Assembly (NCBI GenBank): GCA_021824285.1
Contig: JAKAKZ010000006.1
Span: 1 to 45,120, forward strand
Source of the DNA: a bacterium
GTDB taxonomy: Bacteria; Patescibacteriota; Patescibacteriia; SG8-24
DNA length: 45,120 nucleotides
Direction: 5' to 3'
Shown: positions 1 through 45,120 of the stretch, one piece after another
Position numbering within the stretch: position 1 is the first letter of the stretch
Layout: each line of letters starts with the position of its first letter
Notes under the pieces: generated by a model
What the model saw: only the letters and a program-made list of their open reading frames with translations
Database searches by the model: none
What the model was told of the DNA's origin: nothing
Translations under genes and position numbers: made by a program

Positions 1-1
1 C

Positions 2-847
2 ACGTTCATCTATATTCCGCCGGGCGTGAAAGTCGCCCTGCCTTTCCAGGCCTATTTCCGCATGAACGCGGAACGCGGCGGCCAGTTCGAGCACACGCTC
101 ATCATCCTGGGCGAGGGCGCGGAAGCTACCTATATAGAAGGCTGCAGCGCTCCGCGGTTCGAGGCGTCGGCGCTTCATGCCGGCTGCGTGGAGCTGTTCG
201 TCGGCCGCGGCGCCAAACTGCGCTACATCAGCATCGAGAACTGGAGCAAGAACACCTTTAACCTGAACACCAAGCGGGCGCTGGTCGAGGAAGACGGCAC
301 GATCGAGTGGCTGAACGGCAACATGGGTTCGGGCCGCACCATGCTCTATCCGATGAGCGTGCTGCGCGGCGCCCGCGCCAAATCCGATTCGCTGGGCGTG
401 GCCTTCGCCGGACCCGGGCAGATCCAGGATACGGGCGCCAAGGTGGTACATGCGGCGCCGCACACCAGTTCCACGGTGCGGGCCAAGAGCATCAGCCGTA
501 ACGGGGGCGCCTCCGTGTTTCGCGGCTTAGTGCGCGTGGCGCCGGGCGCGGCCGAGAGCGCGGCCCGCGTGCAGTGCGACGCGCTGGTCGTCGGCGCGGA
601 TTCCGTTTCCGACACCTACCCTTCGATCCGCGTGGACAACGACAGTTCCGATGTGGCCCACGAGGCCACGGTCGGGCGCATCGGCGAGGAGCAGATCTTC
701 TACCTGATGAGCCGCGGTCTTACCGAACAGCAGGCGATCAAGACGGTCGTGGCCGGGTTCGTCGAGCCGGTGATCAAGCGCCTGCCGCTCGAATACGCGC
801 TCGAACTCCAGCGGCTCGTCGAACTGGAGATGGAGGGAGCCGTATGA
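2..847 (+). CDS. sufB: Fe-S cluster assembly protein SufB (5' end truncated by window)
   Basis: Open frame from base 2 (TFIYIPPGVKVALPFQAYFRMN...); SufB-typical GQFEHTLIILGEGAEATYIEGCSAP, ENWSKNTFNLNTKRA and C-terminal YPSIRVDNDSSDVAHEATVGRIGEEQIFYLMSRGL; followed by sufD/S/U/C. Confidence 0.97.
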   Translation, partial: TFIYIPPGVKVALPFQAYFRMNAERGGQFEHTLIILGEGAEATYIEGCSAPRFEASALHAGCVELFVGRGAKLRYISIENWSKNTFNLNTKRALVEEDGTIEWLNGNMGSGRTMLYPMSVLRGARAKSDSLGVAFAGPGQIQDTGAKVVHAAPHTSSTVRAKSISRNGGASVFRGLVRVAPGAAESAARVQCDALVVGADSVSDTYPSIRVDNDSSDVAHEATVGRIGEEQIFYLMSRGLTEQQAIKTVVAGFVEPVIKRLPLEYALELQRLVELEMEGAV

Positions 848-1923
848 GCATTTCGTCGCAGAAAATTTCCAGTCAGAACTGGCCGGACCTGAAGTACGGT
901 CTTGGTTTGGCGTTCGATCCAGCGACGGTCGCCTGGCCGACCGGTCTGGCCACGGCGGAACAGGCGCTGGCCGTGCGGGCACCGCAGGGCGTCACGGTCC
1001 GCGCGGGCGGGACATCCGCGGTCGCGCCGAGTGACCGACTTGCGGTCAGTCACCGGTCGGCGGCCAAGGTCTGGCGCGTCGACGTGCCGGCCAATTTCCG
1101 CGCGGTTGAGCCGGTCGTCGTGGACACGCGTTTCAACCCGGGGTTCACGGCAGAGGAAATCGAAATCAGCGTCGGTGCCGGCTCACAGGTATCTTTCGTG
1201 GAGCACGGTCTGCCGGTTTCCGGGTCCGAGCCGGCCTTTCGCAGCGCCCGGTTGCGCCTTACGGCCGGCAGCGGCGCCAAAGTGAATTACGTCCGCCTGC
1301 AGGATGCCCAGCGGAGCGCCGTCGAATGGCATGAGAGCACGGTGCTGATCGGCGCCGGTGCCGAGGTCACATGGCTGGACGCCGTTTTCGGCGGCAATTT
1401 CGCGCATGCCGGCGTGGTCGCATCACTGGTGGGTGAGGGAGCCGCCTTCCGGCACCGGGCGCTGACGTTCGGCGATGCGGGACAGCGGTTTGACCTCATG
1501 GCGACCGCCTCCCACGAGGCTGCGCGCACGGTATCGGATATGGCCGTGCGCGGCGCGGTCGCGGCCGGCGCGAAAGCGATCGTGCGGGGGCGCGTGACCG
1601 TGAAAAATGGTACGATGGGTTGCGTAGGCCGCCAGGAACTGCGCGGCTTCATCCTGGCGCCGGGCGCCGAATTCGACGCCCAGCCGCAGCTCGAGACCGG
1701 CACCGAGGACGTGCGCGCCAGCCACGCGGCCGCCGTCGGCCGGCTGGACCGTGAAAAGCTGTTCTACCTCATGGCGCGCGGATTGGACCGCGCGACCGCC
1801 GTGCGCCTGCTGACCGAAGCCTTCTTCGCGCCGCTTCTCGCCGTGATGCGCGGCTCGGGCCTCGAGGAGGCCGCAGCCTGCATCATCACCGAGCGCCTGA
1901 AGGCGCTCACCGATCGTCTATGA
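844..1923 (+). CDS. sufD: Fe-S cluster assembly protein SufD
   Basis: ATGA overlap with sufB stop; protein MSISSQKISSQNWPDL...; C-terminal SufBD motif ASHAAAVGRLDREKLFYLMARGLDRATAVRLL; operon context. The ORF-track start (574) lies inside sufB. Confidence 0.9.
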   Translation: MSISSQKISSQNWPDLKYGLGLAFDPATVAWPTGLATAEQALAVRAPQGVTVRAGGTSAVAPSDRLAVSHRSAAKVWRVDVPANFRAVEPVVVDTRFNPGFTAEEIEISVGAGSQVSFVEHGLPVSGSEPAFRSARLRLTAGSGAKVNYVRLQDAQRSAVEWHESTVLIGAGAEVTWLDAVFGGNFAHAGVVASLVGEGAAFRHRALTFGDAGQRFDLMATASHEAARTVSDMAVRGAVAAGAKAIVRGRVTVKNGTMGCVGRQELRGFILAPGAEFDAQPQLETGTEDVRASHAAAVGRLDREKLFYLMARGLDRATAVRLLTEAFFAPLLAVMRGSGLEEAAACIITERLKALTDRL

Positions 1924-3149
1924 CGAACCGCCCACCGCTTGACGTCCGCCGCCTGCGGCAGGATTTCCCCCTGCTCGCCGCCGACCCGTCGCTGCATTAC
2001 CTCGATTCCGCGGCCTCTTCCCAGACGCCGGTGCAGGTGCTCGAGGCCATGGACAATTATTACCGGCATTTCCGCGCCAACGTACACCGTGGCATGTACC
2101 GCGCCAGTGAGACGGCCAGCGTCCGTTTCGAAGAGGTGCGCCGCAAGGCCGCGGACCTGATCGGCGCGCATGAGGAGGAGATCGTTTTCACGCGCGGCAC
2201 CACGGAATCGCTCAATGTCCTGGCGATCGCTTTGACCCGGAAGCTCGGGCCGGGCGATGAGGTCTGCCTGTCCGCCCTGGAGCACCACGCCAATCTGGTC
2301 CCCTGGCAGATGGCCGCCAAGGTGCGCGGTTTCGCGCTGAAAGTCCTGCCGCTCGATACCGAGGGCCGGCTGGATCTCGAGGCAGCGCGGACGCTCATCG
2401 GACCGCGCACCAAAGTCGTGAGCGTGGCGCATGTCTCCAACGTGCTCGGCACGATCGTGCCGGTGCAGGAAGTGGCTGCCTTGGCCCACGCGCAGGGTGC
2501 GCTTTGCGTGGTGGATGCGGCCCAGTCCGTCGGCCATCTGCCGATTGACGTACGCCGGTTGGAGATCGATTTTCTGGCCTTCTCCGGCCACAAGGCGCTC
2601 GGCCCGACCGGTACGGGCGTGCTCTGGGGCCGCAAGAGCCTGCTCGACGGGCTGGAACCGGTCTTCTATGGCGGCGACATGATCCAGGAGGTCTTCTGGG
2701 ACCGCGCGACGTGGAACGAAACCCCGTGGAAGTTCGAAGCCGGTACGCCGGATGTCGGCGGCATCATCGGCCTAGGCGCGGCGTGTGACTATCTGCGTCT
2801 CGTCGGCGTGGAAGTCATTCGCCGACATGAGCTGGAGCTCTTGGCTTACGCGTTGGACAAGCTGCGGGCGGTGCCGGGCGTGAAGCTGCTCGGTCCGGCG
2901 CGGGCAGAGGAGCGGAGCGGCGCGATCTCTTTCTCCGTCGCCGGCGTCCATCCTCACGATCTCGCCACCGTGCTCGATACCGAAAACGTGGCCATCCGGG
3001 CTGGGCACCATTGCGCCATGCCGCTCCTGCGCGACCTGGGGCTCATCGAAGGCACGGCGCGCGCCAGCCTGCACCTTTATTCCGTGCCCGAGGACATCGA
3101 TGCCCTAATTACCGGCATCGCCAAGGCACAGAAAATTTTCCGGGTATGA
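1920..3149 (+). CDS. sufS: Cysteine desulfurase, SufS family
   Basis: Class V aminotransferase with HRGMYRASE, FTRGTTESLNV, VVDAAQSVGHLPIDVR, AFSGHKALGPTGTGVLWG, RAGHHCAMPLLRDLG. Confidence 0.96.
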   Translation: MTNRPPLDVRRLRQDFPLLAADPSLHYLDSAASSQTPVQVLEAMDNYYRHFRANVHRGMYRASETASVRFEEVRRKAADLIGAHEEEIVFTRGTTESLNVLAIALTRKLGPGDEVCLSALEHHANLVPWQMAAKVRGFALKVLPLDTEGRLDLEAARTLIGPRTKVVSVAHVSNVLGTIVPVQEVAALAHAQGALCVVDAAQSVGHLPIDVRRLEIDFLAFSGHKALGPTGTGVLWGRKSLLDGLEPVFYGGDMIQEVFWDRATWNETPWKFEAGTPDVGGIIGLGAACDYLRLVGVEVIRRHELELLAYALDKLRAVPGVKLLGPARAEERSGAISFSVAGVHPHDLATVLDTENVAIRAGHHCAMPLLRDLGLIEGTARASLHLYSVPEDIDALITGIAKAQKIFRV

Positions 3150-3541
3150 CCGCTGAACCTATTCACGACGCATCCGAGGAGCTTTACCGCGAGCAGCTTT
3201 TGGACCGCTACCGCGAGCCGCAGCACCGCGGACGGCCGGAACGGTTCGATCATAGCCACCGGGAGCTGAACGTTACCTGTGGTGACACTTGCGAGGTCTT
3301 CGTGCGTTTTGACGAAGGTCATGTCGGTGAGGCGCGCTTCGAGGGGCGCGGCTGTGCCATCAGCATGGCCGCCGCCGACCTGCTCATGGAGGCCATGGTC
3401 GGCAAGAGCGCGACTGAGATCAGTGCGCTCACCGAGGCGGATATGCTAAAGATTCTGGGCGTACCGGTCGGACCGGCCCGCCTGAAGTGCGCGACGCTGG
3501 CGCTTAAGACGCTGCAGAAGGCGCTTTTGGAACAGAAATGA
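3146..3541 (+). CDS. sufU: SufU/NifU-like Fe-S cluster scaffold protein
   Basis: ATGA overlap with sufS; conserved Cys in NVTCGDTCEVFVRF, GRGCAISMAAADLL, RLKCATLALKTL. The ORF-track start (3011) is inside sufS. Confidence 0.92.
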   Translation: MTAEPIHDASEELYREQLLDRYREPQHRGRPERFDHSHRELNVTCGDTCEVFVRFDEGHVGEARFEGRGCAISMAAADLLMEAMVGKSATEISALTEADMLKILGVPVGPARLKCATLALKTLQKALLEQK

Positions 3542-3542
3542 T

Positions 3543-4280
3543 ATGCCACTGGAGATTAAAGGACTAAAAGCCGGACGCGACGGCAAGGAGATCGTGCGCG
3601 GCGTGACTCTGACCCTGGCTTCAGGCGAAGTCGAGGCAGTTATGGGGCCGAACGGCTCGGGCAAATCAACTTTGGCCGGTGCGCTCATGGGCCATCCGGC
3701 ACATCAGGTGCTCGGCGGGCGAATCCTGCTCGACGGCGAGGATATCACCGCTTGGCCGCCGGATCGCCGCTCGCGGGCCGGGATCTTCCTGTCGTTCCAG
3801 AATCCGCCGGAGATCCCCGGCGTCACCGTGGCCAACTTCCTGCGCGCGGCCGTGAACGCCCGCCGCGAGAAGCCGCTGTCCGTGCCGGAGTTCCACGCGC
3901 GGCTCAAGACCGAGATGGCGGAGCTGAAGATGGATCCGTCTTTCGCCTCCCGGAGCCTGAACGAGGGTTTCTCCGGCGGCGAGCGCAAGCGGCTCGAGAC
4001 CCTGCAGCTGATCCTGCTTGCGCCGAAATACGCTATTCTTGACGAGACCGATTCGGGTCTGGACGTGGATGCGCTGCGCACGGTCACCGAAGGCATCGAG
4101 CGGGCCCGGCGGAACGGCACAGGACTGCTCGTCATCACGCATTACACCCGTATTCTGGAACTCCTGAAGCCGACGCATGTCCACGTGCTCGTCGGCGGCC
4201 TCATCGTCCAGAGCGGCGGACCGGAGCTGGCGGCGGAGACGGAGAAGAGCGGATATGACCGCTATCTGAATCAGCAGTAA
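3543..4280 (+). CDS. sufC: Fe-S cluster assembly ATPase SufC
   Basis: ABC ATPase: Walker A GPNGSGKSTLAGALMGHP, signature LNEGFSGGERKRLETLQL, Walker B YAILDETDSGLDVDAL. Confidence 0.96.
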   Translation: MPLEIKGLKAGRDGKEIVRGVTLTLASGEVEAVMGPNGSGKSTLAGALMGHPAHQVLGGRILLDGEDITAWPPDRRSRAGIFLSFQNPPEIPGVTVANFLRAAVNARREKPLSVPEFHARLKTEMAELKMDPSFASRSLNEGFSGGERKRLETLQLILLAPKYAILDETDSGLDVDALRTVTEGIERARRNGTGLLVITHYTRILELLKPTHVHVLVGGLIVQSGGPELAAETEKSGYDRYLNQQ

Positions 4281-4281
4281 T

Positions 4282-4572
4282 ATGGTGTTCAAGGACGAAA
4301 TCATCGAAATCCTGAAGAACTATCTGGATCCGGAAATCGGCGTCGACGTCTGGACGCTCGGTTTCGTGCGCCAGCTCGATTTCGACGAGAAGAAGCAGGC
4401 GCTCAAGCTCGTCATGACGCTGACTTCGCCCATGTGCCCGCTCGGGTCGCAGATGACCGCGGAGCTTGAAAAGAAATTCCGCGACTTGGGCGTCAAGGAT
4501 GTCGCGATTTCCCTGACTTTCGATCCGCCCTGGGAGCCGCCGTCCGAGGTGCGGGAAATGCTGGGGCTTTGA
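4282..4572 (+). CDS. sufT: DUF59/MIP18 family protein (SufT-like)
   Basis: IIEILKNYLDPEIGVDVWTLGFV and MTLTSPMCPLGSQM typical of MIP18/PaaD-like/SufT proteins; last gene of the suf operon. Confidence 0.85.
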   Translation: MVFKDEIIEILKNYLDPEIGVDVWTLGFVRQLDFDEKKQALKLVMTLTSPMCPLGSQMTAELEKKFRDLGVKDVAISLTFDPPWEPPSEVREMLGL

Positions 4573-4704
4573 AGTGGAGAGTTTGCAGCGGGAAGCGTGA
4601 AGGGTAGAGTCTGGAGTGAAAGAGAAAACCGCGCTTGGTAGCGCGGTTTTCGATTTATCAGAGTCGAAGCCTTCTTTAATTCCTAACTTCAAACTCCCCA
4701 CTTC
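4571..4704. repeat. Intergenic inverted repeat enclosing a terminator: gaagtggagagtttg (4571-4585) / caaactccccacttc (4690-4704)
   Basis: 14 of 15 positions complementary; the terminator hairpin at 4625-4650 lies between the arms. Confidence 0.6.
4625..4650. terminator. Bidirectional intrinsic terminator between suf operon and peroxiredoxin
   Basis: aaaaccgcgc-ttggta-gcgcggtttt, perfect 10-bp stem with A/T tract. Confidence 0.85.
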
Positions 4705-4712
4705 ACACTTCT

Positions 4713-5234
4713 TCAGGCTTTCCCCAGCGTCTTCTCGCCCGGCTTCCAGCCGAGTTGGCAGAGCTCGCCGGTCTGGAGCGCGGCGAGCACGCGTAGGGTC
4801 TCATCCACGTTGCGGCCGATGCTGTTGTCGTGGTAGAGGGCGTAGCGCAGGTTGCCGTCCGGATCGATGATGAACGTGCCGCGGGTGGCGACGCCGTCAT
4901 CCTCGAGGTAGACGCCATAGGCGCGAGAGACCTCGTGCCTCTGGTCGGCGAGCAGGGGATAGTTGATGTCGCCGAGGCTGCCGGCCAGCCAGGCCTTGTG
5001 CGAGTGCTTCGAGTCGGTGGAAGCGCCGAACACCATGGCGTTCAGCTTCTTGAATTCCTCGATGCGCGTCGAGAAGCCGGTGATCTCGGTCGGGCAGATG
5101 AAGGTGAAGTCGAGCGGGTAGAAGAAGAGCACGACCCACTTGCCCCTCTGCTCCGTGAGCTTGAAGTTCTTGAATTCGCCGTGCAGCACGCCCTCAAGGG
5201 CGAAGTCCGGCGCTGGTTTTCCGATGTTCGGCAT
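4713..5234 (-). CDS. 2-Cys peroxiredoxin (AhpC/Prx family)
   Basis: APDFALEGVLHGEFKNFKLTEQRGKWVVLFFYPLDFTFICPTEITGFS with peroxidatic Cys; GTFIIDPDGNLRYALYHDNSIGRNVDETLR. Confidence 0.95.
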   Translation of the reverse strand: MPNIGKPAPDFALEGVLHGEFKNFKLTEQRGKWVVLFFYPLDFTFICPTEITGFSTRIEEFKKLNAMVFGASTDSKHSHKAWLAGSLGDINYPLLADQRHEVSRAYGVYLEDDGVATRGTFIIDPDGNLRYALYHDNSIGRNVDETLRVLAALQTGELCQLGWKPGEKTLGKA

Positions 5235-5266
5235 AGATTTGGTGAGTGATGGATGGTTAAAGTCGA

Positions 5267-5872
5267 TTACTGCCGATGGTCGGCCAGGCGGTACTTCTCG
5301 GCGATGACTGCGGCAGCCCGCCAGTCGACGTGGCGCATGAAGGTCTCGATGTACTTCTTGCGCGCCGTGGCGTAGTCCACGAAGTAGGCGTGCTCGTAGA
5401 CATCGAGCACAAGGAGCGGGATGGCGCCCCAGATGCCGCCCTGGTTGTGCAGGTCGGCGATGTAGTTGTGCAGCTTGCCGTCGGCCAGGTCAAAGGCCAG
5501 GACGACCCAGCCGCGGCTGGCGAGGCCGAGCGCGGCGAATTCCTCGGACCACTTTTCGAGCGAGCCGAAGTCCTGGGCGATCCAGTCCTTCACCGGACCG
5601 GCATCGGCATTGCCGCCGTCGGTCAGGTTGTCGAAGTAGCGCTCGTGCAGGATGACGCCGTTTAGGGCGAAACCTTCCTCGAGCTTGAGTTCGCGGAGCT
5701 GGCTGAACGTGGCGTTCGCCGCGGCGCGGTCGGCCGCGGTGAGCGCGGTCCTGATCTCGTTGACCTTCTTGACGTAGCCGGCATAGAGCACGTCATGGTG
5801 TTCGGCCAGCTGCTTTTCCGAGAGCCCGGCCAGTTCCTTGTACTTGAGCGGTTTCACGGTAAATTCAGACAT
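5267..5872 (-). CDS. Superoxide dismutase, Fe/Mn family
   Basis: LSEKQLAEHHDVLYAGYVKKVNEI, N-terminal ligand helix; GAIPLLVLDVYEHAYFVDYATARKKYIETFMRHVDW, metal-ligand region. Confidence 0.92.
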   Translation of the reverse strand: MSEFTVKPLKYKELAGLSEKQLAEHHDVLYAGYVKKVNEIRTALTAADRAAANATFSQLRELKLEEGFALNGVILHERYFDNLTDGGNADAGPVKDWIAQDFGSLEKWSEEFAALGLASRGWVVLAFDLADGKLHNYIADLHNQGGIWGAIPLLVLDVYEHAYFVDYATARKKYIETFMRHVDWRAAAVIAEKYRLADHRQ

Positions 5873-6014
5873 ATGTCAGGGTTAGATATTTATTTCAGGT
5901 GCCGACTCCGGCTCCTGAACGTGTTATAATACCACAGGCAAGATAGGATTTCATAGTTAGGGTCAAGACCCGTCTAAATTTCGGCGCCGGTTCCGGCGGC
6001 TAACCTCAGAGGTT

Positions 6015-6353
6015 ATGATCGGTCAGAGCAAAAACAGCCATTCTTCCCGGATATTGCGCATTGGTTACGGGCTGCTTGCCGCGCTGCTTCTGGCCGGCAG
6101 CGGGTGCGTCGAACTGGTGCCACGCGGGAATCCGGCGGTGACCTCCGACTCTGCGGCGGAAACCCAGGCGACGACTGGGGAAGGAACTGCAACCACTGAC
6201 GGTGTGGCGTCCGCGGCGGAGGTGCCGGCGGCCACGGACATGGCCGCGACCGTGGATAAGGCTCAACCCACTGGAGATGCCGGTGAGGCGACCGCAACAT
6301 CTGACGTAACAGGAGATACGACCGCCACTTCCGACAATGCGGCCAGCCAATGA
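6015..6353 (+). CDS. Small putative lipoprotein/secreted Ala-Thr-rich protein
   Basis: N-terminal signal LRIGYGLLAALLLAGSGC followed by a low-complexity Ala/Thr/Asp/Glu tail; terminator directly downstream. Confidence 0.6.
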   Translation: MIGQSKNSHSSRILRIGYGLLAALLLAGSGCVELVPRGNPAVTSDSAAETQATTGEGTATTDGVASAAEVPAATDMAATVDKAQPTGDAGEATATSDVTGDTTATSDNAASQ

Positions 6354-6364
6354 GCCGGAAGAAT

Positions 6365-6388
6365 AGCGCCGTCCGAGCGGCGCTTTTT
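6365..6388 (+). terminator. Intrinsic terminator
   Basis: agcgccg-tccgag-cggcgct followed by tttt. Confidence 0.85.
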
Positions 6389-6415
6389 CGATTGCCGTAG
6401 AATCCTAGTAACGCC

Positions 6416-6444
6416 TTGATATTTGGCCGTAACTGCGCTATATT
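6416..6444 (+). promoter_or_regulatory. Sigma70-type promoter upstream of thiI
   Basis: TTGATA (6416-6421), 17-nt spacer, TATATT (6439-6444); start codon at 6457. Confidence 0.7.
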
Positions 6445-6456
6445 TCAGCGACTTTT

Positions 6457-7632
6457 ATGTTCGATACGGTCGTCATCCGCACCAACGAACTCTGCCTTAA
6501 GGGCGGCAACCGGGCGTTCTTCGAGAACCGCCTGCTTGAGGATGCACGCGGCCGCCTACGGGACATTCCGGGACTGAAGTACCGGCGTGACCAGGGCAAG
6601 ATTGTCATTCAGCGCGACGGAGTGTTGAACGACGATGAGACCGCGGCCATTCGGACCGCGCTCTCGACCGTCTTCGGCATCGGCAACTGGTCGTTCGCGG
6701 CCGGCTGCGCCAAGGACCTTGATGTCGTCGCCCAGACCACGGCCCGGGCGCTCGCGGACCGGCAGGGGAGCTTCAAGATCGAATCTCGGCGCGAGGACAA
6801 GTCGTATCCCCTGGAATCCATCCAATTGTCCCAGGAGATCGCCAAGCGCCTTCTGCCGTTGGTTCCGCATCTTACGGTGGACGTGCATGAGCCGGATACC
6901 ACGATTACGGTGAGCGTCCTAAAGGACGGCATGCGGGTGCAGGCCGGGCGGGAGGAGGGTCTCGGCGGTCTGCCGGCTGGTTCAGCCGGTCGTCTGGCTT
7001 GCCTGCTTTCCGGCGGCATCGATTCGCCCGTGGCGGCCTGGCGGATGATGCGCCGCGGTTGCCGTGCCGTGCTCGTGCACTGCCACAGCTATCCGTACGT
7101 GAGCGATGCCTCTATCCAGAAGGTGCGGCGGCTGGCCGAGCGGCTGGCAGAATTCCAGGGCGAGACCCTGCTTTACCTCGTGCCGATTTCCGAGGCCCAG
7201 CAGGCCATCGTGGCGAAAGCCCCGGAACCGCTGCGCGTCGTGCTGTATCGCCGGTTCATGCTGCGTGCCGCGGAAGAGATCGCCCGGCGCAACAAGGCAC
7301 ACGGCACGGTCACGGGCGACAGCGTCGGCCAAGTGGCCTCGCAGACGCTTGAGAACCTGCGGGCCGTCTCCGCTGTCGCGACTTTGCCGATCCATCGGCC
7401 GCTCGTGGCGAACGACAAGGAGGAGACCGTGGCCATCGCCAAGCGCATCGGCACCTACGCCACGTCCATCGAGGCGCAGGACGACTGCTGCAGCCTGTTC
7501 ATGCCGCGCGCGCCCGAGCTCCGGGCCACGGCCGAGGAATGTGCGGCCGCGGAAGAGCTGTATGATGTGCCTGGCCTGCTGCGGGCGGCGCTCGAGAAGG
7601 CGGAGAAGGTCGAGTTCCGCCGCCGAAAATGA
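6457..7632 (+). CDS. thiI: tRNA 4-thiouridine synthase ThiI
   Basis: NELCLKGGNRAFFENRL; THUMP-like N-terminus; PP-loop LACLLSGGIDSPVAAWRMMRRG; GDSVGQVASQTLENLRAV. Confidence 0.94.
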   Translation: MFDTVVIRTNELCLKGGNRAFFENRLLEDARGRLRDIPGLKYRRDQGKIVIQRDGVLNDDETAAIRTALSTVFGIGNWSFAAGCAKDLDVVAQTTARALADRQGSFKIESRREDKSYPLESIQLSQEIAKRLLPLVPHLTVDVHEPDTTITVSVLKDGMRVQAGREEGLGGLPAGSAGRLACLLSGGIDSPVAAWRMMRRGCRAVLVHCHSYPYVSDASIQKVRRLAERLAEFQGETLLYLVPISEAQQAIVAKAPEPLRVVLYRRFMLRAAEEIARRNKAHGTVTGDSVGQVASQTLENLRAVSAVATLPIHRPLVANDKEETVAIAKRIGTYATSIEAQDDCCSLFMPRAPELRATAEECAAAEELYDVPGLLRAALEKAEKVEFRRRK

Positions 7633-7659
7633 TACTATTTGAGCAAGTTTAAAGTTTAG

Positions 7660-7728
7660 GGTTTAGAGTTTAGGGTTTGAACGGCATTATGGCGATAACT
7701 TTCAACTCTAAGCTTTAAACTCTAAACC
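7660..7728. repeat. Intergenic inverted repeat: ggtttagagttta (7660-7672) / taaactctaaacc (7716-7728)
   Basis: Perfect 13-bp complementarity; left arm embedded in a TTTAGGG/TTTAGAG-like tract. Confidence 0.75.
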
Positions 7729-7734
7729 ACCACA

Positions 7735-8406
7735 ATGGGCACCCTCTACGTCATCGCTACGCCAATCGGCAATCTGGAGGACGTCACCTTCCGGGCGGTG
7801 GAGACCTTGAAGTCTCTCGACCTCCTGCTCTGCGAGGATACCCGCGTCACGCGGCGGCTTTTGGACAGATATAATATAGAGGTGCGCACCGAAAGCTATC
7901 GGGAGCAGGTGCATTTTCAGAAGATCACGCACGTGGCCGAACTCCTGCGGGAAGGGAAGCGGGTCGGTATCGTCTCGGACGCCGGCACGCCCGGCATCTC
8001 TGATCCCGGGTTCCGGCTGGTGCGCGACGTGCTGGCGGCTGTGCCGGACACGACGGTCGTGCCGATTCCTGGTCCGTCGGCCGTGGTCGCGGCGCTTTCC
8101 GTCTCCGGCCTGCCCTCCGACTCCTTCGTCTTCCTGGGTTTTCCGCCGCACAAGAAGGGCCGGAGCGCGCTATTCAAGGAAGCCATGAGCCAGGACAGGA
8201 CGACCGTGCTTTACGAGTCCACGCACCGCATTGAGAAGGCGCTGGCCGAGATCGCGGCGCTCGACCCGAACCGCCAGCTGGCCGTCGGCCGCGAACTGAC
8301 CAAGATGTTCGAGACGGTCTACCGCGGCACGGCCGCCGAAGTCATGGCGGCGCTCGAAATGACGTCCACAAAAGGAGAGTTTGTCATCGTAATTGCGCCG
8401 AAGTAA
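7735..8406 (+). CDS. rsmI: 16S rRNA 2'-O-methyltransferase RsmI
   Basis: GTLYVIATPIGNLEDVTFRAVETLKSLDLLLCEDTRVTRRLL; SDAGTPGISDPGF; PIPGPSAVVAALSVSGLP. Confidence 0.97.
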   Translation: MGTLYVIATPIGNLEDVTFRAVETLKSLDLLLCEDTRVTRRLLDRYNIEVRTESYREQVHFQKITHVAELLREGKRVGIVSDAGTPGISDPGFRLVRDVLAAVPDTTVVPIPGPSAVVAALSVSGLPSDSFVFLGFPPHKKGRSALFKEAMSQDRTTVLYESTHRIEKALAEIAALDPNRQLAVGRELTKMFETVYRGTAAEVMAALEMTSTKGEFVIVIAPK

Positions 8407-8409
8407 GTT

Positions 8410-8469
8410 GCGGAGATGCGAAGACGCGGAGCGACGGAGCATCTTACTCCGCATCTCCGCTTCTCCGCG
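8410..8469. repeat. Intergenic inverted repeat: gcggagatgcg (8410-8420) / cgcatctccgc (8450-8460), plus cgcggag (8425-8431) / ctccgcg (8463-8469)
   Basis: Two sets of perfectly complementary arms between rsmI and metG. Confidence 0.65.
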
Positions 8470-8483
8470 CCTCAATCACTATT

Positions 8484-9995
8484 ATGCCCAAATACTACCT
8501 CACCACCCCCATCTACTACGTGAACGACGTGCCGCACATCGGCCATTTCTACACGACCGTGGCCGCGGACGTGCTGGCGCGCTACCGCCGCCGGCGCGGC
8601 GACGAGGTGATGTTCCTCACGGGCACGGACGAGAACAGCCAGAAGAACGTCGAGGCCGCAGCCAAAAACGGCTACGCAGAGATCCAGCCGTACCTTGACA
8701 TGATGTCCGGACGCTGGCGCGAGACCTGGACCGCGCTCGACATTTCCTTTGACGATTTCATCCGCACCACCGAGGACCGGCACAAGAAAGCCGTGGAGAA
8801 ATTCTGGCGCGCGGTGGAGGCGAAGGGGGACATCTACCAGGGCGACTACGAGGGGCTGTACTGCGCGGGCTGCGAGGCCTTCGTGCTCGAGTCCGAGCTC
8901 GTGGACGGCAAATGCGCCATTCACAAGAAGGAGCCCAACCGGCTGAAGGAGAAGAACTGGTTTTTCCGCCTGTCCGGCTACCGCGAGAAGCTCCTGGCAC
9001 ACATCGACGCGCATCCGGAGTTCATCCAGCCGGTCGGCCGGCGCAACGAGGTCCGGAGCTACGTGGACAAGTTCATGTCCGACGTCAGCATCTCCCGCGA
9101 ATCCATGAAATGGGGAATTCCCGTGCCCGGCGACGCGAAGAGCGTCATTTACGTCTGGTTCGACGCCCTGATCAACTACTTGTCGGGCGTGGGCTACGGC
9201 ACGGACGACGCCGCATTCGCCAAATGGTGGCCGGCGGACCTGCATCTCGTGGGCAAGGACATCATCAAGTTCCACTGCGCGCTCTGGCCGGCGATGCTCC
9301 TGTCCGCCGGGCTGCCGCTGCCGCGCACGGTCTTCGCGCACGGCTTCTTCACCGTGAACGGCGACAAGATGTCCAAGTCGCTCGGTAACGTGGTGGATCC
9401 GAAAGGGGTTTGCGCCACCTATGGGATAGACCCAGTGCGCTACTTTCTCCTGCGCGAGATCGGCTTCGGCAGCGATGGCGACTTTTCGCTCGCGCGGCTG
9501 GCCGAACGCTACGCCGGAGATTTGGGCAACGACCTCGGCAATCTGCTGCATCGGACGCTCTCCATGACCGAAAAATATTTCGCCGGGAAGGTTCCGGCAC
9601 CCGCCACGGGCGACACGGCCGCGGTCTGGACGGCCTATGAGGCGGCCATGGACGGGCTGGATTTCGCCGCCGCGCTCGATGCGGCCTGGGGACTGATGCG
9701 CGACTCCAACCGTCTGGTGGACACCGAAAAGCCGTGGGTGCTGGCCAAAACCGACACGGTTCGGCTTGCAAACGTCATGTATACGCTCCTGGAGCGCCTA
9801 CGCCAGCTTTCCTGGCTTTTGGAGCCGTTCCTGCCGCATATCGCGCCGAAAATCCGCGAACAGCTCGGTTGCGCGGCCGCGGAACAGGGCAAAACATGGG
9901 AACAGGCCAAGATTTGGGGCGGACTGCCGGAGGGTGGTACAATCTCCAAAGGGGAACCCCTTTTCCCCAGGCTCGAAGAGCCGAAAAAAGCCTAA
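8484..9995 (+). CDS. metG: Methionyl-tRNA synthetase
   Basis: YYLTTPIYYVNDVPHIGHFYTTVAADVLARYRR; FLTGTDENSQKN; KMSKSLGN signature. Confidence 0.97.
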   Translation: MPKYYLTTPIYYVNDVPHIGHFYTTVAADVLARYRRRRGDEVMFLTGTDENSQKNVEAAAKNGYAEIQPYLDMMSGRWRETWTALDISFDDFIRTTEDRHKKAVEKFWRAVEAKGDIYQGDYEGLYCAGCEAFVLESELVDGKCAIHKKEPNRLKEKNWFFRLSGYREKLLAHIDAHPEFIQPVGRRNEVRSYVDKFMSDVSISRESMKWGIPVPGDAKSVIYVWFDALINYLSGVGYGTDDAAFAKWWPADLHLVGKDIIKFHCALWPAMLLSAGLPLPRTVFAHGFFTVNGDKMSKSLGNVVDPKGVCATYGIDPVRYFLLREIGFGSDGDFSLARLAERYAGDLGNDLGNLLHRTLSMTEKYFAGKVPAPATGDTAAVWTAYEAAMDGLDFAAALDAAWGLMRDSNRLVDTEKPWVLAKTDTVRLANVMYTLLERLRQLSWLLEPFLPHIAPKIREQLGCAAAEQGKTWEQAKIWGGLPEGGTISKGEPLFPRLEEPKKA

Positions 9996-10007
9996 TCGAA
10001 TAGCCTT

Positions 10008-10520
10008 ATGACCACCGTGGATTTCGTCATCCTGGTTCTGCTGGGCGGTTTTACGCTGTTCGGGCTGTGGTTCGGCGTCATTCACATGATCGGGTCGTTC
10101 GTCGCCCTGGTGCTGGGGGCCTATGCAGCGGGGCACTATTATGAGGCTTTTGCCCAATGGATCGCCGGACTCACCGGCGGGAACCTGAATTTCTGGCGCT
10201 TGGCCTCGGTCTTCATCGTCTACGTGCTGGTCAATCGGCTGGTCGGGCTTCTCTTCTGGCTGGCTGAAAAAATATTCAATTTCGTGGCGGTCATACCGTT
10301 CCTCAAGAGCTTCAATCGGCTGCTCGGCGCGGCGCTCGGGCTCATCGAGGGCACGTTCGTGGTCGGCCTCGGCGTCTGGTTTGCGGCGCGTTTCCCGTTT
10401 TCGCCGTCTTTCACCGCCGCCCTGCAGGGTTCGCCGATCGCCCACGCCGTGCTCGGCGTCGGCTCGGTGCTCGCGCCGCTCCTGCCGGCCGCCGCGCGCC
10501 TGCTCAAGTCGGTGATCTGA
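10008..10520 (+). CDS. CvpA-like integral membrane protein
   Basis: VDFVILVLLGGFTLFGLWFGVIHMIGSFVALVLGAYAAGHYYEAF; multiple hydrophobic segments in CvpA arrangement. Confidence 0.75.
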   Translation: MTTVDFVILVLLGGFTLFGLWFGVIHMIGSFVALVLGAYAAGHYYEAFAQWIAGLTGGNLNFWRLASVFIVYVLVNRLVGLLFWLAEKIFNFVAVIPFLKSFNRLLGAALGLIEGTFVVGLGVWFAARFPFSPSFTAALQGSPIAHAVLGVGSVLAPLLPAAARLLKSVI

Positions 10521-10521
10521 T

Positions 10522-11364
10522 ATGCCGTACCTGATCGATACGCATGCGCATCTGGACGCGGACATCTACGCCAACGAGCTCGATATCGTGATCAAGGCGG
10601 CGCTCTCCGAGGATGTCTGGATGGTGACGCTCGGCAGCGATTACGCCTCGTCCGTGCGCGCCGTGGAGATCGCCGAACGCTATCCGACCGGCGTCTTTGC
10701 GGCTATCGGCCTGCATCCGAACCGGGTGCCGTTGGACCTCGGTTCCGCGGAGAAACCGCTGCAGCTGGAGAAGTTCGCTGAGCTGGCGATGCACCCGAAG
10801 GTGGTGGCGCTCGGCGAGACCGGTCTGGATTTCAGCGACCTGCCGCAGGGCAGCCGCGGCGGCCAGGAAGAGCAGCTGGCGGAACGGCTGAAGGCCAGCC
10901 AGAAAGTCGTCTTCGGCAAGTTCCTGGACCTGTCGCGCGAATTGCGCCTGCCGCTCCTGCTGCACTGCCGTGACGCCTATGAGGACATGTTCGGCATGCT
11001 CGAGACGTGGGACAAGACGACGCGCGGCTTCGATTCGCGCGGCATCCTGCACGGCTTCAGCGGTTCCTGGAAGGATGCCAAGCGGTTTTTCGGTCTGGAT
11101 TTCCTGATTTCCGTGACCGGCATCATCGCGCACGGCGCCTACCAGTCGGAACTGACCAGGAAGGCGCCGCTGTCGCGTCTCGTGCTGGAGAGCGATTGTC
11201 CGCACCTGACGGCCATGCCGTGGAACCTGCGGCGCAGCGAGCCCGGCTACCTGCCTTCCGTGCTGTCTTCGGTTGCCGGTACGCGCCGCGAAGCACCGGA
11301 GCTGGTGGCCCAGGAGACGACGCGCAACGCGCTTAATGTCCTTAAGAAGATAGCGCGCTCCTAG
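10522..11364 (+). CDS. TatD-family metal-dependent hydrolase (copy 1)
   Basis: LIDTHAHLD; IGLHPNRV; GETGLDF; LLLHCRDAYEDM; HGFSGSWKDAKRF; LESDCPHL. Confidence 0.93.
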   Translation: MPYLIDTHAHLDADIYANELDIVIKAALSEDVWMVTLGSDYASSVRAVEIAERYPTGVFAAIGLHPNRVPLDLGSAEKPLQLEKFAELAMHPKVVALGETGLDFSDLPQGSRGGQEEQLAERLKASQKVVFGKFLDLSRELRLPLLLHCRDAYEDMFGMLETWDKTTRGFDSRGILHGFSGSWKDAKRFFGLDFLISVTGIIAHGAYQSELTRKAPLSRLVLESDCPHLTAMPWNLRRSEPGYLPSVLSSVAGTRREAPELVAQETTRNALNVLKKIARS

Positions 11365-11460
11365 CGGGCGGAAGATGAAAGCTCGGAATCCAGAGCCTGG
11401 AGATGTACGTTAGCTTCAGCCCACCGGCTTTAAGCTTTCAGCGCCCTGCTGTAAGCTCGG

Positions 11461-12360
11461 ATGACTATGCCCAACCAGCGTGCCCGTTACGTCGACGCCC
11501 ACTGCCACGTGAACTTCAACGCCTATGGTGACGAGACCGAGGCGGTGGTGGCGCGCGCCAGGGCGGCCGGAGTCGCCATGGTGGCCGTCGGTTCGCGCTT
11601 CGAGACGAGCGTGTCGGCCTGCGGGTGCGCCGATCTGCACGACAACGTCTGGGCGGTGGTCGGCATGCATCCGACCCACTGCTTCGATTCTTTCGAGGAT
11701 CCGGCGGAAGAGGGGAGCGGCCGGCACGAGAAATTCGATCCGGCGCGCTATCTTGCCCTGGCCAGGACGCACAAGAAGGTCATCGCCATCGGCGAGTGCG
11801 GTATCGACTATTATCATCTGCCGGCCAAGGTGGAGCTTCCGCAGGTGCGCGAACGGCAGATGGACGTCCTGCGGCAGCATGCGGACATCGCTTTGGAGTC
11901 CGGCCGGCCGCTCATGATCCACACGCGTGACGGCAAGGGCGGCGAAAGCGCGCACACGGATGTGCTGGCCGTGCTCCGCGAATATGCCGCGGCGGGTAAG
12001 CCGCTCCGCGGCGATATTCATTGCTTCAGCGGCCGGTGGGCCGAGGCCGAGCAGTATCTGGATTTCGGCTTTTACCTTTCCTTCACGGGCAATCTGACCT
12101 ATCCGCCACGGTCGGCTGAAAAGAAGGCCGGGGAGACGCTGGCGGATGTCGTGCGGCGCATGCCCTTCGACCGCATCATCGCGGAGACCGATGCGCCGTA
12201 CCTGGCGCCCGTGCCGCACCGCGGCGAGCGTAACGAGCCGGCCTATGTCCTGGAAGTCGTGAAGAAGATCGCCGAGATCCGCGGCGTCAGCGAGGCAGAG
12301 GCCCAGAGCCAGATCCTGGAGAACACGGAGCGGATGTATGGGGTGGAGTTTGTCTGGTAG
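11461..12360 (+). CDS. TatD-family metal-dependent hydrolase (copy 2)
   Basis: YVDAHCHVNF; VVGMHPTHCFDSFE; IGECGIDYYHL; HCFSGRWAEAEQYLD; IAETDAPYLAPVPHRGERNEPAYV. Confidence 0.94.
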   Translation: MTMPNQRARYVDAHCHVNFNAYGDETEAVVARARAAGVAMVAVGSRFETSVSACGCADLHDNVWAVVGMHPTHCFDSFEDPAEEGSGRHEKFDPARYLALARTHKKVIAIGECGIDYYHLPAKVELPQVRERQMDVLRQHADIALESGRPLMIHTRDGKGGESAHTDVLAVLREYAAAGKPLRGDIHCFSGRWAEAEQYLDFGFYLSFTGNLTYPPRSAEKKAGETLADVVRRMPFDRIIAETDAPYLAPVPHRGERNEPAYVLEVVKKIAEIRGVSEAEAQSQILENTERMYGVEFVW

Positions 12361-12420
12361 ATCGGTTGGTTTGGGGGTCGGAGAGTCGAAGGGTCGGAAG
12401 GTGGTGATGTTTTTAAAATC

Positions 12421-12446
12421 AAAAATCGCGTCCTCAGACGCGGTTT
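12421..12446 (+). terminator. Intrinsic terminator after tandem tatD genes
   Basis: aatcgcgtc-ctca-gacgcggtt with one G-U pair, followed by T tract. Confidence 0.75.
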
Positions 12447-12501
12447 TTATTTTCGCTTTTAGACCCTTAAACTTTTAAACCCTTACACCCATAAAATAAA
12501 G

Positions 12502-12530
12502 AGGCCCGACACGTGTACCGTGTCGGGCCT
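12502..12530 (-). terminator. Intrinsic terminator of the minus-strand gene at 12559-13839
   Basis: Perfect 12-bp stem aggcccgacacg-tgtac-cgtgtcgggcct; T-rich sequence downstream on the minus strand (ctttatttta). Confidence 0.85.
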
Positions 12531-12558
12531 GCAGTTTACTACTGGCCGCAGAGGCTGC

Positions 12559-13839
12559 CTAGCCGCCCGAGGGCAGCTTGCCGGTGAGGGCGGCGAGTGC
12601 GGCGAGGCCCTTCACGGGCTCCGCCTTCTTCTCCGTCTTCTTGGCCGCGGCCTTGGGCTGCTTGGCCGCCTGCACCAGGGCCTCGTACCGCCGCTTCGCT
12701 CCCGAGTTCTCCCGCTCGATCATCTTCTTGACCTGCGGGTCCGCGTTCTCCGGCACCGGCTTGTAGACCGGCTCCTGGATCGCGCTGGCCCTGACCTCGA
12801 CGGTCGGCTCCGGCGCGGGCTCGGCGGCGGTCAGGGCCACCTCGGTCTTGACCGTCTCGCTCACCGTCGGCGTCTCCGCCAGCGGCAGCTCCACGTTCTC
12901 GACCTCGATGTCCTCGGCCTTGGCGGTCACGGTCGGCTCGGCCATGGGCGCCTTGGTGATCGCGATCATCACGACCCCCTCGGCGGCCTCGGCCTGGACC
13001 TTCCCGGTCTCGGCCTTGCCCTGGCGCTTCGCCTGCCGCTCCTCGCGGCGCAGCTCCTCGTTGAGCTTCAGCGCGGTCTCGTAGACCGTCTTCAGCTCGC
13101 GGATGTGCTCCTCGACCATGCGACGGGCCTCCGGCACCCGGCCGACCCGAGCCTTGTCGGACTCGAGCTGGGACCGGAGCTTGTTGTGGCAGGCGTTGAT
13201 GACCGCCGTCGGGGCCTTGGGGTTCTTCACCCCGAGGACCTCGAAGACGTTCCGCAGCTGCCCCCGGTACTGCACGAGCCCCATCTGGACCTGCTGGTCC
13301 TTGGAGACCGTGTCGCCGAGCTTCGCGCTGCCGCCCACCGTCTGCTCCGTCACGAACCCCTTGGCGACGAAGCTGAAGCCGTCCGGGCTGATCACGCCGC
13401 GGTAGCGGCGGACCTCGTTCACCGCGGGCTGGAAGCCGTGCTCCACGTAGGCGAACTGCCCGTTGGGCATGTACGCCAGGCAGAACTTGCTCCCGTCGCC
13501 GCGCTTGTGCTCCCGGAACTTCAGGTCCGCGTGCAGCGCGTTGCGGAGCGCCGCGTCAGTCATCCAGACCTCCTGGGGGAGGCCGTCGGTGCTGATGGGG
13601 GCCGCGAAGAGCCGCTTCCCCATGTCCCACCGCAGGCAGCGGTAGGAGACTTCGGGGTTGGGGTTGAAGCGGATGACGGGGTGCGTGAGCCGCCCGTCGC
13701 CGCCCTCGCACACCTTGGCGCCGTAGTCGTCGACGTCGAAGATGATGTCGGCGATCTCGGGCTCGGGGAGGCGGTTGCGGCTGTCCTGGTTGCGGCGGTT
13801 CTGCTGGGGACGGCGGTTGTTGCGGTTGTCTCGGTTCAT
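12559..13839 (-). CDS. Uncharacterised protein: R/N/Q-rich N-terminus, globular middle, degenerate J-domain-like segment, A/E/T/P/V-rich and K/A-rich C-terminal tail
   Basis: AGGAG ribosome-binding site 6 nt upstream of ATG at 13839 (MNRDNRNNRRPQQNRRNQ...); own promoter and terminator. The track's 499-aa version starts in the probable leader. Confidence 0.8.
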   Translation of the reverse strand: MNRDNRNNRRPQQNRRNQDSRNRLPEPEIADIIFDVDDYGAKVCEGGDGRLTHPVIRFNPNPEVSYRCLRWDMGKRLFAAPISTDGLPQEVWMTDAALRNALHADLKFREHKRGDGSKFCLAYMPNGQFAYVEHGFQPAVNEVRRYRGVISPDGFSFVAKGFVTEQTVGGSAKLGDTVSKDQQVQMGLVQYRGQLRNVFEVLGVKNPKAPTAVINACHNKLRSQLESDKARVGRVPEARRMVEEHIRELKTVYETALKLNEELRREERQAKRQGKAETGKVQAEAAEGVVMIAITKAPMAEPTVTAKAEDIEVENVELPLAETPTVSETVKTEVALTAAEPAPEPTVEVRASAIQEPVYKPVPENADPQVKKMIERENSGAKRRYEALVQAAKQPKAAAKKTEKKAEPVKGLAALAALTGKLPSGG

Positions 13840-14070
13840 TTCGGTCTCCTGGATACCCCATTCTGCTGGGGTCGGCATGGGGCCCGCTCCTCCGGATGAG
13901 GAAACGGGCAGTTTAGGTGGACGTCGGCCACGATGGCTTCGGTCCGTCAAGCTGCGGTTTGACACATCCTTCGGTCGCTGCGGTGCCCAGGCCAGGGGCG
14001 AAATTTGGCCAAAACTAGCTCCTTGTTTGGGTTTGTCTGTTGCCTCTGCGGTTTTCAAAGGACGTGCTAT

Positions 14071-14099
14071 TCATATCATATTTTGGGCATTTTGTCAAG
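14071..14099 (-). promoter_or_regulatory. Sigma70-type promoter for the 12559-13839 gene
   Basis: On the minus strand: TTGACA (14099-14094), 17-nt spacer, TATGAA (14076-14071). Confidence 0.75.
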
Positions 14100-14222
14100 A
14101 TTGGTTGACATCGGCGGAGATAAAAAGGAAAATATCCGCTTCCTATGCTTAAACCACTAGCGCCCAATCGCCAGATATGGTAAGAAGCCGCCAGGCTTAA
14201 GTGCCCGTATATCCGCGTATTT

Positions 14223-15617
14223 ATGTCCGAAGGGACGTCGCCGAGCGTACTGACCGCCGAGCCTGTTTCGGAAAACCAGGAAAAGACGCAACCCGAAGCC
14301 GCGCCCAAGAAGCGCCGGTTCGTGGCCTACCGCCTCGAACGCGACGCTCAGGCGGCTTCATTTTATTTCAATGAAGAATTCGAGGAGTGGGATCGCGCCG
14401 CCGCGGAGTACCGGCTCAAGCGCAGCCGCGCGGCCATCGCCGTACCGGCCGAGGCCCAGCGCCGCTTTATGGCCGGCGACGACGCCTTCCGCGTCACACT
14501 GGCGGAATTCTGCAACGGACTGCGCCGCGAGCTCGACGGCCGAGGCGTGAAGATGTATTTCGACATCGCCAAGGGCGAGGAAGCGGCAACGCCGGTCCGC
14601 GCCAAATGGACCTACTACCTGATGGGCCGCCGCGTGGACGAGTTGCTGGAGTGGGAACTCCTGCCGCCGGTCCGCGAGATGATCCGCGTGGCCGAGACGA
14701 ACCGCCATCTTTGGCCGCAGGTGGAAGGCGGGGAGGCGGTCGATGCGGAAACGGAGACCGAAGCGTTCCGCCGCCTGCGTCAGCTGCACCGGAAGTACGG
14801 CACTTGCCGCTATTACGAGACGCGCGAATGGAAACTCTGGTTCGGCCGGGCCATGCAGGCGAAGCGCGACCGGCTGATCACCGGCGAGCTCCAGCGGCTG
14901 TGCGACGAGCAGTTCCCCAGCGAGCCTTTCGGTCCGCGAGTGGAGCCGATTGCCGAGGAACTGGACGCGGTCATCCGTGCCAAGATCGTGGCCGAGGCCG
15001 AGGCCCTGCTTGAGGGCGTGGTTGGTCGCATGGACCTGCCGGCGGACGGCAGCACGGAAAGTTCGGCGGAACGCCACATTTCCGGACTGGCCAAATCGCT
15101 CGTCGAGCTGCTGTCGAACCGCTATAACGCCCAGTGTGAACGCCGCGCGGGGCGCGATTCCGTAGCCGCTTTGGTCCGCGAGACGCTCGACTTGCGCCGT
15201 CAGATTCGGGCGCGGGAAGAGGCTCGGACGGCTGCGGCCGCGGAGGAGATCTGCCGCCGGCTGGAGGACGGCGCGGGCGGCTTTAGCGTGGATATCGGTT
15301 CGGCGGAGGAGGGGCTGGAGCAGGTGCTGCGCCGCGTCACCGAGCGTTTTGTGAAGTACCCGCTGTCTGGCCTGCCGGAGGAGGCCGAGTACGATTCCGG
15401 TGCCGTGGAGATCATCGCTTCGCGCATCCGTATGTTGGCCTTCGGCGAGGCGACGCCGGCGCTCTCGGCCAAGTTCCGCAGCAATGTCGCGTCCTACGAT
15501 TCGGCGAGCGGCCGTCTGACCGTGCATGATGCGCGCCGCCTGGAATCCTTCGTCAACCGCCTCTACGCCGGGGTGGCGCCGAAGAGCGTCGCGAGCGAGA
15601 TGGCGCCGACCGCATGA
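14223..15617 (+). CDS. Hypothetical protein, charged and mostly helical in appearance
   Basis: Long ORF with coherent protein-like composition (MSEGTSPSVLTAEPVSENQEKTQPEAAPKKRRFVAYRLERDAQAASFYFNEEFEEWDRAA...); no family recognised. Confidence 0.75.
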   Translation: MSEGTSPSVLTAEPVSENQEKTQPEAAPKKRRFVAYRLERDAQAASFYFNEEFEEWDRAAAEYRLKRSRAAIAVPAEAQRRFMAGDDAFRVTLAEFCNGLRRELDGRGVKMYFDIAKGEEAATPVRAKWTYYLMGRRVDELLEWELLPPVREMIRVAETNRHLWPQVEGGEAVDAETETEAFRRLRQLHRKYGTCRYYETREWKLWFGRAMQAKRDRLITGELQRLCDEQFPSEPFGPRVEPIAEELDAVIRAKIVAEAEALLEGVVGRMDLPADGSTESSAERHISGLAKSLVELLSNRYNAQCERRAGRDSVAALVRETLDLRRQIRAREEARTAAAAEEICRRLEDGAGGFSVDIGSAEEGLEQVLRRVTERFVKYPLSGLPEEAEYDSGAVEIIASRIRMLAFGEATPALSAKFRSNVASYDSASGRLTVHDARRLESFVNRLYAGVAPKSVASEMAPTA

Positions 15618-15623
15618 CGTCAA

Positions 15624-15653
15624 TTGACATCGGTCTTTTTTCCGTGACATGAT
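15624..15653 (+). promoter_or_regulatory. Possible sigma70-type promoter for the 54-aa micro-ORF
   Basis: TTGACA (15624-15629), 18-nt spacer, CATGAT (15648-15653). Confidence 0.45.
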
Positions 15654-15685
15654 GACGCCATAGGCACTTATATCCGGAGATAATT

Positions 15686-15850
15686 ATGACCCTGCCCGCC
15701 TGGCAAATCGAAGAGATCGAAAAGGAGCGGCGACGTCGGGAACAGCCGGAGCGGGAAAGACCGCGTCTGCCGGTGCCGGAGCCGCCGCCACCGCCGGAGA
15801 AAGAACCGGACCGCAAAAAGGACGATGGCGTCATAACCATCGACTTGTGA
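15686..15850 (+). CDS. 54-aa Pro/Arg/Glu-rich small protein, absent from the ORF track
   Basis: MTLPAWQIEEIEKERRRREQPERERPRLPVPEPPPPPEKEPDRKKDDGVITIDL*; ccggaga purine-rich site upstream of ATG; terminator directly after stop. Confidence 0.75.
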   Translation: MTLPAWQIEEIEKERRRREQPERERPRLPVPEPPPPPEKEPDRKKDDGVITIDL

Positions 15851-15867
15851 CGGACTACAATGGAGAC

Positions 15868-15896
15868 AGCCGTCCGCTTCGGGCGGCTTTTCTTTT
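15868..15896 (+). terminator. Intrinsic terminator after the 54-aa ORF
   Basis: agccgtcc-gcttc-gggcggct stem (one G-U pair) followed by tttctttttg. Confidence 0.8.
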
Positions 15897-15908
15897 TGTA
15901 TTGCCGCT

Positions 15909-15926
15909 GTCATGGCGTTCCATGAC
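15909..15926. promoter_or_regulatory. Palindromic candidate operator gtcatgg-cgtt-ccatgac
   Basis: Perfect 7-4-7 palindrome upstream of the TrmB-like gene; the CATGAC/GTCATG half-site recurs nearby. Confidence 0.5.
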
Positions 15927-15982
15927 GTCTTTCAGCTTTAAAAAGGTAAAGTTGTTGTCTAGGCGCATGACAGCGTGATATC

Positions 15983-16768
15983 ATGTCCGCAAATATGGAC
16001 GCTGTCCGTCTGCTGGAACAATTGGGACTGCCGCAACGGGAGATACGCGTCTACCTGGCCCTACTGACCGGAGGGCCTTCTTCGGTCCGGAAATTGGCCA
16101 AGGACACCGGCCTGAATCGCGGCAGCGCCTATGACGCGCTGAAATCCCTGCAGCAGCGCGGTCTCACGGGCATGTACCAGAAGCATAAGAAGCAGTTCTT
16201 TATGGCCGAAGAGCCGGAAAAGCTCTTGGACCTCGTGGAGCTTCAGGAGCGCTCGATCGTCTCGCTCAAACGCGGCGTCTCCGAAGCGCTGCCGGAGCTG
16301 CGGTCGCTTTATGTCCACGGCGGGAGCAAGCCGGTGGTCAAGTATTATGAGGGCCCGAAGGGCGTGAACATCATCCTGCATGACGTCCTGCGGACGATGT
16401 CCGAGAGCGCCGACAAGACCTACCGCGTCTACTCGTCCGTGGCTTTGCGTGAATATATCTACAAGGAATTTCCGCACTTCACGAAGGAACGGGTGGCCCG
16501 CGGCCTGCATGTGCGGGTCATCGCGGTTGGGGCCGGCGGCGCGGAGCAGCCGCTGTCGGAGCGGCGCTGGCTGCCGGCGCAGGACGGTTCGCCGACCTAC
16601 AATATCGTCTATGGCGGCAAGGTGGCTTTCCTGTCGCAGGACGGCCGTGGCGCGCTCATCGGCGTGCTCGTCGAGGACGAGCGGGTGGCCCAATCGGAGC
16701 GGCTTATCTTCGATCATGTCTGGGCCACGCTGGAGCAAGTGAAAACGCCGGTATGCGCTCGGTCGTGA
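15983..16768 (+). CDS. TrmB-family HTH transcriptional regulator (start may be ATG 15995)
   Basis: LLEQLGLPQREIRVYLALLTGGPSSVRKLAKDTGLNRGSAYDALKSLQQRGLTGMYQKHKKQFFMAEEPEKLL, a TrmB-type winged helix with C-terminal effector-like domain. Confidence 0.88.
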   Translation: MSANMDAVRLLEQLGLPQREIRVYLALLTGGPSSVRKLAKDTGLNRGSAYDALKSLQQRGLTGMYQKHKKQFFMAEEPEKLLDLVELQERSIVSLKRGVSEALPELRSLYVHGGSKPVVKYYEGPKGVNIILHDVLRTMSESADKTYRVYSSVALREYIYKEFPHFTKERVARGLHVRVIAVGAGGAEQPLSERRWLPAQDGSPTYNIVYGGKVAFLSQDGRGALIGVLVEDERVAQSERLIFDHVWATLEQVKTPVCARS

Positions 16769-17712
16769 CCATCGGCGGGGGCACCGGGCAGTTCACCCTG
16801 CTTACGGGGCTGAAGAAATTCCCCGTGCGGCTGACGGCCGTGGTCTCGATGGCCGACGACGGCGGCTCGACCGGCGTGCTGCGCGACGAGCTCGGGGTGC
16901 TCCCCCCAGGGGACATCCGGCAGTGCCTCGTGGCGCTCGCCGAGGCCGACAGCGTGATGCGTGAGCTCTTCAGTTACCGGTTCGAGCAGGGCGGCATGCG
17001 CGGCCATAATTTCGGCAATCTCTTTCTGTCGGCGCTCGAGAAGCTCACCGGCAGTTTCGAAGAGGCGGTGCGCGTCTCCGGTTCGGTGCTCGCCACGCGG
17101 GGTACGGTGATTCCCGTGACTACGACGCCGATCAGCCTGGTCAACGACGCGGCGGAAGGCGGACGGGGCGAGAAGGCGGTCAATGACCGGCCCGTGCGCG
17201 ATCCGGCTGCCTTGCGGCTCGAACCGGCGGCCTTCGCCAACCCCCGGGCCGTGGAAGCCATCGAACAGGCCGACCTCATCGTCATCGGGCCGGGCAATCT
17301 CTACTGCAGCATCATCCCGAACCTGCTCGTGCGCGGCGTGGCCGAGGCCGTCCGCCGGTCGCCGGCCACGGTGGTCTACAACTGCAATCTGATGACTAAA
17401 GCCGGCCACACCGACGGTTTCGGCGTGGACGATTTCGTGCGCTCCATCGAGCGGCATATCGGTGAAGGACGGATCGATTTCGTGACCTTCAATGAGGCGG
17501 CACCCGACGCGGACCTCGTGGCCCGCTACGCGGAGGAGGGGACGCCGGTGCGCGCGCCGTCCGTTCCGGACCGGCGGCACTTGGCCGCGGACCTCTTGAG
17601 CCGTAGTGCGCCGGTCGAGCGGCCGGGCGATCCGCTGCGGCGGACGCTCATCCGTCATGACCCGGACGCCCTGGCCGCGCTCATCGTGCGCGAGTGCCTA
17701 AAGGGCGTTTGA
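16753..17712 (+). CDS. yvcK: YvcK/CofD-family protein (gluconeogenesis factor-like)
   Basis: [94 protein letters not shown]. Confidence 0.92.
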   Translation: [319 protein letters not shown]

Positions 17713-17796
17713 GACGCGGAGTGACGGAGTTGCGGAGGTTAGGAGCAATCGGCGTCGTCTCCTTCACCTCACCGCGACCTCGCCTCTTCTCCAACC

Positions 17797-18432
17797 ATGC
17801 TTATCATTCTCGACTTTGACTATACTCTTTTCGACACGGCGCGTTTCAAGGACGCGCTTGTCGCCGTGGTGGAGAAATGCGGGCCGACCCGCGAGGAGGT
17901 CCTGCGGAGCTATTCGGATGTGGTCAACCGGCCGGGTTGCGGCTACGACTACGATCCGGACCTGCAGCTGGAGCTTCTGGCGTCGCGCCTGACCTGTCCG
18001 CTCCACGAGGTGCGGGCAGCGCTCGACGCCGTGGCCGCACGGGCCGCAGCTTTCGTCTATCCTGGGGCGGCCGATTTTCTGGATGCCTTGCGCAGCCGCG
18101 GCCATCGGCTGGTTCTCCTGACGCTCGGCAACGATTCCTGGCAGCGGCTCAAGGTTCGGCATTCCGGTTTGGCGGAGCGTTTTGATACGTACGAGACCAC
18201 GTTACAGGACAAGGCGGCTGCGTTGCGACGGATCGCCGCCGCCGGCGAGGCCGTTGTCGTGAACGACAACGGTCGCGAAGTGGCGGCCATGCGGCGTTCC
18301 GTTCCTGGCTTGGCCTACATCATCAAACGCGGGCCAAAACCGCTGCCGGACGATCCCTCCATTCCGGTCTGTGACACCTACGGGGAAATTTTGGAGGTCA
18401 TTGACGGCTTGGCCGCGGCCCAGATGCGTTGA
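17797..18432 (+). CDS. HAD-superfamily hydrolase/phosphatase
   Basis: N-terminal LDFDYTLFDT (HAD motif I), LVLLTLGNDSWQ, VVNDNGREVAAM. Confidence 0.85.
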   Translation: MLIILDFDYTLFDTARFKDALVAVVEKCGPTREEVLRSYSDVVNRPGCGYDYDPDLQLELLASRLTCPLHEVRAALDAVAARAAAFVYPGAADFLDALRSRGHRLVLLTLGNDSWQRLKVRHSGLAERFDTYETTLQDKAAALRRIAAAGEAVVVNDNGREVAAMRRSVPGLAYIIKRGPKPLPDDPSIPVCDTYGEILEVIDGLAAAQMR

Positions 18433-18516
18433 GGCCGAGGGTGACTGTTGGGTTCCGTGCGCCAATCGGCTAATCTGGTATTATTGTGTCTGTTTTCCGG
18501 TCACCGATCGTTGCCC

Positions 18517-19803
18517 ATGCGCTTCATCACCGACCTCCACATCCATTCCCGTTATTCGCGTGCCTGCTCCAAGCATCTTTCGGCGCCCAACTTGGCGGCG
18601 TGGGCGGCGGCCAAAGGCATCGACATTTTGGGCACCGGTGATTTTACCCATCCGGCCTGGCGGGCCCACCTTGAGGAAAATCTCGAGCCGGCGGAGGACG
18701 GCCTGTTCCGTGTGCGGTCCGGCATCGCCGAAGGCCGAGCTGACGGTTACGTTCCGGCGCCGACGGCCGCGCAGTCGCGGCCGGTGCGTTTTCTGCTTTC
18801 CGGCGAGATTTCCTGCATCTACAAGAAGAACGGCCGGACGCGCCGTCTGCATCTGGTCGTCCTCGCACCGTCGTTTGCGGCCGCAGAACTTTTGGCCAAG
18901 CGTCTGGAAGGCGATGGGTTCAACCTGCGTTCGGACGGCCGGCCGATTCTCGGTCTCGACGCCAAGGAGCTGCTCCGTTATGCGCTTGAGGCGGATCCGG
19001 ATTTCCTGGTGATCCCGGCGCACGCCTGGACACCGTGGTATTCGGTGTTCGGTTCCGAGTCCGGCTTCGATTCGCTGGAGGAGTGCTTCGAGGAGCTGAC
19101 GCCGCAGATTCACGCCATCGAAACCGGCCTGTCGTCTGATCCGCCGATGAACTGGCGGCTGTCCGCTCTCGATTCGGTGATGCTTGTCTCTAATTCGGAC
19201 GCGCATGGCGTGCGTAATCTTGGCCGCGAGGCCAACGTTTTCGATTTCGCCGCGCCGAGTTACGGCGCATTAGCCGACACATTGCGACAGCGCGATCGGA
19301 AGCGGTTTCTTTACACCATCGAATTCTTTCCGGAAGAGGGGAAATACCACGTGGACGGCCATCGTGTCTGTGATTTTCGCTGCGAGCCGGAGCAGACCGA
19401 GAAGCTGAAAGGACTCTGTCCAAAGTGCGGCAAACCGCTGGTGCGCGGCGTGTTGGGGCGCGTGCACGCCCTCGCCGACCGCCCGATCGGCGCACGACCC
19501 AAGGCGGCGGTGCCGTTCCGGAGCCTCGTGCCGCTCGAGGAATTGATCGGCGGCGCGCTGCATGTCGGTCGCGCCTCCAAGAAGGTCTTCGCTTCCTATT
19601 CGCAGCTCTTGACCAGGGTCGGGCCGGAGTTCGACGTGCTGCTGGACGCTCCGCTCGAGGAGATCGCCGCGGCTTCGACGGAACGCATCGCCGAGGCGGT
19701 GGAACGGATGCGCGCCGGTCGGCTGGCCATCACGCCGGGCTATGACGGAGTTTTCGGCACCGTGCGGGTGTTCGAGGAAAAAAAACAGGTTCGCCCAAGG
19801 TAA
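18517..19803 (+). CDS. PHP-domain protein, endonuclease Q (EndoQ)-like
   Basis: MRFITDLHIHSRYSRACSKHLSAPNLAAWAAAKGIDILGTGDFTHPAW; FLVIPAHAWTPWYSVFGSESGFDSLEECF; SNSDAHGVRNLGREAN; Zn-ribbon-like CPKCGKPLVRGVLGRV. ATG at 18517 preferred over the ORF-track start. Confidence 0.8.
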   Translation: MRFITDLHIHSRYSRACSKHLSAPNLAAWAAAKGIDILGTGDFTHPAWRAHLEENLEPAEDGLFRVRSGIAEGRADGYVPAPTAAQSRPVRFLLSGEISCIYKKNGRTRRLHLVVLAPSFAAAELLAKRLEGDGFNLRSDGRPILGLDAKELLRYALEADPDFLVIPAHAWTPWYSVFGSESGFDSLEECFEELTPQIHAIETGLSSDPPMNWRLSALDSVMLVSNSDAHGVRNLGREANVFDFAAPSYGALADTLRQRDRKRFLYTIEFFPEEGKYHVDGHRVCDFRCEPEQTEKLKGLCPKCGKPLVRGVLGRVHALADRPIGARPKAAVPFRSLVPLEELIGGALHVGRASKKVFASYSQLLTRVGPEFDVLLDAPLEEIAAASTERIAEAVERMRAGRLAITPGYDGVFGTVRVFEEKKQVRPR

Positions 19804-19902
19804 ACTGGAAATGTGAACTCTGCCGCAGTTGACCCACGCGGTATCGTATGGCAGGCTCACTGAAGCACCTTTGAGCGGCGCGAGAATGCGCGGGAGTCGG
19901 TC

Positions 19903-20346
19903 ATGGCGCTTCGCGACGAAGCGGACTGGCAGGGCATTAGCTTCGTGAGCACCAACGTCGTCGGCAGCCTCCGCAAGAAGTCGCTGGTCGTGGACGGTTA
20001 CCAGTACGCCACCGAAGAGGAGGCGATGCTCGCCGAGATGCTGCTGCAGCAGGGGATTCAGTTCACGCCGAACGTTTCCTTCGGCATCGTCATGCCGACG
20101 CGCGGCGGGGCGACGGTCCCGTTCGTTCCGGACTTCATCTTCAACGGACGGGCCTACGTCTGGTCCGACAATGACGGCGAAATCCTGGTCCACGGTCTTG
20201 AGGCCAAGGGCAAGAAGGGAAAGACCCAGAAGGTCAGCCTCCTGTTCGCCCAGCGGCGGGTTCGCGTGCTGCTTTTGCGGAATCCGGTCATCCGTCGGTT
20301 CCACGATTCCGGCAATCCGTTGCCGCTCCGACCGTTCGTGCCATAG
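19903..20346 (+). CDS. Putative PD-(D/E)XK-fold nuclease, paralog A
   Basis: ATEEEAMLAEMLLQQGIQFTPN...VPFVPDFIFNGRAYVWSDNDGEILVHGLEAKGKKG...VRVLLLRN; PDF-x21-E-A-K; homologous along its length to 20510-21004. Confidence 0.7.
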   Translation: MALRDEADWQGISFVSTNVVGSLRKKSLVVDGYQYATEEEAMLAEMLLQQGIQFTPNVSFGIVMPTRGGATVPFVPDFIFNGRAYVWSDNDGEILVHGLEAKGKKGKTQKVSLLFAQRRVRVLLLRNPVIRRFHDSGNPLPLRPFVP

Positions 20347-20509
20347 CGCTCCTACTTGGGGGCGTTTTTTCTTTGGCCGCCGCGCGGCCGCTCACCAGCC
20401 GCCGGAATGCCGCCAGATAGAAAGGGCCGCCTTGACCGCTGCCGCCGCGCATGTCAGGCTCGGATCGTTCTTTCCATCGGCCTCGGTGAGGTCGGATCGG
20501 AGCTGTCTC

Positions 20510-21004
20510 ATGTCGCTTAGCGACCAGGCAGATTGGGACGGGATTCAGATGGAATCCGCGGCTGTCGGCGCGAGGACGCGCCGGCGCCGGTGGCGCATCG
20601 ACGGAGTGCAGTACGTCTCCGAAGGCGAAGCGCTGTTGGCCCGACTGCTCATATTCATGGACATACCCTTCACGCCCGACGTGCCCATCCTGCTTAGACG
20701 GGAAGACGGACGAGCACCCTCGATACTGTACGTCCCGGATTTCATCCTGGATCGGGCCGCCTACATCTGGAGCTGGCCCAACGGTCGTCGGGAGGTCATC
20801 CACGGGCTGGAGGTCAAGGGTTCGACCAGGCCTCTTCCCGGAGTTGGGCGGCCGGTCAAGAAGTCCTATCGGCGCACGTTGGGCAAGATCATCCGCCTGC
20901 GTCAGGAGCGCAACATCAACGTGCTCCTGCTCACGGACCGCGAAGTCAGGCGCTACTTCCGTCACGGCCGCTTGCCGTTGCGCCCCCTGCCCGAGGCCCG
21001 GTGA
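20510..21004 (+). CDS. Putative PD-(D/E)XK-fold nuclease, paralog B
   Basis: ATG 20510 with GGAG site; VSEGEALLARLLIFMDIPFTPD...ILYVPDFILDRAAYIWSWPNGRREVIHGLEVKGSTR...INVLLLTDREVRR; PDF...E-V-K; paralogous to 19903-20346. Track start 20171 lies inside paralog A. Confidence 0.7.
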   Translation: MSLSDQADWDGIQMESAAVGARTRRRRWRIDGVQYVSEGEALLARLLIFMDIPFTPDVPILLRREDGRAPSILYVPDFILDRAAYIWSWPNGRREVIHGLEVKGSTRPLPGVGRPVKKSYRRTLGKIIRLRQERNINVLLLTDREVRRYFRHGRLPLRPLPEAR

Positions 21005-21022
21005 CGCTGCAGACATACGTCG

Positions 21023-21049
21023 AAACCCCGCCGTCGCCGGCGGGGTTTT
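21023..21049 (+). terminator. Intrinsic terminator after paralog B
   Basis: aaaccccgccg-tcgc-cggcggggttt, 11-bp stem followed by T. Confidence 0.85.
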
Positions 21050-21071
21050 CCATATTGTGCCGCAATAGAAA

Positions 21072-21096
21072 CGCCCCCGCGGAATCCGCGGGGGCG
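21072..21096 (-). terminator. Terminator hairpin for the minus-strand receiver gene
   Basis: Perfect 11-bp stem cgcccccgcgg-aat-ccgcgggggcg. Confidence 0.7.
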
Positions 21097-21117
21097 CAAG
21101 TCTTTCGGGGTCCGGAT

Positions 21118-21489
21118 TCAGCCGGTAAGGTGCTTCCGGATCGTGGACACGAGGTGGTCGATGTCGAAGGGCTTCTTGATGACCTCGTTGATGTCCCGCA
21201 GGTTCTCGGAACCGTCGAACGCCTTGCCGGTCATCAGCACGATCGGCTTCTTGAAGCCGTGGTCGCGCAGCCGCAGGGCCAGGCCGATGCCGTCGAGGGC
21301 GTCGGGCGGCATCTGCAGGTCGGTGAGCACCAGGTCGGGTTCGAAACCACCGTGCGCGACGAGGTGCAGGGCGGCGGTCGGCCCATCGGCCGTGCAGACC
21401 GTCACGTCGGTCAGGGACATCTTCAGCACGCGCTCGATGACGAGGCGCAACGAGTGCTCGTCGTCGACGACGAGGATGTTCAAAGCCAT
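21118..21489 (-). CDS. Single-domain response regulator (CheY-like receiver)
   Basis: ILVVDDEHSLRLVIERVL; phosphoacceptor region PDLVLTDLQMP; PIVLMTGKAFDG; INEVIKKPFDIDHLV; no output domain. Confidence 0.93.
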   Translation of the reverse strand: MALNILVVDDEHSLRLVIERVLKMSLTDVTVCTADGPTAALHLVAHGGFEPDLVLTDLQMPPDALDGIGLALRLRDHGFKKPIVLMTGKAFDGSENLRDINEVIKKPFDIDHLVSTIRKHLTG

Positions 21490-21593
21490 GTGTTTCCTTT
21501 CTGAAAGAGCCAGTTTTCTGTATCATTCCGAAGAAGGACGGGCCAACTACGGAACAAGGCAGATTAGCATTTTTTCGGCCGCCTGTCAATCCT

Positions 21594-24500
21594 GTGCCGC
21601 CCAAATCCAAGTCAGCCGCCGAGCCGAATAAGGCGCAAAACGCCGCCGAGGCGGAAAACCCGCTATTCGCTGGCCTCAATGAGGCACAGCACCGCGCGGT
21701 CCTGCATGGGCAGGGGCCGCTCTTGATCGTTGCCGGAGCCGGCACAGGCAAGACCACGGTCATCACGCGCCGCATCGCCTGGCTCATCACGAGCGGCCGG
21801 GCCAAATCCGACGAGATTCTGGCGCTTACTTTCACCGATAAGGCGGCCGGTGAAATGACTGAACGCGTGGAAACGCTGCTGCCGCTCGGTTACGTGGACC
21901 TGTGGGTCTCGACTTTCCACGCTTTCTGCCAGCGTCTCCTCGCCGAGCACGCGCTCGACATCGGCCTGCCCACGGAGTTCCGGCTGCTGGGGGGTACGGA
22001 TGCGTATCTGCTGGTCCGTAAGAATTTCGACCGGTTCGCGCTCGACTATTATCGGCCGCTCGGCAATCCGACCAAATTCGTGCACGCGCTCCTGCAGCAC
22101 TTCAGCCGCGCCAAAGACGAGGCGGTCTCGCCGGAGGAGTATCTGGCGCACGCCAAAGAGGCGGCGCTCGACAAGGACCAGGCCCAGGCGGCGGAGGAAT
22201 CGAGTCGCCTCACCGAACTGGCGAACGCATATCATGCCTATCAGCGCCTGCTCTTGGACGAGGGAGTGCTTGACCTCGGTGACCTGCTCGTCGCCGTGCT
22301 GCGGCTTTTGCGCACACGGCCGCGCATCCTGGAAAAATACCGCAAGCAATTCAAGTACGTGGTGGTGGACGAGTTCCAGGACACCAATTGGGCGCAGTAC
22401 GAGCTGCTCAAGCTGCTCGTCCCGCCGGACGGCAATCTGGTCGTGGTGGGCGACGACGACCAATCCATCTACAAGTTCCGCGGCGCCTCGGTGGCCAATA
22501 TCCTGCAGTTCAAGAACGACTTCCCGACGGCCCGCGAGATCGTGCTGACGCGCAACTACCGTTCGCGCCAGAACATCCTCGACCTCTCCTATGCCTTCAT
22601 CCAGCGCAACAACCCGAACCGCCTGGAGGCGAAGCTTGCGGCCGCGGGCGGCGGCGCGGCGGTCATCTCGAAGCGCCTCGTGGCCGAGAACGGCGGGACG
22701 GGGGAGATCAAGCACCTGCATTTCATGACGCTGGAGCAGGAGGCTAGAGGCGTTGCCGACAAGATCGAAGAACTGAAGGCGGCGGCCAAGGATCGTAATT
22801 GGAGCGATTTTTGCGTCTTGGTGCGCTCCAATTCAGGAGCCGACGATTTCAGCCGCGAGTTTCAGCGGCGCGGCATCCCGTTTCAGTTTCTGGCGCTTAA
22901 GGGACTGTACGCCAAGCCGGTGGTCATGGATTGCCTGGCCTGGTTCCGCCTGCTTGATGATCGCCACGAGAGCAGCGCCATGTACCGCCTGCTGTCTTCG
23001 CCGCCATATCGCATCGAGGGAAGCGACCTTGTCGCCCTGGCGCATGAGGCGGCCAAGAAAGCCGAATCCATCTACGAAGTGTCGCGGCGGCACGCTGTCT
23101 TACCGGGGCTTTCCGCCGCCACCCGCGGCCAGCTCGACCGCCTGTTGGCGCAGGTCGAGGCACACACGCAGCTGGCCCGCGACCGAAGCGTCAGCGAGCT
23201 CCTCGTGAAGTTTCTCTATGACTCTGGCTACATGGAGGAATTCACCCACGACGATTCGCAGGATGCGCGCGAGCAGGTTTCGTACCTGAAACAGCTCCTG
23301 GAGCGCATCCGCCGCTTCGAGCTCGGCCACGAGGAACCGACCCTGCGTCACTTCATGGAGGAGTTTGCCCTGGAGCGAGAATCAGGCGAGGAAGGCGGGC
23401 TGTCTTTCGACGCCGAATCCGGTCCGGACATGGTGCGCATCATGACCGTACATGCGGCCAAAGGTCTGGAGTTCCCGTTCGTCTTCGTGGTCAACATGGT
23501 GGACAAGCGGTTTCCGACCGTGGCGCGGGGCGGCGGCATCGACTTGCCGGACGCGTTGACCAAGGAGATCGTGCCGGAGGGGGACGTGCATCTCGAGGAG
23601 GAACGCCGGCTGATGTACGTGGCCATGACCCGCGCCAAGGAGGGGCTTTACTTCACTTCCGCCGACGATTACGGCGGCAAGACCAAGAAGAAGCTGTCGC
23701 GCTTCATCCTGGAGCTGGGCTTCGAGAAGCCGGCGGGAGCGGTCGCGCCGGAAGTGGCACTCGCGCCGCTCGCTGCCGCGCCGGTCGCCAAGCGTCCGGA
23801 CTACGAACTGCCGCCCTACGTCAGCTTCACTCAGCTCGCGGCCTACGACAAATGCCCGTTGCAGTACAAGTTCGCCCACGTCATCCGCATCCCGGTCTTC
23901 GGCAAGCCGCAGTTGAGCTTCGGCAAGACCATCCACGCCACATTGGAAAAATTTCTCAAGGAGCTGTCCCAGCGCCGCGCCGCGGCGCAGGGTTCGCTCT
24001 TCGGCGGGCCGGAGGCCGCGCCGGCCGGCGCCGGTCAGCTGCCGGTCTCGCGCGACGAGCTCCTGGAGATGTATGCCGCCGCCTGGCAGGACGATTGGTA
24101 TCCCGACAAGCCGACCAAGGAGTCCTACCGCAAGAAGGGCCGCGAACTTCTCGAACGGTTTTACGCGCAGGCCGAGCAGGAACGGCCCGACCCGCTTTAT
24201 CTGGAAAAGGATTTCACGCTGAAAGTCGGTGCGCATTCCATCCGCGGCAAGATTGACCGTATCGACCGGCTGCCGGACGGTCCGGACAAGGACCAGGTCG
24301 AGATCCTGGACTACAAGACCGGCACGCCCAAGGAGGATGGCGAGCTGCGGCCCGAAGACAAGCGGCAGCTGCTCCTGTACCAGGCGGCGGTCGCCCGCCT
24401 GTTCGGCCTCAAGCCGGTGCGATTGACCTATCATTACCTGGAAGACGGTTCTCGGGTAAGCTTCTTGGGTACGGACAAGGATCTCACCAAATTCGATCAG

Positions 24501-24608
24501 GAGCTGGAGGACCAGATCGGGCGCATTAAAGGAGGGGATTTCGCCCCCAAGCCCGGGATGCACTGCCGGTTCTGCGATTTCGCCAATATTTGCGAATTCC
24601 GCGAATAG
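21594..24608 (+). CDS. UvrD/REP (AddA-like) helicase with C-terminal RecB/PD-(D/E)XK nuclease domain
   Basis: NEAQHRAVLHGQGPLLIVAGAGTGKTTVITRRIAWLI; VVDEFQDTNWAQYELLKLL; VVGDDDQSIYKFRGA; MTVHAAKGLEFPFVFVVNM; C-terminal YDKCPLQYKFA...EILDYKTGTP...CRFCDFANIC. Starts with GTG. Confidence 0.95.
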   Translation: MPPKSKSAAEPNKAQNAAEAENPLFAGLNEAQHRAVLHGQGPLLIVAGAGTGKTTVITRRIAWLITSGRAKSDEILALTFTDKAAGEMTERVETLLPLGYVDLWVSTFHAFCQRLLAEHALDIGLPTEFRLLGGTDAYLLVRKNFDRFALDYYRPLGNPTKFVHALLQHFSRAKDEAVSPEEYLAHAKEAALDKDQAQAAEESSRLTELANAYHAYQRLLLDEGVLDLGDLLVAVLRLLRTRPRILEKYRKQFKYVVVDEFQDTNWAQYELLKLLVPPDGNLVVVGDDDQSIYKFRGASVANILQFKNDFPTAREIVLTRNYRSRQNILDLSYAFIQRNNPNRLEAKLAAAGGGAAVISKRLVAENGGTGEIKHLHFMTLEQEARGVADKIEELKAAAKDRNWSDFCVLVRSNSGADDFSREFQRRGIPFQFLALKGLYAKPVVMDCLAWFRLLDDRHESSAMYRLLSSPPYRIEGSDLVALAHEAAKKAESIYEVSRRHAVLPGLSAATRGQLDRLLAQVEAHTQLARDRSVSELLVKFLYDSGYMEEFTHDDSQDAREQVSYLKQLLERIRRFELGHEEPTLRHFMEEFALERESGEEGGLSFDAESGPDMVRIMTVHAAKGLEFPFVFVVNMVDKRFPTVARGGGIDLPDALTKEIVPEGDVHLEEERRLMYVAMTRAKEGLYFTSADDYGGKTKKKLSRFILELGFEKPAGAVAPEVALAPLAAAPVAKRPDYELPPYVSFTQLAAYDKCPLQYKFAHVIRIPVFGKPQLSFGKTIHATLEKFLKELSQRRAAAQGSLFGGPEAAPAGAGQLPVSRDELLEMYAAAWQDDWYPDKPTKESYRKKGRELLERFYAQAEQERPDPLYLEKDFTLKVGAHSIRGKIDRIDRLPDGPDKDQVEILDYKTGTPKEDGELRPEDKRQLLLYQAAVARLFGLKPVRLTYHYLEDGSRVSFLGTDKDLTKFDQELEDQIGRIKGGDFAPKPGMHCRFCDFANICEFRE

Positions 24609-24613
24609 CCCCT

Positions 24614-24895
24614 ATGCAGCCGATTTGCGAACTTCTGCCCAAGACCGTGAAAAAGGATGATGTGGAGCGGCATGTCCGCGGCGCCTTGGTGTCGCGGGCC
24701 GCGGCGGAAGCCCTGGGCTCCATCCTGCTCATGCCCGGCGCATTCCGTCCTCGCTCGTTTCGGGACGGCGTGCTGACCCTGGCTTGCCGCCGACCGCTTC
24801 TGGGCAAGGTCATCAGCGATCGCCAGGCGGAGCTGGTTACGGCCGTGAACCGGCGGCTTGGATTTCCGGCGGTCCGAAGGATAAGGACTTATTGA
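24614..24895 (+). CDS. DUF721/DciA-like protein
   Basis: MQPICELLPKTVKKDD...FRPRSFRDGVLTLACRRPLLGKVISDRQAELVTAVNRRLGFPAVRRIRTY, pattern of DUF721 proteins. Confidence 0.7.
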   Translation: MQPICELLPKTVKKDDVERHVRGALVSRAAAEALGSILLMPGAFRPRSFRDGVLTLACRRPLLGKVISDRQAELVTAVNRRLGFPAVRRIRTY

Positions 24896-24939
24896 GATAA
24901 GCCGTAAGCCCAAAGCGCTAAGCTCCGAGCTTTCACCAA

Positions 24940-25374
24940 ATGACTCTCCGTCAATATCTCACCATGATGAGCGCCGGGACGGCCGCGGCCTGGGCCGCGA
25001 TCGCCGTCATCGTCACGCAGGTCGATCCGGCGGATGCGCCGGCACCGGTCGTCGTCATCCTGTACTTGGCGTTCCTGGTCGCGCTGACCGGTACCTTCGC
25101 GGTGCTGGGCTTTCTTGCCAGGATTTTCGTTTTGCGGAAGACTTTCCGGCTGTCGCATCAGGTCATGGTCTCGTTCCGGCAGGCCGCGCTGCTCGCCGTT
25201 GTCGCGGTACTCGCCCTGTTCCTGGAGAGCCGCGCCCTGCTCAACTGGTGGAACGGGATGCTTCTTGCTCTCATGGTGACGGCCGCTGAATTTTTTTTCA
25301 TCTCCGCCACTTCCCGCAGCGCGCGGAGCCCCTCGCGCGCGCGTCCGGTTGACCGCGACATGGACCTGCATTAG
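24940..25374 (+). CDS. Hypothetical integral membrane protein
   Basis: Several hydrophobic segments (AAWAAIAVIVTQV, VVVILYLAFLVALTGTFAVLGFLARIF, AALLAVVAVLALFL, GMLLALMVTAAEFFF); Arg/Ser-rich tail. Confidence 0.7.
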   Translation: MTLRQYLTMMSAGTAAAWAAIAVIVTQVDPADAPAPVVVILYLAFLVALTGTFAVLGFLARIFVLRKTFRLSHQVMVSFRQAALLAVVAVLALFLESRALLNWWNGMLLALMVTAAEFFFISATSRSARSPSRARPVDRDMDLH

Positions 25375-25518
25375 GCTGACGCCGCAAAGCAGTATCTCGT
25401 TGCCCAGTACCTGCGACAGCGAAGCGGCGGCTGCGGTCTTCCGCACGTTTAAACTTTGCCGCCCGCAGCTCCAGACTGGCCTTAAGCGTCGGTATTTTTT
25501 TGGCTTTACCCAGCAGAC

Positions 25519-25547
25519 TTGCGCCATAAAGACGTCATGGTTATACT
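25519..25547 (+). promoter_or_regulatory. Possible promoter upstream of mreB
   Basis: TTGCGC (25519-25524), 17-nt spacer, TATACT (25542-25547). Confidence 0.4.
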
Positions 25548-25590
25548 GCCACCGTCAGCGCATCTCCTTAATGCGCGTTGAACAAAAGAG

Positions 25591-26661
25591 ATGTTCAAGA
25601 GGATCATGGGAAAATTTACGCGGGATTTAGGCATTGACCTCGGCACGGCCAACACTTTGGTGTTCTGCCGCGATAAGGGCATCATCATCAACGAGCCTTC
25701 GGTCGTGTCGATCAACACGCGTTCCGGCCAGATCCTGGCGGTCGGCCATGCGGCCAAGGACATGATCGGCAAGACGCCGAACTACATCGCCACCGTGCGG
25801 CCGCTCGTGGCCGGAATCATCTCCGATTTCGAAGTCACGGAAAAGATGCTGCGCTATTTCATTGAGAAGGCCCATAAGGATGGCTTCGCGCTCTTGCCGC
25901 GACCGCGCGTGATCATCGGCGTGCCGCTCGACCTGACTGAAGTGGAACGCAAGGCCGTGGAGGACGCGGCCATGAATGCCGGCGCGCGCGAGGTCTATCT
26001 GGTCGAGGAACCGATGGCCGCGGCCATCGGAGCGCGTCTGCCCATCACGGAACCGGTCGGCAACATGATCATCGATATCGGCGGCGGGACAACGGAAATC
26101 GCGGTCATCTCCCTTTCAGGCGTAGTCACCTGGAAGTCCCTGCCCATCGCCGGCGACGAGTTTAACCGCAATATCGTGCAGTTTGCCCGCGAACGGTTCA
26201 ACCTGCTGCTTGGCGAAAAAGTCGCGGAACAGATCAAGATGCGCATCGGGACGGCGGCGGAGCCGGCGGCGCCGCTGCAGATGGAGATGCGCGGCCGCGA
26301 CATGATCTCCGGTCTGCCGCGTGAGATCATGGTGACCGACGGCCAAATCCGGGAGGCGCTCTCCAAATCCGTCAAAGCCATCGTGGATAACGTGAAGGCC
26401 ACGCTCGAGCTGACACCGCCGGAATTGGTGGCCGACATCTACGAGCGAGGCATCGTCATGACCGGCGGCGGCTCCACGCTCGCCGGCCTCGATAAGGTGA
26501 TTTCCGAGGCGGCCGAGATTCCGGTGCGGGTGGCCGATGACGCCCTGACCTGCGTGGTGCGCGGCACGGGCCTCTTGCTTGATGCGCCGGACCTGCTTGA
26601 TACCATCGCGCTGCCGTCTTCGGTGGAGAACGCGCGCGAGCGTCGTAGGATTCCGGCCTGA
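25591..26661 (+). CDS. mreB: Rod shape-determining protein MreB
   Basis: DLGIDLGTANTLVFCRDKGIIINEPSVVSINT; MIIDIGGGTTEIAVISLSGVV; GIVMTGGGSTLAGLDKVI. Confidence 0.98.
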   Translation: MFKRIMGKFTRDLGIDLGTANTLVFCRDKGIIINEPSVVSINTRSGQILAVGHAAKDMIGKTPNYIATVRPLVAGIISDFEVTEKMLRYFIEKAHKDGFALLPRPRVIIGVPLDLTEVERKAVEDAAMNAGAREVYLVEEPMAAAIGARLPITEPVGNMIIDIGGGTTEIAVISLSGVVTWKSLPIAGDEFNRNIVQFARERFNLLLGEKVAEQIKMRIGTAAEPAAPLQMEMRGRDMISGLPREIMVTDGQIREALSKSVKAIVDNVKATLELTPPELVADIYERGIVMTGGGSTLAGLDKVISEAAEIPVRVADDALTCVVRGTGLLLDAPDLLDTIALPSSVENARERRRIPA

Positions 26662-26735
26662 GCCTAACCCGGACTTTTTCGAGGAGACCGGCCGCCGTCC
26701 CGCACTTGCGTCCGGGGCGGCGGTCTCTTGTTTAT

Positions 26736-27530
26736 ATGCGCAGCAGCCTATCCAATACCTTGCGTAGTCCGCTCTGGATCGCCGCTGCCGCAGCGGCGGT
26801 GCTTCTGCTGATCTTCAGCGGACGTATTTTCGGCGTCTTTTCCCGCGGCCTGCGCGCCGCGGCCGGCGTGCTGCACGCTCCGGCAACGGCGTTAGGCAAC
26901 TGGTGGGATGCGAGTCCAACGCCGGACGAGGCTGACGAGAAAATGCTGTCGGCGGTTGCCGACATCCGCCGGCTGTCGGCAGAAAACGCGGAACTGCGGG
27001 CCGCTTTGGGTTACCGTGAAAAGCATCCGGATGCTCTCGTGGCGGCCCGAGTGATTTCTGAATCGGATGACGCCTCTTTGGCCGCCCTGCGTATCGACCG
27101 CGGTTCGGAAGACGGTTTGGCCGCCGGCCAGGCCGTTATCATCGGCGACGGCGTGCTGGTCGGACGGCTGCGCAGCGTCAGCCGCTATTCGGCGGTTGTG
27201 CTGCTCATCACCGACTCCCGCAGCCGTCTCGCGGTGTCTGCTGGCGACTTGACCGAGACCATCGGCGTGCTGGAAGGAGACCGCGGGTTGAGCGTCGGCG
27301 TTTCGCTCATCCCGCAATCCGTGCCGCTCACGGTCGGCGACGTGATTGTCACTTCCGGACTGGAACCGGGCATCCGTCGCGGATTTGCCGTCGGTTCCGT
27401 GGAGAAGATCGAGAAGAGCGTTCAAGCCTCGTTCCAGTCGGCGGTGATCAAGCCGTTTTCTCTGGGCCGCCATCCCAGCGTCGTTCAGGTGGTCGTGCCG
27501 GCGCCAGAAATGCGGGCAGCCACGGAGTGA
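26736..27530 (+). CDS. mreC: Rod shape-determining protein MreC
   Basis: N-terminal TM, DIRRLSAENAELRAALGY coiled coil, ARVISESDDASLAALRIDRGSEDGLAAGQAVIIGDGVLVGRL; between mreB and mreD. Confidence 0.92.
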   Translation: MRSSLSNTLRSPLWIAAAAAAVLLLIFSGRIFGVFSRGLRAAAGVLHAPATALGNWWDASPTPDEADEKMLSAVADIRRLSAENAELRAALGYREKHPDALVAARVISESDDASLAALRIDRGSEDGLAAGQAVIIGDGVLVGRLRSVSRYSAVVLLITDSRSRLAVSAGDLTETIGVLEGDRGLSVGVSLIPQSVPLTVGDVIVTSGLEPGIRRGFAVGSVEKIEKSVQASFQSAVIKPFSLGRHPSVVQVVVPAPEMRAATE

Positions 27531-27532
27531 GT

Positions 27533-28057
27533 ATGCTGAAGCGATTTTTCATGGTCTGCGGCGTGGCTGGTTTGGCCGTCCTGGAGGCGGCAGCCTTGGC
27601 GATTCTCCCTTGGCCCATGCCGATGCTGCGTTTCAGCCTGATTGCCGTCACGAATCTCGTGACTTCATTCCGCATCGGACTGGCATGGTCGGCGGCCTTG
27701 GCGGCCGGTCTCGTGCTCGACCTGCTGATGCCTTGGCCGCCGGGTTGCGGCACCCTGGGGATGCTTGCGGTAGTGGCCGTGCTGACGCCGCTGACCACGC
27801 GCGTGCTGACCCATATCTCCCTGCCGTCGCTTGTCGGCATCAATGTCATCGCCTTTGCGGTCTTCAATCTCACCGCCACGGCGGTTCGTTCGGCATCCGA
27901 TCTTCTGGAGAGCGGTCATCCGCATTTCTGGCCGGCGGGCGGCTTCTGGCTGTTCGGTCTGGCGCTCCTGACCCAGACGGCGCTCGCGGCTCTCTGGCAG
28001 GTCGTGGCGCGCAAAGTCCACCGTTCGCTCGTCTCTTCATTCCTGGTGCTGCGCTGA
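27533..28057 (+). CDS. mreD: MreD-like membrane protein
   Basis: Hydrophobic 175-aa protein between mreC and PBP2; RBS GGAG before ATG 27533. Confidence 0.75.
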   Translation: MLKRFFMVCGVAGLAVLEAAALAILPWPMPMLRFSLIAVTNLVTSFRIGLAWSAALAAGLVLDLLMPWPPGCGTLGMLAVVAVLTPLTTRVLTHISLPSLVGINVIAFAVFNLTATAVRSASDLLESGHPHFWPAGGFWLFGLALLTQTALAALWQVVARKVHRSLVSSFLVLR

Positions 28058-28058
28058 T

Positions 28059-30095
28059 ATGGCCCATTTGCCTGATGACCGCGGATTCGGCGAGCTGTTC
28101 CCGCGGTTTGAGGATAATCGGAACTTGACGGTGCGGCGCACGGAGAAGGACGCGCCGTTCGAGGCGTCGCCGGAGGAGGAGCAGTTTGGCGATCCATCCG
28201 CGGCGGAATACCTCGGGGCGGCGGTGCGTCCGGCCCGCCTGCACATCATGCTGCTGGCCGTACTTGCGCCCTTGCTCGCGGTCGTCGTACGCACGGGCCA
28301 ACTGCAGCTGTCGCAGGGCGGCGACCTGTCGCGGAAGGCCGAAAGCAATCGCCTGCGGACGGAGCGCGTTCCGGTCGAGCGCGGCATCATCTACGACAGT
28401 GCCGGCCGGCCGCTGGTCTCCAACGTACCCAGCTTCAGCGCGACAGTGGTGCCGGCCGACTTGCCGCGGGACCCGCAGATGCGGCGCGAGACTTTGGCGC
28501 GGGTGGCGTCGCTTTTGGGCCAGAAGCCGATGGATATCGAAAAGGCCATCGCCGAATACGGCGTCAATCGGCAGGATCCGGTCGTGATCGCTGACGACAT
28601 TCCGCACGATGAGGCGGTTCTGGTTTCCGTGGAAGCCTCGCGGACGCCGGCGCTTGGCCTGGATATCGGCACCCGCCGCGAATATCCGCTTGCCGACTCT
28701 GTGCCGTCCTTGGCGCACGTGCTCGGCTACGAGTCGCGCGTCACGCAGGCCGACCTGGACCGCGCGGCGGACAGCCAGTACGCGCCGACTGATCTGATCG
28801 GTAAAATGGGCTTGGAACGTTTTTATGAGTCGGCTCTGCGCGGCAGTCCTGGGGAACGGCGGGTGGAGGTCGATGCCGTCGGCCGACGCAAGCGCACGGT
28901 TTCCGAGAATCGCGGGACGAAGGGGACTAGCCTGGTGCTCGCTTTAGATCTGGATCTGCAGCGGGAGGCCGAAGCGGCCCTGCGTGACGAGCTGAAGCTG
29001 ACCCACAAGAGCCGCGGCAGCGTCGTGGTGCTGGACCCACGCACCGGCGAAGTCCGGGCCCTCGTCAGCTGGCCGTCGTTCTCCAACGAGCTATTCGCCC
29101 AAGGTATCGGCGCGTCGGCCTATTCCGAACTGATCAGCGACAAGGATAAACCGCTGTTCATGCGGGCCATCGCCGGCTCCTTGCCGGCCGGTTCGACCTT
29201 CAAGCCGGTGATCGGCGCAGCCGCCCTGGAGGAGAAGATAGTCACGCCGAGCACCACTTTCATGTCCACGGGCGGACTGAAGGTCGGGCAATGGTTCTTT
29301 CCTGACTGGAAAGCCGGCGGCCATGGGCCGACCGATCTGGCCAAGGCCATCGCCGAGTCGGTGAACACCTACTTCTATACTGTGGGCGGCGGCTATGACC
29401 GCCAACCGGGCTTGGGCCCATGGAGGATCGCGTCTTACGCTGCGCGTTTCGGTTTCGGTATGCCTCTCGGCATCGATCTGCCCGGCGAACAGGGCGGTTT
29501 TCTGCCGACGCCCGAATGGAAAGAGCAGACTCGTCACGAGGTCTGGTACATCGGCGACACCTATCATGTGGCGATCGGACAGGGTGACGTGCTGGTGACG
29601 CCACTGCAGATCGCGGCGATGACCACGGTCTTCGCGAACGGCGGCACGCTCTATGAGCCGCATCTGGTCAGCGTGGACATCGCGGCCGACGGCTCGCGTC
29701 AGGAGATCCACCCGACCGTCTTACGGAGCCAGGTGGTCAGCGCCCCGTCGATCGAGGCAGTGCGGCGCGGCATGCGGCAGACGGTCACGGCCGGCAGTGC
29801 CCGCTCGCTCGGAGACCTGCCGGTGGCCGTGGCCGCGAAGACCGGTACGGCCCAATGGAGTTCGGACAAGTCAACGCACGCCTGGTTCACCTCATTCGCG
29901 CCATACGACAAACCGCAGCTCACCGTGACGGTCCTGGTGGAGGAAGGAGGGGAAGGATCGTCGGTGGCTGCACCGATAGCCAAACGCATATACGGCTGGT
30001 ATTTCCGCGACAAGTCGAAGCCTTATGTGCCGTACCGACCGACAGTACCGGTGCCGACGCAGATTACGGCGACGGTCGATCGGCTGGTCGAATGA
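28059..30095 (+). CDS. mrdA: Penicillin-binding protein 2 (transpeptidase)
   Basis: PVERGIIYDSAGRPLVSNVPSF; PAGSTFKPVIGAAALEE (SxxK region); KTGTAQW; follows mreBCD. Confidence 0.94.
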   Translation: MAHLPDDRGFGELFPRFEDNRNLTVRRTEKDAPFEASPEEEQFGDPSAAEYLGAAVRPARLHIMLLAVLAPLLAVVVRTGQLQLSQGGDLSRKAESNRLRTERVPVERGIIYDSAGRPLVSNVPSFSATVVPADLPRDPQMRRETLARVASLLGQKPMDIEKAIAEYGVNRQDPVVIADDIPHDEAVLVSVEASRTPALGLDIGTRREYPLADSVPSLAHVLGYESRVTQADLDRAADSQYAPTDLIGKMGLERFYESALRGSPGERRVEVDAVGRRKRTVSENRGTKGTSLVLALDLDLQREAEAALRDELKLTHKSRGSVVVLDPRTGEVRALVSWPSFSNELFAQGIGASAYSELISDKDKPLFMRAIAGSLPAGSTFKPVIGAAALEEKIVTPSTTFMSTGGLKVGQWFFPDWKAGGHGPTDLAKAIAESVNTYFYTVGGGYDRQPGLGPWRIASYAARFGFGMPLGIDLPGEQGGFLPTPEWKEQTRHEVWYIGDTYHVAIGQGDVLVTPLQIAAMTTVFANGGTLYEPHLVSVDIAADGSRQEIHPTVLRSQVVSAPSIEAVRRGMRQTVTAGSARSLGDLPVAVAAKTGTAQWSSDKSTHAWFTSFAPYDKPQLTVTVLVEEGGEGSSVAAPIAKRIYGWYFRDKSKPYVPYRPTVPVPTQITATVDRLVE

Positions 30096-30125
30096 CGGCC
30101 GAACCTTGCCCGGGCGAATTCCGCC

Positions 30126-30154
30126 TTGACCGGCTAATGGTTTTTTCCTATATT
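30126..30154 (+). promoter_or_regulatory. Sigma70-type promoter upstream of greA
   Basis: TTGACC (30126-30131), 17-nt spacer, TATATT (30149-30154). Confidence 0.7.
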
Positions 30155-30232
30155 TAAGCGGTCAAAACCGAAGCCGACGACACCGCGCGGACCGCGCGGG
30201 ATTGATAGTTTTGCCCGATAGGGCGCACCGCT

Positions 30233-30691
30233 ATGTCCGGACCGTTCTACGTTTCCGCCGAAGGAATGAAGAAAATGGAAGATGAACTGGCCTATCTCAA
30301 GACGGCTAAACGCCTGGAGATGTCTGAACGCATCGAAAAGGCCAAGGACTTGGGCGACCTGCGCGAAAACGCCGACTATCAGGAGGCCAAGGACGAGCTG
30401 GCCAGCGTGGAAAGCCGCATCCTGGAGCTCTCCGATGCGCTGAAGCGCGCGGTCATCATCGAGGCGGCCGCCGGCGACATGGTGACGCTCGGGGCCAGCG
30501 TGACGGTGGCGGTCGGCGGCAAGGAAAAGGTCTTCCGGGTCGTCGGTTCGCATGAGGCGAACCCTTTGCAGGGCCTGATCTCCAATGAATCGCCCCTGGG
30601 CCGGGCCCTCCTGGGAAAGAAGGTCGGCGAGAGCGCCGAAGTGGCCGCCCCGTCGGGCACCATACGGTACGAAATCAGGAAAATCGGTTGA
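30233..30691 (+). CDS. greA: Transcription elongation factor GreA
   Basis: GMKKMEDELAYLKTAKRLEMSERIEKAKDLGDLRENADYQEAKDELASVESRILEL; SNESPLGRALLGKKVGE. Confidence 0.96.
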   Translation: MSGPFYVSAEGMKKMEDELAYLKTAKRLEMSERIEKAKDLGDLRENADYQEAKDELASVESRILELSDALKRAVIIEAAAGDMVTLGASVTVAVGGKEKVFRVVGSHEANPLQGLISNESPLGRALLGKKVGESAEVAAPSGTIRYEIRKIG

Positions 30692-30697
30692 ATTAAT

Positions 30698-32200
30698 ATG
30701 CAATCAGAAAATCCCATCGAGGAGTCGGCCGTACGTCTGGAACGGCTTAACGCGCTCATCGCCGACGGCATCGATCCATATCCGTCGGCGAGCGCCCGCA
30801 CCCACAAGATCAGCCGGCTGCTTGCGGAGTTTGAGGCGCTGGTGGCCTCCCAGGAACCGGTCACGGTCGCCGGCCGCATTCGGGCCGTCCGCGGCCACGG
30901 TGGCGCGGCCTTCGCCGACTTGGAGGACGAATCCGGCAAGATCCAGCTGCATCTCAAGTCTGACGTGCTCGGCGCGGCCAAGTTCGCGTTTTTCGAGAAT
31001 CGCGTCAATCTCGGGGATTTCCTGCAGATCACGGGTGCGGCCTTCGTCACGCGCCGCGGCGAGAAGTCGTTGGAGGCACGCGATTTGACGGTCCTCACCA
31101 AGGCGCTGGCGCCGTTGCCGGACAAATGGCACGGCCTCACGGACGTGGAGATCCGCTACCGCAAGCGCTACCTGGACCTCATCGCCAGCCCGGAGGTCCG
31201 CGGCATTTTCCGCAAGCGGTCGCTTATCGTGCAGACCATCAGAGATTTTTTCCACCGTGAGGGTTTCATGGAAGTGGAGACGCCGATCCTGCAGCCCATC
31301 GCCGGCGGCGCGACCGCCCGCCCGTTCATCACGCACCATAATGCCCTGGACATCGATCTCTACCTGCGGATCGCCCCGGAGCTTTATCTCAAGCGTCTGG
31401 TCGTGGGCGGCTTCGAGCGCGTTTTTGAGATCGCCCGCTGTTTCCGCAACGAGGGCATCGACCACGCCCATAATCCGGAATTCACGCAGATCGAGTTCTA
31501 CCAGGCTTATGCCGACTACAACGACCTGATGGCCCTGACCGAGCGCCTGCTGCCGGAGATCGTCGGCAAGGTGACGGGCGGCAATACGCAGGTGACTTAT
31601 GCCGGCAAGACGGTCGATTTTGCGGCACCCTACCCGCGACTCAGTTTCCGCGATGCGCTCTTGGAGTACGGCGATTTCGACATCGAGAAGTATCCGGACC
31701 GCCATTCGTTGGCCAAGGCGGCGGCCGCTTGCGGCGTAGCTGTTGAGGACAAGGACGACCGTGGCGCCATTTTCGACAATCTTTACAAGAAGTTCGTCCG
31801 CCCGCGGATTGTGAACCCCACCTTTATCATCGACCAGCCGGTGGAGCTGTCGCCGCTCGCCAAGAAGAAGCGCGGCGACCAGCGTTACGTGGAGCGGTTC
31901 CAGCTGGTGCTCGCTGAAGGCACGGAACTGATCAATGCCTTTTCGGAGCTGAACGATCCGATCGACCAGCGTCAGCGCTTCGAAGAGCAGGAGCGGTTGC
32001 GCGAAAAGGGCGATGAGGAGGCCCAGCACATGGACGAGGACTACGTCGAGGCGCTGTCCGTCGGCCTGCCTCCCACGGCTGGTTTCGGCATGGGCATCGA
32101 TCGCCTGACTGCCATCCTGACCGATTCGCACAATCTCAAGGAAGTGATCCTTTTCCCGACTTTACGCCCTCTGCCGCCGGAGGCGGACAAGAAAGGCTGA
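30698..32200 (+). CDS. lysS: Lysyl-tRNA synthetase (class II)
   Basis: VEIRYRKRYLDLIASPEVR; FMEVETPILQPIAGGATARPFITHHNALD; FRNEGIDHAHNPEFTQIEFYQAY; GFGMGIDRLTAILTDSHNLKEVILFPTLRP. Confidence 0.97.
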   Translation: MQSENPIEESAVRLERLNALIADGIDPYPSASARTHKISRLLAEFEALVASQEPVTVAGRIRAVRGHGGAAFADLEDESGKIQLHLKSDVLGAAKFAFFENRVNLGDFLQITGAAFVTRRGEKSLEARDLTVLTKALAPLPDKWHGLTDVEIRYRKRYLDLIASPEVRGIFRKRSLIVQTIRDFFHREGFMEVETPILQPIAGGATARPFITHHNALDIDLYLRIAPELYLKRLVVGGFERVFEIARCFRNEGIDHAHNPEFTQIEFYQAYADYNDLMALTERLLPEIVGKVTGGNTQVTYAGKTVDFAAPYPRLSFRDALLEYGDFDIEKYPDRHSLAKAAAACGVAVEDKDDRGAIFDNLYKKFVRPRIVNPTFIIDQPVELSPLAKKKRGDQRYVERFQLVLAEGTELINAFSELNDPIDQRQRFEEQERLREKGDEEAQHMDEDYVEALSVGLPPTAGFGMGIDRLTAILTDSHNLKEVILFPTLRPLPPEADKKG

Positions 32201-32205
32201 AAAAA

Positions 32206-32808
32206 ATGAAAATATTGGTCGGTACAGCCAATCCCGGCAAGGCTCGCGAGCTCGTGGAGCTGCTGGCCGGAACCGGCATCGAAGTCGTCTCGCTTCGCGA
32301 TGTCGGACTCTCGGCCATTGAGGAGACCGGGACGACTTTCGAGGAGAACGCCCTGCTTAAGGCCCGCACCTACGCCGCGGCGAGCGGACTGCCGTGCCTC
32401 GCTGACGATGGGGGACTGGAGATAGATGCCTTGGACGGCGCGCCGGGCGTCTATTCGCACCGCTGGGCCGGCGAACAGGCGTCGGATTTCGATTTGGCCG
32501 AGAAGGTCATCGTCAGTTTGGCCGACGTGCCGGCTGACGGCCGGTCGGCTCGGCTGCGCACGGTCCTGGCGTTCACGATGCCCGATGGCGAAAGCCTGAC
32601 CGTCGACCGTTCCATCGCCGGACGGATCGCGATGTCATATGATCGAGCCAAAATCCAATCCGGCTATCCCTACCGTTCGCTGCTCATCGTGGACCGTTAC
32701 GGGAAGTTGTTCGCGGATCTGACACACGAGGAGCATGAGGCGGTAAACCATCGTAGGGCCGCGTTGCGGGAGATACTGCCGACCGTCATCGAGATGCTGA
32801 AAGTTTAG
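32206..32808 (+). CDS. rdgB: RdgB/HAM1-family non-canonical purine NTP pyrophosphatase
   Basis: ILVGTANPGKARELVELL; TGTTFEENALLKARTYAAASGLPCLADDGGLEIDALDGAPGVYSHRWAG. Confidence 0.9.
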   Translation: MKILVGTANPGKARELVELLAGTGIEVVSLRDVGLSAIEETGTTFEENALLKARTYAAASGLPCLADDGGLEIDALDGAPGVYSHRWAGEQASDFDLAEKVIVSLADVPADGRSARLRTVLAFTMPDGESLTVDRSIAGRIAMSYDRAKIQSGYPYRSLLIVDRYGKLFADLTHEEHEAVNHRRAALREILPTVIEMLKV

Positions 32809-32849
32809 AGCTGCCCCGCCTCCTATCTTTAGTCTGAGATGGCGGGAAA

Positions 32850-32931
32850 AGTTGGGAGTTATTCGTCCTAAATTGCGCTCAACAGCGCAATTTTTTATAA
32901 ACATTTAGCGCTAAACCGTAAACTCCCAACT
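32850..32931. repeat. Intergenic inverted repeat enclosing a terminator: agttgggagtt (32850-32860) / aactcccaact (32921-32931)
   Basis: 11-bp complementary arms flanking the hairpin at 32870-32893. Confidence 0.65.
32870..32896 (+). terminator. Intrinsic terminator after rdgB
   Basis: aaattgcgct-caac-agcgcaattt followed by ttt. Confidence 0.88.
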
Positions 32932-33007
32932 CCTTCAGCGGCAATGCTTGCCGCAAGCCACTCGCCGTGGCATGATAAAGGAGCGCAGAGTGCGCATATT
33001 TTTGCTT

Positions 33008-34276
33008 ATGATCGACATCAAACTCGTGCGGGAAAATCCGAACGGCGTGCGCCAGGGAGCGGCCGCCAAGAATGTGGACGTGGACATCGACGCCATCCTG
33101 AAACTGGACTCCGAACGCCGTCGGCTGATCGGCGAATCGGAAAAACTGAAGGCGGACCAGAACCGCGCCTCCGACGAGATCTCCAAGGAGAAAGATGCGG
33201 CGGCACGCCAGGCTAAGATCGCCGTCGTGAAGGAGTCAAAGGAAAAGATGAAGGCACTCGAGTCAGAGCTGCAGGCCGCCGAGGCGGCGCTCGACAAGGC
33301 CCTGCGGCTCATACCGAACCTGCCGCGTCCCGACGTGAAGATCGGCAAGGACGATACTTTCAACTACGTGATCCGTAGCTTCAAGGAACCGACCAAGTTC
33401 GGTTTCGAACCGAAGGATTACATGACGCTTGGCGAGGCGCTCGACATCATCGACACGGAGCGGGCCGCCAAGGTCTCAGGCGCCCGTTTCGGCTACCTCA
33501 AGGGCGATGGGGCCATGCTGGAGTTTGCCTTAGTTCAGTACGCGCTGCATCTGCTGGCGGCCGAGGGTTTTACGCCGGTAGTGCCGCCGGTGATGGTGGG
33601 TGAACGCGCGATGGCGGCGATGGGATACCTGGATCGCGGCCGCGATGAGATTTACCGTCTGCAGGAAGACAATCTCTATCTCGTCGGCACCTCCGAGCAG
33701 TCCATCGGTCCGATGCACATGGACGAGACGTTCCGCGAGGCCGAGCTGCCGCGCCGCTATGTGGGTTTCTCGACCTGCTTCCGCCGTGAGGCCGGCTCCT
33801 ACGGCAAGGACACGCGGGGCATCCTGCGCGTGCACCAGTTCGACAAGCTGGAGATGTTCTCCTTCACCGTGCCGGAGAAGTCCGACGACGAGCATCTCAA
33901 GCTATTGGCGCTGGAAGAGAAGCTGCTGCAGGGCCTGGGCCTGCCGCACCACGTGCTCGGTATCTGTTCCGGCGATCTCGGCGATCCGGCGGCTCGGAAA
34001 TACGACTTGGAGACCTGGATTCCGTCGCAGAAGACCTACCGCGAAACGCATTCGACTTCTACCTGCACGGATTACCAGTCGCGCCGCCTGAACATCCGGG
34101 TGCGGCGCGATGACGGACGGATGGAGTTCGTGCACACGTTGAACGGCACGGCCTTCGCCATCGGCCGCATCATCATCGCCATCATCGAGAATTTCCAGCA
34201 GGCCGACGGTTCCATCGAGATTCCGGCGGTCTTAGCGCCCTACATGGGCGGCAAGACGCATATCCGTCCGGCCTGA
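33008..34276 (+). CDS. serS: Seryl-tRNA synthetase
   Basis: MIDIKLVRENPNGVRQGAAAKNVDVDIDAILKLDSERR; LYLVGTSEQSIGPMHMDE; FSTCFRREAGSYGKDTRGILRVHQFDKLEMFSF. Start at 33008 inferred from the canonical SerS N-terminus. Confidence 0.97.
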   Translation: MIDIKLVRENPNGVRQGAAAKNVDVDIDAILKLDSERRRLIGESEKLKADQNRASDEISKEKDAAARQAKIAVVKESKEKMKALESELQAAEAALDKALRLIPNLPRPDVKIGKDDTFNYVIRSFKEPTKFGFEPKDYMTLGEALDIIDTERAAKVSGARFGYLKGDGAMLEFALVQYALHLLAAEGFTPVVPPVMVGERAMAAMGYLDRGRDEIYRLQEDNLYLVGTSEQSIGPMHMDETFREAELPRRYVGFSTCFRREAGSYGKDTRGILRVHQFDKLEMFSFTVPEKSDDEHLKLLALEEKLLQGLGLPHHVLGICSGDLGDPAARKYDLETWIPSQKTYRETHSTSTCTDYQSRRLNIRVRRDDGRMEFVHTLNGTAFAIGRIIIAIIENFQQADGSIEIPAVLAPYMGGKTHIRPA

Positions 34277-34284
34277 AACCGCCT

Positions 34285-35427
34285 ATGGCCCGACCCCAGG
34301 GGACCAAGACCTGGATCGAAGTTTCCCGCGGCGCGCTCCGCGCCAATGCGGCGGCTTTGAAACGTTCGGCACCGAACAGCCGGCTCATTTGCGTGGTCAA
34401 ATCCAACGCCTACGGCCACGGCACGGCGGAGACGGTCCGGGCCCTGCGCGGCCGAGCGGACTGGTTTGCGGTCGACTCTTTGGCGGAAGCGCAGGCCGTG
34501 CGGTCGGCTGCGGCGGCCGAACCAGTCCTGATATTGGGCTACACGCTCCACGAAAACCTGAAGGCTGCCGTCCGGTCCGGCTTCCGTCTCACCGTTTACA
34601 ATCCAGAAACGGCTCGGCAGCTGGCTGTCTTGGCCACCGCCCGCCATCCGGCGCATGTCCACCTGAAAATCGAAACCGGAACGTCGCGGCAGGGGATACT
34701 GGAGGACGACCTGCCGGCGCTCTTGAGGATCCTGCGGCGCAATCCGCACGTCATCGTGGAAGGCGCTTCGACGCACTTCGCCAATATCGAAGACACCACG
34801 GATTCGTCCTACGCCCGCGGCCAGCTGCGCCGCTACCTGAAAGCGGTGGCGGTCATCGAGTCCAGCGGCCGTCCGGTCGCCGTGAAGCACACCGCCTGCA
34901 GTGCGGCGGCCATACTTTTTCCGGAAACGCATTTCGATGCCGTGCGGACGGGGATCGCTCTTTATGGGCTTTGGCCGTCGGCGGAAACGAAAGTCTCGGC
35001 GCGGTCTTCCGGCCGTTCCCTGGAATTGCGCACCGCGCTCGTCTGGAAGACGCTCGTGGCGCAGGTCAAGGCGCTGCCGGCCGGAACGCCGGTGAGTTAC
35101 GGATTGACCGAGAAGCTGACCCGCCGCTCCAATGTGGCCGTGATGCCGATTGGCTACTGGGACGGGCTGGACCGCGGCCTGTCATCGGTCGGGCATGTCC
35201 TGATTCGCGGTCGTCGGGCCAAGATCCTCGGTCGCGTCTGCATGAACATGTGCGTCGTGGACGTGACGGAGATTCCTGGCGTTCGGCCGGAGGATGAAGC
35301 CATCATCATCGGACCACAAAAAGAAGAACGCATTGCGGCGGAGGAAGTCGCGCGTCAGCTCGGCACCATAAATTATGAAGTGGTCACTCGCATCAACCCG
35401 ACGCTTCCTCGGGTGCTGGTCGCCTGA
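34285..35427 (+). CDS. alr: Alanine racemase
   Basis: TWIEVSRGALRANAAALKRSAPNSRLICVVKSNAYGHGTAETVRAL; IALYGLWPS; GRVCMNMCVVDVTEIPGV. Confidence 0.95.
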   Translation: MARPQGTKTWIEVSRGALRANAAALKRSAPNSRLICVVKSNAYGHGTAETVRALRGRADWFAVDSLAEAQAVRSAAAAEPVLILGYTLHENLKAAVRSGFRLTVYNPETARQLAVLATARHPAHVHLKIETGTSRQGILEDDLPALLRILRRNPHVIVEGASTHFANIEDTTDSSYARGQLRRYLKAVAVIESSGRPVAVKHTACSAAAILFPETHFDAVRTGIALYGLWPSAETKVSARSSGRSLELRTALVWKTLVAQVKALPAGTPVSYGLTEKLTRRSNVAVMPIGYWDGLDRGLSSVGHVLIRGRRAKILGRVCMNMCVVDVTEIPGVRPEDEAIIIGPQKEERIAAEEVARQLGTINYEVVTRINPTLPRVLVA

Positions 35428-35432
35428 CGCTT

Positions 35433-36599
35433 ATGCCCAATAGCCGCAGGAAAATCCGGGTCGCGGTAATCTACGGCGGCCAATCAGGCGAGCATGAGGT
35501 TTCCGTGCAGACCGCGGCTTCCGTGCTCGCGGCGCTCAACCCGAGGCGCTATGAAATTCTGCCCGTCCTTGTCGATCGTGAAGGACGCTGGTCCGTAGAA
35601 ACAGCACTCTTGCCGGCCGCACGGCACGGCCGTCCGCCGGTCAGTGGGCCCCGTGCTCTGCTGCCGAACGGCGGTACCGTGGCCTTGAGCCTGCCCAACG
35701 GACGTCAGGCGGAAAGGATCGACTTCGTCCTGCCGCTCATCCACGGCACCGGCGGGGAAGACGGCTGTCTGCAAGGTCTCCTGGAGCTGACTGGCTTGCC
35801 ATATGCCGGTAGCGGCGTGTTGGGTTCGGCGCTCGGCATGGATAAGATCGCGCAGAAGATGGTCTTGGCCCAGGCGGGCCTGCCGCTTGTCGCCTATCGC
35901 CATTTTACGGATGCGGATTGGACTGGCGAGCGGTCACGCATCATCGCGGAGATTGAAGAGGCGCTCGGCTATCCGTGCTTCGTCAAACCGGCAAATCTCG
36001 GTTCGTCGGTCGGCATCAGCAAGGCCCATCACCGCCGGGAACTGCTCGCGGGCGTTGTTGACGCATTGCGCTATGACCGCCGCATCATCGTGGAGCGCGC
36101 CGTGCCTCAGGCGCGGGAAATTGAGTGCGGCGTGCTCGGCAACGACCGGGCTCGAGTCTCGGTCTTCGGCGAGATTCGCCCATCCAACGAGTTCTACGAT
36201 TACGACGCCAAATACTTGAGCGGCAAATCAGCAATGGAGATTCCGGCCGATCTGCCCGCTGAAACGTGCCGCGAGATGGCCGAGATGGCGCGGAACGCGT
36301 TCCGGGCCTTGGACTGCGCCGGCATGGCCCGCGTCGACTTCCTGGTAGCGCGCGCGACGAACGATATCTACCTGAACGAAGTCAACACCGTCCCGGGCTT
36401 CACGCGGCACAGCATGTTCCCTAGGCTTTGGGAGGCGAGCGGGTTGCCGTATGCGGGCCTGTTGGATGAGCTGATCGCCGCGGGCCTGGAACGTCACCGC
36501 ACCCGCGCCTCGCTCCAGCGTATATATGAAACCGCTGCGCAAGCAGCGGCTACCAGGAAAACTTCACGCGTCCGCCGCAAAGCACCCCGTAGAAGTTAA
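35433..36599 (+). CDS. ddl: D-alanine--D-alanine ligase
   Basis: RVAVIYGGQSGEHEVSVQTAASVLAAL; PLIHGTGGEDGCLQGLLELTGLPYAGSGVLGSALGMDK; VKPANLGSSVGISKA; NEVNTVPGFTRHSMFPRLWE. Confidence 0.97.
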   Translation: MPNSRRKIRVAVIYGGQSGEHEVSVQTAASVLAALNPRRYEILPVLVDREGRWSVETALLPAARHGRPPVSGPRALLPNGGTVALSLPNGRQAERIDFVLPLIHGTGGEDGCLQGLLELTGLPYAGSGVLGSALGMDKIAQKMVLAQAGLPLVAYRHFTDADWTGERSRIIAEIEEALGYPCFVKPANLGSSVGISKAHHRRELLAGVVDALRYDRRIIVERAVPQAREIECGVLGNDRARVSVFGEIRPSNEFYDYDAKYLSGKSAMEIPADLPAETCREMAEMARNAFRALDCAGMARVDFLVARATNDIYLNEVNTVPGFTRHSMFPRLWEASGLPYAGLLDELIAAGLERHRTRASLQRIYETAAQAAATRKTSRVRRKAPRRS

Positions 36600-36602
36600 G
36601 GT

Positions 36603-37640
36603 ATGTTCGGACTTCAGCCGCGCCCCCAGCGCCGAAAATTCAAGGATTTCGCCAGGAACCAGTACGGCCACGCCGGCGGTTTTAACCATCGTTCTTCCCG
36701 CAAGCCCGCGCCGGCACGACGTGCCGTGCTGGCCGTTTTTCTGGCGGCGCTCGCGGCCGTGGTCGTCGGCACGGTTTTTTGGTTCGTCGCTTGGGGCGGC
36801 ACGCTGCGGGTGACCGAAATTGACGTGCGCGGCGCTTCGCCGGCGACCGAGAAGCGGATCCGTGCCCTGGTCGATGAGAGCTTGGCCGAGCGGATTCTGG
36901 GTTTCCTGCCGCGCACTAACGTACCCTTGTTCGATTCAGCCGCGCTTGAATCCGCCATTCGCCGGAATTTTTTCCTGGATTCGCTGACCGTCACGACGCG
37001 CCTGCCTCGCAACCTGACCGTGGAAGTGAAGGAGAAGCAGGTCCGGGCCGTGATGATCTCGGGCAGCCGCTTCCTAGGGCTCGATGCCTCCGGATTCGTG
37101 GTGCGCGACCTGACCGACAAGGAGGTCCGGGATATCGTGGACCTGCCGGAAGACATGGCCGGGCTCATGGCACCGTCGCTTGGCGCCGAGCAGATTGTCC
37201 TGCCCAAGGAGGCTGCGGGCGGCTCGGTAAGGAAGAACCGCAACCCTTTACCATTGTGCGTGGACGGCACGCACTATGACACGGCCCGCCCCGGCGATCC
37301 TACGCCGGGTAAACAGGTCTTTTCGCCGGCCATCATGGAACTTGTCATGACGGCCTATTCGCGCCTGCCGGATATCGCCGGGCCGGTGCGCTGGTTCAAG
37401 GTGGACGAGGCCGGCGAATCGGTGCAGGCCACACTGACAGACGGTTGGGACGCCTACTTCACTTCTGCTCTGCCTTTTGACAAGCAGGGCAGCAACTTGG
37501 TCCTGGTCCTCAAGGACAAGGTCAAGGACCGGATTGCTGACCTTCTATATATAGATCTGCGCTACAACGAGAGGATTTTCATCAAATATAAGGAGGGGAC
37601 TGCGGCGGGGGATAGCTCGGCCGCCCCGCCGAAGCCTTGA
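36603..37640 (+). CDS. ftsQ: FtsQ/DivIB-like division protein (POTRA domain)
   Basis: Basic cytoplasmic tail, TM (AVLAVFLAALAAVVVGTVFWFVAW), POTRA-like LRVTEIDVRGASPATEKRIRALVDE; NLTVEVKEKQVRAV; after alr-ddl. Confidence 0.85.
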   Translation: MFGLQPRPQRRKFKDFARNQYGHAGGFNHRSSRKPAPARRAVLAVFLAALAAVVVGTVFWFVAWGGTLRVTEIDVRGASPATEKRIRALVDESLAERILGFLPRTNVPLFDSAALESAIRRNFFLDSLTVTTRLPRNLTVEVKEKQVRAVMISGSRFLGLDASGFVVRDLTDKEVRDIVDLPEDMAGLMAPSLGAEQIVLPKEAAGGSVRKNRNPLPLCVDGTHYDTARPGDPTPGKQVFSPAIMELVMTAYSRLPDIAGPVRWFKVDEAGESVQATLTDGWDAYFTSALPFDKQGSNLVLVLKDKVKDRIADLLYIDLRYNERIFIKYKEGTAAGDSSAAPPKP

Positions 37641-37711
37641 TTTTAAGGCTAACTTGCCAAGTTTCGACCATCTGTTAAGGTGGTTTTTGTCCTTTACAAC
37701 GAAGGTTCTCA

Positions 37712-39499
37712 ATGCAAGCCAAAAAGACGATTTTGCTCTGGCTGCTTCTGACCGGATTGTTTCTGCTCATCTGGCGCGCCACCATGGAAGCCAACCGGAA
37801 CGAGCAGACCGAGGTCGGCGTCGGTGAGATCGTCCGACTGGCCGAAACCGGTGAAGTGAAATCCGTGGTCATCGAAGGGAATTCGGTCACCCTGACGCCG
37901 GGCGCGACGAGCGCGTCGCACGTCAGGTACGTGGCCATCGCCGACAGCGCCAAACCGGAACTGATCCGGATCCTGGTGGAGCGGCACATCCCGTTCGAAG
38001 AGCGGGTGCCTTCGCAGTTCATGCCGATGGTCATCAGCATGCTGCCGTGGGTCGTCCTGGCCATCGTGCTCGTGTTCTTCATGAGCAGCATCGGCTCGCA
38101 ATCGCGGAACGCCAGCGCCCAGATCAAGTCCAAGTCCAAGATGGCCGAAAACGTCGCAACCAGATTCAGCGACGTGGCCGGCGTGGACGAGGCGGTCGAG
38201 GAGGTACGCGATCTTGTCTCATTCCTCAAGCGCCCGAAGGATTTCGGTCGTCTGGGCGGCCGCGTGCCCAAGGGCGTGCTCTTGGCCGGACCGCCCGGTA
38301 CGGGCAAGACGCTGCTGGCGCGGGCCGTGGCCGGCGAGGCCGGAGTCCCGTTCATTTCCGGCAGCGCCTCCGAGTTCGTGGAGATGTTTGTCGGCGTCGG
38401 CGCTTCGCGCGTCCGCGACCTGTTCGCGGAGGCCCGCCGGCACGCCCCGGCCATCATCTTCATCGATGAGATCGATGCCGTCGGGCGCAAGCGCGGCGGC
38501 GTGTCGAGCGGCAGCCACGAGGAACGTCAACAGACGCTCAACCAGATTCTGGTCGAGATGGACGGCTTCGCGGAGAACAGCGGAGTCATCGTGCTCGCGG
38601 CGACCAACCAGCCGGAGGTACTCGACGGCGCGCTTTTGCGCGCCGGGCGGTTCGACCGGCGGGTCTACATGCCGCTGCCCGACGTCCGCGGCCGCGAGGC
38701 CATCCTCAAGGTCCACGCCAAGAACAAGAAGTTCGACGACACCGTTGATCTGACAATTCTGGCCCGAGGCACCGCCGGAATGACCGGTGCGGATCTCGAG
38801 ATGCTGCTCAACGAAGCGGCGCTCTATGCTGCCAAGCTTGGCCATCCGGCGATCAGCGGTTCCGATCTGGAGTACGCGCGTGACAAGGTCATCGCCGGAC
38901 CGGAACGCAAGAGCTCGCTGCTCACGCCGCGCATCAAGTCCGTCGTCGCTTACCATGAGGCGGGCCACGCCGTCACGGCCTGGTTCACCAAGAACTGCGA
39001 CCCGGTCTACAAGGTCTCGGTCGTGCCGCGCGGCTCGTCCCTGGGCCATACCCAGATCTTGCCGCAGGGCGACCGGCCCCTGAAGAGCCGCAATCAGCTG
39101 CTCGACGAGCTGGTCTGCCTGTTCGGCGGACGGGCGGCGGAGAAGAAGGTCGCCAGCGGCGACTTCACTACCGGCGCCTCGGACGATATCGAGCGGGCGA
39201 CGGCTATCGCTCGGCGGATGGTCACCGATTGGGGCATGGCCGAGAACCTCGGTCAGCGCACCTTCGGCGAAAAGGAGCACGGCATCGTTTTCGAGAACGA
39301 ACGCCGCGACTACTCCGATGCCACGGCGGATCTGATCGACAAGGAGATCAGGCGCATCCTGGATCAGGCGTTCGGCCGGACGGAAAACGTCCTGACGGAA
39401 CACTGGGATAGGGTAGTGGCACTGGCCGAGGCTCTGCTGGCCGAGGAGACCGTCGACGGAGCCAGGCTGGTGCAGCTGCTCGGCGAACGTCCAGAGTAA
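37712..39499 (+). CDS. ftsH: ATP-dependent zinc metalloprotease FtsH
   Basis: [84 protein letters not shown] zinc motif. Confidence 0.98.
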
Positions 39500-39505
39500 A
39501 TCCAG

Positions 39506-39530
39506 ACCCCACGTACTCGTGGGGTTTTTT
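39506..39530 (+). terminator. Intrinsic terminator after ftsH
   Basis: accccacg-tact-cgtggggt followed by ttttt. Confidence 0.9.
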
Positions 39531-39597
39531 ATTTTTTTGCAGTGGTTTTAGTTAGATGTTTTTTGTGGTCAGAATTTGAAGATTAATTTGCTGAAAT

Positions 39598-40058
39598 ATT
39601 GTACGACACTAGTACCTTGCGCTATGCCAAATTTCTAAGGTCTTTGCGCCAGCTCTGTGCAGCAGGCTCACACTTGCTTGAATTTACGGTTGGACTCGCA
39701 GCCCGCCCAGAAGATTCCGAGGGCAATTGGCAGCGGTTGTATATAGAACCACGAGCTCATGGTTCCATCCTGACCGATTCCGTACAGCCGGTTCGAAAAG
39801 CTCTGGCGCTGGTACTTGGGGACTCCGAAAAATCTCCTGGAGCCGTATAGGGACATGGCTAAGTTGTATACGAGCCGAGATCGAGCAACGGCCAAAGGCT
39901 CGGTTCAGTTCAGGGCGTTACCGCAACTGGTGGCACGGTGATCGTGGAATTGATAGTTGTGGAGTTGGAAGACGGTAGTTCGCGCCAGTTTTTACAGCTT
40001 TAGATGTTTAGGTTAATGGCGGGTTAAGTGTCGTCTAAGGTTTATTGTGCGACACCAA
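39598..40058. other. Disrupted/unassigned island with fragmentary ORFs, bounded by imperfect repeats ATTGTaCGACACt / ATTGTgCGACACc
   Basis: Protein-like fragments in different frames (EKLWRWYLGTPKNLLEPYRDMAKLYTSRDRATAKGSVQFRALPQLVAR; TATGGTVIVELIVVELEDGSSRQFLQL); repeats at 39598-39610 and 40046-40058. Confidence 0.35.
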
Positions 40059-40089
40059 CCAGCCTTATCCCCCGGTGAGGCTTACAGCT

Positions 40090-40111
40090 AAAAACCGCAC
40101 CTGAGGTGCGG
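40090..40111 (-). terminator. Intrinsic terminator for the minus-strand M23 peptidase gene
   Basis: ccgcacc-tga-ggtgcgg with T tract on the minus strand. Confidence 0.8.
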
Positions 40112-40132
40112 CCTTTGATCGCTTCTGGCGCG

Positions 40133-41389
40133 TCAGAATTTCGTCAGGTAGTCCAGTGGATCGACCGGAAAGCCCTTGACGCGAGTCTCGAAATGCAGGT
40201 GCGGTCCGGTGGTCAGTTTGCCGGCGCCAGGCGTGCCCGGGGTGCCTCCCGAGTATCCAATCACCTCTCCCCGCTCGACGAACGTGTCCTCTTTAGCCGT
40301 GATCCTCGACAGATGACCGTAGACGGTAGAGACGTCGCCGCTGTGCAGAATCATCACGTAGCTGTAACCGTAGCCCGCGTCCTTCGCGCGGCCGACGATG
40401 CCAGCGGCCGCAGCGCGCACCGGCGTCCCTTGGCCACAGCGGATGTCGATGGCCGGATGCTCAAATACGTACCGGAATGGGTAGCTGGGGTCATGGAAAT
40501 ACGTCGAGATGCCGCGAGCCGGGTCGACAGGCCAGGACAGGACCGTTTCCTGGCGCGACAGCCGATCAGCGATATCCGTCTTCTCGCGCAGCGATTTTTC
40601 CAGGTTGTTGATGTCCCGGTCGGCCTGCGCCTGCTCGGTCTTAAGATCGGCCAGCAGGTAACGATATTCGAGCTCCGACGATTTGGTCTCGATTAGGATG
40701 GATTGCTTGAGCGTTCGTTGGTCCTCAAGATCGCCGCGGGCCACTTCCAAATCACGCTTTCGCTGGGCAACTTCCTGCTGCGCCTTGGAGCGTGAATCTT
40801 TCTCGTCCGCCAGCGCCGCGGCGGCCTCCTTGAGGCGTGCCAGCGCCCTCATCACGCCGCCCTGCAGCTCCGCAATGCGCTGCAGACCGTTGAAGAATTC
40901 GGAGAAGGAATCATAGGACAGCACGATCTCCAGCGCCGAGCGGCGGTAACCGGCTGCCTCTAGCTTCCGCAGAAGTGCCGCAATCAGCGTGCGTTCGCGG
41001 TCCGCTTGGCGCAGCTGCATCGCCATCCGCTCGTCCAGAGAGCGGATCTCAAGTTCCAAGGACCTGACCTCACCGCTCGCCACGTCGATGTCAAGCTGAG
41101 TTTTGGCGATGGTGTTGTCCATGAGGGCGATCTGGTCCTCGATGTCCGCGCCTTCCGCCTTCTTCTGCATGACCAGATTCCGATACTGTTCGATTTTCTG
41201 GTTGAGCCCATCCAGGCTGGCCTTCTTCCGGGCGACGTCGCCGTTAATGCTGTTGATCTGGTCCTGGATATCGCTCAAGGCTTGCGTGTCCGCAGCCGCA
41301 TGCGCGGGCCAGGAGGCGACGCATAGCGTGCCGACGACAAATAGCGCGGCCAGTCGACGAGCCAGAAATGTACGGCGGCATTGAGTCAT
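40133..41389 (-). CDS. Murein hydrolase activator/M23 peptidase with N-terminal coiled coil (EnvC-like)
   Basis: Signal peptide MTQCRRTFLARRLAALFVVGTLCVASWPAHAA, long coiled coil, LytM-like YPFRYVFEHPAIDIRCGQGTPVRAAAAGIV...YGHLSRI...TGPHLHFETRVKG. Start 41389 preferred over 41668, which lies in gltX. Confidence 0.92.
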   Translation of the reverse strand: MTQCRRTFLARRLAALFVVGTLCVASWPAHAAADTQALSDIQDQINSINGDVARKKASLDGLNQKIEQYRNLVMQKKAEGADIEDQIALMDNTIAKTQLDIDVASGEVRSLELEIRSLDERMAMQLRQADRERTLIAALLRKLEAAGYRRSALEIVLSYDSFSEFFNGLQRIAELQGGVMRALARLKEAAAALADEKDSRSKAQQEVAQRKRDLEVARGDLEDQRTLKQSILIETKSSELEYRYLLADLKTEQAQADRDINNLEKSLREKTDIADRLSRQETVLSWPVDPARGISTYFHDPSYPFRYVFEHPAIDIRCGQGTPVRAAAAGIVGRAKDAGYGYSYVMILHSGDVSTVYGHLSRITAKEDTFVERGEVIGYSGGTPGTPGAGKLTTGPHLHFETRVKGFPVDPLDYLTKF

Positions 41390-42975
41390 TAAAGTAGAGA
41401 GATGGCGGCTTCGACCCGTTCCAGGGTGCGTTTTTTGCCGATGGCCCAGGCGATTTCGAATGGGCTTGGCGACCGTTCGCGACCGGATAGGGCGACCCGG
41501 AAAGGCCAAAGCGTATCGGCGTTGGTCCAGCCTCGTTCGGCCACGAAGGGTATGATTTCGGCCTCCAAGAGTTTGGGGTCGGAAAAGTATTTTTCCGACA
41601 GTCCGGCCAGGCGGTCGCGCAGGCCGTAAAGCCTCTCTTTGGCCACCTCGGGCGTGGACTTCTTCCATGGTATCATATCGCGCGACAGCTCGACTTTGGA
41701 CGTAAAGAAGTAGCCGGTCGTGGCCGCAAAATCTTTCAAGGTCTTCGCCCGGCCCTTTTCGAGAGCCACGGACCGCCGCAGCGCTTCCCTGTCCACCGGC
41801 GACCCATCGGCCGCCTTGATGCCTCCGTCAACCTCCGTCAGCACGCCGTCAATCCGCAGGAACGGGATGACCACCTCGGTCAGCTCCTCGTCGGGCATCT
41901 CCTTCATGTATTCGCCATTCAACCAGTCGAGTTTTTCGCGATTGAAGACCGCACCGGCCTTATTGACCTTTTCGAGCCTGAATTCGCGAGCCAGTTCGTC
42001 CTTAGAGTATTTTTCGCGGTCTCCACTGGGATTCCAGCCCAGCAGGGCCACAAAATTAATCATGGCCTGCGGCAGATAGCCCTGGGCGCGGTAATCCTCT
42101 ACCGCCACGTCACCCTGCCTCTTCGAAAGTTTTGTGCGGTCCGGATTTAGCAGCAACGGCAGGTGGGCAAAGGCCGGAGGTTCCCAACCCAGGGCGCGGT
42201 AGAGCAATAAGTGCTTGGGCGTAGAGGGCAACCACTCTTCACCGCGTATGACCTGGGTAATCTCCATCTCGTGGTCATCGACTACGTTCGCCAGATGATA
42301 CGTGGGGAAACCGTCGGATTTGAGCAGTACCTGGTCATCCACGGACGAGTAATCGAAACGCACCAAACCGCGAATGCTGTCCGTAAACTCCACGCGTCCG
42401 ACGCGGTCCGGCACACGAAGGCGAATCACGTAAGGGCTTTCGGCCGCCAGCGCCGCACTCTCCTCTCCGGTCAGGCCTCGGCAGTTGCGGGCATGTGGCA
42501 CGAGGCCGGGCAGCGGCGCCGCATCAGACGAGGCCCTGTCTTTCTTTAACGACTCAATCTCTTCCGGGGTGCAGAAACAGCGGTAGGCGTAGCTTTGGCC
42601 GCTCGCCTCTTCGGTCTTTCCGAGCAGTTCTTCGGCATAATGGCGGTATTTCTCGGTACGCGCTGACTGCACGTACGGTCCGTATGCACCGCGCTCCTGG
42701 ACGGATCCGTCCGGCGCCAGAAATGGCCCCTCGTCAGGAGTGAGTCCGGCCCATTTGAGGGTCCGCAGGATGTTCTCTACCGCGCCCTCAACGTAGCGCG
42801 TGCGATCGGTATCTTCTATGCGCAAGACGAAAATCCCCCCGTGGTGTCGGGCAAACAGCTCGTTGTAGAGGGCCGTGCGAAGGCCGCCAATGTGCAGGTA
42901 GCCGGTCGGCGACGGCGCGAAGCGCACGCGCGGGACCCGCGCTTCGGTAGATTGGTTCATAGTCTGGTGAATCAT
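41389..42975 (-). CDS. gltX: Glutamyl-tRNA synthetase
   Basis: RVRFAPSPTGYLHIGGLRTALYNELFARHHGGIFVLRIEDTDRTRYVEG; DRTKLSKRQGDVAVEDYRAQGYLPQAMINFVALLGW. Confidence 0.97.
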   Translation of the reverse strand: MIHQTMNQSTEARVPRVRFAPSPTGYLHIGGLRTALYNELFARHHGGIFVLRIEDTDRTRYVEGAVENILRTLKWAGLTPDEGPFLAPDGSVQERGAYGPYVQSARTEKYRHYAEELLGKTEEASGQSYAYRCFCTPEEIESLKKDRASSDAAPLPGLVPHARNCRGLTGEESAALAAESPYVIRLRVPDRVGRVEFTDSIRGLVRFDYSSVDDQVLLKSDGFPTYHLANVVDDHEMEITQVIRGEEWLPSTPKHLLLYRALGWEPPAFAHLPLLLNPDRTKLSKRQGDVAVEDYRAQGYLPQAMINFVALLGWNPSGDREKYSKDELAREFRLEKVNKAGAVFNREKLDWLNGEYMKEMPDEELTEVVIPFLRIDGVLTEVDGGIKAADGSPVDREALRRSVALEKGRAKTLKDFAATTGYFFTSKVELSRDMIPWKKSTPEVAKERLYGLRDRLAGLSEKYFSDPKLLEAEIIPFVAERGWTNADTLWPFRVALSGRERSPSPFEIAWAIGKKRTLERVEAAISLL

Positions 42976-42976
42976 A

Positions 42977-43723
42977 TCAGTGTTTTTCGGTCAGGACCAA
43001 GTAAGGAAATACCGCCACGGCGTTCCAAATGCGGCGCCAGCGCCAGGGCTCACGGCAGAGCCGCCAGGCCCACTCGAGCCCCAAGCGCCGGAAAATCCAT
43101 GGGGCACGCCGGATCTTACCGGCCAAAAAATCGAATGTGCCGCCGACGCCGACGGCCAGGCGCACGGACGGCAATCCGTGGATATTGTCGGCAATCCATT
43201 TTTCCTGTGCGCCGTGACCGAAAGCGACGAGCAGGACATCAGGCCGCCGAGCGGCAATGCGCTCCAGGCCACTAGCGGCGATAACAAGGTGTCCGGACGC
43301 ATCGAAACTTACCCGACCGCCGCTGTCGGTGCCGGAGATGACGAGAGCGGGAAACTCGCGCTTCAGCGCGGCCGCGGCCGCGGCCGCTACGCCTTCCGCA
43401 GCTCCCAACAGGTAAAGGCTCCTTCCTTCTTGCGCGCAGATGTTCGCCAAGACGGACACCAGATCCACACCAGTAAGCCGCACAGGCTTACGTACGCCTC
43501 GCCAACTGGCGGCCAAGGCCAACCCCTTACCGTCGCAGACTGCCAGGTCGGCCCTGGAAAGAATGTCGCGGAAACGGGCATCTCTGGCAGCCAAAACAAG
43601 CATTTCCGGATTTGGCGTCGTCACCAAATGGAATCTGCCGTCACTAATCATCTTTTTCAGGCGGTCCCTTGCTTCCATTACGGTCATGAAATCAATCGGC
43701 ACGCCAAGGATTGTCTTCCGCAT
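42977..43723 (-). CDS. WecG/TagA/CpsF-family glycosyltransferase
   Basis: ILGVPIDFMTVMEARDRLKKMI; LVTTPNPEMLVLAARDARFRDILSRADLAVCDGKGL; LLVAFGHGAQEKWIADN; AVGVGGTFDFLAGKIRRAPWIFRRLGLEWAWRLCREPWRW. Confidence 0.93.
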   Translation of the reverse strand: MRKTILGVPIDFMTVMEARDRLKKMISDGRFHLVTTPNPEMLVLAARDARFRDILSRADLAVCDGKGLALAASWRGVRKPVRLTGVDLVSVLANICAQEGRSLYLLGAAEGVAAAAAAALKREFPALVISGTDSGGRVSFDASGHLVIAASGLERIAARRPDVLLVAFGHGAQEKWIADNIHGLPSVRLAVGVGGTFDFLAGKIRRAPWIFRRLGLEWAWRLCREPWRWRRIWNAVAVFPYLVLTEKH

Positions 43724-43791
43724 AATATAGCTAATTTTAGCAGTATCCGGGTTTCTGGCAACCTGAAGTAAAGTCTCTGGCGCCACCCCGC

Positions 43792-43819
43792 TTGACAGCG
43801 GCGTATCGTTAAGTAAAAT
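43792..43819 (+). promoter_or_regulatory. Sigma70-type promoter for clpB
   Basis: TTGACA (43792-43797), 16-nt spacer, TAAAAT (43814-43819), immediately upstream of CIRCE. Confidence 0.75.
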
Positions 43820-43824
43820 ATGAG

Positions 43825-43851
43825 TTAGCACTCTTTAGTCGAGAGTGCTAA
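43825..43851. promoter_or_regulatory. CIRCE element (HrcA operator)
   Basis: TTAGCACTC-tttagtcga-GAGTGCTAA: perfect 9-bp arms with 9-nt spacer, matching the CIRCE consensus. Confidence 0.97.
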
Positions 43852-43868
43852 CAGACCTTACATGACCT

Positions 43869-45120
43869 ATGTTGCCCAATAATTTCACGACAAAATCACG
43901 GGAGGCGCTGGAGGCGGCGCAAAAAATCGCCCTGGAGGCCCAAAATCCGGAATTCCATCCCCTGCACCTCTTGGCCGCGCTGCTGGGTCAGGCGGACGGC
44001 GTGGTCGAATCCGTCCTGAAGAAAATGGGAGTGAATCTGGAGCAGGTCCGGCGGGAGACCGATGAGGCCATCGGACGTCTTGCGGCCACAGACCAGGACA
44101 GCGAGGTGCTGCAGCTCATGATGCATCCGGCGCTCGCCAAGGCACTGCGCCAGGCAGAAAAGGAGGCCGCGAAGTTCGGCGACCAGTACATCTCCACCGA
44201 ACATCTGCTTTTGGGCCTGCTGCAGGCGGACTCCCCCGCCGCCAAGCTGCTCGAGGCCCACAAAGTCACCCACGACCAGGTCCTGCATACGCTCGTGGAG
44301 ATCCGCGGCACGCAGCGCGTGGACTCGCCGGAGCCGGAGGCCAAATATCAAGCATTGACTAAATATTCACGCAATCTTACGGCGCTGGCCCGCCAGGAAA
44401 AACTCGATCCGGTGATCGGCCGCGACCAGGAGATCCGCCGCGTCATGCAGGTCCTGACGCGCCGGACCAAGAATAACCCGGTGCTGATCGGCGAGGCCGG
44501 AACCGGCAAGACGGCCATCGCCGAAGGACTGGCCCAGCGCATCGTCGCGGGCGACGTGCCGGAGTCACTCAAGGACAAGGAGCTGGTCTCGCTCGACATC
44601 GGCTCCATGGTCGCTGGCTCGAAGTTCCGGGGCGAGTTCGAGGAGCGCCTGAAGGCCGTCATTAAGGAGGTCGAGCAGTCCGCCGGCAAGATCATCCTTT
44701 TCATCGACGAACTGCATACGCTCGTCGGCGCCGGCAGCGCTGACGGCGGCTCGCTCGACGCCTCCAATATGCTCAAACCGGCGTTGGCCCGCGGTGAGCT
44801 GCGGGCCGTGGGCGCCACGACGCTCCGGGAATACCAGAAGCACATCGAAAAAGACCCGGCCCTGGAGCGCCGCTTTCAGCCGGTCATGGTCGCTGAACCT
44901 TCTTCGGAAGACGCCATCGCCATCCTGCGCGGCATCAAGGACCGCTACGAAGTGCATCATGGCGTACGCATCACTGACCCGGCCATTGTGGCGGCCGTGA
45001 AACTGACGGCTCGCTACATTCAGGACCGGTTCCTGCCTGATAAGGCCGTGGACGCCATCGACGAGGCCGCATCGGCCTTGCGCATGGAAATCGATTCTGA
45101 ACCCGAGGAACTGGACGCCA
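43869..45120 (+). CDS. clpB: ATP-dependent chaperone ClpB (3' end truncated by window)
   Basis: [41 protein letters not shown]; Walker [69 protein letters not shown]. Missing from ORF track because it has no stop in the window. Confidence 0.97.

Follow-up and report, generated by a model that had tools for sequence, protein, structure and literature searches.

The nucleases described so far that come closest to the proteins studied here belong to the PD-(D/E)XK superfamily, for which a common core has been defined (PMC1913061). T7 endonuclease I, a domain-swapped dimer, is a phage nuclease of Holliday junctions and branched DNA. DUF1064 (PF06356), a phage family of the PD-(D/E)XK type, is related to TnsA and T7 endonuclease I, and Vsr has FXH at its active site in place of (D/E)XK (PMC1189080). 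TnsA is found in the context of Tn7. The active site of I-Bth0305I is of the EDxHD type, and the TPD family (PF14811) presumably includes human C15orf41/CDIN1. Here we describe two adjacent genes on a stretch of 45,120 nucleotides (hereafter the window; contig JAKAKZ010000006.1 of GCA_021824285.1) from a small-genome bacterium of the Patescibacteriota. Their products are almost certainly PD-(D/E)XK nucleases with an intact active site. The best reading is that these genes represent a new, lineage-restricted and previously uncatalogued family of this known superfamily.

The tandem genes and their surroundings

The two nuclease genes, their putative signals and the genes that follow them are listed below.

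19893..19896, + strand: putative copy 1 ribosome-binding site, GGAG (from direct inspection of the sequence; position accurate to a base or two)
19903..20346, + strand: nuclease copy 1 (P0001), 147 aa, with motif I E40, motif II P76-D77-F78 and motif III E100-x-K102
20345..20366, + strand: terminator-like hairpin downstream of copy 1, with a T-run behind it (terminator scan)
20499..20502, + strand: putative copy 2 ribosome-binding site, GGAG (from direct inspection of the sequence; position accurate to a base or two)
20510..21004, + strand: nuclease copy 2 (P0002), 164 aa, with motif I E40, motif II P76-D77-F78 and motif III E101-x-K103
about 21031..21047, + strand: terminator-like hairpin and T-run after copy 2 (terminator scan)
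21118..21489, - strand: single-domain receiver protein between nuclease and uvrD (Pfam Response_reg)
21594..24608, + strand: UvrD-family helicase carrying a PDDEXK_1 nuclease domain at its C-terminus; this downstream neighbour is conserved (Pfam UvrD-helicase, UvrD_C and PDDEXK_1; synteny)

The original prediction had described two adjacent homologous genes, and their coordinates and lengths were confirmed: copy 1 and copy 2 are homologous end to end (BLASTP 89 bits, E 3e-28, 37% identity) and both keep the motifs quoted for them. The claims that each gene has its own GGAG site and terminator also agree with the sequence, in which a GGAG precedes each ATG by a few bases and a hairpin with a T-run follows each stop codon. 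Terminator-like sites were found six times on both strands, compared with 1.4 expected in shuffles. The mechanical ORF list puts the start of copy 2 earlier, at 20171. Both genes have a GC content of 0.63-0.64 and a GC3 of 0.80-0.85, matching the neighbouring genes.

In an imperfect direct repeat of 26 bases, one unit precedes copy 1 and the other falls within copy 2. The units are not in register with the genes, and the repeat probably arose by chance. The receiver gene is also present in G004, and G006 has a different receiver gene at the same place; it is not clearly part of the nuclease-uvrD unit.

Predicted fold, active site and family assignment

The AlphaFold2 models of copy 1 (pLDDT 93.2; core H38-49, E60-64, E70-74, E98-102, H109-118, E122-126) and copy 2 (pLDDT 89.4; core H38-49, E60-62, E72-74, E99-103, H118-134, E138-142) both contain the PD-(D/E)XK core, in keeping with the fold and complete catalytic set that had been proposed. 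We aligned 15 divergent homologues, which share 22-42% identity with copy 2. E40, D77, F78, E101 and K103 (copy 2 numbering) are invariant in 15/15, and P76 is kept in 13/15. Neither of the two outcomes that the original prediction named as refuting it was seen, as the predicted structures do not lack the core and the D, E and K positions do not vary in homologues. Another distant homologue, from G246, contains TEPDF and IEVK, although it was shifted at PDF when aligned automatically. From general knowledge of the superfamily, each copy would be a small endonuclease that cleaves DNA in a metal-dependent manner. Four residues would form its active site (copy 2 numbering): helix 1 provides E40, the segment following strand 2 provides D77, and strand 3 provides both E101 and K103. 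The second copy is a paralogue in which this site is kept.

Fold searches returned a wide range of nucleases with this core. For copy 1, the best nine PDB matches include the catalytic domain of I-Bth0305I (the best one, prob 0.99), NGO0050, a Pyrococcus repair endonuclease, AvaII, Bax1 and Vsr, and for copy 2 human exonuclease 5, TnsA and AddAB were matched. No Foldseek match to the PDB reached E 0.001 for either copy, so that these matches, being weak in E-value, are supportive of the predicted fold but not decisive. Among the best 50 matches to viral models were DUF1064 (a top match), Endonuclease I, TnsA-N, DUF559, Holliday-junction-resolvase and Vsr-type models. The viral search also returned homing-endonuclease models, and seven matches of any name were at E <= 0.001.

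Searches by sequence gave much less. Neither window protein matched Pfam, PHROGs or PADLOC, and NCBIfam yielded one chance match only (E 0.13). The members of the alignment showed only weak matches to Pfam and PHROGs. When solved structures were searched by sequence alone, no match to copy 2 was found. The PDB sequence search returned only T7 endonuclease I (E 1.1, not significant), and a wider profile led to chance matches. For hhalign profile comparison, an alignment of T7 endonuclease I was prepared with relatives collected from phage records. This comparison gave a probability of 89.9% (P 1.7e-6), while 30 column shuffles gave <= 1.1% and the reversed profile 0.3%. The same comparison with DUF1064 gave a probability of only 25%. 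TnsA-, Vsr- and DUF559-type matches do occur in the fold searches, where the original prediction had named TnsA- and Vsr-like folds, and T7 endonuclease I is the closest relative that was found.

Some divergent open frames in other genomes were also noticed. Those of G221 (L101:6364-7371) and G092 (L102:6168-7103) have 336 and 312 residues, respectively, with a nuclease-like N-terminal half. By eye, a second copy in degenerate form may make up their C-terminal half, and the ExK in the first half of the G092 frame also looks lost. G485 (L099:6334-6792) and G063 (L100:5349-5825) form a second subfamily located away from uvrD, with the pattern YDSxLEARMAxxL ... T[VL]DF ... xExKG ... WEREG.

Distribution, inheritance and linkage to uvrD

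Counting the window genome, eight of the ten genomes in this GTDB family carry homologues, as do a few others in the class. Of 383 genomes of the class, 15 were matched in the profile search. Among 191 phylum genomes that were sampled separately, only the window genome was matched; the single-protein genome scan gave no match. Six of the eight carriers in the family have one gene per locus. A genuine tandem occurs only in the window genome and its relative G007, which argues against the idea of a functional pair. In addition, G006 has two copies on two contigs (L036 = C71 and L037 = C62), each within an ATP synthase-nuclease-receiver-UvrD locus, with 84% nuclease identity, and this assembly probably mixes two strains. 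These copies are the closest allele pair, and their dN/dS is about 0.14; therefore, the nuclease gene is under purifying selection there. Both nuclease genes of the window are real genes, as the frame is kept in homologues of other genomes and this allele pair shows such a low ratio. No paper joining Uhrbacteria, nuclease and UvrD was found among the papers searched.

The congeners G008 (L038) and G009 (L051) differ in that only the former has the nuclease. The absence in G009 is clean, with similar flanks (71-83% identical blocks), and the matching blocks are separated by about 610 bases in G008 versus 100 in G009. The gene is dispensable, because it is absent from G009 and is found in only 15 of the 383 class genomes. 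A gene present or absent at a single fixed site between similar flanks would suit a free-standing homing endonuclease that is kept by cutting alleles without it, with its target near the 5' end of uvrD. The best PDB match of copy 1 (I-Bth0305I) and the viral homing-endonuclease models matched by fold would suit it too. However, the nuclease tree and the UvrD tree agree on the deep split. AU tests, whose p-values are approximate with only 5000 replicates, showed the UvrD topology to be compatible with the copy 2 sequences (p-AU 0.12 and 0.23) and gave strong rejection of fully scrambled trees. When copy 1 is taken with the first G007 copy, the UvrD topology is likewise compatible (p-AU 0.115); with the second G007 copy it is rejected (0.017). 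The nuclease trees have almost no supported inner branches, so resolution within the family is low and transfer is possible. Moreover, the proteins have no DNA-recognition domain beyond the small core, their active site is E/PD/ExK and not EDxHD, and their composition matches the host. Homing is thus rather improbable as an explanation.

The nuclease lies upstream of uvrD-PDDEXK in seven of the eight carriers of the family (the window genome, G002, G003, G004, G006, G007 and G008), and in the eighth, G005, the contig edge comes directly after the nuclease. In G002, about 2.1 kb and another open frame separate the two genes. Two other families show the same order, one with a gap of 42 bp (G246) and one with a single intervening gene (G039). 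The nuclease is far from uvrD in G046, and the two are on different contigs in G075. Where uvrD follows the nuclease, the gene upstream varies between ATP synthase/carbonic anhydrase, PHP and tatD. The UvrD helicase-PDDEXK_1 protein itself was matched in 53 of the 58 relatives searched. Part of the linkage may reflect an old chromosomal order, because the orders atp-CA-uvrD and metG-cvpA-tatD-uvrD are also found in genomes without the nuclease.

Among the originally suggested functions, this linkage makes the putative DNA-repair role likelier. One such role would be that of a Vsr-, MutH- or EndoMS/NucS-like endonuclease that nicks at mismatches or lesions and so starts excision repair, with the nicked strand unwound by UvrD. 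Linkage to a UvrD-family helicase fits this, as do the matches of copy 1 to Vsr and to a repair endonuclease of Pyrococcus, which are among its best PDB folds. On the other hand, Vsr has FXH (PMC1189080) where the window family has ExK, and so few carrier genomes ill fit a core mismatch-repair enzyme, which makes this role quite improbable. Replacement of the RuvC Holliday-junction resolvase was also considered and was rejected, as each of the 16 genomes tested has RuvC. Therefore, the nuclease is an accessory and not a replacement resolvase.

Patchy distribution, including presence or absence between congeners, would also suit the defence role that had been suggested. A solo restriction or defence nuclease acting against incoming DNA would be gained and lost in this way, and the tandem would be its diversification. 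Within the family, the nuclease diverges faster than UvrD (about 35-43% versus 57-67% identity to the window copy), and restriction-enzyme-type folds are among the structural matches, both in line with this role. However, PADLOC gave no match, no methyltransferase or other defence gene was identified among the neighbours examined, the gene sits at a conserved position among housekeeping genes and not in a defence island, and no relative was found in the phage or plasmid collections. A defence function is therefore unlikely. Similar evidence bears on a TnsA-like transposase subunit or other mobile-element nuclease, to which TnsA and the TnsA-N viral model among the fold matches would point: no transposase was identified among the neighbours examined, no related sequence was found in viral contigs, phage records or plasmid records, and the slot between housekeeping genes is fixed across genera. 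Synteny largely refutes such an element, which is highly improbable, and the suggested mobility of the genes did not hold.

Taken as a whole, we tentatively favor host-encoded, lineage-restricted, T7-endonuclease-I-like PD-(D/E)XK endonucleases that cut irregular or branched DNA in repair or recombination together with UvrD. Their most likely job would be to cut such chromosomal DNA during these processes; the resemblance to T7 endonuclease I suggests branched or damaged DNA as the substrate, and the gene linkage suggests cooperation with the helicase. The UvrD-PDDEXK helicase-nuclease may act in the same pathway, making the substrate open or accessible so that the small nuclease could incise it. 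A more specific version, which is somewhat doubtful, is a Patescibacteria-specific module of UvrD-PDDEXK and an upstream small junction or branch endonuclease, in which the duplicates are specialised for different DNA structures or are heterodimeric. Assignment to the superfamily is by itself a modest gain in annotation. Beyond this, a well-known nuclease superfamily gains an uncatalogued family whose active site is complete, and whose genes are anchored next to a helicase that is nearly universal in an uncultured bacterial class. Should the link to this helicase prove functional, part of a little-studied repair pathway in ultra-small bacteria would come to light.

Comparison with known nucleases

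TnsA, Vsr, I-Bth0305I and DUF559/NGO0050 share the common PD-(D/E)XK core with the window proteins in fold searches, and no sequence relationship to them was found in the searches run. Their active sites and contexts are also different: Vsr has FXH and I-Bth0305I has EDxHD, in contrast to E/PD/ExK in the window family, and TnsA belongs to Tn7, whereas only housekeeping genes were identified among the neighbours of the window nucleases. With regard to TPD, the distant homologue of G246 (L042:7445-8023, C11), which lies before uvrD as above, matches the family at E 1.8e-4, below the family cut-off, and the window proteins do not. The G246 homologue is a possible bacterial relative of the human C15orf41/CDIN1 nuclease.

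DUF1064 shares the layout DG-x-x-[FY]-x-[ST]-x-x-E ... [PA]DF with the window family, but its motif III is D-x-K instead of E-x-K. The distant member G485 matches the Pfam model of DUF1064 at E 0.01 (16.7 bits versus a cut-off of 24.7), and the window proteins have no match to it.

T7 endonuclease I is similar in size to the window proteins, and its E20, D55, E65 and K67 share columns with E40, D77, E101 and K103 of copy 2, in the same residue order. Both have Y-x-PDF and E-x-K-G, although identity is about 24% over 70 columns only. On the other hand, the Y-I-W stretch of the window family, its H-G-x-E between PDF and ExK and its C-terminal LLLS...LPL have no counterpart in T7 endonuclease I in the alignment. 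The window nucleases are host chromosomal genes, whereas T7 endonuclease I is a phage gene, and the window proteins, matching no Pfam model, are not filed as members of its curated family. Thus, the family is placed in the PD-(D/E)XK superfamily, on the side of T7 endonuclease I and DUF1064, as a member of neither curated family.
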